From NCBI GenBank assembly GCA_002840245.1, contig PHAA01000001.1:62001-126000 (forward strand): a stretch of 64,000 bases of DNA. Reading direction: 5' to 3'. Below are positions 1 through 64,000 of the stretch, piece by piece; the first letter of the stretch is position 1; each line of letters starts with the position of its first letter. The position numbers and the translations under genes were made by a program. The notes below the pieces were generated by a model that worked only from the letters and a program-made list of their open reading frames with translations, searched no databases and had not been told where the DNA came from. The stretch is from Firmicutes bacterium HGW-Firmicutes-15. Its GTDB lineage: Bacteria; Bacillota; Syntrophomonadia; Syntrophomonadales; Syntrophomonadaceae.

Positions 1-11
1 AGGCAAGACCC

Positions 12-1151
12 ATGAAGTTTAATATCGAAAAAAAAGAAATATCAGCCCTTACCACTCTGGTTCATCGAGCAGCATCCAATAAAAATACGATCCCGGTCCT
101 TTCTGGTTTACTTATTAAAGTATCCCATGATAAAGGCTTAACTATGACGGCAACAGATATGGAAATAGGTATACATTCTTCCACCTCCAACTTAGATATA
201 TTAGAAGAAGGTGTAGTACTGGTAAATGCTAATTACTTTGCCGATTTTATTAAACTTCTTCCCGACACATTAATATCTTTTGATTTGAGTAAAGAAAATT
301 CCAGACTTAACATTAGTTATGGACGTTCCTCAGGTAAGATAAATATATATAGAGATCATGACTATCCAGAATTACCTCTTAATAAAATGGAATTTAAGTT
401 TTCAATTCCTCAAAAAATTCTTAAAGAAAGTCTTAAAAAGACTGCTTTTGCAGCGGCCGCAAATCATTTCCGCCAGGTTTTTACTGGAGTTCTATTTGAT
501 ATATTAGCTGGTGGAATAATAAAAATAGTAGCTTCTGATACTCATAGATTAGCTTATTACTCTTATACTTTGGAACAAAAGGAAATAGAACCCTTTAATT
601 TTGTTATTCCTATGAGAACCGTAAACGAATTACTTAGATTCTTAGATGATAGTCCAGAGACTATAAATATTGGTCTTTCAGAAAACAATGTTATTTTCTA
701 TAAAGACGATTTTATTCTACTATCTCGCTTAATAGATGGTCAGTACCCTAACTATGAAACAGTAATTCCTGGTTCTTTCAGCACTAATTTTAATATTAAG
801 ACTAGTATACTGGCCTCTAGCCTTGAAAGAGCTAAAATAATGCCTACAGACGATAAATTTAAAATTCAACATGTCCAACTATCATTGCAAGAAAATGATG
901 CTATTTTAAATTCTTTTTCAGAAAGTATGGGAGAGATATCCGAAGTAATTGAAGATATTGAAATTGAAGGAGAAAAGGAAATAAAAATAGCCTTTAACAC
1001 CCATTATTTCTTAGAAGCAATCAAGGTTTTCGATGCAGAATGTGATAAAGTAAATATCAAATTATCGGGCTCTATGAGCGCAGCTATGATTAAAAATCCC
1101 GAAAAGGAGAACTACTTATATATATTAGTTCCCATGCGTACCAACAACTAA
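12..1151 (+). CDS. dnaN: DNA polymerase III beta subunit (sliding clamp)
   Basis: This encodes the ring-shaped processivity clamp that tethers the replicative polymerase to DNA. The 379-residue length is normal for DnaN, and the N-terminal pattern with PVLSGLLI and the C-terminal ending in LVPMRTNN are typical of the family (compare the usual P-M-R-x end). It is followed after 19 bases by recF, as in most Firmicute origin regions. dnaA would be expected just left of the window but is not included. Codon use is AT-rich, like recF and gyrB. The start at ATG 12 gives the usual MKF-type N-terminus. Confidence 0.97.
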   Translation: MKFNIEKKEISALTTLVHRAASNKNTIPVLSGLLIKVSHDKGLTMTATDMEIGIHSSTSNLDILEEGVVLVNANYFADFIKLLPDTLISFDLSKENSRLNISYGRSSGKINIYRDHDYPELPLNKMEFKFSIPQKILKESLKKTAFAAAANHFRQVFTGVLFDILAGGIIKIVASDTHRLAYYSYTLEQKEIEPFNFVIPMRTVNELLRFLDDSPETINIGLSENNVIFYKDDFILLSRLIDGQYPNYETVIPGSFSTNFNIKTSILASSLERAKIMPTDDKFKIQHVQLSLQENDAILNSFSESMGEISEVIEDIEIEGEKEIKIAFNTHYFLEAIKVFDAECDKVNIKLSGSMSAAMIKNPEKENYLYILVPMRTNN

Positions 1152-1170
1152 GGGAGAGTGCCTATTTTAT

Positions 1171-2271
1171 TTGAAAATAAATAAACTACAGGTAAGAAAT
1201 TTTCGAAATCTTAAAAGAATAGAATATGAGCCTTCTCCTGGTATAAATGTTCTGGTTGGTGATAATGCCCAGGGTAAAACCAATCTATTAGAAGCTATTT
1301 TTGTATTGTCCACTGGGAATTCGTTCCGTAATGCTATAGATAGCAACTTGCTGAATTATGAAGCAGAAGGATATATTATAAAAAGCAACTATATTATTTC
1401 AGACCGTTGCATTGAAGCAAGCCTTCAATACCAAATAAATGGCTACAAAAAAGCTTTGATAAATAATAAAAAAAGCTCCCAGAAACATATCGATAGATTG
1501 AGAGTTGTTCTTTTTACACCGGATGATCTATTTTTAGTCAAAGGATCTCCATCGAAAAGGAGATCTTTTTTGGATTTCATCCTTAAGCAGTTATCGAATG
1601 AATATATTTTCAATCTTGATAACTATGCAGGAATTTTAAAAAAAAGAAATTTATTACTAAAAAAAGAGCAAACTACAGGCAAGGCCTTTGAAGTCATTAA
1701 TGAGGTTTTTATCGAAAATGCAATTCGCTTAGTTATTCAACGAATTAATTTTGTGAATATATTGGATGATATAAACCGATCCGTTTTTCGGGAAATTAAT
1801 GGTGGAATGAATGATATAAAAATTAGATATGCACTTTCTTTTGCGATAGATAGTGATAAAATTAATGTGGCCGTTTTACAGGATGCCTTAAGAAAAAACA
1901 TAGAAAAAAATATGAAAAGCGAAGTTCTTCGTAGGAAGACACTGACAGGACCGCACCTTGATGATCTTAATTTTTATCAAGATGGTCGTCTGGCACGTAC
2001 ATTCTCATCTCAGGGACAACAGAGGAATTTGGCTATAAGTCTAAAATTAGCGGAAATGTATGCCTTTAAAAAGATAAAAGGTTCTTACCCCCTATTTCTA
2101 CTTGATGAAGTATTAGCAGAATTAGATGAAAAGAAAAGATCATTGCTCATAAAGCATCTGCAGGAAGCGGATTTTCAGACTTTTCTTACCTCGGTAGATT
2201 TTGAAAATAATGATGATAGAGCAAGCATCTTTTTAATAAAAGAAGGCCGTTTGATTCGAAAGGAGAATTAG
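1171..2271 (+). CDS. recF: DNA replication and repair protein RecF
   Basis: RecF is an SMC-like ATPase that loads RecA at gaps through RecOR. The sequence shows the Walker A motif GDNAQGKTN near residue 30, the signature region SSQGQQRN near residue 290 and Walker B LLDEVLAELD near residue 310. The start is TTG at 1171, preceded by a Shine-Dalgarno site AGGGAG at 1151-1156. The length of 366 residues is normal. The stop is two bases before the remB start, so the genes are probably co-translated. Confidence 0.96.
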   Translation: MKINKLQVRNFRNLKRIEYEPSPGINVLVGDNAQGKTNLLEAIFVLSTGNSFRNAIDSNLLNYEAEGYIIKSNYIISDRCIEASLQYQINGYKKALINNKKSSQKHIDRLRVVLFTPDDLFLVKGSPSKRRSFLDFILKQLSNEYIFNLDNYAGILKKRNLLLKKEQTTGKAFEVINEVFIENAIRLVIQRINFVNILDDINRSVFREINGGMNDIKIRYALSFAIDSDKINVAVLQDALRKNIEKNMKSEVLRRKTLTGPHLDDLNFYQDGRLARTFSSQGQQRNLAISLKLAEMYAFKKIKGSYPLFLLDEVLAELDEKKRSLLIKHLQEADFQTFLTSVDFENNDDRASIFLIKEGRLIRKEN

Positions 2272-2273
2272 AA

Positions 2274-2525
2274 ATGTATATACACTTGGGCAATGATGTG
2301 GTAATATCAGCAGTCGACGTCATAGCTATTCTGAATATTGAGGAGCCAATATCTGCAGATTTACGTGATGTTATAGAAGTAGCCGAAATAGAAAGAAAGC
2401 TCATTAATATTAGTAAAAAGGACAAAAGAAAGGCCCTGATTGTTTGCACCGACCGGATTTACAGTTCACCCATATCATCCAATACTCTTTATAAAAGAGC
2501 AAGTCATTATCCTAAGGAGGTATAA
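2274..2525 (+). CDS. remB: RemB/YaaB-like DUF370 protein
   Basis: This 83-residue protein lies between recF and gyrB, the place of yaaB (remB) in Bacillus subtilis. The N-terminal MYIHLGNDVVI pattern and the whole length fit the DUF370 family. In Bacillus, RemA/RemB are linked to control of extracellular matrix genes; that role here is inference from family and synteny. The ATG at 2274 follows the recF Shine-Dalgarno-like AAGGAG, and the 3' end overlaps the AAGGAGG site of gyrB at 2514-2520. Confidence 0.85.
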   Translation: MYIHLGNDVVISAVDVIAILNIEEPISADLRDVIEVAEIERKLINISKKDKRKALIVCTDRIYSSPISSNTLYKRASHYPKEV

Positions 2526-4433
<1,908 letters not shown>

Positions 4434-4447
4434 GGGGGTGATCAAAC

Positions 4448-6889
4448 TTGGGACAAGATAATCTTTTTGAAACAAACAGAATAAAACCAATGGATATAGA
4501 AAAAGAAGTAAAAAAATCATTTTTGGAATACTCCATGAGTGTTATAGTGTCTCGGGCTCTGCCGGACATCCGCGATGGATTAAAACCAGTACATAGACGG
4601 ATACTATATGCCCTGCATGATCAAGGCATGACCCATGAAAAGCCTCATAAAAAATCAGCTAACATAGTGGGTGAGGTCATGGGTAAATACCATCCGCATG
4701 GTGATCAGGCGATATATCAAACTATGGTTAAAATGGCGCAGGTTTTTGCTACTCGATATCCGCTAGTTGATGGTCACGGGAATTTTGGTTCCATAGATGG
4801 GGATTCAGCGGCAGCAATGAGATACACAGAGTCAAGAATGTCCAAAATTGCTGGGGAATTGCTGAAGGATATTGATAAAGAAACGGTAGATTGGAAGCCT
4901 AATTATGATGACAACCGAGAAGAACCTCAAGTATTACCAGCTCGTATACCGAACTTATTAATAAATGGCTCCGCTGGCATAGCGGTAGGTATGGCTACAA
5001 ATATACCACCTCATAATCTATCTGAAGTTGTGGATGGTATAAAAATGTTAATAGACAATCCAGAGATTACGGTGGACGAGTTAATGCTTTGTGTACCTGG
5101 ACCAGACTTTCCGACTGCTGGTATTATGGGAAACAATGGAATAAGAAAGGCCTATGCTACCGGTCGTGGCAGTATAAAGATAAGATCCCGCTATGAAATA
5201 GAGGAAAGAAAAAACGGCAGAAATGCCATTGTAATTACCGAAATTCCTTATCAGGTAAACAAAGCGCGACTAGTCGAAAAAATAGCTGAACTAGCCCGGG
5301 ATAAGAAAATTGAGGGCATAGTTGATTTAAGAGATGAGTCAGATCGCAAGGGTATTAGAGTAGTTGTAGAAGTTCGTCGGGATGTAAATATAAACGTAGT
5401 AGTAAACAAACTCTTTAAACATACCCAGATGGAAGACTCTTTCGGCATCAATATGATGAGCATAGTTCATGGTCAGCCCAAATTATTAAACCTCAAAGAA
5501 ATGATGAGTTATTATGTGGAACATCGCCAGGAAGTAATAACCAGAAGAACGGTATATGATCTAAACCTGGCTAATAAACGCAAACATATTTTAGAAGGCT
5601 TACTAATTGCCCTAGATAATATTGATGAAATAGTCAAGCTAATCAGAAGCTCAAGAGACCGTGAAACTGCGCGTAATGGACTTATAGAAAGATTTGGACT
5701 GACTGAGATACAGGCTAATGCCATTTTAGATATGAGACTGGCTCAGTTGACTGGTCTGGAAAGGTCTAAGCTAGAAGAAGAATTTAAGGAGCTATTATTA
5801 AAAATAGCCGACTATGAAGATATTCTGGCCCATCCGGAAAGAGTCCTGATTATAATTAAGGAAGATCTGGATGATATAAAAAGCAAGTATGGAGACAAAA
5901 GAAGAACCGAAATAACTACCAATAATAATGATTTTGATATAGAGGATTTTATAGAAGATCATGAAGTAGTTATTACCCTTAGCCACCGGGGATATATAAA
6001 AAGACAACCTTTGGATACCTATAGATCGCAAAAAAGAGGTGGCAAGGGAATAAGTTCTACTAACACCCGGGCCGAGGATTTTGCCAACGATATACTGGTT
6101 ACGGGAGTATTGAATAATATACTATTCTTTACCAATCAAGGCCGGGCATTTGCGGCTAAAGCCTATCAAATACCTGAGTCCTCGCGCCAAGCCAAGGGGC
6201 AGGCACTAGTAAATTCATTGGAACTTCGTCCCGAAGAGAAAGTATCTACTATAGTTGCGGCAAGAGTCTTTGACGATAAAAGACATCTAATAATGGTTAC
6301 GAAAAAAGGAACGATTAAAAAAGTAGCCTTATCCGCCTTTGACCATATTAGAAAAACCGGGATTATAGCGATTAACTTAGCGGAAGATGATGAACTGGTA
6401 GGGGTACTAAGGGTTGATGGTCAGGATAAAGTTGTACTGGTTACTTCATATGGCCAATCAATAATGTTTGATGAAGAGCAAGTAAGGACTATGGGTCGAA
6501 CTGCAGCTGGAGTTAGAGGTATAAATCTGAGCCATAATGATTTTGTGGTTGGGGTTGATAAGTATCGTGAAGATGCAGAAGCGGTTCTAGTAACTGAAAA
6601 TGGATATGGGAAAAGAACTAAGCTAACCGAATTTAAAATACAAAACCGGGGCGGCAAAGGGTTAAAAACTATAGCAGTAAGTAAAAAGAACGGCCCGGTG
6701 GTAGGATTTAAAGTAGTAACCGAGGGTGAAGAAATAGTTATCTTAACCACTGAAGGACAGATTATAAGGCTTGAGATAGAAGATATTTCTACTCAGAAAA
6801 GGTATTCACGAGGAGTCTTAGTGATGAGGACTTCAGACGAAGATAAAATTGCTGCGGTAGCCAGATTTAAGATTGAAAAAGAAGAGTAA
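4448..6889 (+). CDS. gyrA: DNA gyrase subunit A
   Basis: GyrA is the breakage-reunion subunit of gyrase. The catalytic tyrosine is in [11 protein letters not shown], and the wrapping-domain GyrA box is seen as QKRGGKG near residue 530, which argues for gyrase rather than topoisomerase IV. The length is 813 residues. The start is TTG at 4448, behind an AGGGGGTG site. The quinolone-resistance region reads [10 protein letters not shown]: residues 87 and 91, equivalent to E. coli Ser83 and Asp87, are both glutamine (codons 4706-4708 and 4718-4720), see findings. Confidence 0.98.
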
Positions 6890-6939
6890 ACCGGGTAAAA
6901 GTTAAGCAGAGTCAATTTATAGTTTTTTGGAGGGAAACG

Positions 6940-7827
6940 ATGATGATAGAAACTGGGACATTTAAAGTAAAAGCTGGGCTGGCACAAATGCTAAAAGGTG
7001 GGGTTATCATGGATGTAACCACCCCGGAGCAGGCTAAGATAGCGGAAGAAGCTGGTGCCTGTGCCGTTATGGCATTAGAAAGAGTTCCAGCCGATATAAG
7101 GGCTTCCGGTGGCATTGCCCGTATGGCTGATCCTACGATAGTTTTACGAATTATGGAAGCGGTTACCATTCCGGTAATGGCAAAATGCCGGATAGGGCAT
7201 TTTGTAGAAGCACAAATACTAGAATCGCTGGGTGTTGACTACATCGATGAGAGCGAAGTGCTCAGTCCGGCTGATGACAAATATCATGTGAATAAAAAAG
7301 ATTTCAAAGTACCATTTGTATGTGGTGCTCGTAATCTAGGCGAGGCCCTGCGGCGCATCTGTGAAGGAGCAGCTATGATCCGCACTAAAGGGGAACCTGG
7401 AACAGGTAACGTAATTGAAGCGGTTCGACATATCCGCCAGGTTAATGATGAAATTCGCTGGATAAGTAATTTGCCGGTCGAGGAATTAATGAATGCTGCC
7501 AAAGAGCTCCAGGCTCCGTACGAACTGGTATTAGAAGTAGCCCGACTGAAAGCTCTGCCGGTAGTGAATTTTGCCGCTGGCGGGATTGCTACGCCGGCGG
7601 ATGCAGCCTTAATGATGCAGCTGGGTTGTGATGGTATCTTTGTAGGGTCCGGGATATTTAAATCGGGTGATCCAGCTCAAAGAGCCAAAGCTATTGTAGC
7701 AGCGACTACCTACTTTAAAGATCCAGCAGTTATAGCTGAAGTATCGCGAGACCTGGGAGAAGCGATGGTGGGAATAAATATTGATACCATTAAGCCTGAA
7801 GACAGGATGCAGGATCGTGGCTGGTAA
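6940..7827 (+). CDS. pdxS: Pyridoxal 5'-phosphate synthase, synthase subunit PdxS
   Basis: PdxS condenses ribose 5-phosphate, glyceraldehyde 3-phosphate and ammonia into PLP. The protein is 295 residues, with the substrate-binding lysine in [10 protein letters not shown], the second active-site lysine in [10 protein letters not shown], and the C-terminal barrel motif [13 protein letters not shown]. The ATG at 6940 follows GGAGGG; the next ATG at 6943 is an alternative. It overlaps pdxT by 11 bases. The gyrA-pdxS-pdxT-serS order is a familiar Firmicute arrangement. Confidence 0.97.
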
Positions 7828-8383
7828 ACGGATAGGTATATTAGCTCTGCAGGGAGCATTTATTGAGCATGAAAACGCTCTGCGCAAGTGTGGTGCAAGC
7901 CCTCGGCAGGTACGCACTGCGCAGGAACTGGATGAAATTGAGGGGCTAATTATTCCCGGCGGGGAGAGTACTACCATTGGCAAGCTTATGCAGGCATATG
8001 GGCTGGATGACAAAATAAAAGCTCGGCATGCTGAAGGGATGCCAATATGGGGGACTTGCGCCGGAATGATTCTTCTGGCCAAGGAAATAGCGGAAATAGA
8101 GCAGGTACACCTTAGCCTGATGGATATTAGTGTAAGGAGAAATGGTTTTGGCCGCCAGGTAGACAGTTTTGAAACTGAACTTGAGGTAGAAGGATTAGGC
8201 CGAAGCAGAGGAGTCTTTATCAGAGCCCCTTATGTAGACAAGGTATGGGGCGAAGCCCGGGTCTTGGCTTACCACCAAGAAAGAATCGTTATGGTGCAGG
8301 AAGGCAAGCTTCTAGCCACCGCTTTCCACCCGGAACTGACTGAGGACTTAAGTATACATAGCTATTTCCTTGAAATGAGCTAA
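7817..8383 (+). CDS. pdxT: Pyridoxal 5'-phosphate synthase, glutaminase subunit PdxT
   Basis: PdxT hydrolyses glutamine and passes ammonia to PdxS. The class I amidotransferase features are present: the oxyanion segment PGGESTTI, the nucleophile in WGTCAGM and the His-Glu pair in FHPELTED. I place the start at GTG 7817 rather than the open-frame TTG at 7781, because the family begins M[12 protein letters not shown] and the purine-rich AGGATGCAGGA lies just upstream. That gives 188 residues and an 11-base overlap with pdxS, indicating coupling. Confidence 0.95.
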
Positions 8384-8391
8384 TATCTGTA

Positions 8392-8420
8392 TTGCAAAAG
8401 ACATTTTTGTATAATATAAT
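8392..8420 (+). promoter_or_regulatory. Sigma-A-type promoter of the serine operon
   Basis: TTGCAA at 8392-8397 and TATAAT at 8415-8420 are 17 bases apart and sit about 25 bases upstream of the T-box leader. The assignment rests only on the match to the sigma-70 consensus. Confidence 0.65.
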
Positions 8421-8445
8421 TTACCACAAGTAAAATTTTGATAAA

Positions 8446-8658
8446 AAGCGATGAAGGGGATTAGTAGAAACTGGGACTATTCAAGAGAGCTGGTGTACGG
8501 TGCGAACCAGTATAGTCACGTTTTGAATCCACCCTGGAGGCTGGCTGTAAAAGCAGTCACGGTGGTTCCGTTATAACTTTCAAGTGGGCGCATATGCGTC
8601 AACAAGGGTGGCAACGCGGGAAATAACCTCTCGTCCCTAGCCGGGGCGAGGGGTTTTT
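8446..8658 (+). promoter_or_regulatory. T-box riboswitch leader, serine specificity
   Basis: The leader begins with the classic AGCGATGAAGGGGA of stem I and contains the conserved T-box core AGGGTGGCAACGCGGG at about 8605-8620. It ends in an intrinsic terminator with arms 8627-8637 and 8643-8653, including two G-U pairs, and a T run at 8654-8658. The specifier loop shows GAA-TCC-ACC; TCC at 8528-8530 is a serine codon that would be read by the tRNA-Ser(GGA) gene at 14084-14178. Uncharged tRNA-Ser binding should favour the antiterminator and raise expression of the aminotransferase, serA and serS. Confidence 0.92.
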
Positions 8659-8698
8659 ATACTATCAGGACATATAAAAAATTAGGAGGATAGTATAA

Positions 8699-8779
8699 GT
8701 GCAACCACGGCTTCTGCTGTCGCTAAGCTCAGCACAAGCCGGGTTTTCTTTATTTTTTAAGGAGGGTTGGCTACGATGA
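8699..8779 (+). CDS. Possible 26-residue serine leader peptide
   Basis: A small open frame begins with GTG at 8699, nine bases after a perfect AGGAGG at 8684-8689, and ends at TGA 8777-8779, overlapping the aminotransferase ATG as ATGA. It has four serine codons (TCG 8720, AGC 8726, TCA 8729, TCT 8747); three of them lie in or next to the loop of a terminator hairpin contained in the frame. This layout resembles a ribosome-dependent attenuator and a coupling peptide. No family is recognised; that it is translated is inference. Confidence 0.45.
   Translation: MQPRLLLSLSSAQAGFSLFFKEGWLR
8708..8758 (+). terminator. Second terminator-like hairpin after the T-box
   Basis: Arms 8708-8719 and 8730-8741 pair over 12 positions with one C-C mismatch (8714/8735) around a 10-base loop, followed by a T-rich tract at 8744-8758. 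It lies between the T-box terminator and the aminotransferase start, inside the possible leader peptide frame. Confidence 0.7.
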
Positions 8780-9936
8780 AAGGTGCACAGTATCTATTGC
8801 TTCCTGGCCCTACGCCCATACCTCAAAGGGTAGCACGGGCAATGGATCGCCCCATGATAAATCACCGGGGCCCTGTATTTAAAGAGATCCTTGAAGAAGT
8901 TATTGATGGCGTGAAAAAAATCTATAGAACCAAGGAACACCTTTTGATTTATCCTGCTTCGGGTACTGGAGGACTGGAAGCAGCGGTGGTAAACTTCATA
9001 TCGCCCGGGGATAAAGTTCTGGCGATTTCTATTGGGGTTTTTGGCGACCGTTTTGCGGAGATTGCGGCTCAGTTCGGGGCTCAGGTGGAAAAGATGGATT
9101 TTGCCTGGGGAACCGGGGCTGATCCCGAGCAGGTTAAGGCCCGAATAGAGCAGGATAAAAACGGGGAAATTAAGGCCGTACTGATTACTCACAATGAGAC
9201 ATCTACAGGTGCCTTTAACGACATTAAAAGTATACGTGAGGCTTTGGGGGATCACCCCGCGCTATTTATGGTGGATGCTGTCAGTGGGTTAGCCGCTATC
9301 GAGCTAAGGATGGATGAGTGGGGCCTTGATGTGGTGATCAGTGGATCGCAAAAGGCATTTATGATTCCGCCTGGTTTGAGTTTCATGGCATTTAACGAGA
9401 GGGCACTAAAAATACAGCAAAAGAACCAAAACAATAAGTATTATTGGGACGTTAGCCTGGGACTGCAATATTTAGCCAAAGGGCAAACAGCCGTTACACC
9501 ACCTATATCCCTTTATTACGGACTGCAGGAGGCATTAAGGATGATGCTGGAAGAGGGACTGGACAACATCCTGACTCGGCACGCTAAATACCGTGAGATG
9601 GTGAGGGTCAGCCTGAATGCCATGGGCTTGCAGTTATTTACCGAGGATGGCTGTGCTTCCAGTGCGGTAACTTCGGTACTGGCACCGGCAGGGATTGGCT
9701 CTAACGGGATACGAAAGTACATGCTGGAAGAGTTCAACATCATTCTGGCAGGAGGGCAGCAAAGCCTTGATAACGTAATATTCAGATTAGGACACTTGGG
9801 TTATGTAAGGGAATTGGATTTAATTTCAGTATTGGCAGCGCTAGAGATAACGTTACTTAAATTTGGCCACAGTCTGGAATTAGGAGTAGGAGTAAAGAAG
9901 GCGCAGGAAATTTTGCAAAATGCTAAGGCAGATTAA
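8776..9936 (+). CDS. Class V aminotransferase of serine synthesis (serine/alanine-glyoxylate type)
   Basis: This is a PLP-dependent fold type I, class V aminotransferase; the Schiff-base lysine is in SGSQKAFMIPPG, and the N-terminal LLLPGPTPIP is typical of the alanine/serine-glyoxylate aminotransferase group. I start it at ATG 8776, ten bases after AAGGAGG (8759-8765), rather than at TTG 8767, which is too close to that site; 386 residues result. It is directly followed by serA and lies behind a serine T-box, so it probably supplies the transamination step of serine synthesis in place of SerC (inference). The exact substrate cannot be told from sequence. Confidence 0.9.
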   Translation: MKGAQYLLLPGPTPIPQRVARAMDRPMINHRGPVFKEILEEVIDGVKKIYRTKEHLLIYPASGTGGLEAAVVNFISPGDKVLAISIGVFGDRFAEIAAQFGAQVEKMDFAWGTGADPEQVKARIEQDKNGEIKAVLITHNETSTGAFNDIKSIREALGDHPALFMVDAVSGLAAIELRMDEWGLDVVISGSQKAFMIPPGLSFMAFNERALKIQQKNQNNKYYWDVSLGLQYLAKGQTAVTPPISLYYGLQEALRMMLEEGLDNILTRHAKYREMVRVSLNAMGLQLFTEDGCASSAVTSVLAPAGIGSNGIRKYMLEEFNIILAGGQQSLDNVIFRLGHLGYVRELDLISVLAALEITLLKFGHSLELGVGVKKAQEILQNAKAD

Positions 9937-9952
9937 GAAAGGGGAATGACAG

Positions 9953-12836
<2,884 letters not shown>

Positions 12837-12857
12837 ATTTTAAGTAACCCAGATTTA

Positions 12858-12887
12858 TTGACAAAAACCCCGGGGCTGTGCTATACT
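12858..12887 (+). promoter_or_regulatory. Promoter of the tRNA-Ser/Arg-tadA cluster
   Basis: TTGACA at 12858-12863 and TATACT at 12882-12887, 18 bases apart, end 38 bases before the first tRNA. This is a strong consensus match and probably drives the whole tRNA-tadA cluster. Confidence 0.75.
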
Positions 12888-12925
12888 TGCTTTTGCATTG
12901 GGGAAATCCGTGCGTTCTTCTGCGC

Positions 12926-13015
12926 GGAGGGGTGTCCGAGCGGTTGAAGGAGGCGGTCTTGAAAACCGTTGAACCTTTGCGGGTTCCGTGGGTTCGAATC
13001 CCACCTCCTCCGCCA
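12926..13015 (+). tRNA. tRNA-Ser(UGA)
   Basis: A type II tRNA with a long variable arm. The acceptor arm GGAGGGG pairs with CTCCTCC, and CCA is encoded. The anticodon loop CTTGAAA carries TGA at 12960-12962. It lies 89 bases downstream of serS. Confidence 0.97.
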
Positions 13016-13064
13016 TAGTAATTATTCAAGTTTAAGCAAGTAGAAATGCAAAAGATCACATCGT

Positions 13065-13158
13065 GGAGAGATGGCCGAGTTGGCTGAAGGCGCTCGCCTG
13101 CTAAGCGAGTATACGGCTAATACCTGTATCGAGGGTTCGAATCCCTCTCTCTCCGCCA
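13065..13158 (+). tRNA. tRNA-Ser(GCU)
   Basis: A type II tRNA with acceptor GGAGAGA/TCTCTCC and encoded CCA. The anticodon stem CTCGC/GCGAG encloses loop CTGCTAA, giving anticodon GCT, which reads AGC and AGT. Confidence 0.97.
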
Positions 13159-13195
13159 TATTTTTATCTGAGGTATTTCTAATACTTAGTATCAA

Positions 13196-13272
13196 GCGCC
13201 CGTAGCTCAGCTGGATAGAGTGACAGGCTACGAACCTGGAGGTCGGGGGTTCGAATCCCTCCGGGCGCGCCA
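13196..13272 (+). tRNA. tRNA-Arg(ACG)
   Basis: A 77-base tRNA with acceptor GCGCCCG/CGGGCGC, encoded CCA and anticodon loop CTACGAA. The anticodon ACG is the bacterial substrate of TadA (A34 to inosine), whose gene starts 160 bases downstream. Confidence 0.97.
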
Positions 13273-13334
13273 CTTATCAAAATTGAATATCAATTATTAA
13301 TGAAGGGAAAACATTTGTTTTCCCATTATATTAT

Positions 13335-13411
13335 GCGCCCGTAGCTCAGGTGGATAGAGCAACGGTTTCCTAAACCGTGTGCCAGGGGTTCGAGTCCCTT
13401 CGGGCGCACCA
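13335..13411 (+). tRNA. tRNA-Arg(CCU)
   Basis: A 77-base tRNA with acceptor GCGCCCG/CGGGCGC and encoded CCA. The anticodon loop TTCCTAA gives CCT, which reads AGG. It ends 20 bases before tadA. Confidence 0.97.
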
Positions 13412-13431
13412 TTTGGCGGTGATTCCCAGTC

Positions 13432-13929
13432 ATGAGGGATGAGTTATATATGCGACTTGCCCTGCAACTGGCCCAAGAGGCTTACGCTGAAGGCGAAATA
13501 CCCATAGGTGCGGTAGCAGTATACGAGGATGAGATAATTGCATCAGCGCGTAATGAAAAAGAGCTGCGCAAGGATGCTACAGCCCATGCGGAGATATTAG
13601 CGATGCAGAGAGCAGCCCAGCACCTTAATCGGTGGCGTCTTGATGGCGTAACCTTGTATTGTACCTTAGAACCATGCCCGATGTGCGCTGGAGCCATGAT
13701 AAATACCCGGCTAAAAAAGCTGGTTTATGGGTGCAGGGACGATAAAGCAGGTTCAGCCGGGTCAGTGATAGACCTGGTAAGGTACCCGGGGCTAAATCAT
13801 CAGGTAGAGGTCATGGAAGGTGTTTTAAGAGAAGAATGTGCAAGCCTGTTAACTTCATTTTTTGCTGATATTAGGAGAGATGGCCGAGTTGGTCGAAGGC
13901 GCTCGACTCGAAATCGAGTAGGCGGCTAA
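13432..13929 (+). CDS. tadA: tRNA-specific adenosine deaminase TadA, 3' end inside a tRNA gene
   Basis: TadA deaminates A34 of tRNA-Arg(ACG) to inosine. The zinc and catalytic motifs are HAEI (with proton-shuttling Glu) and PCPMCAGAM. The open frame has 165 residues; the last 18 or so (basic tail DGRVGRRRSTRNRVGG) and the stop codon are encoded by the first 56 bases of the tRNA-Ser(CGA) gene at 13874-13967. The catalytic core is complete before this tail. It lies between tRNA genes and is probably co-transcribed with them. The serS-tRNA-tadA order is known from other Firmicutes, but the usual ffs and dnaX do not follow. Confidence 0.95.
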   Translation: MRDELYMRLALQLAQEAYAEGEIPIGAVAVYEDEIIASARNEKELRKDATAHAEILAMQRAAQHLNRWRLDGVTLYCTLEPCPMCAGAMINTRLKKLVYGCRDDKAGSAGSVIDLVRYPGLNHQVEVMEGVLREECASLLTSFFADIRRDGRVGRRRSTRNRVGG

Positions 13930-13967
13930 TCCCCGCCTCTAGGGTTCGAATCCCTATCTCTCCGCCA
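13874..13967 (+). tRNA. tRNA-Ser(CGA)
   Basis: A type II tRNA with a perfect acceptor GGAGAGA/TCTCTCC and encoded CCA. The anticodon loop CTCGAAA gives CGA. Its first 56 bases double as the end of tadA on the same strand. Confidence 0.97.
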
Positions 13968-14008
13968 CTTTAATAGCAATGAAGGAGAAATCACCAGAGA
14001 TTAGATGC

Positions 14009-14037
14009 TTGCGATTAGTCTGGTTTTAGGGTAAAAT
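14009..14037 (+). promoter_or_regulatory. Promoter upstream of tRNA-Ser(GGA)
   Basis: TTGCGA at 14009-14014 and TAAAAT at 14032-14037 are 17 bases apart and lie 47 bases upstream of the tRNA. Confidence 0.55.
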
Positions 14038-14083
14038 ACTAAAGTCACATGGGTGGCAAACAGGGAAAACTAAATATTTATTA

Positions 14084-14180
<97 letters not shown>

Positions 14181-14191
14181 AACGAATTACC

Positions 14192-14227
14192 AAGGGGTTT
14201 CAGACTTAGAGCTGAAACCCCTTTTTC
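14192..14227 (+). terminator. Terminator of the tRNA cluster
   Basis: Arms 14192-14203 and 14212-14223 pair perfectly over 12 bases, with a T run at the end. A diverged copy follows the tRNA fragment at 16650-16685. Confidence 0.9.
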
Positions 14228-14434
14228 ATATTTTTTACAAATGGAGTAGCCAAAACAGGTAGGAATAGTCGGTGATAGAAGTAAATACGGCACAATCATT
14301 GAGAAATTATTCTGGATCAACATATGATTGATTTAATATCCTTACACCAAAAGCAACTTACTAAAGAGACGGTAAGACCTATACAAAAAGATAAGAGCCT
14401 GCTTTCATTTAATATCCATCCTTTCTTTTCCCAA

Positions 14435-15124
14435 TCATCCTGCTTCCGTTGTTGCTGGTTTTTGTACCGCCACCCCTTTGATTAGAAGCCATAGAAGTAA
14501 CAGCAGTTCACCCCAAAACGTAAACGGAGTAACAGCCACACCAAAATTAGGGAAAAGAAAGAAGGTGAAAAAATCGATTAGATAGCCAAAACCGGCAACT
14601 GCCAACAGAGCGCCCAGAATTTGGGGAATAAAGCCCGACTTAATGACTAAATAACTCAGCGGGAATAGCCAAAGGCCAAAGAATATATGAGCAATATAAT
14701 TTCCGCTTTTACATAAATCGAGAAACAACATCGCAAGTCCCTGTAGCTGTCCGGTTTCAAATGTTGTAAAGTAGCCGGCACCATTCAATACCAGCAGCGC
14801 TGCATATTTATTAAGAGCATTGATACAAGTTATTGCGCTGCCAACTAGAACAAATGCAATCATCAGCAGTCCGTAATTTTTGTTTACTGACTCAAACAAC
14901 TTATATAATGCAAACACCAGTAAAATCCAGCTTGTCACCATGATCAGATCGCTCACCAAACCAAAGCGAAAAAGGCATTCGGAATTCATAATATTATTGG
15001 CGGTAGCTGAAGCATCTCCGTTTACAATAATTATTCCCCTCACATAAGGTGAGAAAAAACCAGTTATGGCTACAATTAAATATAGTAGCCCTGCAACCCT
15101 TGCGGTTCTTTTGTTTGTATTCAT
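14435..15124 (-). CDS. DUF4386 family membrane protein
   Basis: This 229-residue protein has about six hydrophobic segments and starts with MNTNKRTARVAGLLYLI, a pattern typical of DUF4386. The function of the family is unknown to me. I start it at ATG 15124 behind GAGGGAG rather than at the upstream TTG. It begins 15 bases after the AraC regulator stop and is probably co-transcribed with it. Both genes sit between tRNA-Ser(GGA) and a broken copy of that tRNA, which suggests acquired DNA. Confidence 0.8.
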   Translation of the reverse strand: MNTNKRTARVAGLLYLIVAITGFFSPYVRGIIIVNGDASATANNIMNSECLFRFGLVSDLIMVTSWILLVFALYKLFESVNKNYGLLMIAFVLVGSAITCINALNKYAALLVLNGAGYFTTFETGQLQGLAMLFLDLCKSGNYIAHIFFGLWLFPLSYLVIKSGFIPQILGALLAVAGFGYLIDFFTFFLFPNFGVAVTPFTFWGELLLLLWLLIKGVAVQKPATTEAG

Positions 15125-15138
15125 TATTTTCTTCTCCC

Positions 15139-16044
15139 TCAATTCCTATATTTTATTGGTGACATTCCAGTTTTATTTTTGAAAAGTTTTGAAAAGTGCT
15201 GAGGATACTCAAATCCTAATTCAGCTGCAATTAGGTTCACCGGTTTTTCTGTATCCAGCAGCATATTTTTGGCCTTTTCAATCATGTAAAAATGAATATG
15301 TTCCTGAGTGTTTTTCCCTGTTTCCTTTTTCAGTAAGTCACTTAGATAGTTAGGGGAATAGCCCATTTCCAGAGCGCAGTATTTGACACTTGGCAATCCA
15401 TCTGATTCTGGTTTAGCTGAGTCAAAATAGTATTTTAGAAAATCTTCAAACCTAACGACAACTTCCTTGTTTACTTTTGCCCTAGTGATAAATTGTCGTC
15501 CGTAAAATCGTTTGCAGTGATTCAGAAGCAATTCAACGTAAGAAATAATTAAATCCTGGCTGAAAACATCTATATTCTGGCTGAACTCATTCTTGATCTC
15601 ATTTACTATATCTGTGATTTTAATTTTTTCCTGATCCGACAGGTGAAGAGCTTCATTGCTATCATAGGAAAAAAACGTATATTGATTCACCTTCTTGATT
15701 AGTGAATTTTTGTATATCAGGTCAGGGTGAAAACAGAGAATCCAGCCACTGGAGTTTTTTGCTTCTGAATTATCTTCGTCTACATGTAATTCTTGTTCCG
15801 GTGCCATGAAGGTTAGACTTCCCTCCTGAAAATCGTAGTACTGCCGGCCATATTTATTTCTGCAACTGATTCCTTCTTTTAAGCTGATGGTGTAAAAATT
15901 TGTAATAATGTGAAGGTCAAGCGTTGATATTGCCGGGGCTATTTTCGTAAGATCAATAAGCGTTATTAGAGGATGTTTCGGTTTTTCATATCCAATAAGC
16001 TCATGTAATTGAGAGATTGATTCAATCCTGATACTATTGCCCAT
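15139..16044 (-). CDS. AraC family transcriptional regulator
   Basis: The 301-residue protein has an N-terminal cupin-like sensing region (about residues 30-110) and a C-terminal double helix-turn-helix: EMGYSPNYLSDLLKKETG is the first helix pair and AAELGFEYPQHFSKLFKNK the second, ending in the usual GMSPIKYRN. The start is ATG 16044, behind AAAGGAG. It probably controls the adjacent DUF4386 gene; the ligand is unknown. Confidence 0.9.
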   Translation of the reverse strand: MGNSIRIESISQLHELIGYEKPKHPLITLIDLTKIAPAISTLDLHIITNFYTISLKEGISCRNKYGRQYYDFQEGSLTFMAPEQELHVDEDNSEAKNSSGWILCFHPDLIYKNSLIKKVNQYTFFSYDSNEALHLSDQEKIKITDIVNEIKNEFSQNIDVFSQDLIISYVELLLNHCKRFYGRQFITRAKVNKEVVVRFEDFLKYYFDSAKPESDGLPSVKYCALEMGYSPNYLSDLLKKETGKNTQEHIHFYMIEKAKNMLLDTEKPVNLIAAELGFEYPQHFSKLFKNKTGMSPIKYRN

Positions 16045-16526
16045 ATAATCGTCTCCTTTTAGCAAATCCATTGGGCCGCAATGCGCATATATTGGCTGCT
16101 TTTAATGATAGTATAGAAGCGATAGAATTTAAATAAACTTATTACAGGAACACTTATATATTTTACTGATTTGTGGGAAAAACTATATTTTTTGACTTGA
16201 TTTTCTTTGCGAGTAGCAACAACAGGGATATTGTATTGTCAATGTCATAATATTAATATTCTTGATAATAGGTGGATTTTCTTTAACATACCTAAATTAT
16301 TTTGCTGGGATTCCGAGAAAATCAGCGATATTGTTACTATAATGGCATTAGCATTGTGTCGCCCCGCCTCCACTATTTGAGGAGCCATCGAGTAGCTGAA
16401 ATAGGCGACTCCATCCAAGAATAGATAAGAGTCACTGCATAACTCTGGAACAGTGGATAGTCACAAATCAAGAATAGATGAGTACAGCCGCCAATTCCGG
16501 GAAATAGTAGCGATGAGCTTTACACA

Positions 16527-16690
16527 ATTGGAAATCAAGTAGACGGCTAATCACTGTCTCGAGGGTTCGAATCCCTCCCTCTCCGCAACATCAAAATATG
16601 AACGAAGTGATTATCGGGAGTACCCGAAGGGTACCATTACCGAATTACCAAGGGGCTTCAGACTTTGAGCTGAACCCCCTTTTTGATATT
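16527..16690 (+). repeat. Broken copy of the tRNA-Ser(GGA) 3' part and its terminator
   Basis: Bases 16527-16586 match 14117-14176 (anticodon arm to the acceptor end of tRNA-Ser(GGA)) with one difference. The match then breaks for 47 bases (16587-16633) and resumes with the CCA end and a diverged copy of the terminator (16634-16690 against 14176-14230). The 5' part of the tRNA is missing, so it cannot form a tRNA. This is either a tRNA-associated attachment-site duplication or an old segmental duplication enclosing the AraC/DUF4386 islet. Confidence 0.85.
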
Positions 16691-16761
16691 ATGTGCTATG
16701 AGTGGGCCCGGGGTAGCTGGAATAGGAGAGACTAGCCGAGGGTAAAGATAAACACTGAGAA

Positions 16762-16929
16762 ATGCTTGTGAGATACAAAGAAGAGCTACCATCGAGAATT
16801 ATAACTTCTGATGCCTACATAGACGAACAGGGTGTTTTAAGAGTAGTAACCAGGGATGTTCATTTCTGCGTTGCAAGGAGCTCTAGTTGTAGCTTTACGA
16901 CTGCTGCTCTACACGCTAAATCTGCATGA
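16762..16929 (+). CDS. Small open frame of unknown function
   Basis: A 55-codon frame from ATG 16762 to TGA 16927-16929 reads MLVRYKEELPSRII at its start and has a hydrophilic, coding-like first half (DAYIDEQGVLRVVTRD). There is no convincing Shine-Dalgarno site. It lies in the 970-base stretch between the AraC gene and the MerR gene that also holds the tRNA fragment, and may be a gene remnant. No family is recognised. The remainder of 16072-17045 shows only short hairpins. Confidence 0.25.
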   Translation: MLVRYKEELPSRIITSDAYIDEQGVLRVVTRDVHFCVARSSSCSFTTAALHAKSA

Positions 16930-17045
16930 TTAATAATACGCATTGGAAGCTTTTGTAGAGCAAGGTTTTAAAGTTGCATTTCTTAACGTATAAGTATATA
17001 GTATTAATATACACAGATATACACTTTATGTAAAGAGGTGGGTCT

Positions 17046-17768
17046 ATGGATAATGAAAAATTGATGAAGATTAGCGAGCTTGCGAAAATAACGGGGGTCT
17101 CAAAGCAAGCCATTCACTTTTACTTGCGGGAAGGGATTCTTTCCCCTCCAGTTAAAACCAGTAAGAATATGGCTTACTACGGACCTGGGCATATGAAAGA
17201 TATTCAACTCATTAGGGAACTGAAGGAAAAGCGGTATCTTCCCCTGGCAGTCATTAAGATGATTTTAGAAGCCAGACGAAAAGGAGCGGATTACTCTGCC
17301 CCCGATCATCTTGAGTTTATGGAAAAACTTTTTGCCAGTGCTCCAGCAGAGGAAACATCACAATCTATATCGGAATATGAGTTGATCATCGAATCACACC
17401 TTCCCCTGAATGAGATTGAGCGTCTTGAAGAACTTAAACTTCTGACCCCACTCAATTCCACGGAGGGTAAAAGGTATGACGATCTGGATGCTAGCATTGC
17501 CAGGCTGGCCGGAAAGCTAATGAAAATGGGGATGAGTCCCGAAGATCTAATCCTCTACTGTAAATTGCTCGACCTGTTCAGGACGGAGGCTGGAATTATT
17601 CACGACAAGGTCATACACGTTTCAGGCCGCAGACATCCTCCCATTCTGGAAGTCGGGGATACCCTCCAAAACCTTCATCTGATGTTGGCTAAAAAGGCCG
17701 GTCGGGAACTATTTTTGGAGCATCCCCACCAGTTTGAGGACAAAGAAGGAGGGCAAAGGAATGACTGA
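17046..17768 (+). CDS. MerR family transcriptional regulator
   Basis: The N-terminal winged helix-turn-helix is plain: MKISELAKITGVSKQAIHFY then LREGILSP and a tyrosine-containing turn before DIQLIRELKEKRYLPLAVIK. The C-terminal 160 residues are an unassigned effector part without the cysteine pattern of metal-sensing MerR proteins. The start is ATG 17046, behind AGAGGTGGG. The 3' end overlaps the cytochrome gene by 8 bases, so the two are translationally coupled and the regulator probably controls this operon. AT-rich inverted segments at 16990-17030 may be its operator. Confidence 0.92.
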   Translation: MDNEKLMKISELAKITGVSKQAIHFYLREGILSPPVKTSKNMAYYGPGHMKDIQLIRELKEKRYLPLAVIKMILEARRKGADYSAPDHLEFMEKLFASAPAEETSQSISEYELIIESHLPLNEIERLEELKLLTPLNSTEGKRYDDLDASIARLAGKLMKMGMSPEDLILYCKLLDLFRTEAGIIHDKVIHVSGRRHPPILEVGDTLQNLHLMLAKKAGRELFLEHPHQFEDKEGGQRND

Positions 17769-18462
17769 AATATATGCGAACAACAAAATAGTGGTTTGGT
17801 TGTTTTTCGCCATAAGCCCTATATGTCTTTGTATGCTACACTTTTTTTTCTTTAGAAAACAAGAAAGCTTGACAGGAGGCTCAGAGGTAGTAAAGCGCTT
17901 TAACCGTGCGGAGTTGTTTTTTCACTGGGTCAAAATAATCGCCTTTCTTATTCTCGTGGGCAGTGGGTTGGTTTTGGCTTTCAACGCTAGGGAGGAATCG
18001 CATCCGGCTCTACCCCATGCTCTTGTGGGGATCGGTTTACTTTTTATATTCATTGTCTATCTTATAGCCTGGTTTAAGTATGTTCTATTCAGAAACTACG
18101 ACTGGATATGGTTTAAAAACTTGGGCGGCTATTTATCTCAAGAATCACCTTCTTTGCCAGCTGGCCGGTTTAATGCTGGCCAGAAGGTTTTCTTCTGGCT
18201 AATACTACTGTTCCTCATCGGCTTGTTAGTGACAGCCATAGCTATGGAACACGGCGAATATCCAATGGCTCCCTGGTATGCAAAGGTGATGAGTATACAT
18301 GGTTTTTTAGCCGGCTTGATGACTGCCATGATTATTGCCCATGCCTACCTTTCGATACTGGTTAACCCTAATACAATTCAGGTTCTTTTCAGAGGCAAAA
18401 TATCGAGAAGTTATGTGGAACATCATCATCCGAACTGGAAACCCGACAATCTATTACGTTAG
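17761..18462 (+). CDS. Formate-dehydrogenase gamma-type cytochrome b membrane protein
   Basis: This 233-residue protein has four to five membrane segments and histidines placed as in the diheme cytochrome b561/FdnI group: ELFFHWVKI in the second segment, ALPHALVG in the third, and MSIHGFLAG with IIAHAYL in the last. Such subunits link a periplasmic dehydrogenase to the quinone pool. No formate dehydrogenase alpha or beta gene is nearby, so the partner is unknown. The start at ATG 17761 follows AAGGAGGG and overlaps the MerR stop. Confidence 0.85.
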   Translation: MTEIYANNKIVVWLFFAISPICLCMLHFFFFRKQESLTGGSEVVKRFNRAELFFHWVKIIAFLILVGSGLVLAFNAREESHPALPHALVGIGLLFIFIVYLIAWFKYVLFRNYDWIWFKNLGGYLSQESPSLPAGRFNAGQKVFFWLILLFLIGLLVTAIAMEHGEYPMAPWYAKVMSIHGFLAGLMTAMIIAHAYLSILVNPNTIQVLFRGKISRSYVEHHHPNWKPDNLLR

Positions 18463-18473
18463 GGGGGTACACG

Positions 18474-18539
18474 ATGTTTTCGCCTGAGCAGCTAAGAAAC
18501 AGTTATATGGAAATCGAGTATGATAATGATATTAAATAA
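18474..18539 (+). CDS. 21-residue small open frame after the cytochrome gene
   Basis: ATG 18474 lies six bases after AGGGGGG and opens a 21-codon frame (MFSPEQLRNSYMEIEYDNDI then Lys) ending at TAA 18537-18539. The good ribosome site suggests translation; it may be the remaining N-terminus of a longer gene lost downstream. No family is recognised. From 18540 to the prfC promoter I see nothing coding. Confidence 0.35.
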   Translation: MFSPEQLRNSYMEIEYDNDIK

Positions 18540-18812
18540 GTCGCTCATTATGGAAGGAGTAATAAGATAATTAATTATATGGAGTATGGGCGATCCCTTG
18601 TGTGAGTAATCCTACATACCCGTTTAGTTCATTCATTTCGCAGAGGATAACAAAAATGCCGGTAACAGTTATATCGACTCGTTGCGCTTTTCCCCGCAAA
18701 TAGGATTTTAAACTGTTCCTCAAAATGTGCCGCTGCTCAAGCAGTTACACCCTTTATAGAGATAAAAATGGATAGGGGATAGTCTAAACAGTAGAACTTA
18801 TCGGAAGATTTA

Positions 18813-18821
18813 TGATATACT
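18813..18821 (+). promoter_or_regulatory. Extended -10 element upstream of prfC
   Basis: TGATATACT at 18813-18821 is an extended -10 match 37 bases before the prfC start; no good -35 hexamer is seen. Confidence 0.4.
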
Positions 18822-18857
18822 AACAAATACTTTGTTTTTCAGAAAGGACTATAAATC

Positions 18858-20483
18858 GTGGCAACAATATATGAAGAAATTCAGTCGCAGGTAGAAAGGC
18901 GACGTACTTTTGCAATAATTTCTCATCCCGATGCAGGCAAGACTACCCTTACTGAGAAGCTGCTTCTTTTTGGTGGAGCCATTCGTATGGCAGGGGAAGT
19001 GAAGGGACGTAAAGCTCAAAAATTCGCTACATCGGACTGGATGCAGATCGAAAAAGAAAGAGGAATATCTGTTACCTCTAGTGCCATGCAATTTAAATAT
19101 AATGGTCAGCAAATTAATATCCTGGATACGCCTGGACATCAGGATTTCAGTGAAGATACCTATCGAACCCTAACGGCGGCTGATAGTGCAGTGATGTTAA
19201 TTGACGCAGCCAAAGGTGTGGAGGCACAGACAATTAAGTTATTCAAGGTTTGCAGCCAACGAGGCATTCCCATTTTTACTTTTATCAATAAGATGGATCG
19301 TTACGGCAAAGAGCCACTGGATTTACTGGAAGAGCTGGAACGGGTACTCGGGATTCGTTCCTGCCCAATGAATTGGCCCATTGGTATGGGGGATGAATTT
19401 TGTGGTATCTATGATCGACAAAACAATCGAATCGAACTGTACCGGCAGGATGGGCAGCGGGATTTTGTGTATCCAGACGAGCGCGGGGTAGAAGACTCGT
19501 CCATTCGAGAGGTCATGGGTGATGCGCTCCATGATAAGCTTTGTGAAGATATCACTCTTCTGGATATTGCTGGTGACCCCTTTGATGAAGAAAAAATCAG
19601 CCAGGGAAAACTCACGCCGGTTTATTTTGGCAGTGCTATCAGCAAATTTGGGGTGCAGACCTTTCTAGACGAATTTTTACAGCTAGCGCCTGCTCCTCAC
19701 GCACATATGAGCAGTATTGGGCCAGTAGATCCAGCTAAGACCGCATTTTCTGGATTCATATTTAAGATACAGGCTAATATGAACCCAGCTCACCGCGATC
19801 GAATCGCGTTTTTGCGGGTATGCTCGGGCAAATTTGAACGGGGTATGGCAGTCAACCATGTAAGAAGTGGAAAAAAGATCAAACTGGCTCAACCCCAGCA
19901 GTTCCTAGCGCAGGACCGGGATATTGTGGACGAGGCATATCCGGGGGATATCATCGGACTACATGATTCCGGTAATTTTCGCATAGGGGATACACTGTGT
20001 GCGGAAGGCAGCTTTAAGTTTGAACGTCTTCCTCAATTTCCACCCGAACATTTTGCCAGAGTGATAAACCTGAATGCGATGAAATCAAAGCAATTTCAAA
20101 AGGGTGTAAATCAATTGGTTGAAGAAGGAACGGTCCAGGCTTTTCGCACCACAGACAGGACAGCAGACTTAATCTTAGGAGTGGTTGGGGAATTGCAGTT
20201 TGAAGTGTTTACCTACCGGCTCAAGGCAGAATATGGGGCAGATATAAGGTTGCAGCGTCTACCCTACCAACTGGCACGGTGGGTAGATTCTGAGAAACGG
20301 ATTGAAGCTAGTAAGCTTAGCAATCTCAGCAGTTTGTGTGTTACAGACCAGGATGATCGCATCGTAGTTCTTTGTGAAAGTGAATTTGCTTTAAGATGGT
20401 TGGTAGAAAAGAATGCCGATCTTACCTTTTATGCAAATGCTTACGAGATAGATGATCATTATGAATTGCACAGCGCAAGGTAA
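18858..20483 (+). CDS. prfC: Peptide chain release factor 3
   Basis: RF3 is a GTPase that recycles RF1 and RF2 from the ribosome. The G motifs are AIISHPDAGKTTLTEK (G1), DTPGHQDF (G3) and INKMDRYG (G4); the spacing and the 541-residue length separate it from EF-G and TetM. The start is GTG 18858, behind AGAAAGGA. It stands alone and ends at a strong bidirectional terminator. Confidence 0.95.
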   Translation: MATIYEEIQSQVERRRTFAIISHPDAGKTTLTEKLLLFGGAIRMAGEVKGRKAQKFATSDWMQIEKERGISVTSSAMQFKYNGQQINILDTPGHQDFSEDTYRTLTAADSAVMLIDAAKGVEAQTIKLFKVCSQRGIPIFTFINKMDRYGKEPLDLLEELERVLGIRSCPMNWPIGMGDEFCGIYDRQNNRIELYRQDGQRDFVYPDERGVEDSSIREVMGDALHDKLCEDITLLDIAGDPFDEEKISQGKLTPVYFGSAISKFGVQTFLDEFLQLAPAPHAHMSSIGPVDPAKTAFSGFIFKIQANMNPAHRDRIAFLRVCSGKFERGMAVNHVRSGKKIKLAQPQQFLAQDRDIVDEAYPGDIIGLHDSGNFRIGDTLCAEGSFKFERLPQFPPEHFARVINLNAMKSKQFQKGVNQLVEEGTVQAFRTTDRTADLILGVVGELQFEVFTYRLKAEYGADIRLQRLPYQLARWVDSEKRIEASKLSNLSSLCVTDQDDRIVVLCESEFALRWLVEKNADLTFYANAYEIDDHYELHSAR

Positions 20484-20490
20484 ATGACCA

Positions 20491-20525
20491 AAAAGTCTCC
20501 CGTTAGTTGCTAGCGGGAGACTTTT
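20491..20525. terminator. Bidirectional terminator between prfC and the GGDEF operon
   Basis: Arms 20491-20506 and 20510-20525 pair over 16 positions with one wobble. A runs on one side and T runs on the other let it serve both converging genes. Confidence 0.9.
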
Positions 20526-20538
20526 CCACAGAAAGACG

Positions 20539-21498
20539 TTATTTGTCAGCTTGGAAAAACCTAAAATCATTTTTTCCCTTGCTTTTCACGGTGTACATAG
20601 CCATATCAGCATTTTTTATTAAAGACTGGGCATCATTACCATCGCCGGGATAGATACTGATGCCGATACTTGGGGTTAAAAGAATATTATGATCAAAAAT
20701 GGTGAAAGGTTGTTTAAATACACTTCTTATCTTATCGGCAACGGTTGCGGCATCGTGGGTACTTGATATCCGCGGTAAAAGCAGTACAAATTCATCTCCG
20801 CCCAAACGGGCCAGGGTATCACTATCTCGCAGGAGGAGTTTAATACGTTCAGCCGTCATTTGCAGTACTTGGTCGCCGACCTGATGACCAAAGTTATCGT
20901 TAACCTCCTTAAAACCATCCAGATCCAAAAACATTACGGCGAGCATTTCTCCGTTTCGCTTGGCAAGGTTGAGTACATTGTTCAGACGGTCGATGAACAA
21001 ATTCCGATTGGGCAGGCCAGTGAGTGAATCATGTAGAGACTGGTGCCTGCTTATGGTTTCAGAGGCTTTGACTTGCTCGTATTCTAGTCCAAGTTCCTTT
21101 ATCATGTTTTTTAGTTGTTTCACTCGAGTGTAGTGGCCGGTCATATCGGTTATTTGAAGTAATACATATTTTTCATCGCCATCATAAAGGGGTTCAACCA
21201 GCAGATTCTGCCGTATATTTTGTGGAAGATTCTCTGCCGGTGGGATGAATATTTTGTGCAACGCACCGGAAAGAAACCGACTCTGTCCATTTAACAAGGC
21301 TCCTTGAAGGATATCAAGGTAAGATTTTTTTGCGAACAAGGGATACTCCTTTACAATATTTGTTCCGATCATTTCGTCCCCATTTTTGCCCGTTAAACGT
21401 ACTAGCCAGGCATTCCATATAATAATGTTGAAATCTTTGTCTAAGACAATAAGTCCCAGGTTAACTTTGTCCAGAGAAAATTCAGCTATTCTGTGCAT
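20539..21498 (-). CDS. PAS-GGDEF diguanylate cyclase
   Basis: The N-terminal 100 or so residues resemble a PAS sensor (LGLIVLDKDFNIIIWN). The C-terminal GGDEF domain begins at HDSLTGLPNRN and has an intact LARLGGDEF active site, with the inhibitory I-site RDSD five residues before it, so active cyclic-di-GMP synthesis is predicted. The start at ATG 21498 follows TTGGAGG. It is the third gene of a CheY-CheC-GGDEF operon, two bases after the CheC stop. Confidence 0.93.
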   Translation of the reverse strand: MHRIAEFSLDKVNLGLIVLDKDFNIIIWNAWLVRLTGKNGDEMIGTNIVKEYPLFAKKSYLDILQGALLNGQSRFLSGALHKIFIPPAENLPQNIRQNLLVEPLYDGDEKYVLLQITDMTGHYTRVKQLKNMIKELGLEYEQVKASETISRHQSLHDSLTGLPNRNLFIDRLNNVLNLAKRNGEMLAVMFLDLDGFKEVNDNFGHQVGDQVLQMTAERIKLLLRDSDTLARLGGDEFVLLLPRISSTHDAATVADKIRSVFKQPFTIFDHNILLTPSIGISIYPGDGNDAQSLIKNADMAMYTVKSKGKNDFRFFQADK

Positions 21499-21500
21499 CC

Positions 21501-22130
21501 CTAATCCTCCAACAAAGTGTCAATTTTTTCAATAAGCCAGGTAACCGAGTTCATACTCAAGGCGATCATAATAACACCTTTAACCTGAGTTTCAGCCAGC
21601 CAAAAAGCAGTATGTAAGATAAGTATATATGTATTTTCTTTGAGCAGGATTTTTTGCTCTGATTCTGAAACATAAATCAATTCAATGTCAGGCAGTGAGT
21701 ATTCTAGCTTGGTATCCAGAAAATTACCGAATTCACCAATTACAGCGTTGAGGATTACATTACTAATTTCTTTTAAGACATCAAAGTCGGTATCAATAAA
21801 ATCTAAGGTTTCTTTATCCACCTGCACTAAAAGGTCCTCGCCCAAACAGGCATTAACTAACAATTTAGCCTGTTCCGCTGGAAATATCAGGAATGCTTTT
21901 CCTTCAAAACTTTGTCCGAATCTCATAGAAGACGAAATTATATGTCCCGGAGTAAAAATGGGGGGAAAGTGCTTGCTGGATTCATCTGCCGAAGAGACAG
22001 TGATTAGTTCAATTTTGGGAACAGAAAGAATGATCCTCTGGTTCACCATTTCAGATAGGAGTCCGGCTGCCCGTCCAACATATACATTTATCATCTCAGT
22101 AAGTACATCTTTTTGCATTGAATTAAGCAT
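21501..22130 (-). CDS. CheC/CheX-type CheY phosphatase
   Basis: Two complete CheC phosphatase motifs (D/S-x3-E-x2-N-x22-P) are visible: D8-E12-N15-P38 and D117-E121-N124-P147. In CheC proteins these residues dephosphorylate CheY-P. At 209 residues it is about the length of CheC. It overlaps the preceding receiver gene by 8 bases, so that receiver is its likely substrate. No CheA, receptor or flagellar genes are in the window. Confidence 0.85.
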   Translation of the reverse strand: MLNSMQKDVLTEMINVYVGRAAGLLSEMVNQRIILSVPKIELITVSSADESSKHFPPIFTPGHIISSSMRFGQSFEGKAFLIFPAEQAKLLVNACLGEDLLVQVDKETLDFIDTDFDVLKEISNVILNAVIGEFGNFLDTKLEYSLPDIELIYVSESEQKILLKENTYILILHTAFWLAETQVKGVIMIALSMNSVTWLIEKIDTLLED

Positions 22131-22494
22131 GGGAGGTCTCCTTAATTAAAGCAATTAATTCACTTGCAGTTTCGTTGGTCAGGGGCTTGTTGAAAAAAGC
22201 TAAAGCCCCCAATTGTTTTACTTCTTCGCGGGTTGATTTTTGAATATCAGCGGAAACAACGATAACACTTGCATTGGAATCACATGCCTTAATCAAGCGC
22301 AACAAATCTTGGCCGTTTCTTTCTGGCATTAAGAGGTCAGTAAGTACAAAAGCGGGCCTTTCTTTTTCAAACATTTCAAAACCCTCCATACCATTGTTCG
22401 CCAGGAGCAGCTCTCCTTCGGGAAGATATTTATTGAGAATTTTTACTACAAAATTTTGATGGAAGCGAGAATCGTCGACGATAAGAATTTTCAT
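22123..22494 (-). CDS. CheY-like single-domain response regulator
   Basis: This stand-alone receiver of 123 residues has the acidic pair in LIVDDSR, the phospho-acceptor in VLTDLLMP, the Ser in VVSAD and the Lys in FFNKPL. It has no output domain. It is the first gene of the operon with the CheC phosphatase and the diguanylate cyclase. The ATG at 22494 follows GGGAGG. No kinase is encoded nearby. Confidence 0.92.
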   Translation of the reverse strand: MKILIVDDSRFHQNFVVKILNKYLPEGELLLANNGMEGFEMFEKERPAFVLTDLLMPERNGQDLLRLIKACDSNASVIVVSADIQKSTREEVKQLGALAFFNKPLTNETASELIALIKETSHA

Positions 22495-22761
22495 AGTTAG
22501 CCTCCCAGTAATTTAATAACAGTAACAACTAAGATAAAAATTGCCCAAACACTTAATGATGGATAAAATTATTTTAGCATATATTGGTGCTAATGCTATT
22601 TGAAAGTTATAATAATGAATGTACAAATAGATTTTTTTATTTAAAACATGTTTTTTGGGGATTAAAGAAGGAAAGATACTTGGAACGTTGTCAAAGAGAA
22701 GACTTTTGAAAAATTGGATGCCATAGCGATAAGGTAAAACGGGGTAATAAGGAGGGCATTA

Positions 22762-24573
22762 ATTATAAAAACTAAATCCAGATTAAAAGTTTTACTGATA
22801 GAGGATGATCTATTAGATCAGATGGCATTCAAGCGTACAGTTGAGGAGCAAGACTTACCGTACGAATACATATTAGCAGGTTCCATATATCAAGCTCGTA
22901 ATATTCTGGAAAATGAAGATTTTGATATGGTGGTGTGTGATTTCTCTTTGGGAGATGGCACCTTGTTTGATATTTTGGACGAAATGGTTACAAAAGGTAT
23001 ACCCATTATCGTAACAACCGGAGCCGGCGATGAAGAAACTGCGGTCAAAGCAATAAAAGGCGGAGCAGACGATTATCTTATTAAAGATGTAGAACGAAAT
23101 TATCTGAAGATGCTAGGTACCACAATAGACAAGGCTATAAATAACAAAAACATTAATTTGGCTCGCCAGCATATGGAAGCTTCCTTACGTCTATCAGAAG
23201 AGAAATTCTCAAAAGCTTTTCGATGCAATCCCGACCCAATTACAATTTCGGATTTAATAGGAGGGTATTATGTTGAAGTAAACGATGCATTTTTTGAGAT
23301 ATTCGGGTATGAGCCAGATGAGGTTATTGGACACTCTGTAACCGAATTGGGCATTTGGTTGGTCCCTGAAGAACGTGATGAGATAATAGAAGAAATTAAG
23401 GAGCAGGGAAGTATTCGCAATCGTGAAATTAAGTTTCGAAGCAAATATGGAGAAATTATGACCGGACTTCTGTCGGCAGAGATCATAGACGTGGAAGGGG
23501 ATCCACACCTACTATGTGGCTCTAAAGACATTACTGAACAGAAGAAGGCGGATGAAGAGATAAAATATTTAAGCTTTAACGATAAACTAACGGGTCTATA
23601 TAACCGGGCCTTTTTTGAAGAGGAACTAAAACGCATTGATACACAGAGACAGTTACCTATTAGCTTGATTATGGGAGATGTAAATGGGTTAAAACTGATA
23701 AATGATGCCTTGGGACACCATGAAGGTGATAAATTGTTGATAAAGGTAGCACAAATATTAAGAAAGGCATGTCGCCAAGAAGATATTGTTGCTCGCTGGG
23801 GAGGAGACGAATTTATTATCCTTTTGCCTGAATGTGATAGAGCAGCGGCGACAAGAGTAGTTGAACAAATAAAAAGTCTCTGTAAACATATGGATGACTT
23901 GCCTATACAGATAAGTCTTTCACTCGGGCTAGCCATTAAAAATTGTATGGCCCAGGACACCAAGGATGTAATCAAAGAAGCCGAGGATAGAATGTATCGA
24001 AATAAGCTGTTGGAAAGTAGGAGTACTCGCAGCTCATTTATTATTTCCCTGGAAAAGACACTCCGGACCAGAAGTCATGAAACCAAAGAACACTGCCATC
24101 GCATGCAGAAGATGGCCCAAAAGATTGGAAACGCTATTGAGCTGCTGGATAGCGAATTAGACAAATTGAAGCTCTTAGCGATGCTGCATGATATAGGTAA
24201 AATAGCGATACCAAACAGTATTCTCGATAAACCTGGAAAATTAACCCCAGAAGAATGGGAATCTATAAAAAAGCATCCGGAGATAGGCTATCGAATTGCT
24301 CTTTGTTCTCCAGAACTGGCGCCAATTGCGGAAGCTATATTAAACCATCATGAGCGATGGGATGGTACAGGGTACCCTTTGGGATTGAGGGGAGAAAATA
24401 TACCACTGATATCTCGCATAATAGCTATTGCGGATACTCATGATGTTATGCTGAATGGGCGGCCATATCAAAAAGCAGTGAGCCAAGAAGTGGCGTTGGG
24501 CGAAATAGAAAGATGTGCAGGGACCCAGTTTGATCCCAAATTAGCGAAAATATTTTTAGACTTGAAGGACTAA
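22762..24573 (+). CDS. Receiver-PAS-GGDEF-HD-GYP signalling protein with apparent ATT start
   Basis: Four domains follow in order: receiver (VLLIEDD near residue 10, phospho-Asp60 in VVCDFSLGDG), PAS (about 150-270), GGDEF (WGGDEF at residue 346 with I-site RQED) and HD-GYP (HDIGK at about 476, HHERWDGTGYP later). It could both make and degrade cyclic-di-GMP. The first ATG (22822) would delete the receiver's first strand and acidic pocket. The in-frame stop at 22735-22737 leaves no ATG, GTG or TTG before it; AGGAGG at 22750-22755 is followed six bases later by ATT 22762, which I take as the start (ATA 22765 is an alternative). 603 residues. Confidence 0.85.
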   Translation: MIKTKSRLKVLLIEDDLLDQMAFKRTVEEQDLPYEYILAGSIYQARNILENEDFDMVVCDFSLGDGTLFDILDEMVTKGIPIIVTTGAGDEETAVKAIKGGADDYLIKDVERNYLKMLGTTIDKAINNKNINLARQHMEASLRLSEEKFSKAFRCNPDPITISDLIGGYYVEVNDAFFEIFGYEPDEVIGHSVTELGIWLVPEERDEIIEEIKEQGSIRNREIKFRSKYGEIMTGLLSAEIIDVEGDPHLLCGSKDITEQKKADEEIKYLSFNDKLTGLYNRAFFEEELKRIDTQRQLPISLIMGDVNGLKLINDALGHHEGDKLLIKVAQILRKACRQEDIVARWGGDEFIILLPECDRAAATRVVEQIKSLCKHMDDLPIQISLSLGLAIKNCMAQDTKDVIKEAEDRMYRNKLLESRSTRSSFIISLEKTLRTRSHETKEHCHRMQKMAQKIGNAIELLDSELDKLKLLAMLHDIGKIAIPNSILDKPGKLTPEEWESIKKHPEIGYRIALCSPELAPIAEAILNHHERWDGTGYPLGLRGENIPLISRIIAIADTHDVMLNGRPYQKAVSQEVALGEIERCAGTQFDPKLAKIFLDLKD

Positions 24574-24670
24574 GGTGCGGAGATACCGGTGAACGGGGAT
24601 AAGAAGATGCTCGGGGGCAAAAATGGAAGTGCGACAAGAAAGAAAAGGCTTCCTTGTCGCATACGGATCA

Positions 24671-25102
24671 TTAAACCGCTGTCCATATCATGTTAATCCC
24701 GGTAAAGACCATCAATAATCCGGTCAGGCGAATAAAAAGGGTGGTAAGCTTAATTCCCAACCGCTCGTAGTACTTGGTATTAGATAAGCCCAAGGGAAAT
24801 ATAACTAGTATTACTCCCATCAGAGCTATCATAGCTGGTGAGCCTACAGATATATATTTTGGATTACCGGTTATAGCTTTCATAGCGAAGGGAATGGCCA
24901 AGAAAAGAAGCAGCCATACCAGCGCAATCCCCCCATAATAAGGCGCGAATTTATTGTGGGATTTGACGAAATCGAGAATGTTCTGCTTACAGGCACCTGA
25001 GCAATAATCCATCTTCATAGTTTTAAGACTACCATTTTCCCATATGTGGATAGAAGTTTTTTTATCAGCACCTTGCTTTTTACAATAAGCACATCGAGTC
25101 AT
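24671..25102 (-). CDS. Small zinc-ribbon membrane protein, unknown function
   Basis: The first 50 residues carry CAYCKK and YCSGAC cysteine pairs, a likely zinc-binding ribbon; three hydrophobic segments follow (IALVWLLLFLAIPFAM, MIALMGVILVIFPLGL and a C-terminal one). The start at ATG 25102 follows GGGGTGAT; the open frame extends 12 codons further upstream without a better site. 143 residues. No family is recognised. Confidence 0.7.
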   Translation of the reverse strand: MTRCAYCKKQGADKKTSIHIWENGSLKTMKMDYCSGACKQNILDFVKSHNKFAPYYGGIALVWLLLFLAIPFAMKAITGNPKYISVGSPAMIALMGVILVIFPLGLSNTKYYERLGIKLTTLFIRLTGLLMVFTGINMIWTAV

Positions 25103-25203
25103 TTGATCACCCCGCTTAATAATATATCTATGAAGCATTATAACAGAATAATTCTATTTTCAAATGTATTTAGAGGGTATTCAGCTCGTTTCTCTCCTAA
25201 TAT

Positions 25204-25245
25204 TAAATGTTTACTGATATAGTTATTATATTCAGTAAACATTTA
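25204..25245. promoter_or_regulatory. Long perfect inverted repeat between divergent genes
   Basis: TAAATGTTTACTGA at 25204-25217 is repeated in inverted orientation at 25232-25245, a perfect 14-base repeat with a 14-base AT spacer. It lies between the divergent zinc-ribbon gene and glnS, which suits an operator or a cruciform. The remainder of 25103-25488 has a possible TTGACA/TAAAAA promoter (25327-25355) for glnS and nothing else I can name. Confidence 0.5.
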
Positions 25246-25488
25246 GTTTTCATTGGTTTAATTATATAAAATTTTAAGAGGGATAGGATTCCCATAAAGG
25301 GGGGAGATCTTAGCAGGGGAAGGAATTTGACACTTCTAAATGAAAATGGTAAAAAAGAACGGAGGAAATGTTAGAATTCTCTTCTATAGGGAAACTTTAT
25401 ACTAAGCGCTATTTCACTTAAACGAGAGAACCTGTCTGGCTGGACAGTAACGAGGATAGATAAGAAAAAGATAGAGGGAGACATCAGA

Positions 25489-27210
25489 ATGAACATGACC
25501 AACGCACCATTACCGACTAATTTTATACAAAACATTATTAATGAAGATCTGAAAGCTAATAAAAACGGAGGGCGAGTGCATACCCGGTTTCCACCTGAAC
25601 CAAATGGCTATCTACACATTGGACATGCCAAAGCTATTTGTCTAAATTTTGGCCTGGCACTAGCCAACGGCGGCCTCTGTAATCTGCGTTTTGATGATAC
25701 CAACCCCAGCAAAGAGGAAGTTGAATATGTAGAATCGATTCAATCAGATGTGAAATGGCTGGGATTTGATTGGGATGATCGGATGTTTTACGCATCAGAC
25801 TATTTTGACAAACTTTATGAGTACACAGTTGAGTTAATTAAAGCTGGTCAGGCTTATGTCTGCGATTTAAGTGCTCAGGAAATTAGACAATACCGTGGCA
25901 CTTTAACGGAACCTGGGCAGGACAGTCCCTATCGAAATCGTTCTGTCGATGAGAATTTGGATTTATTTAAACGGATGAGGGCGGGGGAATTTTCAGACGG
26001 GGCTCGGGTACTGCGAGCGAAAATTGACATGGCATCTCCAAATATTAATATGCGGGATCCGGTGCTTTATCGGATTTTACGGGCAACCCATCATCGAACT
26101 GGCGACAAGTGGTGTATTTACCCGATGTATGACTATGCGCATCCGCTTTCGGATGCCATTGAGAACATTACTCATTCCGTGTGTACACTGGAATTTGCCG
26201 ACCATCGTCCCTTGTATGATTGGGCCTTGGATCAGGTTAATTATTCACTGGAAGCGGATGGTCGTCCCCAGCAAATTGAGTTTGCTCGCCTAAATCTTAC
26301 CTTTACCGTAATGAGCAAGCGTAAACTGCGGGAATTGGTGGAGCATGGGTATGTGAGTGGTTGGGATGACCCGAGGATGCCTACGATATCTGGTTTGCGA
26401 AGACGGGGCTACACTCCGGAAGCCATTCGTGACTTCTGTGATCGCATTGGGGTTGCCAAGCGGGATAGCATAGTGGACATTGCGCTGCTGGAGCATTGTA
26501 TCCGGGAAGACTTAAACCTAAAGGGACCAAGGGTTATGGCAGTTTTACAACCTTTGCGGGTAATAATCGATAACTATCCCGAAGATCAGGTGGAATGGAT
26601 GGATGCCGAAAATAATCCGGAGAATACGGAAATGGGTTCGCGCAAGGTTCCGTTTTCTCGGGAGATATATATTGAACAGGAAGACTTTATGGAAGAACCT
26701 CCCAATAAAAAATTCTTTCGTTTGGCACCAGGCAGAGAAATACGGCTTAAGAGCGCCTATATAATCAAATGTGAGCGGGTGGTCAAGGATGAACAAACAG
26801 GTGCAATCCTAGAGCTGCATTGCAGTTATGACCCGGAAAGTCACAGCGGTGGAGCTACCAGTGGCCGTAAAATAAAAGGTACTTCCCATTGGGTTTCAGC
26901 TGCCCATGCACTTAAGGCCGAAGTTCGAATATATGACCATCTCTTTGTAAGTGAAAACCCAGACGATGAAGGGGATGGCCTAGATTATAAAGCAAAGTTG
27001 AATCCGAATTCACTTCAAGTATTGACCGCATGCTTGGTTGAGCCAAGCCTGGCCGGGGCAACGCCCGGAAGCCGTTACCAATTCATGCGCCAAGGCTATT
27101 TCTGCGTTGATCCCATTGATACCTCGGAAAACCTGTTGGTATTCAATCGGGTTGTATCGTTGCGAGATACCTGGGCCAAAATTCAAAAAGGAAACGAACC
27201 CAGCACGTAA
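25489..27210 (+). CDS. glnS: Glutaminyl-tRNA synthetase
   Basis: This class I synthetase has the HIGH motif in [15 protein letters not shown] and the KMSKS-type motif in VMSKRKL, with the GlnRS/GluRS fold and the two C-terminal beta-barrel parts of bacterial GlnRS (573 residues; E. coli 554). The substrate segment [10 protein letters not shown] is GlnRS-like. Most Firmicutes make Gln-tRNA by GatCAB transamidation, so the gene may have been acquired. The ATG at 25489 follows AGGGAG. Confidence 0.95.
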
Positions 27211-27225
27211 GATTAAATAACCAGA

Positions 27226-27259
27226 AAACCCCAGTCAGATTCAGGACTGGGGTTTATTT
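27226..27259 (+). terminator. Terminator after glnS
   Basis: Arms 27226-27236 and 27245-27255 pair perfectly over 11 bases, followed by ATTTT. The A run on the left arm would also let it serve the converging gene. Confidence 0.88.
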
Positions 27260-27281
27260 TTAAAACTGCAGGAAAAAATTT

Positions 27282-27521
27282 TTAGAGATTCATCGAGCTG
27301 ACTGCCACACCATTAATGTTGAGTAGGTCGCTAGATATGCGTTGGACATCACTGGCGTCAGCATTCATAACGATAGCAATTAGTCCATCATTTTCGTCAG
27401 GAGCTGGAACTCCAAAACGTCCGATTATTTTGTTCCCGTAGTTGGTTAACACTTTTTGCACACTGCTGGCATGGTCATCCCGATCATCTACCCTGATTCC
27501 GATTATGTTTAGTTTATTAAT
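27282..27521 (-). CDS. TM1266-type small regulator (iron-only hydrogenase system family), apparent ATT start
   Basis: This protein of about 79 residues resembles the TM1266 family, annotated as putative iron-only hydrogenase system regulators with an ACT/NikR-like fold: NIIGIRVDDR at the start, then VLTNYGNKIIGRFGVP and a C-terminal INGVAVSSM. No hydrogenase gene is in the window. An in-frame TAG lies at 27534-27536 and the only usual start, GTG 27530, overlaps the last G of AGGAGG (27530-27535). The ATT at 27521-27519 is spaced 8 bases from that site and fits better. Confidence 0.75.
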   Translation of the reverse strand: MNKLNIIGIRVDDRDDHASSVQKVLTNYGNKIIGRFGVPAPDENDGLIAIVMNADASDVQRISSDLLNINGVAVSSMNL

Positions 27522-27905
27522 AAGATTCACCTCCTATCAAGCATTAGCTTTAGCTTATCCAGGTAATTGCCGACCTATACAGACAAGGGACATTGACTAT
27601 TGTTCAGCTAATTAAATCATTTGCCATCTAATACCCGAATTTGTCAAAAAAGACTTGAAGGGTAAAGCTAGTAAGGGTGATTTGATGAGCATTTATAAAA
27701 AACACAGGCACTTTTTACAGTGAAAAGAACAGGGAATACAGGTATAATTACAGAAGTTATATAAAAGTTCGGTGCTAGTAAATATTAGCATGGGATTTCT
27801 AATGATTTTCACAGGAAACAATTGTCTTTTTGATTATGTCGAAAAAAACAAATGAAATTAGGAGATTGTTATTATACTTATAGCCACAAAAGGAGCTTCA
27901 CACTT

Positions 27906-28688
27906 ATGCAGCTACATATATTAGCCAGTGGCAGCACGGGCAACGCGGTCCTTATTGAAATGGGTGGGAGAAAAATATTAATTGATGCTGGAATTAGTGC
28001 GCGTCGTATTGAGCGAGGATTATCCGAAGTGGGCATCCAGACTGACAAATTGGACGGAGTATTAATAACCCATGAACATTCCGATCATATTAAGGGAATA
28101 GAAGTATTGGTAAGAAAGCATCATGTGCCAGTATATGCCCGGCCCGCTACCTGGGGAGCAATGCGCGGGCGGGATAGGATTCCTCGGGAATACCGACGGG
28201 ATCTGGGCGATAGTTTGGATATCGGGGCGATAAAAATTGTGCCCTTTGCTATTTCCCATGATGCGGTAGACCCAGTTGGGTTCTGTTTTTATTTTCAGCA
28301 ACAGAAATGGGTGTTGGCAACCGATCTGGGGGTAGTTACCCCTAACGTAGAGGATGCTTTGGCCTACGCTGATGTGGCGATATTAGAATCCAACCATGAT
28401 GTGGAGATGTTGCAGGCTGGTCCTTATCCCCAATTCTTAAAACAGCGAATCAAAAGTAAGCTGGGCCATCTGTCCAACCATGATGCTGGGCAAATACTGG
28501 CCCGCACCCCCCGCCAGCGAGTCATGCAGGTATTCCTGGCTCACTTAAGCCAGCAGAACAACCTGCCGCCTTTGGCGGAAAGGACGGTAAGAGAAGTCCT
28601 GCAAGAATTTGGCTGCGCAGTTGGGGAGGAAATTATCCTTCACAGAACCTATCCTGATCGTACTATTAGTCTAGGAGCGGCAAAATAA
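27906..28688 (+). CDS. yycJ: MBL-fold nuclease YycJ/WalJ
   Basis: This metallo-beta-lactamase fold protein has the THEHSDHIKG metal motif, the early ASGSTGNAVLI strand typical of YycJ, and later histidines in ISHDAVDP and LAHLSQQNN. Bacillus WalJ is a 5'-3' exonuclease linked to the WalRK locus, which is absent here. The start is ATG 27906 with GGAG upstream; the frame is open 18 codons further. 260 residues. The 375-base stretch before it (27531-27905) shows only a possible TATAAT at about 27750. Confidence 0.9.
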   Translation: MQLHILASGSTGNAVLIEMGGRKILIDAGISARRIERGLSEVGIQTDKLDGVLITHEHSDHIKGIEVLVRKHHVPVYARPATWGAMRGRDRIPREYRRDLGDSLDIGAIKIVPFAISHDAVDPVGFCFYFQQQKWVLATDLGVVTPNVEDALAYADVAILESNHDVEMLQAGPYPQFLKQRIKSKLGHLSNHDAGQILARTPRQRVMQVFLAHLSQQNNLPPLAERTVREVLQEFGCAVGEEIILHRTYPDRTISLGAAK

Positions 28689-28703
28689 TACAGTTTTAAA
28701 ATA

Positions 28704-28727
28704 ACTAGTTTATTTTTTGATAGTCCC
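28704..28727. repeat. Solo end of an inverted-repeat element
   Basis: The 24 bases ACTAGTTTATTTTTTGATAG plus TCCC are an exact inverted copy of 44070-44093 and match the right end of the element at 48442-48649. They are followed by TA, like the full element. Only one end is present here, between yycJ and the cardiolipin synthase gene. Confidence 0.75.
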
Positions 28728-28757
28728 TAAAAGCAAGTAATACAGAGGGAGGTTATT

Positions 28758-30209
28758 ATGACCATAGCAAATACTAGCTTCCAGGTACTAAGCTATTTAT
28801 TTCTTTTAAATATTATTCTGGCCCTAATAGTGGTGGGATTTGAACGTCGTAATCCCACTGCAACATTGAGCTGGCTCCTGGTAATGTTTTTCTTTCCAGG
28901 ATTTGGCTTTGTATTGTATATGTTTCTGGGACAGGATCTTCGTAAAAAACGATTATTCTATATTAAGGAAGGTGAAGAACGGGAGCTTTATCCCCTGGTA
29001 CAGCAACAGGGTGAGTATTTGCACAACAACCTGCTACAATTCAATGATGAGCGTATGAACGAATACAAGAATCTCATTCATCTGCACCTTAACAGCCAGG
29101 CGTTGTTTACTCAGGATAATAGCGTAGAGGTATTTGATAATGGCAATGACCTTTTTCGGGAGTTAAAAGCTGGTTTGGAAAGGGCTCAGAAATACATACA
29201 TATGGAATATTACATTATTCGCAACGATTCATTGGGAAAGGAAATCTTAGATTTGTTGACCCGTAAAGCCCGTTCTGGGGTGGAGGTAAAACTGCTTTAT
29301 GATGGTATGGGATGTATGCACCTGCCCAGAAAATTCTTCAAGCCTTTGATTGCAGTGGGGGGAAAGGTGGCCAGTTTTTTTCCTCCACTTTTGCCTTATT
29401 TTAACCTAAGATTCAACTACCGCAATCATCGCAAAATTTGCTTGATTGACGGAGAGGAAGGTTTTGTAGGGGGATTTAACATAGGCGATGAGTATCTGGG
29501 CAAATCCCCGGAGTTCGGGTACTGGAGGGATACTCATTTGCGAATTAAAGGTAGTGCGCTGGATGAGATGGAATTAAGATTCCTTTTGGATTGGCGGTAT
29601 GCTTCTCGTGATAATTTCATTGCTGATGCCAGGTATTTTCCGCACCGGACTGATCAGGGCCAAACCGGGATTCAAATCGTATCCAGCGGTCCGGATTCCA
29701 AATGGAGTGCGATTAAGCACGGTTACCTGAAGATGATTAGTGGTGCCCGGCGAAATATCTATCTGCAGACGCCGTATTTTGTTCCTGACGACAGCATTTT
29801 GGAAGCTTTGAAAATTGCAGCCTTGTCCGGAATAGAGGTTTGCCTAACTATTCCCGGTAAACCGGATCACTTTTTTGTACATTGGGCATCAATGTCATAT
29901 GTGGGTGAATTGTTAGAGGCAGGGGTGCGGTGCTTTACCTACAACAGGGGCTTTATGCACAGCAAGGTGATTGTAACCGATGGCTTGATTAGTTCTGTAG
30001 GGACGGCCAACCTTGACATCAGGAGTTTCGAACTTAATTTCGAGGTAAATGCTTTCATTTATGACGAAAAGGTTAGCCAGGAGTTGGAAGCCAGTTTTAA
30101 AAAAGATTTAGAGGCTTGTACTGAAATTACCATGGAAGGCTACATGAGAAGGTCATTGTCAGTTAGAACTAAAGAAGCCTGTTGTCGTCTCCTGTCGCCG
30201 TTGCTATAG
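28758..30209 (+). CDS. cls: Cardiolipin synthase
   Basis: This phospholipase D superfamily enzyme of 483 residues has two N-terminal membrane segments (LFLLNIILALIVV and WLLVMFFFPGFGFVLY) and two HKD motifs, NHRKICLIDGEEG and MHSKVIVTDG. It makes cardiolipin from two phosphatidylglycerols at the membrane. The start at ATG 28758 follows GGGAGG. Confidence 0.95.
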   Translation: MTIANTSFQVLSYLFLLNIILALIVVGFERRNPTATLSWLLVMFFFPGFGFVLYMFLGQDLRKKRLFYIKEGEERELYPLVQQQGEYLHNNLLQFNDERMNEYKNLIHLHLNSQALFTQDNSVEVFDNGNDLFRELKAGLERAQKYIHMEYYIIRNDSLGKEILDLLTRKARSGVEVKLLYDGMGCMHLPRKFFKPLIAVGGKVASFFPPLLPYFNLRFNYRNHRKICLIDGEEGFVGGFNIGDEYLGKSPEFGYWRDTHLRIKGSALDEMELRFLLDWRYASRDNFIADARYFPHRTDQGQTGIQIVSSGPDSKWSAIKHGYLKMISGARRNIYLQTPYFVPDDSILEALKIAALSGIEVCLTIPGKPDHFFVHWASMSYVGELLEAGVRCFTYNRGFMHSKVIVTDGLISSVGTANLDIRSFELNFEVNAFIYDEKVSQELEASFKKDLEACTEITMEGYMRRSLSVRTKEACCRLLSPLL

Positions 30210-30246
30210 CGTGACAAGAGGATGATTGTCCTGTCCGCTTGTCACG
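30210..30246. repeat. Palindromic REP-like hairpin
   Basis: CGTGACAAG at 30210-30218 pairs with CTTGTCACG at 30238-30246, with a nested AGGA/TCCT pair inside. It lies between the converging cardiolipin synthase and TetR genes and is related to the hairpin at 36860-36898. Confidence 0.7.
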
Positions 30247-30247
30247 A

Positions 30248-30811
30248 TTACACCGGAATGAAAGGACTAAGTAAATATTTGCTTAACTGACGGGCGGTTT
30301 CTTCAAAGGTGAGGTTGTTGGTCAGGACAAAATCAGGATTTAATACCGCCTGGATGGAAGACACGATTACCGCTGTAATAATACGGGGGTCTATTTCTTT
30401 GCTTAGGGCACTTTCACCGCTGCTGTTGATAAATGCTAGGACGACTCGGATTCGGTTCATCCGAAACTGGTCAATCTTCTGCCATAGGTGAGGGTAGTGC
30501 TGCTTTAAATCATTAAGGCTCTGGGGGTTAGTTACAAACTGGCCATTAATAAAAAGATATTGTAATAGCCCAGATAGAATCCGGGCAGGTTCTTTTTCAC
30601 ATTGCAGAATCCGATCAGCCTCACCTGCTACCTCAGCCATAAATGCATCAAGGGTTGCTTCGATAACTGCTTCCTTGCCCGGGAAGTAGCGGTAAAGAGT
30701 TCTTTTGCTAACTCCGGTGCGAGCGGCCAGCTCATCCATATTAACATTGTGAAAACCATGTGCCCGGGATAAATCCCGGCAGGCCAAGATAATTCTTTCT
30801 TTAATATCCAT
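30248..30811 (-). CDS. TetR family repressor of the efflux operon
   Basis: The N-terminal helix-turn-helix DELAARTGVSKRTLYRYFPG is typical of TetR; the remaining 140 residues form the ligand domain. The start at ATG 30811 follows AAGGAG at a nine-base spacing. It begins 22 bases after the permease stop and is the last gene of the hlyD-ATPase-ATPase-permease operon, so it probably represses that operon, as CecR does at ybhGFSR in E. coli (inference). Confidence 0.92.
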   Translation of the reverse strand: MDIKERIILACRDLSRAHGFHNVNMDELAARTGVSKRTLYRYFPGKEAVIEATLDAFMAEVAGEADRILQCEKEPARILSGLLQYLFINGQFVTNPQSLNDLKQHYPHLWQKIDQFRMNRIRVVLAFINSSGESALSKEIDPRIITAVIVSSIQAVLNPDFVLTNNLTFEETARQLSKYLLSPFIPV

Positions 30812-30832
30812 TGGCAATCGCTCCTTGTCGCG

Positions 30833-31942
30833 CTACGCTATTTTCTTTTTAAACTTGAGAATACTGATGGTCAAAAAAATGAGTGAAAAGACCAGCAATA
30901 CGGTTACCTGTCCCATTAGATATTGGTACCCTATGCCTTTCAGTATAATGCCTCGGATAATATCCAGATAATAAGTCAACGGGATTATAGCACTCAGATA
31001 GTAGATGACACGGGGCATGGCGTCGCGGGGAAATAGAAAACCGGACAATAGAATGCTGGGTAACATTACGAAGAAAGATAACTGGAAGGCCTGCATCTGG
31101 TTTTTCGCAATATTTGAAATCATTAAACCCAGCCCCAGAGATGCCGTAATAAAAAACAGGGTCAGGAGATATAACTGTAGGAGGCTTCCCCGTATCGGAA
31201 CATCAAAAACCAGCACACCGACTAGTAGCGCTACGGTTATCTGCATATAACCCATGACGATATAAGGAACAATTTTGCCAATCATCATCTCATAAGATTT
31301 AATCGGGGTTACCATCAGTTGTTCCAGGGTCCCGCGTTCCCGCTCCCGTACAATGGCTACCGCAGTAAGGATCATCATGGTTAGGGTAACGATGATGCCC
31401 AGGATTGCCGGGACCATATAGTAAGCGGTAATACCATCTGGGTTATACCAAGGGCGAACCCGGATATCATAAGGGGCGCCGCTAAGGTGCATTTTATTGA
31501 ATAAGACTTCCTGGGACTTTATGAGCCCGATGGAGTTAGCGATCGCGATAGCCTGGTTGGCCACCATATTATCACTAGCGTCCACGATAACCTGCAGCGG
31601 TGCGGATTCCCCTCGCCTAACATTATCAGCAAAGTCAGGTGGAAAAATGATTCCTACCTTAGCTTGACCGCTGTCAATGCTTTGGGTTACCCCGGCATAG
31701 CTGCTGGTTGAGTAGGTAATATCGAAGTAGCCCGACGCAGAGAAGGAGCCCAGCATATCTCGGCTTTCTGGGGATAAAGACTGATCGAAAACCACGGTTG
31801 AAATATGTTTAACCTCGGTTTGAATGGCATAACCAAATAATAACAACTGTACCAACGGAATCATAAAAATCAGGGCCAGGGTCATACGATCCCGCGACAT
31901 TTGCAGTATTTCCTTCTTCATTACCGCCAGGATCCTGCTCAT
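30833..31942 (-). CDS. ABC-2 type efflux permease
   Basis: This 369-residue permease has one N-terminal membrane segment (LALIFMIPLVQLLLFGYA), a large external domain of about 150 residues (VVFDQSLSPESRD onwards) and five C-terminal segments. The ABC-2 signature region RERERGTLEQLMVTPI is present. This is the YbhS/YhhJ type of drug exporter. The ATG at 31942 overlaps the upstream ATPase stop as ATGA, so translation is coupled to the frameshifted gene. Confidence 0.93.
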   Translation of the reverse strand: MSRILAVMKKEILQMSRDRMTLALIFMIPLVQLLLFGYAIQTEVKHISTVVFDQSLSPESRDMLGSFSASGYFDITYSTSSYAGVTQSIDSGQAKVGIIFPPDFADNVRRGESAPLQVIVDASDNMVANQAIAIANSIGLIKSQEVLFNKMHLSGAPYDIRVRPWYNPDGITAYYMVPAILGIIVTLTMMILTAVAIVRERERGTLEQLMVTPIKSYEMMIGKIVPYIVMGYMQITVALLVGVLVFDVPIRGSLLQLYLLTLFFITASLGLGLMISNIAKNQMQAFQLSFFVMLPSILLSGFLFPRDAMPRVIYYLSAIIPLTYYLDIIRGIILKGIGYQYLMGQVTVLLVFSLIFLTISILKFKKKIA

Positions 31943-32863
31943 GCTCCCAACACCACCTTTTCTTTCTTTTTTGCCAGAGTTACAAACACATCTTCCAGAG
32001 TCGGCATGATCGGCCTGGGCCGAACACCGATAAAATCCTGCAGGGTAGGAATATCCGATTGTCCGTTCAGAAGGACATGAATGAAGGCGCCGTGCATACT
32101 GCATTCTCGGACAAAAGGTTGGGCTTCAATGTTTTCCAGTTGGTCCATAGGGTGCGGTAATTCCAGTTCTACCATCTGGCCGTGGATGATATTTTTTTTT
32201 TAGATTGTCGGGCGTATCTAGAGCCATTAATTTTCCATCAGACATAAAAGCAATTCGGTCGCAACGTTCGGCCTCATCCATGAAATGGGTGGTAACAATA
32301 ACGGTAGTTCCCTGGTTGGACAAGTTTTGAATAATATTAAAAAACTGTCGCCGGCTGGTGGGACTGACTCCGCTGGTAGGCTCATCGAGAAACACCAGGG
32401 CAGGGCGGGAGATAATCGCGCAGCATAAGGCTAAGCGCTGTTTCCAACCTACGCTGAGAGTTCCAACGAGCGAATTCTTCCGGTCAGCAATATCGGCAAG
32501 GTTAAGCATCTCGGCAATCCGCTCTGAGCGTTGATGGCGAGGGAGGCTATAGATACCGGCATAGAAGGAGAGGTTATCTATAACGCTTAAATCCTCATAG
32601 AGGCTAAATTTTTGAGACATGTACCCGATATGGTTTTTGATCTTCTCTACTTCTCGCAAGAGGTCATAGCCGAGTACGGTAGCTTGTCCGGAACTGGGCT
32701 CCAGGATACCACACAGCATGCGAATAGCTGTGGATTTGCCCGCTCCATTAGGCCCTAAAAAACCACAGACCTCACCAGGACGAATATTCAGCGTTAGCCT
32801 GTCCACCGCCGTAAATTTACCGAAGGCCCGGGTCAAGTCGTGGCTTGTTATGGCATATTCCAT
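31939..32863 (-). pseudogene. ABC transporter ATPase, frameshifted at an A10 tract
   Basis: The first frame (32863 down to 32126) has Walker A GPNGAGKST, Walker B LVFLDEPTSG and a degenerate signature LSVGWKQR. After DNLKK it runs into ten A residues on the coding strand (32201-32192). The correct C-terminus, from MVELELPHPMDQ to LAKKKEKVVLGA, is in another frame and ends at 31939. Removing one A restores a continuous protein of about 307 residues. It may be a real mutation, a slippage-dependent gene, or a sequencing error in the homopolymer. Intact neighbours on both sides, with 1-base and 4-base overlaps, favour a functional operon. Confidence 0.85.
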
Positions 32864-33771
32864 CAGACCACCTCTTTTTCAGCCAGGAGAACAAAAACGT
32901 CTTCCATTGAAGGAGAGACTTCGTTAATCGAGACTAAGGTAATATTTTTCCCCTCCAGGTGTTTTACGATAGCTTCTGTTGCGTCTAAAACGTCATCTAC
33001 CACTACTTGGTATTTATAACCGAAAAAAGAAACATCTAAGACTGGCAGCAGGTCATTAAGTATATAAGGATCTCGGACAACGGCTCTGACTTCCAGTATA
33101 CGATGTCCGAAAGATTTTCTTAGCCCTGCGGGAGAATCATTGGCTTTAATTCGCCCCTCGTTGATAAAAGCTACTTGATTGCAAAGTTCCGCTTCATCCA
33201 TATAGGCGGTTGAGACCATTACGGTCATACCTTCCCGATTCAAACTATATAGGATTTTCCAGAACTCTTTGCGCGATTCAGGGTCTACTCCGTAAGTCGG
33301 TTCGTCCAAAACCAGGAGTCGAGGTCTGGTAATCAGGGCGCAGGTTAGAGCTAGCTTCTGTTTCATTCCTCCTGACAGATTATCGGCTAAGCGTTGTTTA
33401 AAATCACTCAGATTGGTTAGGGACAGTATCTCGTCAGCACGTTCCATGACAGTGTGCTTATCCAATTTATACATGGCGGCAAAGAAATCAATGTTTTCCA
33501 TTATGGTCAGATCCCCGTATAAACTGAAGCGCTGAGGCATGTAACCCAGGTTTTCCTTAGCCTGTTCCATTTCCCCCGCAGAATATCCCGCTAAGCTTAC
33601 TACTCCTTCATCCGGAGTTATCAATCCGCATATCATACGCAAGAGGGTGGTTTTACCCGCTCCATCTGGCCCTACCAGCCCGAAAATGGTGCCTTCCTTT
33701 ACATGTAAGTTGACTTGTTTGACCGCCTGCACCTGGCCAAAGGATTTACTCAAATCACTGGTAATAATCAC
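32863..33771 (-). CDS. ABC transporter ATP-binding protein
   Basis: Walker A GPDGAGKTT, signature LSGGMKQK and Walker B LLVLDEPT are intact, and the C-terminal 80 residues (to SINEVSPSMEDVFVLLAEK) are typical of drug-export ATPases. I start it at GTG 33771, eight bases after GGAGG, rather than at TTG 33786, which overlaps that site. 302 residues. It overlaps the second ATPase by one base. The pair of ATPases corresponds to the two halves of YbhF. Confidence 0.93.
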   Translation of the reverse strand: MIITSDLSKSFGQVQAVKQVNLHVKEGTIFGLVGPDGAGKTTLLRMICGLITPDEGVVSLAGYSAGEMEQAKENLGYMPQRFSLYGDLTIMENIDFFAAMYKLDKHTVMERADEILSLTNLSDFKQRLADNLSGGMKQKLALTCALITRPRLLVLDEPTYGVDPESRKEFWKILYSLNREGMTVMVSTAYMDEAELCNQVAFINEGRIKANDSPAGLRKSFGHRILEVRAVVRDPYILNDLLPVLDVSFFGYKYQVVVDDVLDATEAIVKHLEGKNITLVSINEVSPSMEDVFVLLAEKEVV

Positions 33772-33871
33772 TCCAATAACCTCCAAAGTCCCATGCCGGA
33801 ATATGTACCGCCCTCTGCGGGGGTGGTTACCTTAATTGGGGTAAACAAGAGAAAGTCCCCTGCTCACCGGC

Positions 33872-34861
33872 TTAGTTCCTATCAAAAATGACATCAGCTG
33901 GCATGCCGGGTTTTAGAATGTTGTTTTCGTTTTCCACGCTTATTTTCACCGCAAAAACCACATTGGTTCTTTCCTGCTTGGTTTGGATGGTCTTGGGGGT
34001 AAATTCCCCTTTGGAAGAAATTTGGGTGACTGTTCCGATGTACGGGTTTTTGTCCCCGCTGACTGTAAAATGAACATTCTGACCCAGCTTCACAGCAGGC
34101 AGGTCGTCGGTAGGTATGTAAACCTTTATCCACAGCCTGCTCAGGTCGGCAATGGTGGCAAGGGCGACCCCCATCTGCACGTATTCGCCCGGCTCATAGT
34201 TTTTGCTCAAGATGGTTCCGTCAATTGGACTATAGATTTTCATATCCTCCAGCATACTTTCAGTTGCCTTCAAGACCGCTTTGGCTCTCTCAACCTCGGC
34301 TGCGGCTCCGCTTACTTGGGAGGGTCGGTTGCCTGCCTGAAGCAAACTTAGCTTCGACTGGGCAACTTCGAGCAGGTTTTTCTTTAGGTTGAAGTTAACC
34401 CGGGCCTGATCCAGATCTTGTTGGGGGAGAGCACCTTCTTTGGCGAGTTTTTCTGCCCGGTCTAAATCCAGAGTGGTCTGATCCAGGTTAATTTGGGCTA
34501 TATTCAGGTTGGCGATCGATTCCTTGATTTCTTGGCCGCGGGCTCCCGAACCCAGGTCGGCCAGCTTAGCTTCAGCGACTAAAACACCCAGTGCATCTCT
34601 TTCGCGCTGGGCTGCTAGGTCGCTGCGGCTTAGTTCAGCCAGGAGTTGATCTTTTTTTACGACTTGGCCTTCCTGTACAGTTAGGGTATTAATGGTTCCG
34701 GCAGCCTTCACGTTTAAATCAACCGTTGTGGCTTCAATGGTACCCGTGGCTAGAATGCTGGAACTTGCAGCAGGCAAATATTTTATAAAGACCCAATAAG
34801 AACCTCCGGCTAAAAGGAGTAGTAGCAGTACAATAAGTGGTTTCGGGAACTTTTTTTCCAT
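33872..34861 (-). CDS. HlyD-family membrane fusion (adaptor) protein
   Basis: One N-terminal membrane segment (PLIVLLLLLLAGGSYWVF) is followed by a lipoyl-like half (VKAAGTINTLTVQEGQVVKK), a coiled-coil hairpin (about residues 90-190), the second lipoyl half (ILSKNYEPGEYVQMG) and a C-terminal beta domain ending LKPGMPADVIFDRN. This is the YbhG/EmrA type of adaptor and heads the efflux operon. The start at ATG 34861 follows AGGAGG. Upstream frame extension to 34999 has no such site. Confidence 0.93.
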   Translation of the reverse strand: MEKKFPKPLIVLLLLLLAGGSYWVFIKYLPAASSSILATGTIEATTVDLNVKAAGTINTLTVQEGQVVKKDQLLAELSRSDLAAQRERDALGVLVAEAKLADLGSGARGQEIKESIANLNIAQINLDQTTLDLDRAEKLAKEGALPQQDLDQARVNFNLKKNLLEVAQSKLSLLQAGNRPSQVSGAAAEVERAKAVLKATESMLEDMKIYSPIDGTILSKNYEPGEYVQMGVALATIADLSRLWIKVYIPTDDLPAVKLGQNVHFTVSGDKNPYIGTVTQISSKGEFTPKTIQTKQERTNVVFAVKISVENENNILKPGMPADVIFDRN

Positions 34862-35017
34862 CAATGTGTTCCTCCTAACTTGACATTGCTTTGAATTAGT
34901 ATTGACCGATCGTTTAGCGAATACCCGGATAAGAGAGTAAGTCACCAAGTAAACTAAAACAGTAAACATAGTATACTTAATAACATAATAGCATTGCATT
35001 TTATAAAGGGCAAGATA

Positions 35018-36079
35018 TTATTTTGATTGAAAAGCTTTAGGGGTGGTGCCACCTAATAAGGCAGCCAGAGGAGTCAAGCTAGCCATATAAGTTATAAACA
35101 AGGTGCCTGCGACAGTAGCTAGGTAAAGCCACAACATGCCTAGGGTGCCTGCCCATAAATCCGGTCGATTCAGCCTAGGAGCCATAAGAATCAAAATCAT
35201 CAACACTAGTGGGTGCATTAAAAAGATTAGAAAAGATTGGTGGGAAAGCCAGGAGACACTTGAAGGTAGCACGGTTTTTGACCTTAAAGCTGCGGCATAG
35301 AAGAAAAAGTAACTGCTCACGGTATAAAGAACCACACTGGGGCGGATGGAAGAGGCATAGGTTGACGTAACCCGGCTATCTAGCAGCAAAATCCCCAGGC
35401 TGATTAAATAGACGAGCCCTAGTAAGACTTCATGTTCTCGTAAAAAATGCTCCCAAGTATCCTGGTTAAGTGCTGCGGACATGCCCAGCATGAAGTAGAA
35501 AATCCACCCAGGAAATGCTACTAAGTATAAAGACTGGTAACTTACGGGAAGGGTGATGAGGTTCATCATGTTCAGGTAGAGGATGATCTGGGTGGTGAAA
35601 GTCAAGATGAAGGAGGTGACCATCCAGATAATATACCTTTTTTTAAGTTGATTTCTTAAAAAAGGATATAGGACATAGAGCTGTAAGATGATTACCAGGA
35701 AATAGAGATGATAATATGCAGTTCCCCATAAAAGATGCTTGGCCCAAAATATTATCAGTAGATGTAGCTGGTGAGGTGCACCGGATACTAGGTAGTTTAA
35801 GGAACCATACATCAAGGTCCATATAAGATAAGGTCCCAGAATCTTACCCAGGCGTTTCCGGTAAAAGGCAGCGCGGGGAAGAAATCCAGTTTTAAGGTCG
35901 GCATTATAGAGAAGAAAGCCTGACATTATAATAAAGAGCGGGACAGCAAAGCGCACCCATTGGTTAACGAAGTAAGCAACAGGCGAAACAAGTACGTAGG
36001 CAGCGGTTATATGAATGGCAATTACTGCAAAAGTTGCCCCCACGCGTAATCTATCAAATGCATGCAAACGTTGGTTCAT
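35018..36079 (-). CDS. Acyltransferase 3 family membrane protein
   Basis: Ten or so hydrophobic segments over 353 residues and the N-terminal FDRLRVGATFAVIAIH (with the family His) fit acyltransferase 3 (OafA/YrhL) enzymes that acylate cell-surface polysaccharides. The later RKRLGKILGPYLIW motif is also typical. The substrate is unknown. An imperfect nested hairpin (36110-36161) lies just upstream of the gene. Confidence 0.9.
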   Translation of the reverse strand: MNQRLHAFDRLRVGATFAVIAIHITAAYVLVSPVAYFVNQWVRFAVPLFIIMSGFLLYNADLKTGFLPRAAFYRKRLGKILGPYLIWTLMYGSLNYLVSGAPHQLHLLIIFWAKHLLWGTAYYHLYFLVIILQLYVLYPFLRNQLKKRYIIWMVTSFILTFTTQIILYLNMMNLITLPVSYQSLYLVAFPGWIFYFMLGMSAALNQDTWEHFLREHEVLLGLVYLISLGILLLDSRVTSTYASSIRPSVVLYTVSSYFFFYAAALRSKTVLPSSVSWLSHQSFLIFLMHPLVLMILILMAPRLNRPDLWAGTLGMLWLYLATVAGTLFITYMASLTPLAALLGGTTPKAFQSK

Positions 36080-36336
36080 GCTTGAAAAGCTCCTCTTTTT
36101 CTAGGCTAAGGAACGGCAAACAATAACCTATTGCTTTAAGCGGTTATTTTACCGCCGTTCCTAGGGCGGATGTGGATATTATACCAGATGAGGGATAAAT
36201 AAGTACGTGCAGTTGGGTTAAACGTGATTGGTAAACACATTTCACATACATTTCACTAATTTTTATCACGATTATTCCTAACCTGGCAGATAGAATAAGG
36301 TAAGTACAATAATAAAAACAGAAAGGGGAAAAGAAA

Positions 36337-36840
36337 ATGAGAAAAATGTTAACCTTAGTGCTGATGGGATTAATGTTGTTCGGACTGGCCGGAAGTGCTC
36401 TGGCCGTGGAAGTGGGGGCCGATAACCAGTCCAGAATCGAGAAAGCTGCCGACAAAGTCAAGGTCAAAGAATTGCTGAACTATGATCAATTGCTAAGCCT
36501 GCGTGAGGAGGGCAAAGCCAACCGTGAGCAAATAAAGGCCGATAATCAGCAAATCAAAGAGCTCATCCAGGCTGCCAAAGCTGCCAAAAATGAAGAAATA
36601 CTGCCCGTTATAAAAGAGCAACGCAGCGCTAACCAAGCTTTAAAGGCGGATCTAAAAACCTTGAGGGAGAGCCAGAAAGGAAACTGGGAGGCGATGAAAG
36701 CTGCCCGGCAAGCTCAAGACCAGGTCCAGATGCAAAGTATCATGGACCAAATTATAAGCGTCAGAGAGGCCATCAATACTAATTTAGTTGAAATTAGTGC
36801 GGACAAGGTGCAGTTTATTGAGGTTCTACAAGGAAGGTAG
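36337..36840 (+). CDS. Secreted coiled-coil protein, Spy/CpxP-like shape
   Basis: A signal peptide is clear (MRKMLTLVLMGLMLFGLAGS then ALA|VEV). The remaining 145 residues are almost entirely charged helix with Gln/Lys/Glu heptads, suggesting a helical exported chaperone-like protein. No family is firmly recognised. The start at ATG 36337 follows GAAAGGGG. It lies 132 bases upstream of a two-component system that may respond to the same envelope signal (inference). Confidence 0.75.
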   Translation: MRKMLTLVLMGLMLFGLAGSALAVEVGADNQSRIEKAADKVKVKELLNYDQLLSLREEGKANREQIKADNQQIKELIQAAKAAKNEEILPVIKEQRSANQALKADLKTLRESQKGNWEAMKAARQAQDQVQMQSIMDQIISVREAINTNLVEISADKVQFIEVLQGR

Positions 36841-36859
36841 CTAGCTTCTGTGATTCGGA

Positions 36860-36898
36860 AATAGCGTGTTAAGAGGACAGTCCTTTTGACACGCTATT
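36860..36898. repeat. Palindromic REP-like hairpin
   Basis: AATAGCGTGTTAA at the left and TTGACACGCTATT at the right pair almost completely, with AGGAC-A-GTCCT at the tip. It is related to 30210-30246 and lies after the secreted protein gene, where it could act as a terminator or RNA stabiliser. Confidence 0.7.
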
Positions 36899-36941
36899 GG
36901 ATTTATGTTGTATTTGCTGGAGAGATATTAGACACTCCACA

Positions 36942-36950
36942 TGGTATAAT
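36942..36950 (+). promoter_or_regulatory. Extended -10 promoter of the two-component system
   Basis: TGGTATAAT at 36942-36950 is an extended -10 element 22 bases before the response regulator start; no clear -35 hexamer. Confidence 0.5.
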
Positions 36951-36972
36951 TTACATATGGAGGTCATTATTT

Positions 36973-37647
36973 ATGAAGCATATATTCGTGGTAGACGATG
37001 AAAAAAATATTAGAGATTTAATAAAAAAATATTTAGAAAAAGAAGGGTACATTGTAACCCCCTTTTCCGGTGAGCAGAACTTGCTGCCAGAAATAGAAAG
37101 AATCCATCCGGACCTAGTGGTAATGGATATCACCTTGCCCGGGCGAGATGGACTGGAGCTGTGCAAAGAAATAAGAAAAAGCAGTGATACCCCGATTATA
37201 TTCGTATCTGCTCGAGATGAAGAGTTTGACCGGGTTCTTGGCCTAGAGCTAGGGGGGGACGATTATTTGACCAAACCCTTTAGCCCCCGTGAATTAGTAG
37301 CTCGGATAAAAAATGTTTTCAAGCGGCTGGATAAAAGTATTCAACAAGTTGAGGAAATAAAATTAAAGGACATCATACTCTATCCAGGGAGACGCTATAT
37401 GGAGAAAGACGGGGCAGAAATAAAGCTGACTGCTAAAGAGTATGAGCTTTTTGCGTTTTTGCTGAACAATAAAAACAGGTCCTTTACTCGTGAATATCTG
37501 ATTGAGAAGGTATGGGGCTATGACTATATAGGAGAAGCCAGAATAGTGGATGACCTGGTAAAGCGCATCAGAAAGAAAATACATGCCAGCGAATCCATAG
37601 TGGAGATCACCACCGTCTGGGGCTATGGGTACAGGCTGGATGATTAA
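36973..37647 (+). CDS. OmpR/PhoB family response regulator
   Basis: The receiver has FVVDDEK, phospho-Asp in VVMDITLPGRDG, Ser in FVSARDEE and Lys in YLTKPFSPRE; the C-terminal winged helix (LTAKEYELFAFLLNNKNR to TVWGYGYRLDD) is complete. 224 residues. The start at ATG 36973 follows TGGAGG. It overlaps the kinase gene by 8 bases. Confidence 0.95.
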   Translation: MKHIFVVDDEKNIRDLIKKYLEKEGYIVTPFSGEQNLLPEIERIHPDLVVMDITLPGRDGLELCKEIRKSSDTPIIFVSARDEEFDRVLGLELGGDDYLTKPFSPRELVARIKNVFKRLDKSIQQVEEIKLKDIILYPGRRYMEKDGAEIKLTAKEYELFAFLLNNKNRSFTREYLIEKVWGYDYIGEARIVDDLVKRIRKKIHASESIVEITTVWGYGYRLDD

Positions 37648-38995
37648 AATGAAGATTGGCAATAAATTATTTATAACGTACTTAATCGTACTCTTAGTCG
37701 GATTTATCGTCAGCGGAGTGTCTTTTCATTTTCTGTCGCAGAGATACCTCCTGGTTGAGGCTCGTAAAGAAATCAAGGCTGGGGGTCAATTCATAGCCTC
37801 TGCTCTGGCAAAAGTGCCATTAAACGATAGCCTCAGCCTTGGGGAGAACATTGTTGAGCGTCGTCAGCTAAAAGTAGCCGGAAGATTTATTGAGTCTAAA
37901 ATTATCGTATTCAATAAACAGGATATACAGTTATACAGCAACTTGAATCAAGCCGAGAAAAAAGAATTTCAACAGGCAAGGCAGGAGAAGACTTTTACTC
38001 GGGACTATGTCAGTCAAGATATCCCTATCGTGGCCGAAAACGGAGCAGAAAAAGGACATGTAATTATATATAGCAAACTGAAAGACATTAAAAATATCAA
38101 TTTGTTGGCATGGCAAACCGAAGTTATTAGTTTTTTGATTGCGATTTTCTTTGCCCTCCTCATTGCCTGGCGACTAGAGAAGAGCTTGACCCGGCCTATC
38201 CATCAATTGATGTACAGTATGAATAATTTTTCAGTAAAGGAGCCAATACCGGAATTAGGTATCCAAACCGGAGATGAGATTGGAGAACTAGCGCTATGTT
38301 TCAATAGTATGGCTATCAATCTTAATGCTTACGATGAGAGGCAAAAAACCTTTCTGCAAAACACCTCCCATGAATTGAAAACCCCACTAATGTCTATACA
38401 GGGCTATGCAGAAGCCATTAAGGACGGTGTCGTGGAAGGGGTGGAAGTGGAGAGGAGCCTGGATATTATAATAGAAGAAAGCCAACGGCTCAAGCGGGTG
38501 GTGGAAGAGATTATTTATCTTACCCGCCTGGAAAATGTAAATGACAGTTTCAGTTTTAAGTTGGCCAACTTGGGTGAAATTGTGGAAAAATCCATCAGGA
38601 GTTTGAACCACATGGCACAAGAAAGGGAAATTGATATAAGGGTTGAAGGAGATGTTAATCTGGATAGCTGGTGTGATGGAGAGAAGTTAGAAAGAGTATT
38701 TATCAATATTATCAGCAACGGTTTCAGATATGCTAATTCCAGCATAATCATAAACTGCGCTGTAAGTAATGGTAAAACTGTGATTACTGTAACAGATGAT
38801 GGAGTTGGTTTTAAAAATGGAGAGGAAAACAAAATTTTTGATCGGTTCTATAGAGGCGAAAATGGAGGAACCGGGATAGGACTGGCAATTACCAAGGCTA
38901 TTATTGAAGGGCACCAGGGAAGAATTGAAGCCTATAATGGTGAAAATGGCGGTGCGGTGTTTAAGATACAGTTACCCGATTGTATTAAAGAATAG
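37640..38995 (+). CDS. Sensor histidine kinase
   Basis: Two membrane segments (about 10-30 and 160-180) flank an extracellular sensing domain of about 130 residues. A HAMP linker follows, then the phospho-acceptor His in NTSHELKTPLMSIQGYAE, the N box NIISNGFRYA, G1 DDGVGF and G2 GGTGIGLAI. It pairs with the preceding regulator. Start is ATG 37640 or 37649; the overlap with the regulator stop favours coupling. Confidence 0.94.
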   Translation: MIKMKIGNKLFITYLIVLLVGFIVSGVSFHFLSQRYLLVEARKEIKAGGQFIASALAKVPLNDSLSLGENIVERRQLKVAGRFIESKIIVFNKQDIQLYSNLNQAEKKEFQQARQEKTFTRDYVSQDIPIVAENGAEKGHVIIYSKLKDIKNINLLAWQTEVISFLIAIFFALLIAWRLEKSLTRPIHQLMYSMNNFSVKEPIPELGIQTGDEIGELALCFNSMAINLNAYDERQKTFLQNTSHELKTPLMSIQGYAEAIKDGVVEGVEVERSLDIIIEESQRLKRVVEEIIYLTRLENVNDSFSFKLANLGEIVEKSIRSLNHMAQEREIDIRVEGDVNLDSWCDGEKLERVFINIISNGFRYANSSIIINCAVSNGKTVITVTDDGVGFKNGEENKIFDRFYRGENGGTGIGLAITKAIIEGHQGRIEAYNGENGGAVFKIQLPDCIKE

Positions 38996-39211
38996 CGACC
39001 AATGATTGCATATTTGATCAATATATTTTGCCAAGAGTCGGAAAAAGCATTGAAAATAGTATGAAAACTTGAGTTGTTATGCAAAAAAATAACTAGAAGG
39101 AATATACGCCAGGCTTAAAATGTACTGGCACACGAATAATAGTGTCAGAACAACCGTACACATGTATGTATAATCGGATCAATATTTACATCGTTCACAG
39201 GGTTTTTTATA

Positions 39212-39245
39212 CTGAAATAAGCATTTTTTTGTAATTGTATTTCAG
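39212..39245 (-). terminator. Weak hairpin after the first biotin ligase
   Basis: CTGAAATA and TATTTCAG form an 8-base inverted repeat with an 18-base spacer just beyond the gene's stop; the T tract is weak. Confidence 0.35.
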
Positions 39246-39250
39246 AGCCC

Positions 39251-40081
39251 TTAAGTATTACTACCGAAATAATTACTGCCAATACTTATGTCCTCGGCCA
39301 GAAACTCCTGGATATTTCCGTCGGCCAACCTCACAATAAGTCCGCCATTTTCACTGATATCTATAGCCTGTCCGCTGATAGAATCATTTTCTTTATTAAT
39401 AGTAACATTACGACCGAGGATAACATTGTTTTGAATCCAATGGTGGCGGAGATAGCCCTGGCCCCCTTCCAAAAAACCCTGGTAATGTTGATCCCAGGTA
39501 CAGATAAACTGCTTCAGCACGGTAAGTCGAGAAACACGCTGACCAAGTTCTAGTTTAAGCGAGGTGCTGGTATCCAGACGATCAGCAGGTAGATCGGGTT
39601 GGTCTAAATTGACGTTGATTCCAATGCCAATGATTACATATTCGGGACTGCCATTGGAAAAATTACTCTCGGCGAGTATGCCGCACACCTTTTTGCCACC
39701 TATCAGAATGTCGTTAGGCCATTTTATTCCTGCTGCACAGCCAGTAACTTTTTTTATGGTTTCGGCAACTACCACTGCGCAGAGAAGTGTAAGTTGGGGA
39801 ACAAATTGCACGCGGATCTCTGGTCTCAATACCATGGACATTAAAAGGCCCTTGCCCGGTGGACAAACCCACTGGCGATTCATCCTTCCCCTTCCCTTTC
39901 CGGCAGTCTGAGACTTGCTCATAACGATGGTACCCTCCGGAGCACCAGATAAGGCCACAAGACGAGCAACAGTGTTGGTTGAAGATATCTCCCGATAAAG
40001 GTATATATCCTTTCCCAGCAGTTTGAGATGCTTGTGTGGCAATGAAGTTTCGCCATGGATAGGCATCTGCATATTTGCCAT
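39251..40081 (-). CDS. Biotin--protein ligase without DNA-binding domain
   Basis: BPL attaches biotin to carboxylase carrier proteins via biotinyl-AMP. The ATP/biotin loop KGRGRMNRQW and the lysine motif GIKWPNDILIGGKKVCGIL are intact, followed by GIGINVN and the C-terminal SH3-like domain. At 276 residues, with no N-terminal helix-turn-helix, it is a group I enzyme. A second, regulatory BPL lies at 43009-43998. The ATG at 40081 follows AGGAGG at a long spacing. Confidence 0.92.
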   Translation of the reverse strand: MANMQMPIHGETSLPHKHLKLLGKDIYLYREISSTNTVARLVALSGAPEGTIVMSKSQTAGKGRGRMNRQWVCPPGKGLLMSMVLRPEIRVQFVPQLTLLCAVVVAETIKKVTGCAAGIKWPNDILIGGKKVCGILAESNFSNGSPEYVIIGIGINVNLDQPDLPADRLDTSTSLKLELGQRVSRLTVLKQFICTWDQHYQGFLEGGQGYLRHHWIQNNVILGRNVTINKENDSISGQAIDISENGGLIVRLADGNIQEFLAEDISIGSNYFGSNT

Positions 40082-40296
40082 TTTACCGTAATCCTCCTTC
40101 GCATTGTTAAATTAAATCAAAATATAGGTTTCACAGGGGGAAGCAATATTTTGTTGATTAATCCAGACACAATTACACTAGCATGCATTAAGAGAAATAA
40201 AAAGTGCCACCTTCTTATGCCGCCGTTAGCTGGGGGTATTAAAACGACGATCATAAGAAAAGTGGCTTCTATATAAATGAGGAGGTGGTAACTAAC

Positions 40297-40344
40297 GTGA
40301 TTTTACTGGGTCTAATAGTGAAAGTACTTGATTGTGCCGGTTAG
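40297..40344 (+). CDS. Very small hydrophobic open frame
   Basis: GTG 40297 after GAGGAGG (40279-40285) opens a 15-codon frame (MILLGLIVKVLDCAG). The spacing of 11 bases is long. It follows an imperfect hairpin (about 40205-40270). The rest of the 605-base gap 40082-40686 holds only a terminator; translation is uncertain. Confidence 0.2.
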   Translation: MILLGLIVKVLDCAG

Positions 40345-40581
40345 TTTTCCTGATGTTGTACTCGTGTATCCAGTTAAGCCGAAGATTAGTGATCGTTTTA
40401 CCCCATTTGCAATTTGCATATAAAGCCACCGACAACAGCTTGATAAGTATATAATGCAAAAAACGTGCCATGTAGTCAATTAGAATGCAAATTAAATTGA
40501 TTAGTAATTTAAAGTTTCGCAGTTAATGATGGATTATGCGCAGCAGCACATAATTCGTCAACTACGGAAGTTGAGTATTAC

Positions 40582-40620
40582 AAAAAGACGGATACTGCAT
40601 AATAGAGGAACCGCCTTTTT
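40582..40620 (-). terminator. Terminator of the biotin transporter operon
   Basis: On the minus strand AAAAAGGCGG pairs with CCGTCTTTTT (one G-U), ending in a T run, 67 bases beyond the ecfT stop. Confidence 0.7.
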
Positions 40621-40686
40621 ACGATTGATACACCTTGGAGTTATCAGGGGGTGGAAGGGAGGCAGTATTTACCAGCTGGATCTAGT

Positions 40687-41478
40687 TTAGGGTTGCAATA
40701 GCAGGACGGCTATTACTAGTATGACAAATGTAGTTATTAAGCAGGCGTCTATGCGGGTTAAGACTAGGTCTCGCAGGTATGTTCTAGATCCCTGGTGATA
40801 TCCTCGGGCTTCCATAGCATCCACCAGCTCATCACTACGCCGAAAGATACTTAATGAAAGGGGCACCGCCAGATGAATAATGGCTTTGATTCTGCCGCTT
40901 ATGAGTCGTGGGTTGAAGTTGGCGCCTCGAGCCAATTGTGCGTCGCTGATGCTGTTCATTTCGTCTAGTAGTGTGGGTATAAACCTTAGAGCCAAGGACA
41001 CCATCATCGCTATATCATGAGAAGATATTCCCGTAATTCTTATAGGCCGTAACAGCCGCTCCAGCCCGATGGTGATCTCGGATTGCGGAGTAGTCATGGT
41101 CAGGATGGATGCCGCTAATACCAGCAAAACGAACTTCCAGACCTGTATAAGCCCGAGGTACAAGCCCTGATAGCTGATTTGCATCGGGCCGATAGGGAAC
41201 CCAGGGAGCGGGCGTCCAGGGGTAAAAATAATATACATCAAAAATAAGCATAAAAAGAAAGGCAGCACTGGACGCAAAGTGCTTAGCAGGGGTTTAAAAG
41301 ATATGCGTGCCAATTGAGAAATGGCTATAGCCATACCGCTTGCAACTAAGAGGCCGATATAATTTGCTTGCAGAATTATGATGCTAAGAGCGATAACTCC
41401 GATGATTTTGACCCGGGGATCCCGTCTATGAACGGGTGATTCCCTGGGAATGTACTCACCCAGTTTAAACATGTCCAT
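40687..41478 (-). CDS. bioN: ECF transporter T component (BioN/EcfT)
   Basis: EcfT couples ATP hydrolysis to the substrate-binding S component. About six hydrophobic segments and the two Ala-Arg-Gly motifs (QLARGANF and MEARGYHQG) that contact the ATPases are present. 263 residues. It overlaps the ATPase gene by 14 bases and is the last gene of a bioY-ATPase-ecfT operon. Confidence 0.93.
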   Translation of the reverse strand: MDMFKLGEYIPRESPVHRRDPRVKIIGVIALSIIILQANYIGLLVASGMAIAISQLARISFKPLLSTLRPVLPFFLCLFLMYIIFTPGRPLPGFPIGPMQISYQGLYLGLIQVWKFVLLVLAASILTMTTPQSEITIGLERLLRPIRITGISSHDIAMMVSLALRFIPTLLDEMNSISDAQLARGANFNPRLISGRIKAIIHLAVPLSLSIFRRSDELVDAMEARGYHQGSRTYLRDLVLTRIDACLITTFVILVIAVLLLQP

Positions 41479-42343
41479 CCGCCTTTCGGGGCATACAATA
41501 ATTTGCCCGTAGCTGCGTCAGAAGGGCAGTTATTTCATTAACCGCGTCGTCAATAGTGAAACTATCAGTGCTGACAAGCTCTCCTTGCTGCTGTAGTTGC
41601 CACATCAGTTCGGTGATATGAGGCGGAGCTAGGCCCAGCGATTTGAGCCACTCTACCCGGCTCAATATATCACCTGGTCTTCCGTCAGCGATCAATTCAC
41701 CGCGATCCATCACCAGTACACGATCGGCTAGGGCTGCCTCATCCATGCTATGGGTGATATGTATTATACCAATCCCTTGGCATTGCAGTTTTTTCAATAA
41801 CGCCAAGACAGTCTTTTTCCCAGTAGGGTCTAAAGATGAAGTAGGCTCATCGAGAACAATAATTTTAGGGTCCATGGCTAGCAGACCGGCTAGGGCTAGA
41901 AGCTGCTTCTGACCTCCGGAAAGGGAATGAGGGGGACGGGTTTGGAGCCCGGACAATCCAACGGTTTCAAGGGCCTGGTCGACGCGACGGCGCACCTCAC
42001 CCGCTGGTAAACCGAGATTGCCAGGTCCGAAAGCCACGTCTTCTTCTACGCTCATGCCAACAATCTGATTATCGGGATTTTGAAAAACCATGCCCACCCG
42101 GCGCCGAATTTCAAGAAGGCTGTTCGAGTCCCGGGTACTGAGGTCATCGACCTTTACCTCTCCGGCCGAGGGGAGAAGAAGTGCATTGAGGTGTCGGATG
42201 AGGGTGGTCTTGCCACAGCCGTTGGGGCCAATGATAGCAATATACTCGCCCTCGCCAATAACCAGGTTAAGGTCTTTTAGGGCAGGGACATTGATAGATC
42301 CATATGCAAAAGTCAGGTTTTGAACCGTGATGATATTCTTCAC
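41465..42343 (-). CDS. bioM: ECF transporter ATPase (BioM/EcfA)
   Basis: Walker A GPNGCGKTT, Q-loop VFQNPDNQ, signature SLSGGQKQLL and Walker B IIVLDEPTSSLD are intact, with a C-terminal extension typical of Ecf/Cbi ATPases. Only one ATPase gene is present, so it probably works as a homodimer, as in dedicated BioMNY systems. The ATG at 42343 lies 10 bases after bioY. Confidence 0.94.
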   Translation of the reverse strand: MKNIITVQNLTFAYGSINVPALKDLNLVIGEGEYIAIIGPNGCGKTTLIRHLNALLLPSAGEVKVDDLSTRDSNSLLEIRRRVGMVFQNPDNQIVGMSVEEDVAFGPGNLGLPAGEVRRRVDQALETVGLSGLQTRPPHSLSGGQKQLLALAGLLAMDPKIIVLDEPTSSLDPTGKKTVLALLKKLQCQGIGIIHITHSMDEAALADRVLVMDRGELIADGRPGDILSRVEWLKSLGLAPPHITELMWQLQQQGELVSTDSFTIDDAVNEITALLTQLRANYCMPRKADGHV

Positions 42344-42352
42344 AACAACCCC

Positions 42353-42892
42353 CTACAGTGAGACTTTATTGCGTAATTTAAGGGCGAGCCATGTAGCAGC
42401 CATAAGCTTGAGTAGGTCACCAAGTAAAAAGGGAACTACTCCAACCAGCAGGGATTTAAGCAGGGAAAAGTGAGTAATTAGAGAAAGCTGTACGGTGCCC
42501 AGAGTGTAAATCACCAGATTTCCTGCTGCTAAAGCAAGTACTATCCACGCCAAACCAGCTTCCTGCCTGGATTCCATAATTTTACCAATTACGTAGGCTC
42601 CCACGATGAACCCGATAAGGTAGCCGCCTGATGGGCCGAGTAGAGTCCCAAAACCAGCTTTACCACCGGCAAAGACCGGCAGGCCGATTATACCTAGAAG
42701 TACGTAGATAATCTGGCTCAATGCGCCCGTATATCCGCCCAATAGCACGCCGGCTAAACCGGTAAAAAGGGTCTGAAGTGTCATGGGTAGAGGTTGCAGG
42801 GGGATGATAATGAAGGAGCCGATAGCGGTCAAGGCTCCGAACATGGCAGCGTAAACCATTCGCCGCAAGGGAGTATTTCTGTTACTAAGCAT
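42353..42892 (-). CDS. bioY: Biotin transporter substrate-binding protein BioY
   Basis: BioY is the biotin-binding S component of the ECF transporter. Six hydrophobic segments over 179 residues and the family motifs GGYTGALSQIIYVLLG and GPSGGYLIGF are plain. It is first in the operon, directly behind a promoter and a BirA operator. The ATG at 42892 has GGAGG nearby. Confidence 0.96.
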   Translation of the reverse strand: MLSNRNTPLRRMVYAAMFGALTAIGSFIIIPLQPLPMTLQTLFTGLAGVLLGGYTGALSQIIYVLLGIIGLPVFAGGKAGFGTLLGPSGGYLIGFIVGAYVIGKIMESRQEAGLAWIVLALAAGNLVIYTLGTVQLSLITHFSLLKSLLVGVVPFLLGDLLKLMAATWLALKLRNKVSL

Positions 42893-42945
42893 TTGGATAG
42901 GCCTCCTTGTTTCTCAGCAGTTCTCCAGGCAACGTTGTCAATATG

Positions 42946-42974
42946 ATAGTAATATTAATCGAATTTATTGTCAA
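42946..42974 (-). promoter_or_regulatory. Promoter of the bioY operon
   Basis: On the minus strand TTGACA (42974-42969) and TACTAT (42951-42946) are 17 bases apart. The -35 hexamer lies inside the left half of the BirA operator. Confidence 0.8.
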
Positions 42975-43000
42975 CCAGAAAACACACAAGGAGTTAACAA
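42968..43000. promoter_or_regulatory. BirA operator upstream of bioY
   Basis: TTGTCAACC at 42968-42976 and AGTTAACAA at 42992-43000 are separated by 15 bases. They match the known BirA site TTGTTAACC-N15-GGTTAACAA at 16 of 18 positions. The site covers the -35 hexamer of the bioY promoter, so biotin-loaded BirA should repress biotin uptake. Confidence 0.85.
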
Positions 43001-43008
43001 TCTTTTGC

Positions 43009-43998
43009 TTATCGGGATGGGGGCGAGATGCTTATCTCACCAGACATTATAGTGTGAATATTGCCTGAATGGTCACGAACGATTAGAAATCCATTATCGT
43101 CGACATCAATCGCTTGGCCGACGATGAAGCCGTTTATTGTATCCAACCTTAACTCCTGGCCGATGGCAATCGACATGCTTTTGTATTTTTCCAGGGTACG
43201 GGCAAAGTTGCCACTCAGCAACTGAAAGTAATGGCTTTCAAGGCTGGCCAACAGTCCCTGCAAGACCTTAACTCTGGAACCAGGGTGGTCATATTCGGCT
43301 AGTGCTGAGGTAGCAGTTGTACGAAAATCGCTGGGAAAGGTTTGGGCAGGGTTGTTTATATTCAGCCCAACACCGGTCACGATGTATTCTACACCGTCCA
43401 TGTCGGTAACTGCCTCGGATAGTATTCCTGCTATTTTCCGGTTGTTTATCAATATATCATTAGGCCACTTAATACAAGGTTTCAGGTTCAGTTCTTCCTT
43501 CAGAGTTTCTGCTACTGCCACCGCTGTGACTAGAGAAACCCGTGAAATTTCTTTTAATGGCAAGATCGGTCGCAGAATTACTGAAAGATATATGCCTTTG
43601 ATGGCGGGCGAGTACCAGCTCCGGCCTCGGCGCCCTCTTCCAGCAGTCTGCATTTCTGCTACGACTACGGTTCCCTCGGGGTATCCTGTGGCGGCCAAGT
43701 CTCGGGCTTGGTTATTTGTGGAATCAATTTCTTGGAAATAGAAGTAGTGCTTGCGGCCCAAAACCTCGGTTGTCAGACCGGGACATACTTCACCCGGAGA
43801 TAGGAGATCTGGAGGAGAACTAAGCCGGTATCCTTTTTTTGGAGATGAATCCACTTCATAGCCCTCGGCCTGAAGCGTCTTGATTTGCTTCCAGACCGTC
43901 GTCCGGGATACTTTGAGGATTTCGCTCAAGGCTTCTCCTGAAACCCACTGACCATTTTTATCCTTTAACGCTACCAGAACCGCATCGCGAAGAGTCAT
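43009..43998 (-). CDS. birA: Bifunctional biotin ligase/repressor BirA
   Basis: The N-terminal winged helix (VSGEALSEILKVSRTTVWKQ) precedes the ligase domain with GRGRRGRSWYSP and CIKWPNDILINNRKIAGIL, then the C-terminal domain. 329 residues from ATG 43998, which follows AAGGTGG; the frame is open six codons further to ATG 44016, which lacks a ribosome site. It lies immediately upstream of its likely target operator and bioY. Confidence 0.95.
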   Translation of the reverse strand: MTLRDAVLVALKDKNGQWVSGEALSEILKVSRTTVWKQIKTLQAEGYEVDSSPKKGYRLSSPPDLLSPGEVCPGLTTEVLGRKHYFYFQEIDSTNNQARDLAATGYPEGTVVVAEMQTAGRGRRGRSWYSPAIKGIYLSVILRPILPLKEISRVSLVTAVAVAETLKEELNLKPCIKWPNDILINNRKIAGILSEAVTDMDGVEYIVTGVGLNINNPAQTFPSDFRTTATSALAEYDHPGSRVKVLQGLLASLESHYFQLLSGNFARTLEKYKSMSIAIGQELRLDTINGFIVGQAIDVDDNGFLIVRDHSGNIHTIMSGEISISPPSR

Positions 43999-44069
43999 GA
44001 ACGGCACCACCTTCATATGTTATGTTACTAACTGTATTATATCTAATATTACCTACCTATTTTAGCAAA

Positions 44070-44144
44070 GGGACTATCAAAAAATAAACTAGTCATTCAT
44101 TTCGGTTTTTTTAGCACTACACTTCGTTATAAAAGCTTGCACCA
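44070..44144. repeat. Partial copy of the inverted-repeat element
   Basis: From GGGACTATCAAAAAATAAAC the sequence follows the right arm of the element at 48442-48649 (read in reverse) for about 75 bases, with several changes. Its first 24 bases are an exact inverted copy of 28704-28727. No second end is found before the M1 peptidase gene. Nothing else is seen in the 368-base gap 44017-44384. Confidence 0.7.
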
Positions 44145-44384
44145 TCAACCCTTCACCCTTTATGTACCACCTCCCAATTGGTCACTAGTAGGGATGCGAG
44201 TACCACCGCCGTTAGTTGGCAGTAAATGATGTTAATAAAAAATCATATTTAGTGCAGGACAAATTTTTAGCCAATGAGTCCATTAACCTGTATAATAATA
44301 AAGTATCAAGTTAGTACTTTGCTAAATTGTTATTGGGCATGGAAATAGTTGCAATTATTAATAATTAATTACGGGTGTGAATTT

Positions 44385-45857
44385 GTGCAAAAGCGAAACT
44401 TATATATAATGATGAGCTTGATTGTTGTAGCCGTGCTCTGCGCTTCGGTTATTATTTATAGGGAACAAGTACCCGTACCAATTGTTTCTGCTATTGCTCC
44501 TCCAGTGCCGATAGTGGCATCTGCTTTCCCTGCTCCGGAGAAAACATCCTATCAAATGAAACTGCGACTTGATGTTGCTAATAATATCCTTTATGGAACG
44601 ACCCTGCTTAATACTCAGAACACTTCTGGTAAAAGCATGGATGAACTATGGTTTACCGCTTATCCTAATTGCTTTCAAAGCAGCGATAAAACTCCCGCTC
44701 CGCTGGAGGCATATTATGCTGGTTTTAACCAGGGCTGGCTACGATTCAGCCTTATTAAAGTGAATGGCCAGGCAGTTCAATTTACTGAAAAAGGGGCCTC
44801 GATTCAAGTAAAGCCTGCTTCCGCTATAGCCCCCGAGGATAAAATCCAGGTGAAAATGACCTGGAAGGCACAAATACCAAGAGTCAAGTACCGCTATGGC
44901 AGTAATAATACGGTATATATGCTGGGTAATTTCTACCCGACATTGAATGTATTCAGTAAGGATGGGTGGCATAATTCCTATAATTCTGTTTTTGGTGACC
45001 CATTTTGTTTTCAATCGGCCTATTACGCAGTGAGCTTAAATATTCCCAACGCTTATAACATGGTAGCAACAGGGAGAACGGTGTCCAAAACGTCTGAGGA
45101 TGACGGGCGGGATACTTATCTGATTGAAGCACGCGATGCGCGTGACTTTTCTCTTCTAGTGATGTATGATTACACCGAGATTAAGGAAGAAATAAAAGGT
45201 GTCACTATTAAATGCTATTTCCCCAGTAACCATCCGGAAATAGCCCAGCAAATTTTACGGAAATCGGGACAAATTATTAATTACTATGCCAGCCAGTTCG
45301 GTTCCTACCCATACGGGGAGTTTAAGGTAGCCTTCGTGCCCATGCAGGGTTTTCATGGCATGGAGTATTCGGGCTTGATTTTCCTGCGTGAAGAGTTTCT
45401 GCAGGTTGGCTATGAACCGGAGCGAAGCGATTTTATTCTAGCCCATGAAATTGCTCATCAATGGTGGTTTGGTTTGGTAGGCAATGATCAACTGCGGGAG
45501 CCGTGGTTGGATGAAGGACTAGCCAATTGGTCAGCATATAAATACCTGCAAGATGTGGAAGGCAAGCCTATCCCGTCGGGTTTGGAATATAAAGAGGGCA
45601 TGAATCTGGGCAAAGAACTGAGGGAAATGTATTCTAGTCAGGAGTATTATCTTACTGCCTATACCGGGGGTGAGGCATTCTGGTTCGGATTGGAAAAAGA
45701 GTTAGGACATGAAACGGTAAATAAGGTTTTGCGTCGCTATCTGGCCGATTATAAGAATAAAATCGCGACTACGCAGGACCTGATGGATATAATAAAACTA
45801 GAAGCTCACCAGGATATGAGCGGGTACATCTATAAATGGTTCCCGCCTAAATCCTAA
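44385..45857 (+). CDS. M1 family membrane-anchored metallopeptidase
   Basis: The zinc-binding motif [10 protein letters not shown] with the downstream glutamate in WLDEGLANW, and the upstream GMEYSG exopeptidase motif ([10 protein letters not shown]), identify an M1 aminopeptidase. One N-terminal hydrophobic segment ([19 protein letters not shown]) probably anchors it outside the cell. I start it at GTG 44385; the upstream TTG 44349 has no ribosome site. 490 residues. Confidence 0.92.
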
Positions 45858-45886
45858 ACATATCACACAGCTTAAGGAGGTTTACA

Positions 45887-47566
45887 ATGAATCCTATTCA
45901 GAAATTCAGGGATGGGTTAAGAAATTTGGTCGTAAGTGCCCTGGAAAAATCCCGAGCAGAAGACTTGATTGTTTTTGATACCCTGCCCGAGTTTGTAATA
46001 GAAGTGCCTAGAGATGAGGGACATGGTGATTTTGCTAGTAACGTGGCAATGCTGATGGCCCGGCAGGCACGCATGGCCCCGCGCAAGATTGCAGAAATAA
46101 TAAGTGAACAGATAGACAGGACCCAGATGTTGGAACTGGACAAGATTGAGGTAGCTGGGGCTGGTTTCATCAATTTTTTCCTCAATCAGGCTTGGCTGTA
46201 TAGCGTGCCTGGAATGGTTTTGGAAATGGGGGATCGATACGGTTGTGGTCCTAAACAAAACCAGAAGGTGCAGGTGGAGTTCGTAAGCGCTAACCCCACG
46301 GGCAATCTGCACATGGGGAATGCGAGGGGCGGAGCGATAGGAGACACGCTGGCAAATGCGCTGACTTATGCAGGTTATGATGTGGAGAGGGAATTCTACA
46401 TAAACGATTCGGGAAATCAGATTGATATTTTTGCGCAGTCCTTGGAAGCCAGGTACCTGCAACTAATGGGAGCTAAGATTGAATTCCCAGAGAATGGCTA
46501 TGCGGGGCAAGATGTGGTGGATACAGTTAAGAACATAATCAGGGATTATAAAGATTCCCTATTGGGCATGAGTTCCGCAGAACTGCAGGATTTTGTAGTT
46601 AATTATGCTCTAAAGGAAAAAATTCAGTATATAAAAAACACCCTGAGCAATTTTGGGATAAACTATGATGTCTGGTTTAACGAGAAAACCTTGCACGAAT
46701 CGGGCCAGGTAAATGCGGTCATAGAATACCTTAAGGACAAGGGTTATATATATGAAGAAGAAGGAGCCATGTGGTTCAAGTCCACTCTTTTCGGAGATGA
46801 GAAGGATGAGGTGGTCATCCGTGCCAACGGTATGCCTACATATTTCGCAGCAGACATAGCTTACCATCTAAACAAATTCGAACGCGGATTTGACCGGGTC
46901 ATCAATGTCTGGGGAGCTGACCACCACGGACATGTAGGGCGTATGAAGGGTGCCATACAGGCTTTGGGTTATGATGCGAACCGATTGGATATACTTTTGA
47001 TGCAGTTGGTGCGATTATATCGGGGGGGCGTTATCGTCCGTATGTCTAAAAGAACTGGAACCACGGTTTCATTGGATGAGCTGGTTGAGGAAGTGGGAAA
47101 GGATGCGGCACGCTTTTTCTTTGTCATGCGCAGTCCGGATAGTCAGATGGATTTTGATCTAGATCTAGCCAAGGAAAAAAGTCAGGAGAATCCGGTATAT
47201 TATGTGCAATATGCTCACGCCCGCATTCAGAGTATTTTTCGACAGGCTAAGGCCGCCGGAGTTGAAATTAAAAGCCCCGGAGAGGTTGATTTTTCCATTA
47301 TGGGAGCAGAGGAACTGGAGCTTCTAAGGAAAATTGCTGACTTCCCCGAAGAGATTGCCATAACCGCTAGGATGATGGCACCCCATAGAATTGCCCATTA
47401 TGTTTTAGAATTGGCGGGGCTTTTTCATAGCTTTTACAATCATCAGCGAGTATTGAATGAAAATAAGGCATTGCAGGATGCAAGGCTGATACTCATGGAA
47501 ACCACTCTAATCACCATAAAGAATGCTTTAGGAATACTGGGTGTGTCTGCACCGGATCAAATGTAG
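45887..47566 (+). CDS. argS: Arginyl-tRNA synthetase
   Basis: ArgRS charges tRNA-Arg. The HIGH-type motif is [16 protein letters not shown], the N-terminal Add1 domain precedes it, and the C-terminal anticodon-binding domain ([20 protein letters not shown]) is complete. 559 residues. The ATG at 45887 follows AAGGAGG. argS-rpoE-pyrG is a conserved Firmicute order. Confidence 0.97.
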
Positions 47567-47576
47567 GAGGTATTTT

Positions 47577-47810
47577 ATGCAACAGAGGAAAAAAAGTGAA
47601 GCGGATTGGGCCATGGAAGTTCTAACTCAGAAGCAGGAACCGGTTTTCTATGATGAATTGGTTAAGGAAATCGCATTGAAAATGGGCAAGCAATCGGATG
47701 CTGCCACCCTGACTTCTATTTATACCCGAATCAACCTGGATAATCGCTTGGTTTATCAGGGAGCTGGGTATTGGTATTTTGATGCCAATAAGATTTATCG
47801 AGAGTTTTAG
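47577..47810 (+). CDS. rpoE: RNA polymerase delta subunit-like protein, N-terminal domain only
   Basis: The 77-residue protein consists of the HARE-HTH domain of the delta subunit (WAMEVLTQKQEPVFYDELVK to GYWYFDANKIYREF). The acidic disordered tail of Bacillus RpoE is absent. The ATG at 47577 follows TAGGAGG. Its place upstream of pyrG supports the call. Confidence 0.85.
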   Translation: MQQRKKSEADWAMEVLTQKQEPVFYDELVKEIALKMGKQSDAATLTSIYTRINLDNRLVYQGAGYWYFDANKIYREF

Positions 47811-47812
47811 AC

Positions 47813-48442
47813 GTGAAAATAAAGTGGAGGGGGCATGCTTCTTTTCTTATTGAGTTGGGGAGCAAAAAGATCATAACTGACCCCTTTAATGAAAGCTATG
47901 GTTATCCCATGAACCCTGTGGCCGCTGATTTTGTGACCGTAAGCCACGAGCATCGGGATCACAACGCGGTGGAAACCGTGGACGGACAACCTCGAATTAT
48001 TAGAGGTTCTGGCATGATAACGATGGAAGGGATAATTATTAAGGGTATTGCCTCCTTCCATGACAAGCATCAGGGCCGGGAGCGTGGCCAAAATACTATT
48101 TTTAAAATATCAACCGAAGACATCAACCTGGTTCACTTAGGGGATTTGGGCCATGTGTTATCAGCAGGGCAGGTCCAGGAAATAGGAGCGGTGGATATTT
48201 TGCTGCTGCCTATTGGGGGGAGGTATACCATTGAGGCTGGTGAGGCTAGCCAGATAGTAAGCCTCCTGCAACCGCGGGTCGTTATCCCTATGCATTTTGG
48301 CACCCCACATCTTTCGTTTAAGTTGGCACCACTGGAAGAATTCACGGCTCGATATGACCTGATTATTAAGAAACCGTCTCTGGAATTACAAGCTTGTGAC
48401 CTAGGGCAGGAGATGAAAATCATCGTTCTGGACTATCTTTAG
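47813..48442 (+). CDS. MBL-fold metal-dependent hydrolase
   Basis: MKIKWRGHASFLIE at the start, VSHEHRDHNAVE as the metal motif, and HLGDLGHVL and PMHFGTPHLSF later show a YtkL/UlaG-like metallo-beta-lactamase hydrolase. The substrate is unknown. The start is GTG 47813, two bases after rpoE. 209 residues. Confidence 0.85.
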   Translation: MKIKWRGHASFLIELGSKKIITDPFNESYGYPMNPVAADFVTVSHEHRDHNAVETVDGQPRIIRGSGMITMEGIIIKGIASFHDKHQGRERGQNTIFKISTEDINLVHLGDLGHVLSAGQVQEIGAVDILLLPIGGRYTIEAGEASQIVSLLQPRVVIPMHFGTPHLSFKLAPLEEFTARYDLIIKKPSLELQACDLGQEMKIIVLDYL

Positions 48443-48649
48443 GGGCTATCAAGGAATAAACAAGGCAGAGTACTCCCAGGATTTTTCGCGTTAGACAAGG
48501 CATCAAAACGTGGTAATACTGGAGGTATTAGCAGCATTATTGGTGAGCGATAGCGAACACCGGTGGTGCCCGGAGGGTGCGCGTTTTGATAACGAAGTAT
48601 AGCGTGAAAAAGACCGGAGTAAATGACTAGGTTATTTTTTGATAGTTCC
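48442..48649. mobile_element. MITE-like element with long imperfect terminal inverted repeats
   Basis: The 208-base element starts GGGGCTATCAAGG and ends TTTTTTGATAGTTCC. The outer 70 or so bases of each side are inverted copies of each other at roughly three in four positions. TA borders both ends (48440-48441 and 48650-48651), as expected of a Tc/mariner or IS630-type insertion. It contains no gene. Related sequence occurs at 28704-28727 and 44070-44144. Confidence 0.75.
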
Positions 48650-48731
48650 TAAGCTTGACCACCTCAGCATAAGAAGGGTAAAATTCAATAGGTTGGGATT
48701 ATTTGTTTCGGGAAAGAGAGGTCTAGTTTAA

Positions 48732-50333
<1,602 letters not shown>

Positions 50334-50337
50334 GGCG

Positions 50338-50364
50338 AAAGCGAGCGTGGGGCTCGCTTTTTTG
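50338..50364 (+). terminator. Terminator after pyrG
   Basis: AAAGCGAGC at 50338-50346 pairs with GCTCGCTTT at 50352-50360, followed by a T run. Confidence 0.92.
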
Positions 50365-50453
50365 CAAGCTGTCAGTAGTCTGGGCTGGCCGGAGTTAAGC
50401 ATAGCTATTTGGGCAAATGGCAAAACTGATAAGAAAGCTAAGGGAGAGTATTT

Positions 50454-51542
50454 ATGTATACGACTAGGATTATCGATATAAAAGAAAAAGATCGCTATAA
50501 TAGTTTTGTTTGTGCCCATCCTAAAGGCCATTTCTTACAAACCTGGGAATGGGGAGAGGTTAAGCGGGGTATGGGTTGGCAGCCTTTGCCGTTGGTATTG
50601 GAGCAAGATGGAGAAATAAGGGCATCATTGCTTATTTTAAAAAGGCGATTACCCTTGCCGGGTCTGAAAAGATGCATTTTTTATGCGCCGCGCGGCCCAG
50701 TAGCAGACATAGAAAGCCAAGAATGCTGTCAGGCTCTTTTTGCCGGAGCAGAGCGGGTAGCAAAGGACCATGGAGCAATATTCCTTAAGATTGATCCTGA
50801 TGTGCCTATCGATAATGAAGGGTTTAAAAATATTTTAAGCCAATGTAAATTTCATCGTAATGATACCGGCATGGATTTTGAAGGAGTTCAGCCTGCTTTT
50901 GTTTTCCAATTGGATATCCAACCTTCAGCCGCAAACTTACTGGAAAACATGCACTCCAAGACTCGATATAATATTAAGCTGGCCCAGAAAAAAGGGGTTA
51001 CCATAAGAGAGGCAGTCGGGAAAGAAGACTTGCCGGCCTTCTATGCAATATTACAGGAAACTGCCGAGCGAGACCGCTTCTTAATAAGAGGATATGAATA
51101 TTTTGAAATGATCTGGGATCAAATGGTGGAGAATGGACTAGCTCAAATATTTTTAGCTGAATACCAAGGTCGTATTATATCGGCTACTCTGGCTTTAATT
51201 ATTGGGAAGAAGACTTGGTATCTGTACGGGGCTTCTAGCAATGAATATCGCAATGTAATGCCCAATTATCTTATTCAATGGGAGATGATTCGCTGGGCTC
51301 AGGAGCGGGGATGTACGGTTTATGATTTCCGGGGGGTATCTGGCGATATGGATGAGAGCAACCCTCTTTATGGTCTATACCGCTTTAAAAAGGGATTTAA
51401 TGGCGACATGATCGAATTCATAGGGGACTGGGATAGAATCTACTCGTCGTTCTTCTATTTTGCATGGACTAGAATTCTGCCCATCTATATGCAAGTTACA
51501 CGTAGCTTATTACGCAAGGGGAAAAAGCCGGGGGAAGGGTAG
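50454..51542 (+). CDS. FemAB/FmhB-like peptidyltransferase
   Basis: The 362-residue protein has the two GNAT-like halves of the FemABX family: FLQTWEWGEVKRGMGW at the start, KTRYNIKLAQKKGV in the middle and the second-half motif WYLYGASSNEYRNVMPNYLI. The family transfers amino acids from aminoacyl-tRNA to lipid II peptides. It lies 8 bases upstream of an alanine racemase-like gene, which also points to peptidoglycan. The ATG at 50454 follows AGGGAGAG. Confidence 0.88.
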   Translation: MYTTRIIDIKEKDRYNSFVCAHPKGHFLQTWEWGEVKRGMGWQPLPLVLEQDGEIRASLLILKRRLPLPGLKRCIFYAPRGPVADIESQECCQALFAGAERVAKDHGAIFLKIDPDVPIDNEGFKNILSQCKFHRNDTGMDFEGVQPAFVFQLDIQPSAANLLENMHSKTRYNIKLAQKKGVTIREAVGKEDLPAFYAILQETAERDRFLIRGYEYFEMIWDQMVENGLAQIFLAEYQGRIISATLALIIGKKTWYLYGASSNEYRNVMPNYLIQWEMIRWAQERGCTVYDFRGVSGDMDESNPLYGLYRFKKGFNGDMIEFIGDWDRIYSSFFYFAWTRILPIYMQVTRSLLRKGKKPGEG

Positions 51543-51550
51543 TGAGATAA

Positions 51551-52732
51551 GTGTTAAGGGATAAGTGGATTGAGGTTGACGTTGATGCGGTTAAAAAGAA
51601 TCTCCAAGAGGTTAAGACCTTACTGGATAATAAAGCTAGATTAATAGCCGTAGTCAAAGCCAATGCTTATGGGCATGGGGCTGAGGACATTGCTCGGATT
51701 CTCTTCCAGAATGGGGTGGAATTTTTTGCGGTGAGTTTCTATTATGAGGCTTTGCAGTTAAGGAAGGCGGGGATACGTGCCAATATCCTAGTTTTCAGCC
51801 CTCTGGTTAGCGAAGAAGAAGCGCTGGAATCCATCAAGAACCAACTGACCCTTACGATTGCCTCCGATAACGACCGCCAACTGCTGGAACGGGTAGGCGC
51901 CGCGCTTAAAACGCAGATCCGGGTTCACTTAAAGATAGACACTGGACTGGGGCGCTTTGGTATGAATCAAGAAGAAGCCTTGCTGGTATGCAAGGATATT
52001 TACCAGAATGAACAGCTGTTCATAGAGGGGATTTATACCCATATAGCCGATCCCACATCTCCCGACTATACACTAAAGCAATTTCAGCAATTCATGCAAG
52101 TGGTGAACTGCTTGGATCAGGAGAAATTCGTTATCCCGGTCAAACACTTCGCCAACAGTGCGGTTTTCCTAAGTTTCCCCAATATGTACCTGAACGCGGT
52201 TCGAATCGGAACTCTCTTATCAGGTCAACACCCAGTAGGCAATTATCCAACCCATTTGCAGCTGCAGGATCCCTATAAATTTAAGAGTCGTATTATTTCC
52301 CTGCGTACGCTGGAAAAGGGTAGTTCTCTCGGTTATTATCGCACGTATAAATTGAAACGGGCAGCTCAAATTGCGGTGATCCCGGTAGGATTTAATGATG
52401 GATTGGCGCTGGAGGTAGCCAACCGACCGGTTGGATTAGTGGACATGTTAAAAAAACTAGCTAAAATTGTCCTCGGCTTTTTTAATGTGCCCCGGTTTAA
52501 CCTTTATGTAACAATAAAAGACAAGGAGTATCCTATTCGGGGTAAAGTTTTTATGCAGATGGCTTTGGTGGAAATACCCTATGGAGTGGATATAAACGTT
52601 GGCGACGAAGTTGAACTGCCGGTGCGTAAAACCTTGGCATCTCGTAATGTAGCCCGGATTTATGTCCAGGATGGTCAGGCCGGAAAAATTGCTTATGACG
52701 AGGTTACCAACTATATTGTAGACGAGGCTTAA
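51551..52732 (+). CDS. alr: Alanine racemase-like PLP enzyme
   Basis: Fold type III PLP enzyme with the cofactor lysine in VVKANAYGHG, the substrate segment KIDTGLGRFGM and a GYYRTY segment that probably holds the catalytic tyrosine. The usual GYADG reads GFNDG, and the usual CMDQ reads FMQM, so the conserved Asp is lost. 393 residues. It is probably a divergent alanine racemase; another amino-acid racemase is possible. The start is GTG 51551. Confidence 0.8.
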   Translation: MLRDKWIEVDVDAVKKNLQEVKTLLDNKARLIAVVKANAYGHGAEDIARILFQNGVEFFAVSFYYEALQLRKAGIRANILVFSPLVSEEEALESIKNQLTLTIASDNDRQLLERVGAALKTQIRVHLKIDTGLGRFGMNQEEALLVCKDIYQNEQLFIEGIYTHIADPTSPDYTLKQFQQFMQVVNCLDQEKFVIPVKHFANSAVFLSFPNMYLNAVRIGTLLSGQHPVGNYPTHLQLQDPYKFKSRIISLRTLEKGSSLGYYRTYKLKRAAQIAVIPVGFNDGLALEVANRPVGLVDMLKKLAKIVLGFFNVPRFNLYVTIKDKEYPIRGKVFMQMALVEIPYGVDINVGDEVELPVRKTLASRNVARIYVQDGQAGKIAYDEVTNYIVDEA

Positions 52733-52821
52733 AAATCCAAGAAAAGCGGGCAAATATAAAGAAAGAGTGACATAAACCTCCCTCAGAGGTGCTAGGCGCG
52801 GTTTCTGTAAGTGGGAATATT

Positions 52822-52830
52822 TGGTATAAT
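52822..52830 (+). promoter_or_regulatory. Extended -10 promoter of spo0F
   Basis: TGGTATAAT at 52822-52830 is an extended -10 element about 90 bases upstream of spo0F. Confidence 0.5.
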
Positions 52831-52919
52831 GCTGGCATGTAGCTCTACCGGTTTCCTAGAAATTTGCAAAGAAATCAGTTGCTAGAAAAAGATGAAAAAG
52901 ATTTTGGGGGGGCGTTTCT

Positions 52920-53297
52920 ATGCGGGGCAGGATTTTGATTGTGGATGACCAAAAAGGGGTAAGACGTCTATTGGAAGAGCTATTTAAAAAGGAAGGCTGG
53001 GATGTCCAGAGCGCAGGGGATGGCCGGGAAGCAATCCAGAAGGTGGAAGAGTTGATGCCCGGACTCGATCTCATTCTGATGGATCTTAAAATGCCTAATA
53101 TAAATGGCTTAGAAGCCACACGTATAATTATGGAGAGGAATTTCCATGTTCCAATTATCATGATGACAGCCTATGGGGAAATCGAAGTGGTTAAGCAGGC
53201 ATTGGAGGCGGGCGCGAGGAAATGCATCAGTAAACCATTTGATATAATGGTGTTACGAGATATGGTTAATAAATTAATGCTGGAAGTAGCATCATAA
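52920..53297 (+). CDS. spo0F: Spo0F-like sporulation response regulator
   Basis: This is a single receiver domain of 125 residues with LIVDDQKGVRRLL, phospho-Asp in ILMDLKMPNINGL, Thr in MMTAYGE and Lys in CISKPFD, very like Bacillus Spo0F. The following fba-tal-glpX-rho order matches the Bacillus spo0F region, which supports a role in the sporulation phosphorelay. The start is ATG 52920. Confidence 0.8.
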   Translation: MRGRILIVDDQKGVRRLLEELFKKEGWDVQSAGDGREAIQKVEELMPGLDLILMDLKMPNINGLEATRIIMERNFHVPIIMMTAYGEIEVVKQALEAGARKCISKPFDIMVLRDMVNKLMLEVAS

Positions 53298-53393
53298 ACT
53301 GCAGCCAGCTGCTCTGATACAAAGTAATATAAACCACTATTAAGGGTAAAAGTATTAGAGTGGCTACAAAAATAAACAAAAGAGGTGGTAAGT

Positions 53394-54248
53394 ATGGCAC
53401 TAGTTCCGGTTACGGAGTTGTTGCTCCATGCAAATCGGGAAGGCTATGCCGTGGGCGCATTTAACGCTAATAACATGGAGATTATACAGGCAATAGTAGA
53501 AGCAGCGGAAAAGGAGAACTCACCTGTTATTATGCAGGCCAGCCAAGGGGCGATAAAATATGCTGGGTTGGAGTTTATTACCGGAATGGTTAAAATAGCC
53601 GCTGGGGCGACTCGGGTTCCAGTTGCTCTGCACCTGGATCACGGCACAGATTTTGATCAGGTTATGAAATGTATTCGCAGCGGATTTAGTTCTGTTATGT
53701 ATGATGGATCTAAACTGCCGCTGGAACAAAACATTGCTATTACCAATAAGGTTTTGGAGATATGTAGGCCGATCGGGGTATCAGTAGAGGCAGAATTGGG
53801 AAAAATAGGTGGAACCGAAGATGATGTACATGTAAGCGAACGAGAAGCTATGTATACCGATCCTGAAGAGGCCCGCTATTTTGTGGAAAAAACAGGTGTT
53901 GAGAGCTTGGCAATCGCGATAGGAACGGCTCATGGGCAGTATCAGGGAGATCCTAAGCTTGATTTTGAGCGACTTAAAAAAATTAAGGATCTGGTTAAGA
54001 TTCCCATCGTTTTGCATGGCTCCTCTGGAGTTTCTGATGAATCAGTAAGGAAAGCCATTTCACTAGGTGTCTGCAAAGTTAATATCGACACTAATATCAG
54101 GGAGGCATTCGTCGGGGAGATGAGACGCAGGATGGAAGAGAATCCTCATGAGATTGATCCCCGCAAGCTGCTGGGACCTGCACGAGAAGCGGTAGTGGCG
54201 ATAATTAGAGATAAAATAAGGGTTTTCGGCAGTGCCGGGAAAGCGTAA
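53394..54248 (+). CDS. fba: Class II fructose-1,6-bisphosphate aldolase
   Basis: The enzyme cleaves or forms fructose 1,6-bisphosphate. The zinc histidines are seen in [20 protein letters not shown] and [10 protein letters not shown], and the phosphate-site NIDTNIREA motif is present. 284 residues from ATG 53394, which follows AGAGGTGG; GTG 53385 is too close to that site. Confidence 0.95.
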
Positions 54249-54265
54249 TTAAAGGGAGTGTTTTT

Positions 54266-54907
54266 TTGCGAATTTTCATTGATTCTGCTAACATAGAGGA
54301 GATCAAAGAAATTAATGAAATGGGAGTCTTGGGAGGGGTAACCACCAATCCCAGTCTGGTCGCCAAAGAGAAAAGAAATTATGCAGAGGTGGTCAGAGAG
54401 ATTTGCAGCATTGTGGATGGGCCTATAAGTGCGGAAGTATTGAGCTTAGAATACGCTTCCATGGTCAGGGAAGCAGAGGCTTTAGCTGCTATTCATCCCA
54501 ATGTTGTGGTCAAAATTCCAATAAGTGAAGCAGGGTTAAAGGCAATAAAAACTTTGGCGGGCAAAAATATTCAGACTAATGCCACTCTGATATTTTCAGC
54601 CGCTCAAGCTCTACTGGCTGCCCGCGCAGGTGCTAGTTTCGTCAGTCCCTTTCTAGGTCGAGTTGATGATAATGGCAATGATGGGTTAATTCTACTTAGT
54701 GATATTGTCACTATTTTCAACCAATTCTTATTATCTACCGAGGTAATCGCTGCCAGCATAAGACATCCCATGCATGTCATTGAATCTGCGCGGATTGGTT
54801 CCCATATTGCCACTGTTCCTTACGTGGTTATTAAGCAGATGATTAAGCACCCTTTAACTGATGCAGGTATTGAAAAATTTATGAGTGATTGGAAACAGGC
54901 GTTCTAA
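54266..54907 (+). CDS. tal: Transaldolase / fructose-6-phosphate aldolase family protein
   Basis: This short 213-residue transaldolase has the Schiff-base lysine in VVKIPIS and the family motifs [13 protein letters not shown] and [13 protein letters not shown]. Small members are either transaldolases or fructose-6-phosphate aldolases; sequence alone does not decide. The start is TTG 54266, behind AAAGGGAG. Confidence 0.93.
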
Positions 54908-54925
54908 GAACTGGAGGGTTTGGGT

Positions 54926-55912
54926 TTGGAGAGAGAATTGGCTCTTGAGTTTGCAAGAGTAACGGAAGCTGCTGCCTTAGCGGCTGCACGCTGGGTAGGT
55001 CGGGGCAACAAGGAAGCAGCTGATGATGCAGCTGTAACCGCCATGCGGGTGATGTTCGATACGGTATCCATAGATGGTGTGGTGGTAATTGGCGAGGGAG
55101 AAATGGATGAAGCTCCCATGTTGTATATCGGGGAAAGAGTCGGCTTGGGGGTGTTACCCCGGGTAGATATTGCAGTTGATCCCCTGGAAGGAACCATCAT
55201 TGTAGCAAAAGGTCTTACTGGTGCAATCGCGGTGTTGGCTTCTGCTCCGCAAGGGTGTCTGTTGCATGCTCCCGATATGTATATGGATAAGATCGCGGTT
55301 GGGCCTGAATGTAAAGGCCGGGTTTTCTTGGATGCGCCCGTGAAGGAAAACCTACGCCAGGCAGCGAAAGCCTTGGAAAAGTCTATGAGCGAGATTACGG
55401 TAGTGATATTGGATCGCGAGCGTCACCAGGGTATTATCGAAGAAGTACGCAGCGCAGGAGCCCGCATTAGGCTAATTACTGATGGAGACGTATCTCCTGG
55501 AGTGGCTACCGCCTATCCCGATTCTGGAGTGGACATACTTATGGGGATTGGCGGAGCACCGGAAGGGGTAATTACTGCCGCAGCCCTGAAATGCCTGGAA
55601 GGTGATTTTCAAGCCCGGCTAATTCCGGAAAACGACAAGGAAGTTCAGCGCTGCATCGAGATGGGAATTAAAGACACCCATCAGTTATTTACCATTGATG
55701 AACTGGTCAAATCGGATGATGTTATATTCGTGGCGACTGGAATAACTGATTCTTTTCTACTCAAAGGAGTAAGATATTTACAGGGACACGCCATCACTCA
55801 GACAATAGTGATGAGGAGTAAATCGGGAACCATTAGGTTTATAGAAGCCAATCACCACCTCGGCAAAAAGCCTTTGTTTAGTGATCATCGCATCAAACTC
55901 CGAATGGACTAA
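54926..55912 (+). CDS. glpX: Class II fructose-1,6-bisphosphatase GlpX
   Basis: GlpX dephosphorylates fructose 1,6-bisphosphate in gluconeogenesis. The metal-binding residues lie in DDAAVTAMR, IGEGEMDEAPML and AVDPLEGT. I start it at TTG 54926, seven bases after GGAGGG, instead of TTG 54920, which almost abuts that site. 328 residues. murA, often between tal and glpX in Bacillus, is absent. Confidence 0.95.
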   Translation: MERELALEFARVTEAAALAAARWVGRGNKEAADDAAVTAMRVMFDTVSIDGVVVIGEGEMDEAPMLYIGERVGLGVLPRVDIAVDPLEGTIIVAKGLTGAIAVLASAPQGCLLHAPDMYMDKIAVGPECKGRVFLDAPVKENLRQAAKALEKSMSEITVVILDRERHQGIIEEVRSAGARIRLITDGDVSPGVATAYPDSGVDILMGIGGAPEGVITAAALKCLEGDFQARLIPENDKEVQRCIEMGIKDTHQLFTIDELVKSDDVIFVATGITDSFLLKGVRYLQGHAITQTIVMRSKSGTIRFIEANHHLGKKPLFSDHRIKLRMD

Positions 55913-56002
55913 CAAAAGTCTATCATTCGGCGCAAATCTTTTCCCTGGTGCTTTCCCCCATAAACATGATAACAAAACAAAATATTCGAGAGGAGCAATA
56001 AG

Positions 56003-57280
56003 TTGAACATAGCCGAATTGGAAAATAAAACTATACTGGAATTGTACCAGATTGCCAGGGATGTTAATTTGGGAGGATATTCCAAACTTCGCAAAAAGGA
56101 ACTAATATTTGAAATCACTAAGGCATTGACCCATTCCAACGAACTGCTGCAGGCCTCGGGGGTTCTGGAAATAATGAACGATGGATATGGATTTTTAAGA
56201 CCATTTGCCTACGTTCCCAGCCGCGAGGATATTTATGTATCGCCATCGCAAATTAGGAGATTTGATCTAAGAACTGGAGACCGGGTAGGCGGCCAGGTTA
56301 GACCACCTAAAGACAGTGAGAGATTTTTTGCACTATTAAAAGTAGAAGATGTTAACAGCTTTCCCCCCGAAGATTCAGTAAAGAGAATTCATTTCGATGC
56401 GCTTACCCCCCTGTATCCTACGGAAAGGTTGACTTTGGCGACCGAGACCGAAGAGCTCTCCACCCGTTTAATTGATCTGGTGGCTCCTATCGGCAAGGGA
56501 CAGCGGGGGCTTATTGTAGCGCCGCCTAAAGCCGGTAAAACCATGCTCTTGCAGAAAATGGCGCAGGGCATAACCAAGAATCACCCGGAGGTGGTGGTTA
56601 TTATTCTACTGGTGGATGAGCGACCGGAGGAGGTAACCGATATGCAGCGTTCCACGCAGGCAGAGGTAGTTGCGTCCACCTTTGATGAGCCACCGGAAAA
56701 CCATGTAAAAATCACAGACATGGTACTGGAAAGAGCTAAGCGCTTGGTCGAGCATAAACAAGATGTGGTCATACTTATGGATAGCATTACGCGCCTTGCC
56801 AGGGCTCACAATCTAGTCGTGCCTACCAGTGGCAGAACGCTGTCAGGGGGCATAGATCCTACCTCTCTTATCAAACCCAAGCGGTTTTTTGGTGCAGCCC
56901 GCAACATCGAGGAAGGAGGCAGTTTGACCATTATTGCCACGGCTTTGGTGGAAACCGGTTCCCGTATGGATGAAGTAATTTTTGAAGAATTTAAAGGCAC
57001 AGGTAATATGGAACTGGTTTTAGATCGCAAGCTATCAGAGCGGAGAATTTTTCCAGCCATCGATTTAAAACGATCCGGAACCCGCAAGGAAGAGCTGCTT
57101 TTCAATGCTGAGGAAATGGAACTTATGTGGAACCTGCGCAATACTTTCAGCGAGTATAACTCAGTAGAAACCATGCAAATGATGATAGATACCATGAAGA
57201 AGACCAAATCTAACGAGGACCTCCTGCGAGCCGCACCCATCATTTTTGGAAGAAAAGAATATTCCCGCAGTAGTCGTTAA
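56003..57280 (+). CDS. rho: Transcription termination factor Rho
   Basis: Rho is the hexameric RNA-dependent ATPase that terminates transcription. The N-terminal helical domain, the cold-shock-like RNA-binding domain ([15 protein letters not shown]), Walker [13 protein letters not shown], Walker [14 protein letters not shown] and the Q/R loop region are present. 425 residues. The start is TTG 56003, behind GAGGAG. Confidence 0.97.
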
Positions 57281-57317
57281 GATAATTTGCATAAATACCT
57301 GCTATTCTGTCAAAACT

Positions 57318-57343
57318 ACAAGGGAGTAAGCCCTCTTGTTTTT
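57318..57343 (+). terminator. Hairpin after rho
   Basis: ACAAG at 57318-57322 pairs with CTTGT at 57335-57339, with further GG/CC pairs inside, followed by a T run. Confidence 0.5.
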
Positions 57344-57372
57344 CCTTCGGGGGCAGAATAGAGGTGAAATAA

Positions 57373-58233
57373 TTGGACAAAAGATGGATTGGCTCACTTG
57401 CTGTGTGCATTTTTTTGCTGGCGTTAGGTGCCCACCCATCTGTGGCCCGGTTAAGTGAGGGAAATTTTGTCCCTTTTTCCCAGGCGGCGAATAGCTTTGC
57501 TGATAGCCAGACAAAATCTTATTGTATCCAAAAAGGCGATACACTATCTAAGATTTCCCAAAGGTATAATGTCAGCCTGGAAAATTTGATGAGAAACAAT
57601 GAAATGGATGAAAACACCATTCTTGAAGTGGGGCATACCTTAAGGATTCCTGCCGCACGGGGGGTGATTCATGTGGTGGTCCCAGGGGATACAATATGTG
57701 ATGTGGCGGAACGCTACCGGGTCAGTATGGAAGATTTGGTCGCCTCCAACTCGGATAAGAATCCGGACTTTTTGGAGGTTGGGGATCTTTTGCATATCCC
57801 GAATGAGAATAATATACGGGTTGCACAATCAGTGCCTGAACCATCCCGTAGTCTTTCAATGACTAAACTGATGAAATGGCCTATCGTGGGAACTATCAGT
57901 TCTTCTTTTGGTTGGCGAAAAGCCGGTTTTCATCATGGAATAGACATTGCAAATAAAATTGGGACTCCGATTCAGGCAGCCGCTGCAGGTACAGTTTCTT
58001 TTACTGGCTATAAACCTGTTTATGGTCTTACGGTGATAATTGATCATCCTGACGGCAAACAAACCCTGTATGCTCATGCTCAGAAGACGTATGTACATAA
58101 AGGGGAGAAGGTTAACCAGGGAGAAACCATAGCAGCAGTAGGAATGACTGGGGTAACCACTGGCCCTCACGTTCATTTTGAGGTAAGAAGTGGAAATAAA
58201 GTGAGTGATCCAATAAGTTACCTGCGACGTTAA
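57373..58233 (+). CDS. LysM-M23 cell-wall endopeptidase
   Basis: A signal-like N-terminus (IGSLAVCIFLLALGAHPS) is followed by two LysM repeats (YCIQKGDTLSKISQRYN and VVVPGDTICDVAERY) and a C-terminal M23 peptidase domain with HHGIDIAN and HVHFEVRSG zinc motifs. It should cleave peptidoglycan cross-bridges outside the cell. The start is TTG 57373 behind GAGGTG. 286 residues. Confidence 0.93.
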   Translation: MDKRWIGSLAVCIFLLALGAHPSVARLSEGNFVPFSQAANSFADSQTKSYCIQKGDTLSKISQRYNVSLENLMRNNEMDENTILEVGHTLRIPAARGVIHVVVPGDTICDVAERYRVSMEDLVASNSDKNPDFLEVGDLLHIPNENNIRVAQSVPEPSRSLSMTKLMKWPIVGTISSSFGWRKAGFHHGIDIANKIGTPIQAAAAGTVSFTGYKPVYGLTVIIDHPDGKQTLYAHAQKTYVHKGEKVNQGETIAAVGMTGVTTGPHVHFEVRSGNKVSDPISYLRR

Positions 58234-58251
58234 AAGTGTGACAGGGGACTA

Positions 58252-58378
58252 GGTGAACAACGATCAGTAACGATCAGGAACGATCAGGGGGACGGTTCTT
58301 GCGATCGCTTCGCGAAGCGATCGCAAGAACCGTCCCCCTGATCGTCTGATCGTCCGAGAGACGTCTCCTTTGTTCACC
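58252..58378. repeat. Long composite palindrome with tandem 8-base units
   Basis: The core is a perfect 66-base palindrome (58280-58345, centre between 58312 and 58313). The unit ACGATCAG occurs three times on the left side at 10-base spacing and its complement CTGATCGT twice on the right. GGTGAACAA at 58252-58260 and TTGTTCACC at 58370-58378 form an outer inverted repeat. It contains GGGGGACGGTTCTTG, a motif I associate with REP-like repeats of clostridial genomes. Confidence 0.9.
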
Positions 58379-58456
58379 ACCTATTTGCTTAGAAGGGGCT
58401 TTTTTTATGGCCGAAAATAGGATAGGCTATTGGGGGGAGAGGTGAATCATTAGAAT

Positions 58457-59704
58457 ATGTTTCTTACTCTATATGCCAACGATAAAGGTGAAATTATTGA
58501 GCGTCATAAGTTAGGTATGCTGGGGCGTAGTGGCATGGATTGGGTGGTGCCGGAGCAAGGGGAGATGATACCTCTTCCCAATGGAGCATCGCTGGTTAGT
58601 GTCCCCGGGCATATCCCGGTAGGGATAGATGAAAATGATTGTTTAAGCAATGTTACTTCGGCGAATGGAGCCCGGAAAGCCCAAGCGGTAGCAGCACTGT
58701 TGCCCCAGGGTTTTACCCGTACCTTCTTGCCGGCATGTGTAAGTCCGGAGCAGGATGCACGGTTACCCCTCATGGGTTATGCGGCGGTAGGTTTTAAGGA
58801 CGAGAAAATATGGGTAGCCGCGGTACAGAGTGATGAGCATCGAAAGTGGCATCCTTGTTATTATAATACTGAAGGGCTGCCGAGAAAAATTAACCGGATG
58901 CTTAAGAAATTTCCAGAAAATCGTATATTGAAGCAATTAGCCAACTGTTCACTTCAATACAGCTGTTATACGGCGCAGAATATCTTTTATGGTCGCTGGG
59001 AGGCCGGGATACCAACTATGACTGCCTGTAATGCTGGATGTATTGGGTGTATTTCTGAAAGCCATATAGCGGTTGATTCTCCTCAGCAACGACTGGATTT
59101 CCATCCTTCTGTTGAGGAAATCAGTGAACTGGGTATCGAACACTTAAGCCGTGCTCGAGAGGGAATCATCAGCTTTGGACAGGGCTGTGAAGGAGAGCCT
59201 TCCCTCAATGCGGATACTTTGGCACAAGCCGTTGTAAAGATTCGACAGCACAGCAAAGAGGGCACTATAAATATAAATACTAACGCTGGGTATACTACGG
59301 GAATCAAAAAGCTCTGCCATGCGGGGCTGGATGCCATGCGGGTAACCATATTTTCCTGTAGGGAAGATAATTATAATCGTTACCATTGCCCCAAAAACTA
59401 TCGACTGGATGATGTCGAGTGCTCGATTCAACATGCGAAGGAGCAGAGCTTGTATGTATCTTTGAATTTGCTTACCTTTCCTGGCTTCACTGATCGAGAA
59501 GAAGAGGTTGAAATGCTGTTGGAATTTGTGCGAAAAAATGGGGTAGATATGATTCAGTTGCGAAACCTTAATATAGACCCGGCATTGCTATTTCATCATA
59601 TTCCGGTCGGAGGAGAGGTCTTGGGGATCAATCAGTTAATCCATATTCTACAGGAAGAAATGCCAGTACTAAAAATAGCTTCCTATTCTCACCCGGCACG
59701 ATAA
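58457..59704 (+). CDS. Radical SAM protein of unknown function
   Basis: The radical SAM cluster motif is CNAGCIGC (C-x3-C-x2-C) near residue 195, with a following GQGCEGEPSL (the GGE-type SAM motif) and a TIM-barrel-like remainder. About 190 residues precede the cluster, an unusually long N-terminal domain without a recognised family. 415 residues. An in-frame stop directly precedes ATG 58457. It stands between the peptidase and the YhaM-like gene in the rho-to-rpmE interval. Confidence 0.85.
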   Translation: MFLTLYANDKGEIIERHKLGMLGRSGMDWVVPEQGEMIPLPNGASLVSVPGHIPVGIDENDCLSNVTSANGARKAQAVAALLPQGFTRTFLPACVSPEQDARLPLMGYAAVGFKDEKIWVAAVQSDEHRKWHPCYYNTEGLPRKINRMLKKFPENRILKQLANCSLQYSCYTAQNIFYGRWEAGIPTMTACNAGCIGCISESHIAVDSPQQRLDFHPSVEEISELGIEHLSRAREGIISFGQGCEGEPSLNADTLAQAVVKIRQHSKEGTININTNAGYTTGIKKLCHAGLDAMRVTIFSCREDNYNRYHCPKNYRLDDVECSIQHAKEQSLYVSLNLLTFPGFTDREEEVEMLLEFVRKNGVDMIQLRNLNIDPALLFHHIPVGGEVLGINQLIHILQEEMPVLKIASYSHPAR

Positions 59705-59725
59705 AATGAGGCGTAACATGGTGAA

Positions 59726-59745
59726 CCAGGAGAACCGTTCCCTTG
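59726..59745. repeat. Short REP-like inverted repeat
   Basis: This 20-base imperfect hairpin contains AGAACCGTTCCC, close to the AGAACCGTCCCC of the palindrome at 58252-58378. It lies between the radical SAM gene and yhaM. Confidence 0.4.
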
Positions 59746-59785
59746 GTTGGTGTTTATAAGATTAAGTTTCAGGAGGAGAGGCATT

Positions 59786-60778
59786 TTGGAAAATAAGGGA
59801 CCATTTCAAGTGAAAGAACTAAAGGCTATGAATACCGGACAACAGATCTTTGGAAAATATCTGCTGCTAGACAAGGTGCATCGTAAGACCAAAGATGGCA
59901 AAGATATGTATAACATTAAGCTGGGTGATGCTTCCGGAGATATTGATGGCGTGGTATGGGAGAACTGCCAGATAGCGGGAGAATTTCAGGCGGGGGCTGT
60001 GATCGGCCTACTCGGAGACATAGGCAATTTTAATGGTAAAACTCAGGTGAATGCCAAACGGATTAAGATTTTGAATGAAGATCCGACCACTTATCTGAAA
60101 GGGCCGGTGGTCAGTCGAGAGGTGTTACGGCAAAAGTTTGAACAATATATGCAATCCATAAAGGATATTCACATGAAGGCTCTTTTGGATCGGATTTTTA
60201 GCGCTGATGTAAGAGCGGGATTTTTCAAGGCTACTGCCGCTAAAACCATTCACCATAATTATAGGGGAGGATTGCTGGAACATACTTTAGAAGTAGCGGA
60301 TTTATGTATCCAGGCATACCCGGTCTTTCCTGGACTAAACCGAGATTTGCTGGTGGCTGGAGCCTTACTCCACGACATTGGTAAAATTGGGGAATTGGAG
60401 GTTGCAGTAGTTCCTCAATATTCGGTAGAAGGCAGACTTCTAGGACACATTGTTATGGGAACAGAGATGGTGACAGCGCAGGTTAATGGGATGCGGCAGG
60501 AAGGCTTGGATTTTCCTTCTGAACTGGAATGGATGTTAAAACATATGATATTAAGCCATCATGGCAGTCTGGAATTCGGTTCACCGGTGATACCATTATT
60601 CCCGGAGGCTTTTCTCTTGCACATGATGGATAACTTGGATGCCAAGATGTTCGTTTTCTTCAACAAAATCGAAGAGAGCGGGGGCGAAAATGCCTTTTTC
60701 ACCAACTATGATAATTTCTTCGCCCAACATTTTTTCAAGTATCGATATGAGGGGCAACAGGATGGGACAGAGGACTAG
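59786..60778 (+). CDS. yhaM: 3'-5' exoribonuclease YhaM-like
   Basis: An N-terminal OB-fold (YNIKLGDASGDIDGVVWEN) is followed by an HD domain with HNYRGGLLEHTLEV and LLHDIGKIGEL and later HHGSLEFGSPV, the arrangement of YhaM/CBF1 exoribonucleases. I start it at TTG 59786, behind AGGAGGAG; the frame is open 13 codons further upstream. 330 residues. Confidence 0.93.
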   Translation: MENKGPFQVKELKAMNTGQQIFGKYLLLDKVHRKTKDGKDMYNIKLGDASGDIDGVVWENCQIAGEFQAGAVIGLLGDIGNFNGKTQVNAKRIKILNEDPTTYLKGPVVSREVLRQKFEQYMQSIKDIHMKALLDRIFSADVRAGFFKATAAKTIHHNYRGGLLEHTLEVADLCIQAYPVFPGLNRDLLVAGALLHDIGKIGELEVAVVPQYSVEGRLLGHIVMGTEMVTAQVNGMRQEGLDFPSELEWMLKHMILSHHGSLEFGSPVIPLFPEAFLLHMMDNLDAKMFVFFNKIEESGGENAFFTNYDNFFAQHFFKYRYEGQQDGTED

Positions 60779-60881
60779 CGTGATAAGGGCACGGTGCCAA
60801 GATTATTAATGACTTAGGGGTTAAAAAACACTAATAGCAATTCATTTATGGTAAACTAAAATACGGTGAGTGGAAAGATTC

Positions 60882-60910
60882 TTGTCTTTTGTAATTTTAA
60901 TTGATATAAT
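60882..60910 (+). promoter_or_regulatory. Promoter of rpmE
   Basis: TTGTCT at 60882-60887 and TATAAT at 60905-60910 are 17 bases apart, 82 bases upstream of rpmE. Confidence 0.65.
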
Positions 60911-60992
60911 ATTTCTCGCAGTTTGCATTAATGAATTATGTAGAAAATATTATACTTATCTGTTTATAGATGACCGAAACGAGGTGAAAGCG

Positions 60993-61196
60993 ATGAAGGA
61001 AAAGATCCATCCTAAATATTTCAGCACCACAGCTAGATGTGCCTGCGGCAGCGAGTTTGAAATTGGTTCAACCAAGGAGAGTTTAAAAGTAGAAATTTGC
61101 TCGAAATGCCACCCTTTCTACACCGGAGACAAGTTAAGGATAGTGGATACGGCTGGGAGAGTAGAGAAGTTTAAGAAAAAGTATGGCTTGGTTTAG
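60993..61196 (+). CDS. rpmE: Ribosomal protein bL31
   Basis: The 67-residue protein has [10 protein letters not shown] and the four zinc-binding cysteines (CAC and CSKC), so it is the zinc-containing C+ form. The start is ATG 60993, after GAGGTGAAAG; the longer upstream frame is spurious. It is followed by a strong terminator. Confidence 0.96.
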
Positions 61197-61214
61197 TTGT
61201 TTAAGTTGGTAGCT

Positions 61215-61241
61215 AGCAGGACAATAGTTCCTGCTTTTTTT
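61215..61241 (+). terminator. Terminator after rpmE
   Basis: AGCAGGA at 61215-61221 pairs with TCCTGCT at 61229-61235, followed by a T run. Confidence 0.85.
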
Positions 61242-61283
61242 CTCTGTTGTGATTTGCGTTATAACGCTTAAAGGTGATTAATT

Positions 61284-62198
61284 ATGGAAAAAAAACCTAG
61301 CTACGGCGGTATGGCCGTGATTGAAGGGGTCATGATGCGTGGTCCCAAGGAAACTGCTCTTGCGGTTCGCAAGCCTGATGGCAGCATTCAGGTGGAGAAG
61401 GAGCCGAATAATGATTTGGGTAAACGTTATCCTTTTCTAAAGTGGCCCTTGATTAGAGGGAGCTATGTATTAATCGAATCAATGGTTGTGGGTGTAAGGA
61501 TGCTGAATAAATCAGCTAACCTGTCCATTGCAGAAGAGGAAGAGGAGTTAAGCGCCAAGGAGATTTTTTTTACAGGACTGACGGCAGTTGTGATGGCTAT
61601 GGTTCTTTTTGTGGCCTTACCTACAGCTATTGTACATTTCACTAAACAGTTTTTGGGCGGAGTGGTGAGCCAGAATATTGTTGAGGGTATTATTCGAATT
61701 ACATTTTTTTTGCTTTATGTTTATATGATTTCGAAGATGAAAGAGATAGAACGGGTTTTCATGTATCACGGGGCTGAACATAAATCCATACTTGCCCTCG
61801 AAGCAGGAGAGGAATTGACCGTTGCCAACGTACGCAAATACGGTACTATGCACCCTCGCTGCGGGACCAGTTTTTTACTCATAGTGATGGTTATATCTAT
61901 TCTGGTATTTGCCTTGCTAGGAGAGGGAACTCTATTTTATAGGGTTTGGTCGCGTATAGCTGTTTTCCCTATTGTTGCTGGACTGGGCTATGAATTTATT
62001 AAATTTTCCGGAAAGTGTTATCAGAACCGTTGGGCTCAATATGTGATAGCACCAGGGCTATGGTTACAAAAACTCACCACCCGCGAACCGGATGATACGC
62101 AACTGGAAGTAGCGTTAGCTGCTCTTCAGGCAGTCCTGGCAGAAGATGAACCAGATGCGGCCATATCTAAAGCAGAAGGTTCCCGGCAATCAGCTTAA
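61284..62198 (+). CDS. yqhQ: DUF1385 membrane protein (YqhQ-like)
   Basis: The N-terminal YGGMAVIEGVMMRGP and the central MYHGAEHKSI with MHPRCGTSFLL are hallmarks of DUF1385. Three to four membrane segments are present. 304 residues. Its function is unknown; the rpmE-DUF1385-prfA-prmC order is widely conserved in Clostridia, suggesting a link to translation. Confidence 0.93.
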   Translation: MEKKPSYGGMAVIEGVMMRGPKETALAVRKPDGSIQVEKEPNNDLGKRYPFLKWPLIRGSYVLIESMVVGVRMLNKSANLSIAEEEEELSAKEIFFTGLTAVVMAMVLFVALPTAIVHFTKQFLGGVVSQNIVEGIIRITFFLLYVYMISKMKEIERVFMYHGAEHKSILALEAGEELTVANVRKYGTMHPRCGTSFLLIVMVISILVFALLGEGTLFYRVWSRIAVFPIVAGLGYEFIKFSGKCYQNRWAQYVIAPGLWLQKLTTREPDDTQLEVALAALQAVLAEDEPDAAISKAEGSRQSA

Positions 62199-62244
62199 AT
62201 TAGACATCGGAAGCAAGGTAGTCCTATAAGGAGGAGCATATTTA

Positions 62245-63312
62245 ATGCTACAAAAGTTAGAAAGCCTGGAAACAAAATATAACGAACTAAGTGATCTATT
62301 AAGCAATTCTGAGGTTATTGCTGACCAGAGCCGATACCAGAAGTATGCCAAGGCATACTCTGACCTCTCGGAAATTGTTGCTGTATACAGGGAGTTAAGG
62401 GCTGCTATAGATGGAATTGAGGACGCGAAAAACATGCTCCGGGAAGAACCTGATGATGAATTTAAAGCTATGTTGCTATCCGAGATTGAAGATTTAGAGA
62501 CCAAAAAAACTCAACTGGAACAAAGGGTTAAGGTACTGCTTTTACCAACTGATCCCAATGATGAAAAGAGCGTCATCATGGAAATACGTGCCGGTACGGG
62601 TGGAGAAGAGGCTGCGCTCTTCGGGGCTACGCTTTTCAGAATGTACTCCCGTTTTGCGGAGGAACAGGGTTGGAGAATTGACATCATGGATTCGCATTTT
62701 ACTGAATTGGGCGGAGTAAAGGAACTAATCTTTGTGGTTGATGGACAGGGAGCTTTCAGTAAGCTGAAGTATGAATCTGGGGTGCACCGGGTACAGCGGA
62801 TTCCTTCCACTGAGTCTGGAGGCAGGATACATACCTCTGCGGCCACGGTAGCTGTTTTACCTGAGGCTGAGGAAGTAGACGTAGATATTAATGACAATGA
62901 CCTAAAAATAGATGTGTACTGTTCCAGTGGACCGGGAGGGCAGTGCGTAAATACTACCCAGTCGGCAGTACGAATTACCCATCTACCTACAGGGCTGGTT
63001 GTAACCTGCCAGGATGAGAAATCCCAGCATAAAAATAAGGCCCAGGCCTTGCGGGTTTTGCGCTCGCGTTTGAAGGAGGTCTTGGAAGCAGAAAAGAATA
63101 TGGAGACGGCGGGTGCTCGTAAAAGCCAAGTTGGATCAGGAGATCGCAGCGAAAGAATTAGAACATATAATTTCCCCCAGGGAAGGGTAAGTGACCACCG
63201 GATCAATCTCACGCTTCATAAGCTGGATCAGATTTTAGAAGGGCAGTTAGGAGAAATAATTGGTGCCCTGATGGCCAATGACCAAGCAGAACGATTAAAA
63301 CAGGTGGATTAA
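62245..63312 (+). CDS. prfA: Peptide chain release factor 1
   Basis: RF1 reads UAA and UAG. The GGQ catalytic motif is in [12 protein letters not shown], where the glutamine is the methylation target of PrmC, encoded next. The 355-residue length and the domain order fit RF1. The ATG at 62245 follows AAGGAGGAG. Confidence 0.96.
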
Positions 63313-63313
63313 A

Positions 63314-64000
63314 GTGCAAAAAAACTGGCGAATAAAAGATTTGTTGGAATGGACAACCCGGTATTTTTCAGACCAAGGTATGCAGGAATCTCGCTTGGAG
63401 GCAGAGATATTGCTGGCTTATGTGTTAGAGAAGAACCGGGTTTATTTATATGCGAATTACGAAGAACCTGTGAATAAAGTTGAAAGAGATACTTTCAGGG
63501 GTTATATAAAAAGAAGATCAGGGGGAGAGCCTCTGGCATACATAACAGGCCAGAGGGAGTTTATGTCTCTTTCCTTTCGGGTAAATTCAGATGTCCTTAT
63601 CCCCCGCCCGGATACCGAAGTTCTGGTGGAAACAGCGCTAGCCCTAGTTCGGGCAGAAGGAATAAAAAGAATTTGTGATGTGGGAACAGGTTCAGGGGCG
63701 ATTGCAGTCAGTCTAGCTGTCTATTTAAATGAGGTTGAGGTGTACGCGTTGGATTTATCCCCAGCAGCTCTGAAGATAGCCAGGGAAAATGCCAAGATAC
63801 ATGAAGTTATGGTGCAGTTTCGGGATGGGGATTTGCTGGAGCCGTTGGTGAATGAAGAGAAGATGGATATGATTGTGGCTAATTTGCCTTATATAACATT
63901 TGACCAATTAGAAGAATTAGAAACTGGGGTCAAGGATTACGAACCCCGGATAGCTTTAGTGGCTTCGGGTGATGGGCTGGATTTATATCGCCGCCTTTTG
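63314..64000 (+). CDS. prmC: Release factor glutamine methyltransferase PrmC (cut by window end)
   Basis: The frame opens at GTG 63314, one base after the prfA stop, and continues to the window edge (229 codons seen). The N-terminal helical domain and the SAM-binding DVGTGSGAIAVSLA are visible. The substrate motif reads NLPYI rather than the usual NPPY, at about residue 190. PrmC methylates the GGQ glutamine of RF1, so the pairing with prfA is expected. Confidence 0.95.
   Translation, partial: MQKNWRIKDLLEWTTRYFSDQGMQESRLEAEILLAYVLEKNRVYLYANYEEPVNKVERDTFRGYIKRRSGGEPLAYITGQREFMSLSFRVNSDVLIPRPDTEVLVETALALVRAEGIKRICDVGTGSGAIAVSLAVYLNEVEVYALDLSPAALKIARENAKIHEVMVQFRDGDLLEPLVNEEKMDMIVANLPYITFDQLEELETGVKDYEPRIALVASGDGLDLYRRLL

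Follow-up and report, generated by a model that had tools for sequence, protein, structure and literature searches.

Overlaps between selB and selC, the gene for tRNA-Sec, are known in Alphaproteobacteria, Dyella/Luteibacter and Nitrospirae (PMC8124441). The tRNA-Sec genes concerned are nested in or overlap selB, with some of the stop codons located inside the tRNA (nt 46-48), and Mukai (2021; PMC8124441) proposed, without experiment, that processing of the tRNA produces a nonstop message, such that protein and tRNA are alternative products. A comparable arrangement is found here for tadA, the gene for tRNA adenosine(34) deaminase, and tRNA-Ser(CGA). As in selB/selC, a tRNA that lies downstream in the same orientation supplies the sequence for a C-terminal extension of the ORF, and the overlap is conserved yet lost in sister species; as in Dyella/Luteibacter selB, the stop codon lies inside the tRNA. 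The systems differ in that selB/selC overlaps mostly consist of a whole tRNA nested in the ORF, while the tadA overlap is partial, and in that tRNA-Sec is a ligand of the protein concerned, while tadA overlaps an ordinary elongator tRNA. Based on family function (NF008113), TadA acts on tRNA-Arg(ACG) and not on the tRNA that its gene overlaps. Also unlike selB/selC, tadA lies inside an operon of tRNA genes, downstream of the gene for its substrate tRNA-Arg(ACG), and its overlaps recur with various lengths and frames.

Bacteria carry tRNA-mRNA polycistronic operons in which a message between tRNAs is freed by tRNA processing enzymes. In the usual case the ORF stops outside the tRNA and a complete message is left after processing, whereas the tadA stop is inside. 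Animal mitochondria are similar to tadA in that, as outlined in PMC8124441 for Armadillidium cox1 and tRNA-Lys, bases are shared on one precursor and processing one product spoils the other; in these organelles the genomes are compact, RNase P is of other types and polyadenylation occurs, in contrast to the 3.5 Mb bacterial genome that carries tadA. No earlier report of a tadA/tRNA overlap was found in a literature search with thin coverage of subscription journals. What is new with respect to selB/selC is the ordinary elongator tRNA, the tRNA operon and the comparative sequence evidence for a putatively selected stop codon.

The window (the whole 64,000 nt stretch of DNA analyzed) contains six tRNA genes identified with ARAGORN, all within one cluster that forms a conserved operon on the + strand. 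A promoter (TTGACA-N18-TATACT with TG before the -10 hexamer, bp 12858-12887, scoring 11/12 in a consensus scan) is followed by tRNA-Ser(UGA) (bp 12926-13015), tRNA-Ser(GCU) (bp 13065-13158), tRNA-Arg(ACG) (bp 13196-13272), tRNA-Arg(CCU) (bp 13335-13411), tadA (bp 13432-13929), tRNA-Ser(CGA) (bp 13874-13967), tRNA-Ser(GGA) (bp 14084-14178) and, at the operon end, a terminator-like hairpin with 12 pairs and a T run (bp 14192-14223). A short way upstream is serS. No second ACG copy of the TadA substrate, tRNA-Arg(ACG), was found in the genome; the other tRNA-Arg genes found have the anticodons CCU, UCU and CCG. Following tRNA-Arg(CCU), which encodes its CCA and ends 20 nt before tadA, there is a ribosome-binding-site-like sequence, GGCGGTGATT (bp 13415-13424). 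In most close relatives tadA likewise starts 15-25 nt past tRNA-Arg(CCU), with a ribosome-binding-site-like motif (GGNGGTGA) between them. The promoter hexamers are identical, with a spacing of 17 or 18, in every relative that yielded a value for that stretch, and the relatives' promoters before tRNA-Ser(UGA) score 11/12 against a background near 7.5. In two members of one family, the tRNA-Arg before tadA has the anticodon TCG instead of ACG, and tadA is still there.

The original prediction, that the last 56 bases of tadA are also the first 56 bases of tRNA-Ser(CGA), proved exact: the ARAGORN and ORF coordinates place the shared segment at bp 13874-13929, and the ORF therefore ends within a tRNA on the same strand. 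The TAA stop codon (UAA in the message, bp 13927-13929) falls within the variable arm of this tRNA, for which a whole-genome search found one copy. In the tadA frame, a codon begun at nt -1 is completed by nt 1-2 of the tRNA. RNase P would be expected to cut at the 5' end of the tRNA (bp 13873/13874), leaving a tadA remnant that has no stop and breaks off after the first base of codon 148. When tRNA-Ser(CGA) was folded freely and alone, the minimum-energy structure was not a cloverleaf; as unmodified tRNAs often lack a cloverleaf as their minimum-energy fold, this result was given no weight as evidence.

The 165 aa product matches the NCBIfam equivalog NF008113 with 189.8 bits (cut-off 150), and its identity as TadA agrees with Pfam and with TadA homologues in the PDB. 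The HAE and PCxxC zinc and active-site motifs are retained, and their alignment columns are invariant. AlphaFold gives a confident fold (mean pLDDT 92.5), with the exception of the Arg-rich tail encoded by the tRNA, for which the mean pLDDT is 54 for residues 151-160 and 34 for residues 161-165 and which is predicted to be disordered.

Comparison of tadA C-termini among relatives, as the original prediction had suggested, identified 27 genomes from 17 genera of Syntrophomonadales that share the 56 nt overlap and its frame. All but one of them belong to the window's own family, and one, G001, has an overlap of 59 nt. The relatives that carry names are Syntrophomonas and other Syntrophomonadaceae. 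The TadA C-termini in this class resemble ..DLRRDGRVGRRRSTRNRVGG. This breadth rules out chance and a hidden frameshift, and with it the possibility, raised at the outset, that a sequencing error (or a misassembly) masks an earlier tadA stop. In G001, tadA has an in-frame TAG within its conserved body and keeps the overlap nonetheless; this may reflect a pseudogene, an assembly error or recoding. In 22 further genomes, from the order and from other Bacillota families, tadA ends on a UGA in the D arm (tRNA nt 12-14), giving a 14 nt overlap and a C-terminus of ..RRDG or similar. Overlaps of 10, 23, 47 and 48 nt were also found; overlapping genomes number 57. Because several lengths and all three frames are represented, the arrangement must have originated repeatedly. 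In a phylum-wide sample biased toward TadAs similar to the query, 24 of 102 genomes show an overlap and 44 more have the two genes within 60 nt. The overlap is conserved across genera and lost in sister species: in three congeneric genomes (G025, G027 and G029), tadA stops 8-42 nt short of the tRNA, indicating that the overlap is dispensable. In Thermodesulfovibrionia/Nitrospirota (matches from Nitrospirota and Clostridia), tRNA-Ser(CGA) is found within tens of bases after tadA, so the gene pair is either old or has spread.

As a matched control for selection on the shared bases, we used the three sister tRNA-Ser genes of the same genomes, which no ORF overlaps. Among 19 genomes, the mean pairwise difference at nt 1-56 is 0.044 for tRNA-Ser(CGA), compared to 0.102 for tRNA-Ser(GGA), 0.078 for tRNA-Ser(UGA) and 0.083 for tRNA-Ser(GCU); from nt 57 to the end of tRNA-Ser(CGA) it is 0.093. 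Gapped columns are absent from nt 1-56 of tRNA-Ser(CGA), while the sister tRNAs have two to three. By parsimony the contrast is weaker, with 26 changes at nt 1-56 to 36 in the rest of tRNA-Ser(CGA) against 69:58 and 39:29 in sister tRNAs, and the reduction is modest. At nt 54-56 the triplet reads TAA in 23 of 26 genomes, TGA in one, TAG in one and GAA followed by TAA in one. Based on 5'-anchored alignment positions, the tree requires three changes at the three stop sites of tRNA-Ser(CGA) and 31 at the six flanking sites (nt 51-53 and 57-59). At the equal offset the ratios are 17:32 in tRNA-Ser(GGA) (Fisher p 0.009) and 13:23 in tRNA-Ser(GCU) (Fisher p 0.010), and only 24 of 47 sister tRNAs have a stop triplet there. 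In addition, an in-frame stop is absent from 22 of 76 non-overlapping tRNA-Ser genes and from none of the 54 that overlap in the tadA frame, counts that are uncorrected for kinship; an independent-pairs test, which corrects for phylogeny, always gave the predicted direction for an in-tRNA stop against overlap, with very few pairs. Together, these comparisons suggest that the stop within tRNA-Ser(CGA) is selected, and the tadA frame is most likely translated through the tRNA to its stop. Retention of the stop shows the frame to be important, which is distinct from showing that the overlap regulates anything.

We consider it probable, taking the evidence as a whole, that tadA is part of a polycistronic tRNA precursor in which it shares its 3' end with tRNA-Ser(CGA), and that TadA can be made only until that tRNA is cut out. 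Ribosomes would translate tadA on the precursor ahead of processing, and those crossing the first 56 nt of the tRNA (14 nt in relatives) would keep its 5' half open. Since translation of nt 1-56 would open the acceptor and D arms, full-length TadA would be made before the cut or never. Once tRNA-Ser(CGA) folds, RNase P would cut at bp 13873/13874; provided that both genes are on one transcript, 5' maturation would thus free the tRNA, strip off the stop codon and leave a nonstop tadA message. One RNA probably cannot yield both a finished tRNA-Ser(CGA) and an intact tadA message, and mutual exclusion of TadA and this tRNA, molecule by molecule, can be soundly inferred from the gene arrangement. 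On the nonstop message, normal release of TadA would be blocked and the ribosomes passed to tmRNA/SmpB rescue. Exonucleases acting from the 3' end would trim the cut message back, in doing so maturing the 3' end of tRNA-Arg(CCU), much as 3' exonucleases mature CCA-encoded tRNAs in B. subtilis (PMC10100781). As tRNA-Arg(CCU) encodes CCA, the tadA message probably forms the trailer of this tRNA, which would be a second ground for a short message life. TadA output, which we infer to be limited by the RNase P cut, would be held low and coupled to how much of its substrate, tRNA-Arg(ACG), is transcribed. With respect to the rescue system, a tmRNA gene begins right after smpB in the genome and is truncated at a contig end, so the family search returned no full tmRNA for this genome; tmRNA scores above the cut-off in 14 of 20 relatives.

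The exclusion of one product by the other depends on a single transcript, and it would disappear if tRNA-Ser(CGA) had a promoter of its own inside tadA. Scores above background were obtained before this tRNA in two relatives (10/12 and 9/12), and the cluster is fragmented in some members of the order, but in nearly all relatives the best sites there score 5-8/12, which is background level. In the window, the + strand from bp 12888 to 14008 has no site scoring 9/12 or higher, and the best score before tRNA-Ser(CGA) is 7 against a background of 7.5. Nor does anything promoter-like precede tadA in the window scan, a check that the original prediction had called for, and a start about 20 nt after tRNA-Arg(CCU) leaves scant space for a separate promoter. 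Consensus scans such as these may overlook promoters. Given the conserved promoter before the first tRNA, the background scores before tRNA-Ser(CGA) and the terminator after tRNA-Ser(GGA), placement of tadA and tRNA-Ser(CGA) on a single transcript is well supported by comparison, short of proof, and separate transcripts are very unlikely. The overlap might instead be maintained on account of the protein, with the basic tail selected for a purpose such as gripping tRNA. The tail is Arg-rich and kept across 27 genomes, and many other TadAs bear Lys/Arg-rich C-terminal tails of their own. Its conservation, however, would already be expected from the tRNA; its two blocks have the low pLDDT values given above, and the 22 genomes that terminate after RRDG or similar lack the long tail encoded by the tRNA. 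No signal of protein-type selection was detected in the tail, as changes in the overlap fall 2:12:12 at codon positions 1, 2 and 3, with equal numbers at positions 2 and 3. The presence of the tail hinges on single tRNA bases (C or U at nt 12 and at nt 21 of the D-loop). These bases vary in non-overlapping genomes too, and the tail is probably for the most part a by-product, set by the position of the next in-frame stop within the tRNA. Thus, of the predicted basic tail encoded by tRNA sequence, the sequence itself stands, while its disorder, its absence from the 14 nt class and the basic tails of other TadAs leave little sign of a tail-specific function. We regard selection for the tail as improbable.

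A stronger competitor is that small deletions have repeatedly shifted the tadA terminus into the neighboring tRNA, and the overlap has no regulatory role. The tRNA sequence would offer a stop in most frames, and precursors would be present in excess, so that enough TadA could be made before processing. Several observations are consistent with this: tadA and tRNA-Ser are closely packed in general (a gap of 0-9 nt in 21 of 128 cases and of 10-59 nt in 27 of 128), the overlaps of 10, 14, 23, 47, 48 and 56 nt are spread across all three frames, the overlap is often lost in sister species, and the base that decides between a long and a short overlap (C or U at tRNA nt 12) takes both states in genomes without an overlap too. 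Frequent gain and loss, with at least 15 changes on the weakly resolved TadA tree, is what would be expected of a nearly neutral trait and counts against a regulatory reading. The selected stop does not contradict neutral crowding either, since any translated overlap predicts that the stop is retained. On the other hand, each cut would still render the tadA message nonstop, whatever the origin of the overlap, and long retention in 17 genera suggests that the overlap is at least harmless. In our judgment neutral crowding is possible but doubtful, and we continue to favor the reading in which TadA is made only until tRNA-Ser(CGA) is cut.

A more speculative reading is that the overlap senses TadA activity. 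CGA is decoded by inosine-34 tRNA-Arg(ICG), a TadA product. CGA accounts for four of the 18 codons in the tail (bp 13870-13929), compared to 0.8 percent of the codons in the window's ORFs, and one of the four is the anticodon triplet of tRNA-Ser(CGA) itself, read in frame. When TadA is scarce, ribosomes might stall at CGA within the tRNA, covering the RNase P site and sparing the message; when TadA is ample, they would clear, allowing the tRNA to fold and the message to be cut. The CGA codons are also imposed by the tRNA sequence and the 14 nt class is without them, and we consider such a sensor very unlikely.

Most bacteria cannot live without TadA, a tRNA-editing enzyme. If the favored reading is true, this enzyme is made solely from molecules that have not yet been processed into tRNA; RNase P would be an off switch built into the system, and tmRNA would do the clean-up. 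The 57 overlapping genomes, together with natural variants (long, short or no overlap) in near relatives, make the idea of "tRNA or protein" directly testable and extend the selB/selC proposal to an ordinary tRNA. For annotation, it is possible that pipelines forbidding overlap between a CDS and a tRNA trim or omit tadA.

Approximately 2.4 kb downstream (bp 16521-16690) there is a second copy of the segment (bp 14111-14232) that comprises the operon terminator and the 3' half of tRNA-Ser(GGA), with the terminator part matching over 57 nt at 91 percent. The two copies flank genes for a DUF4386 protein and an AraC-type regulator on the - strand, and the pattern resembles an insertion behind the tRNA that has since decayed.
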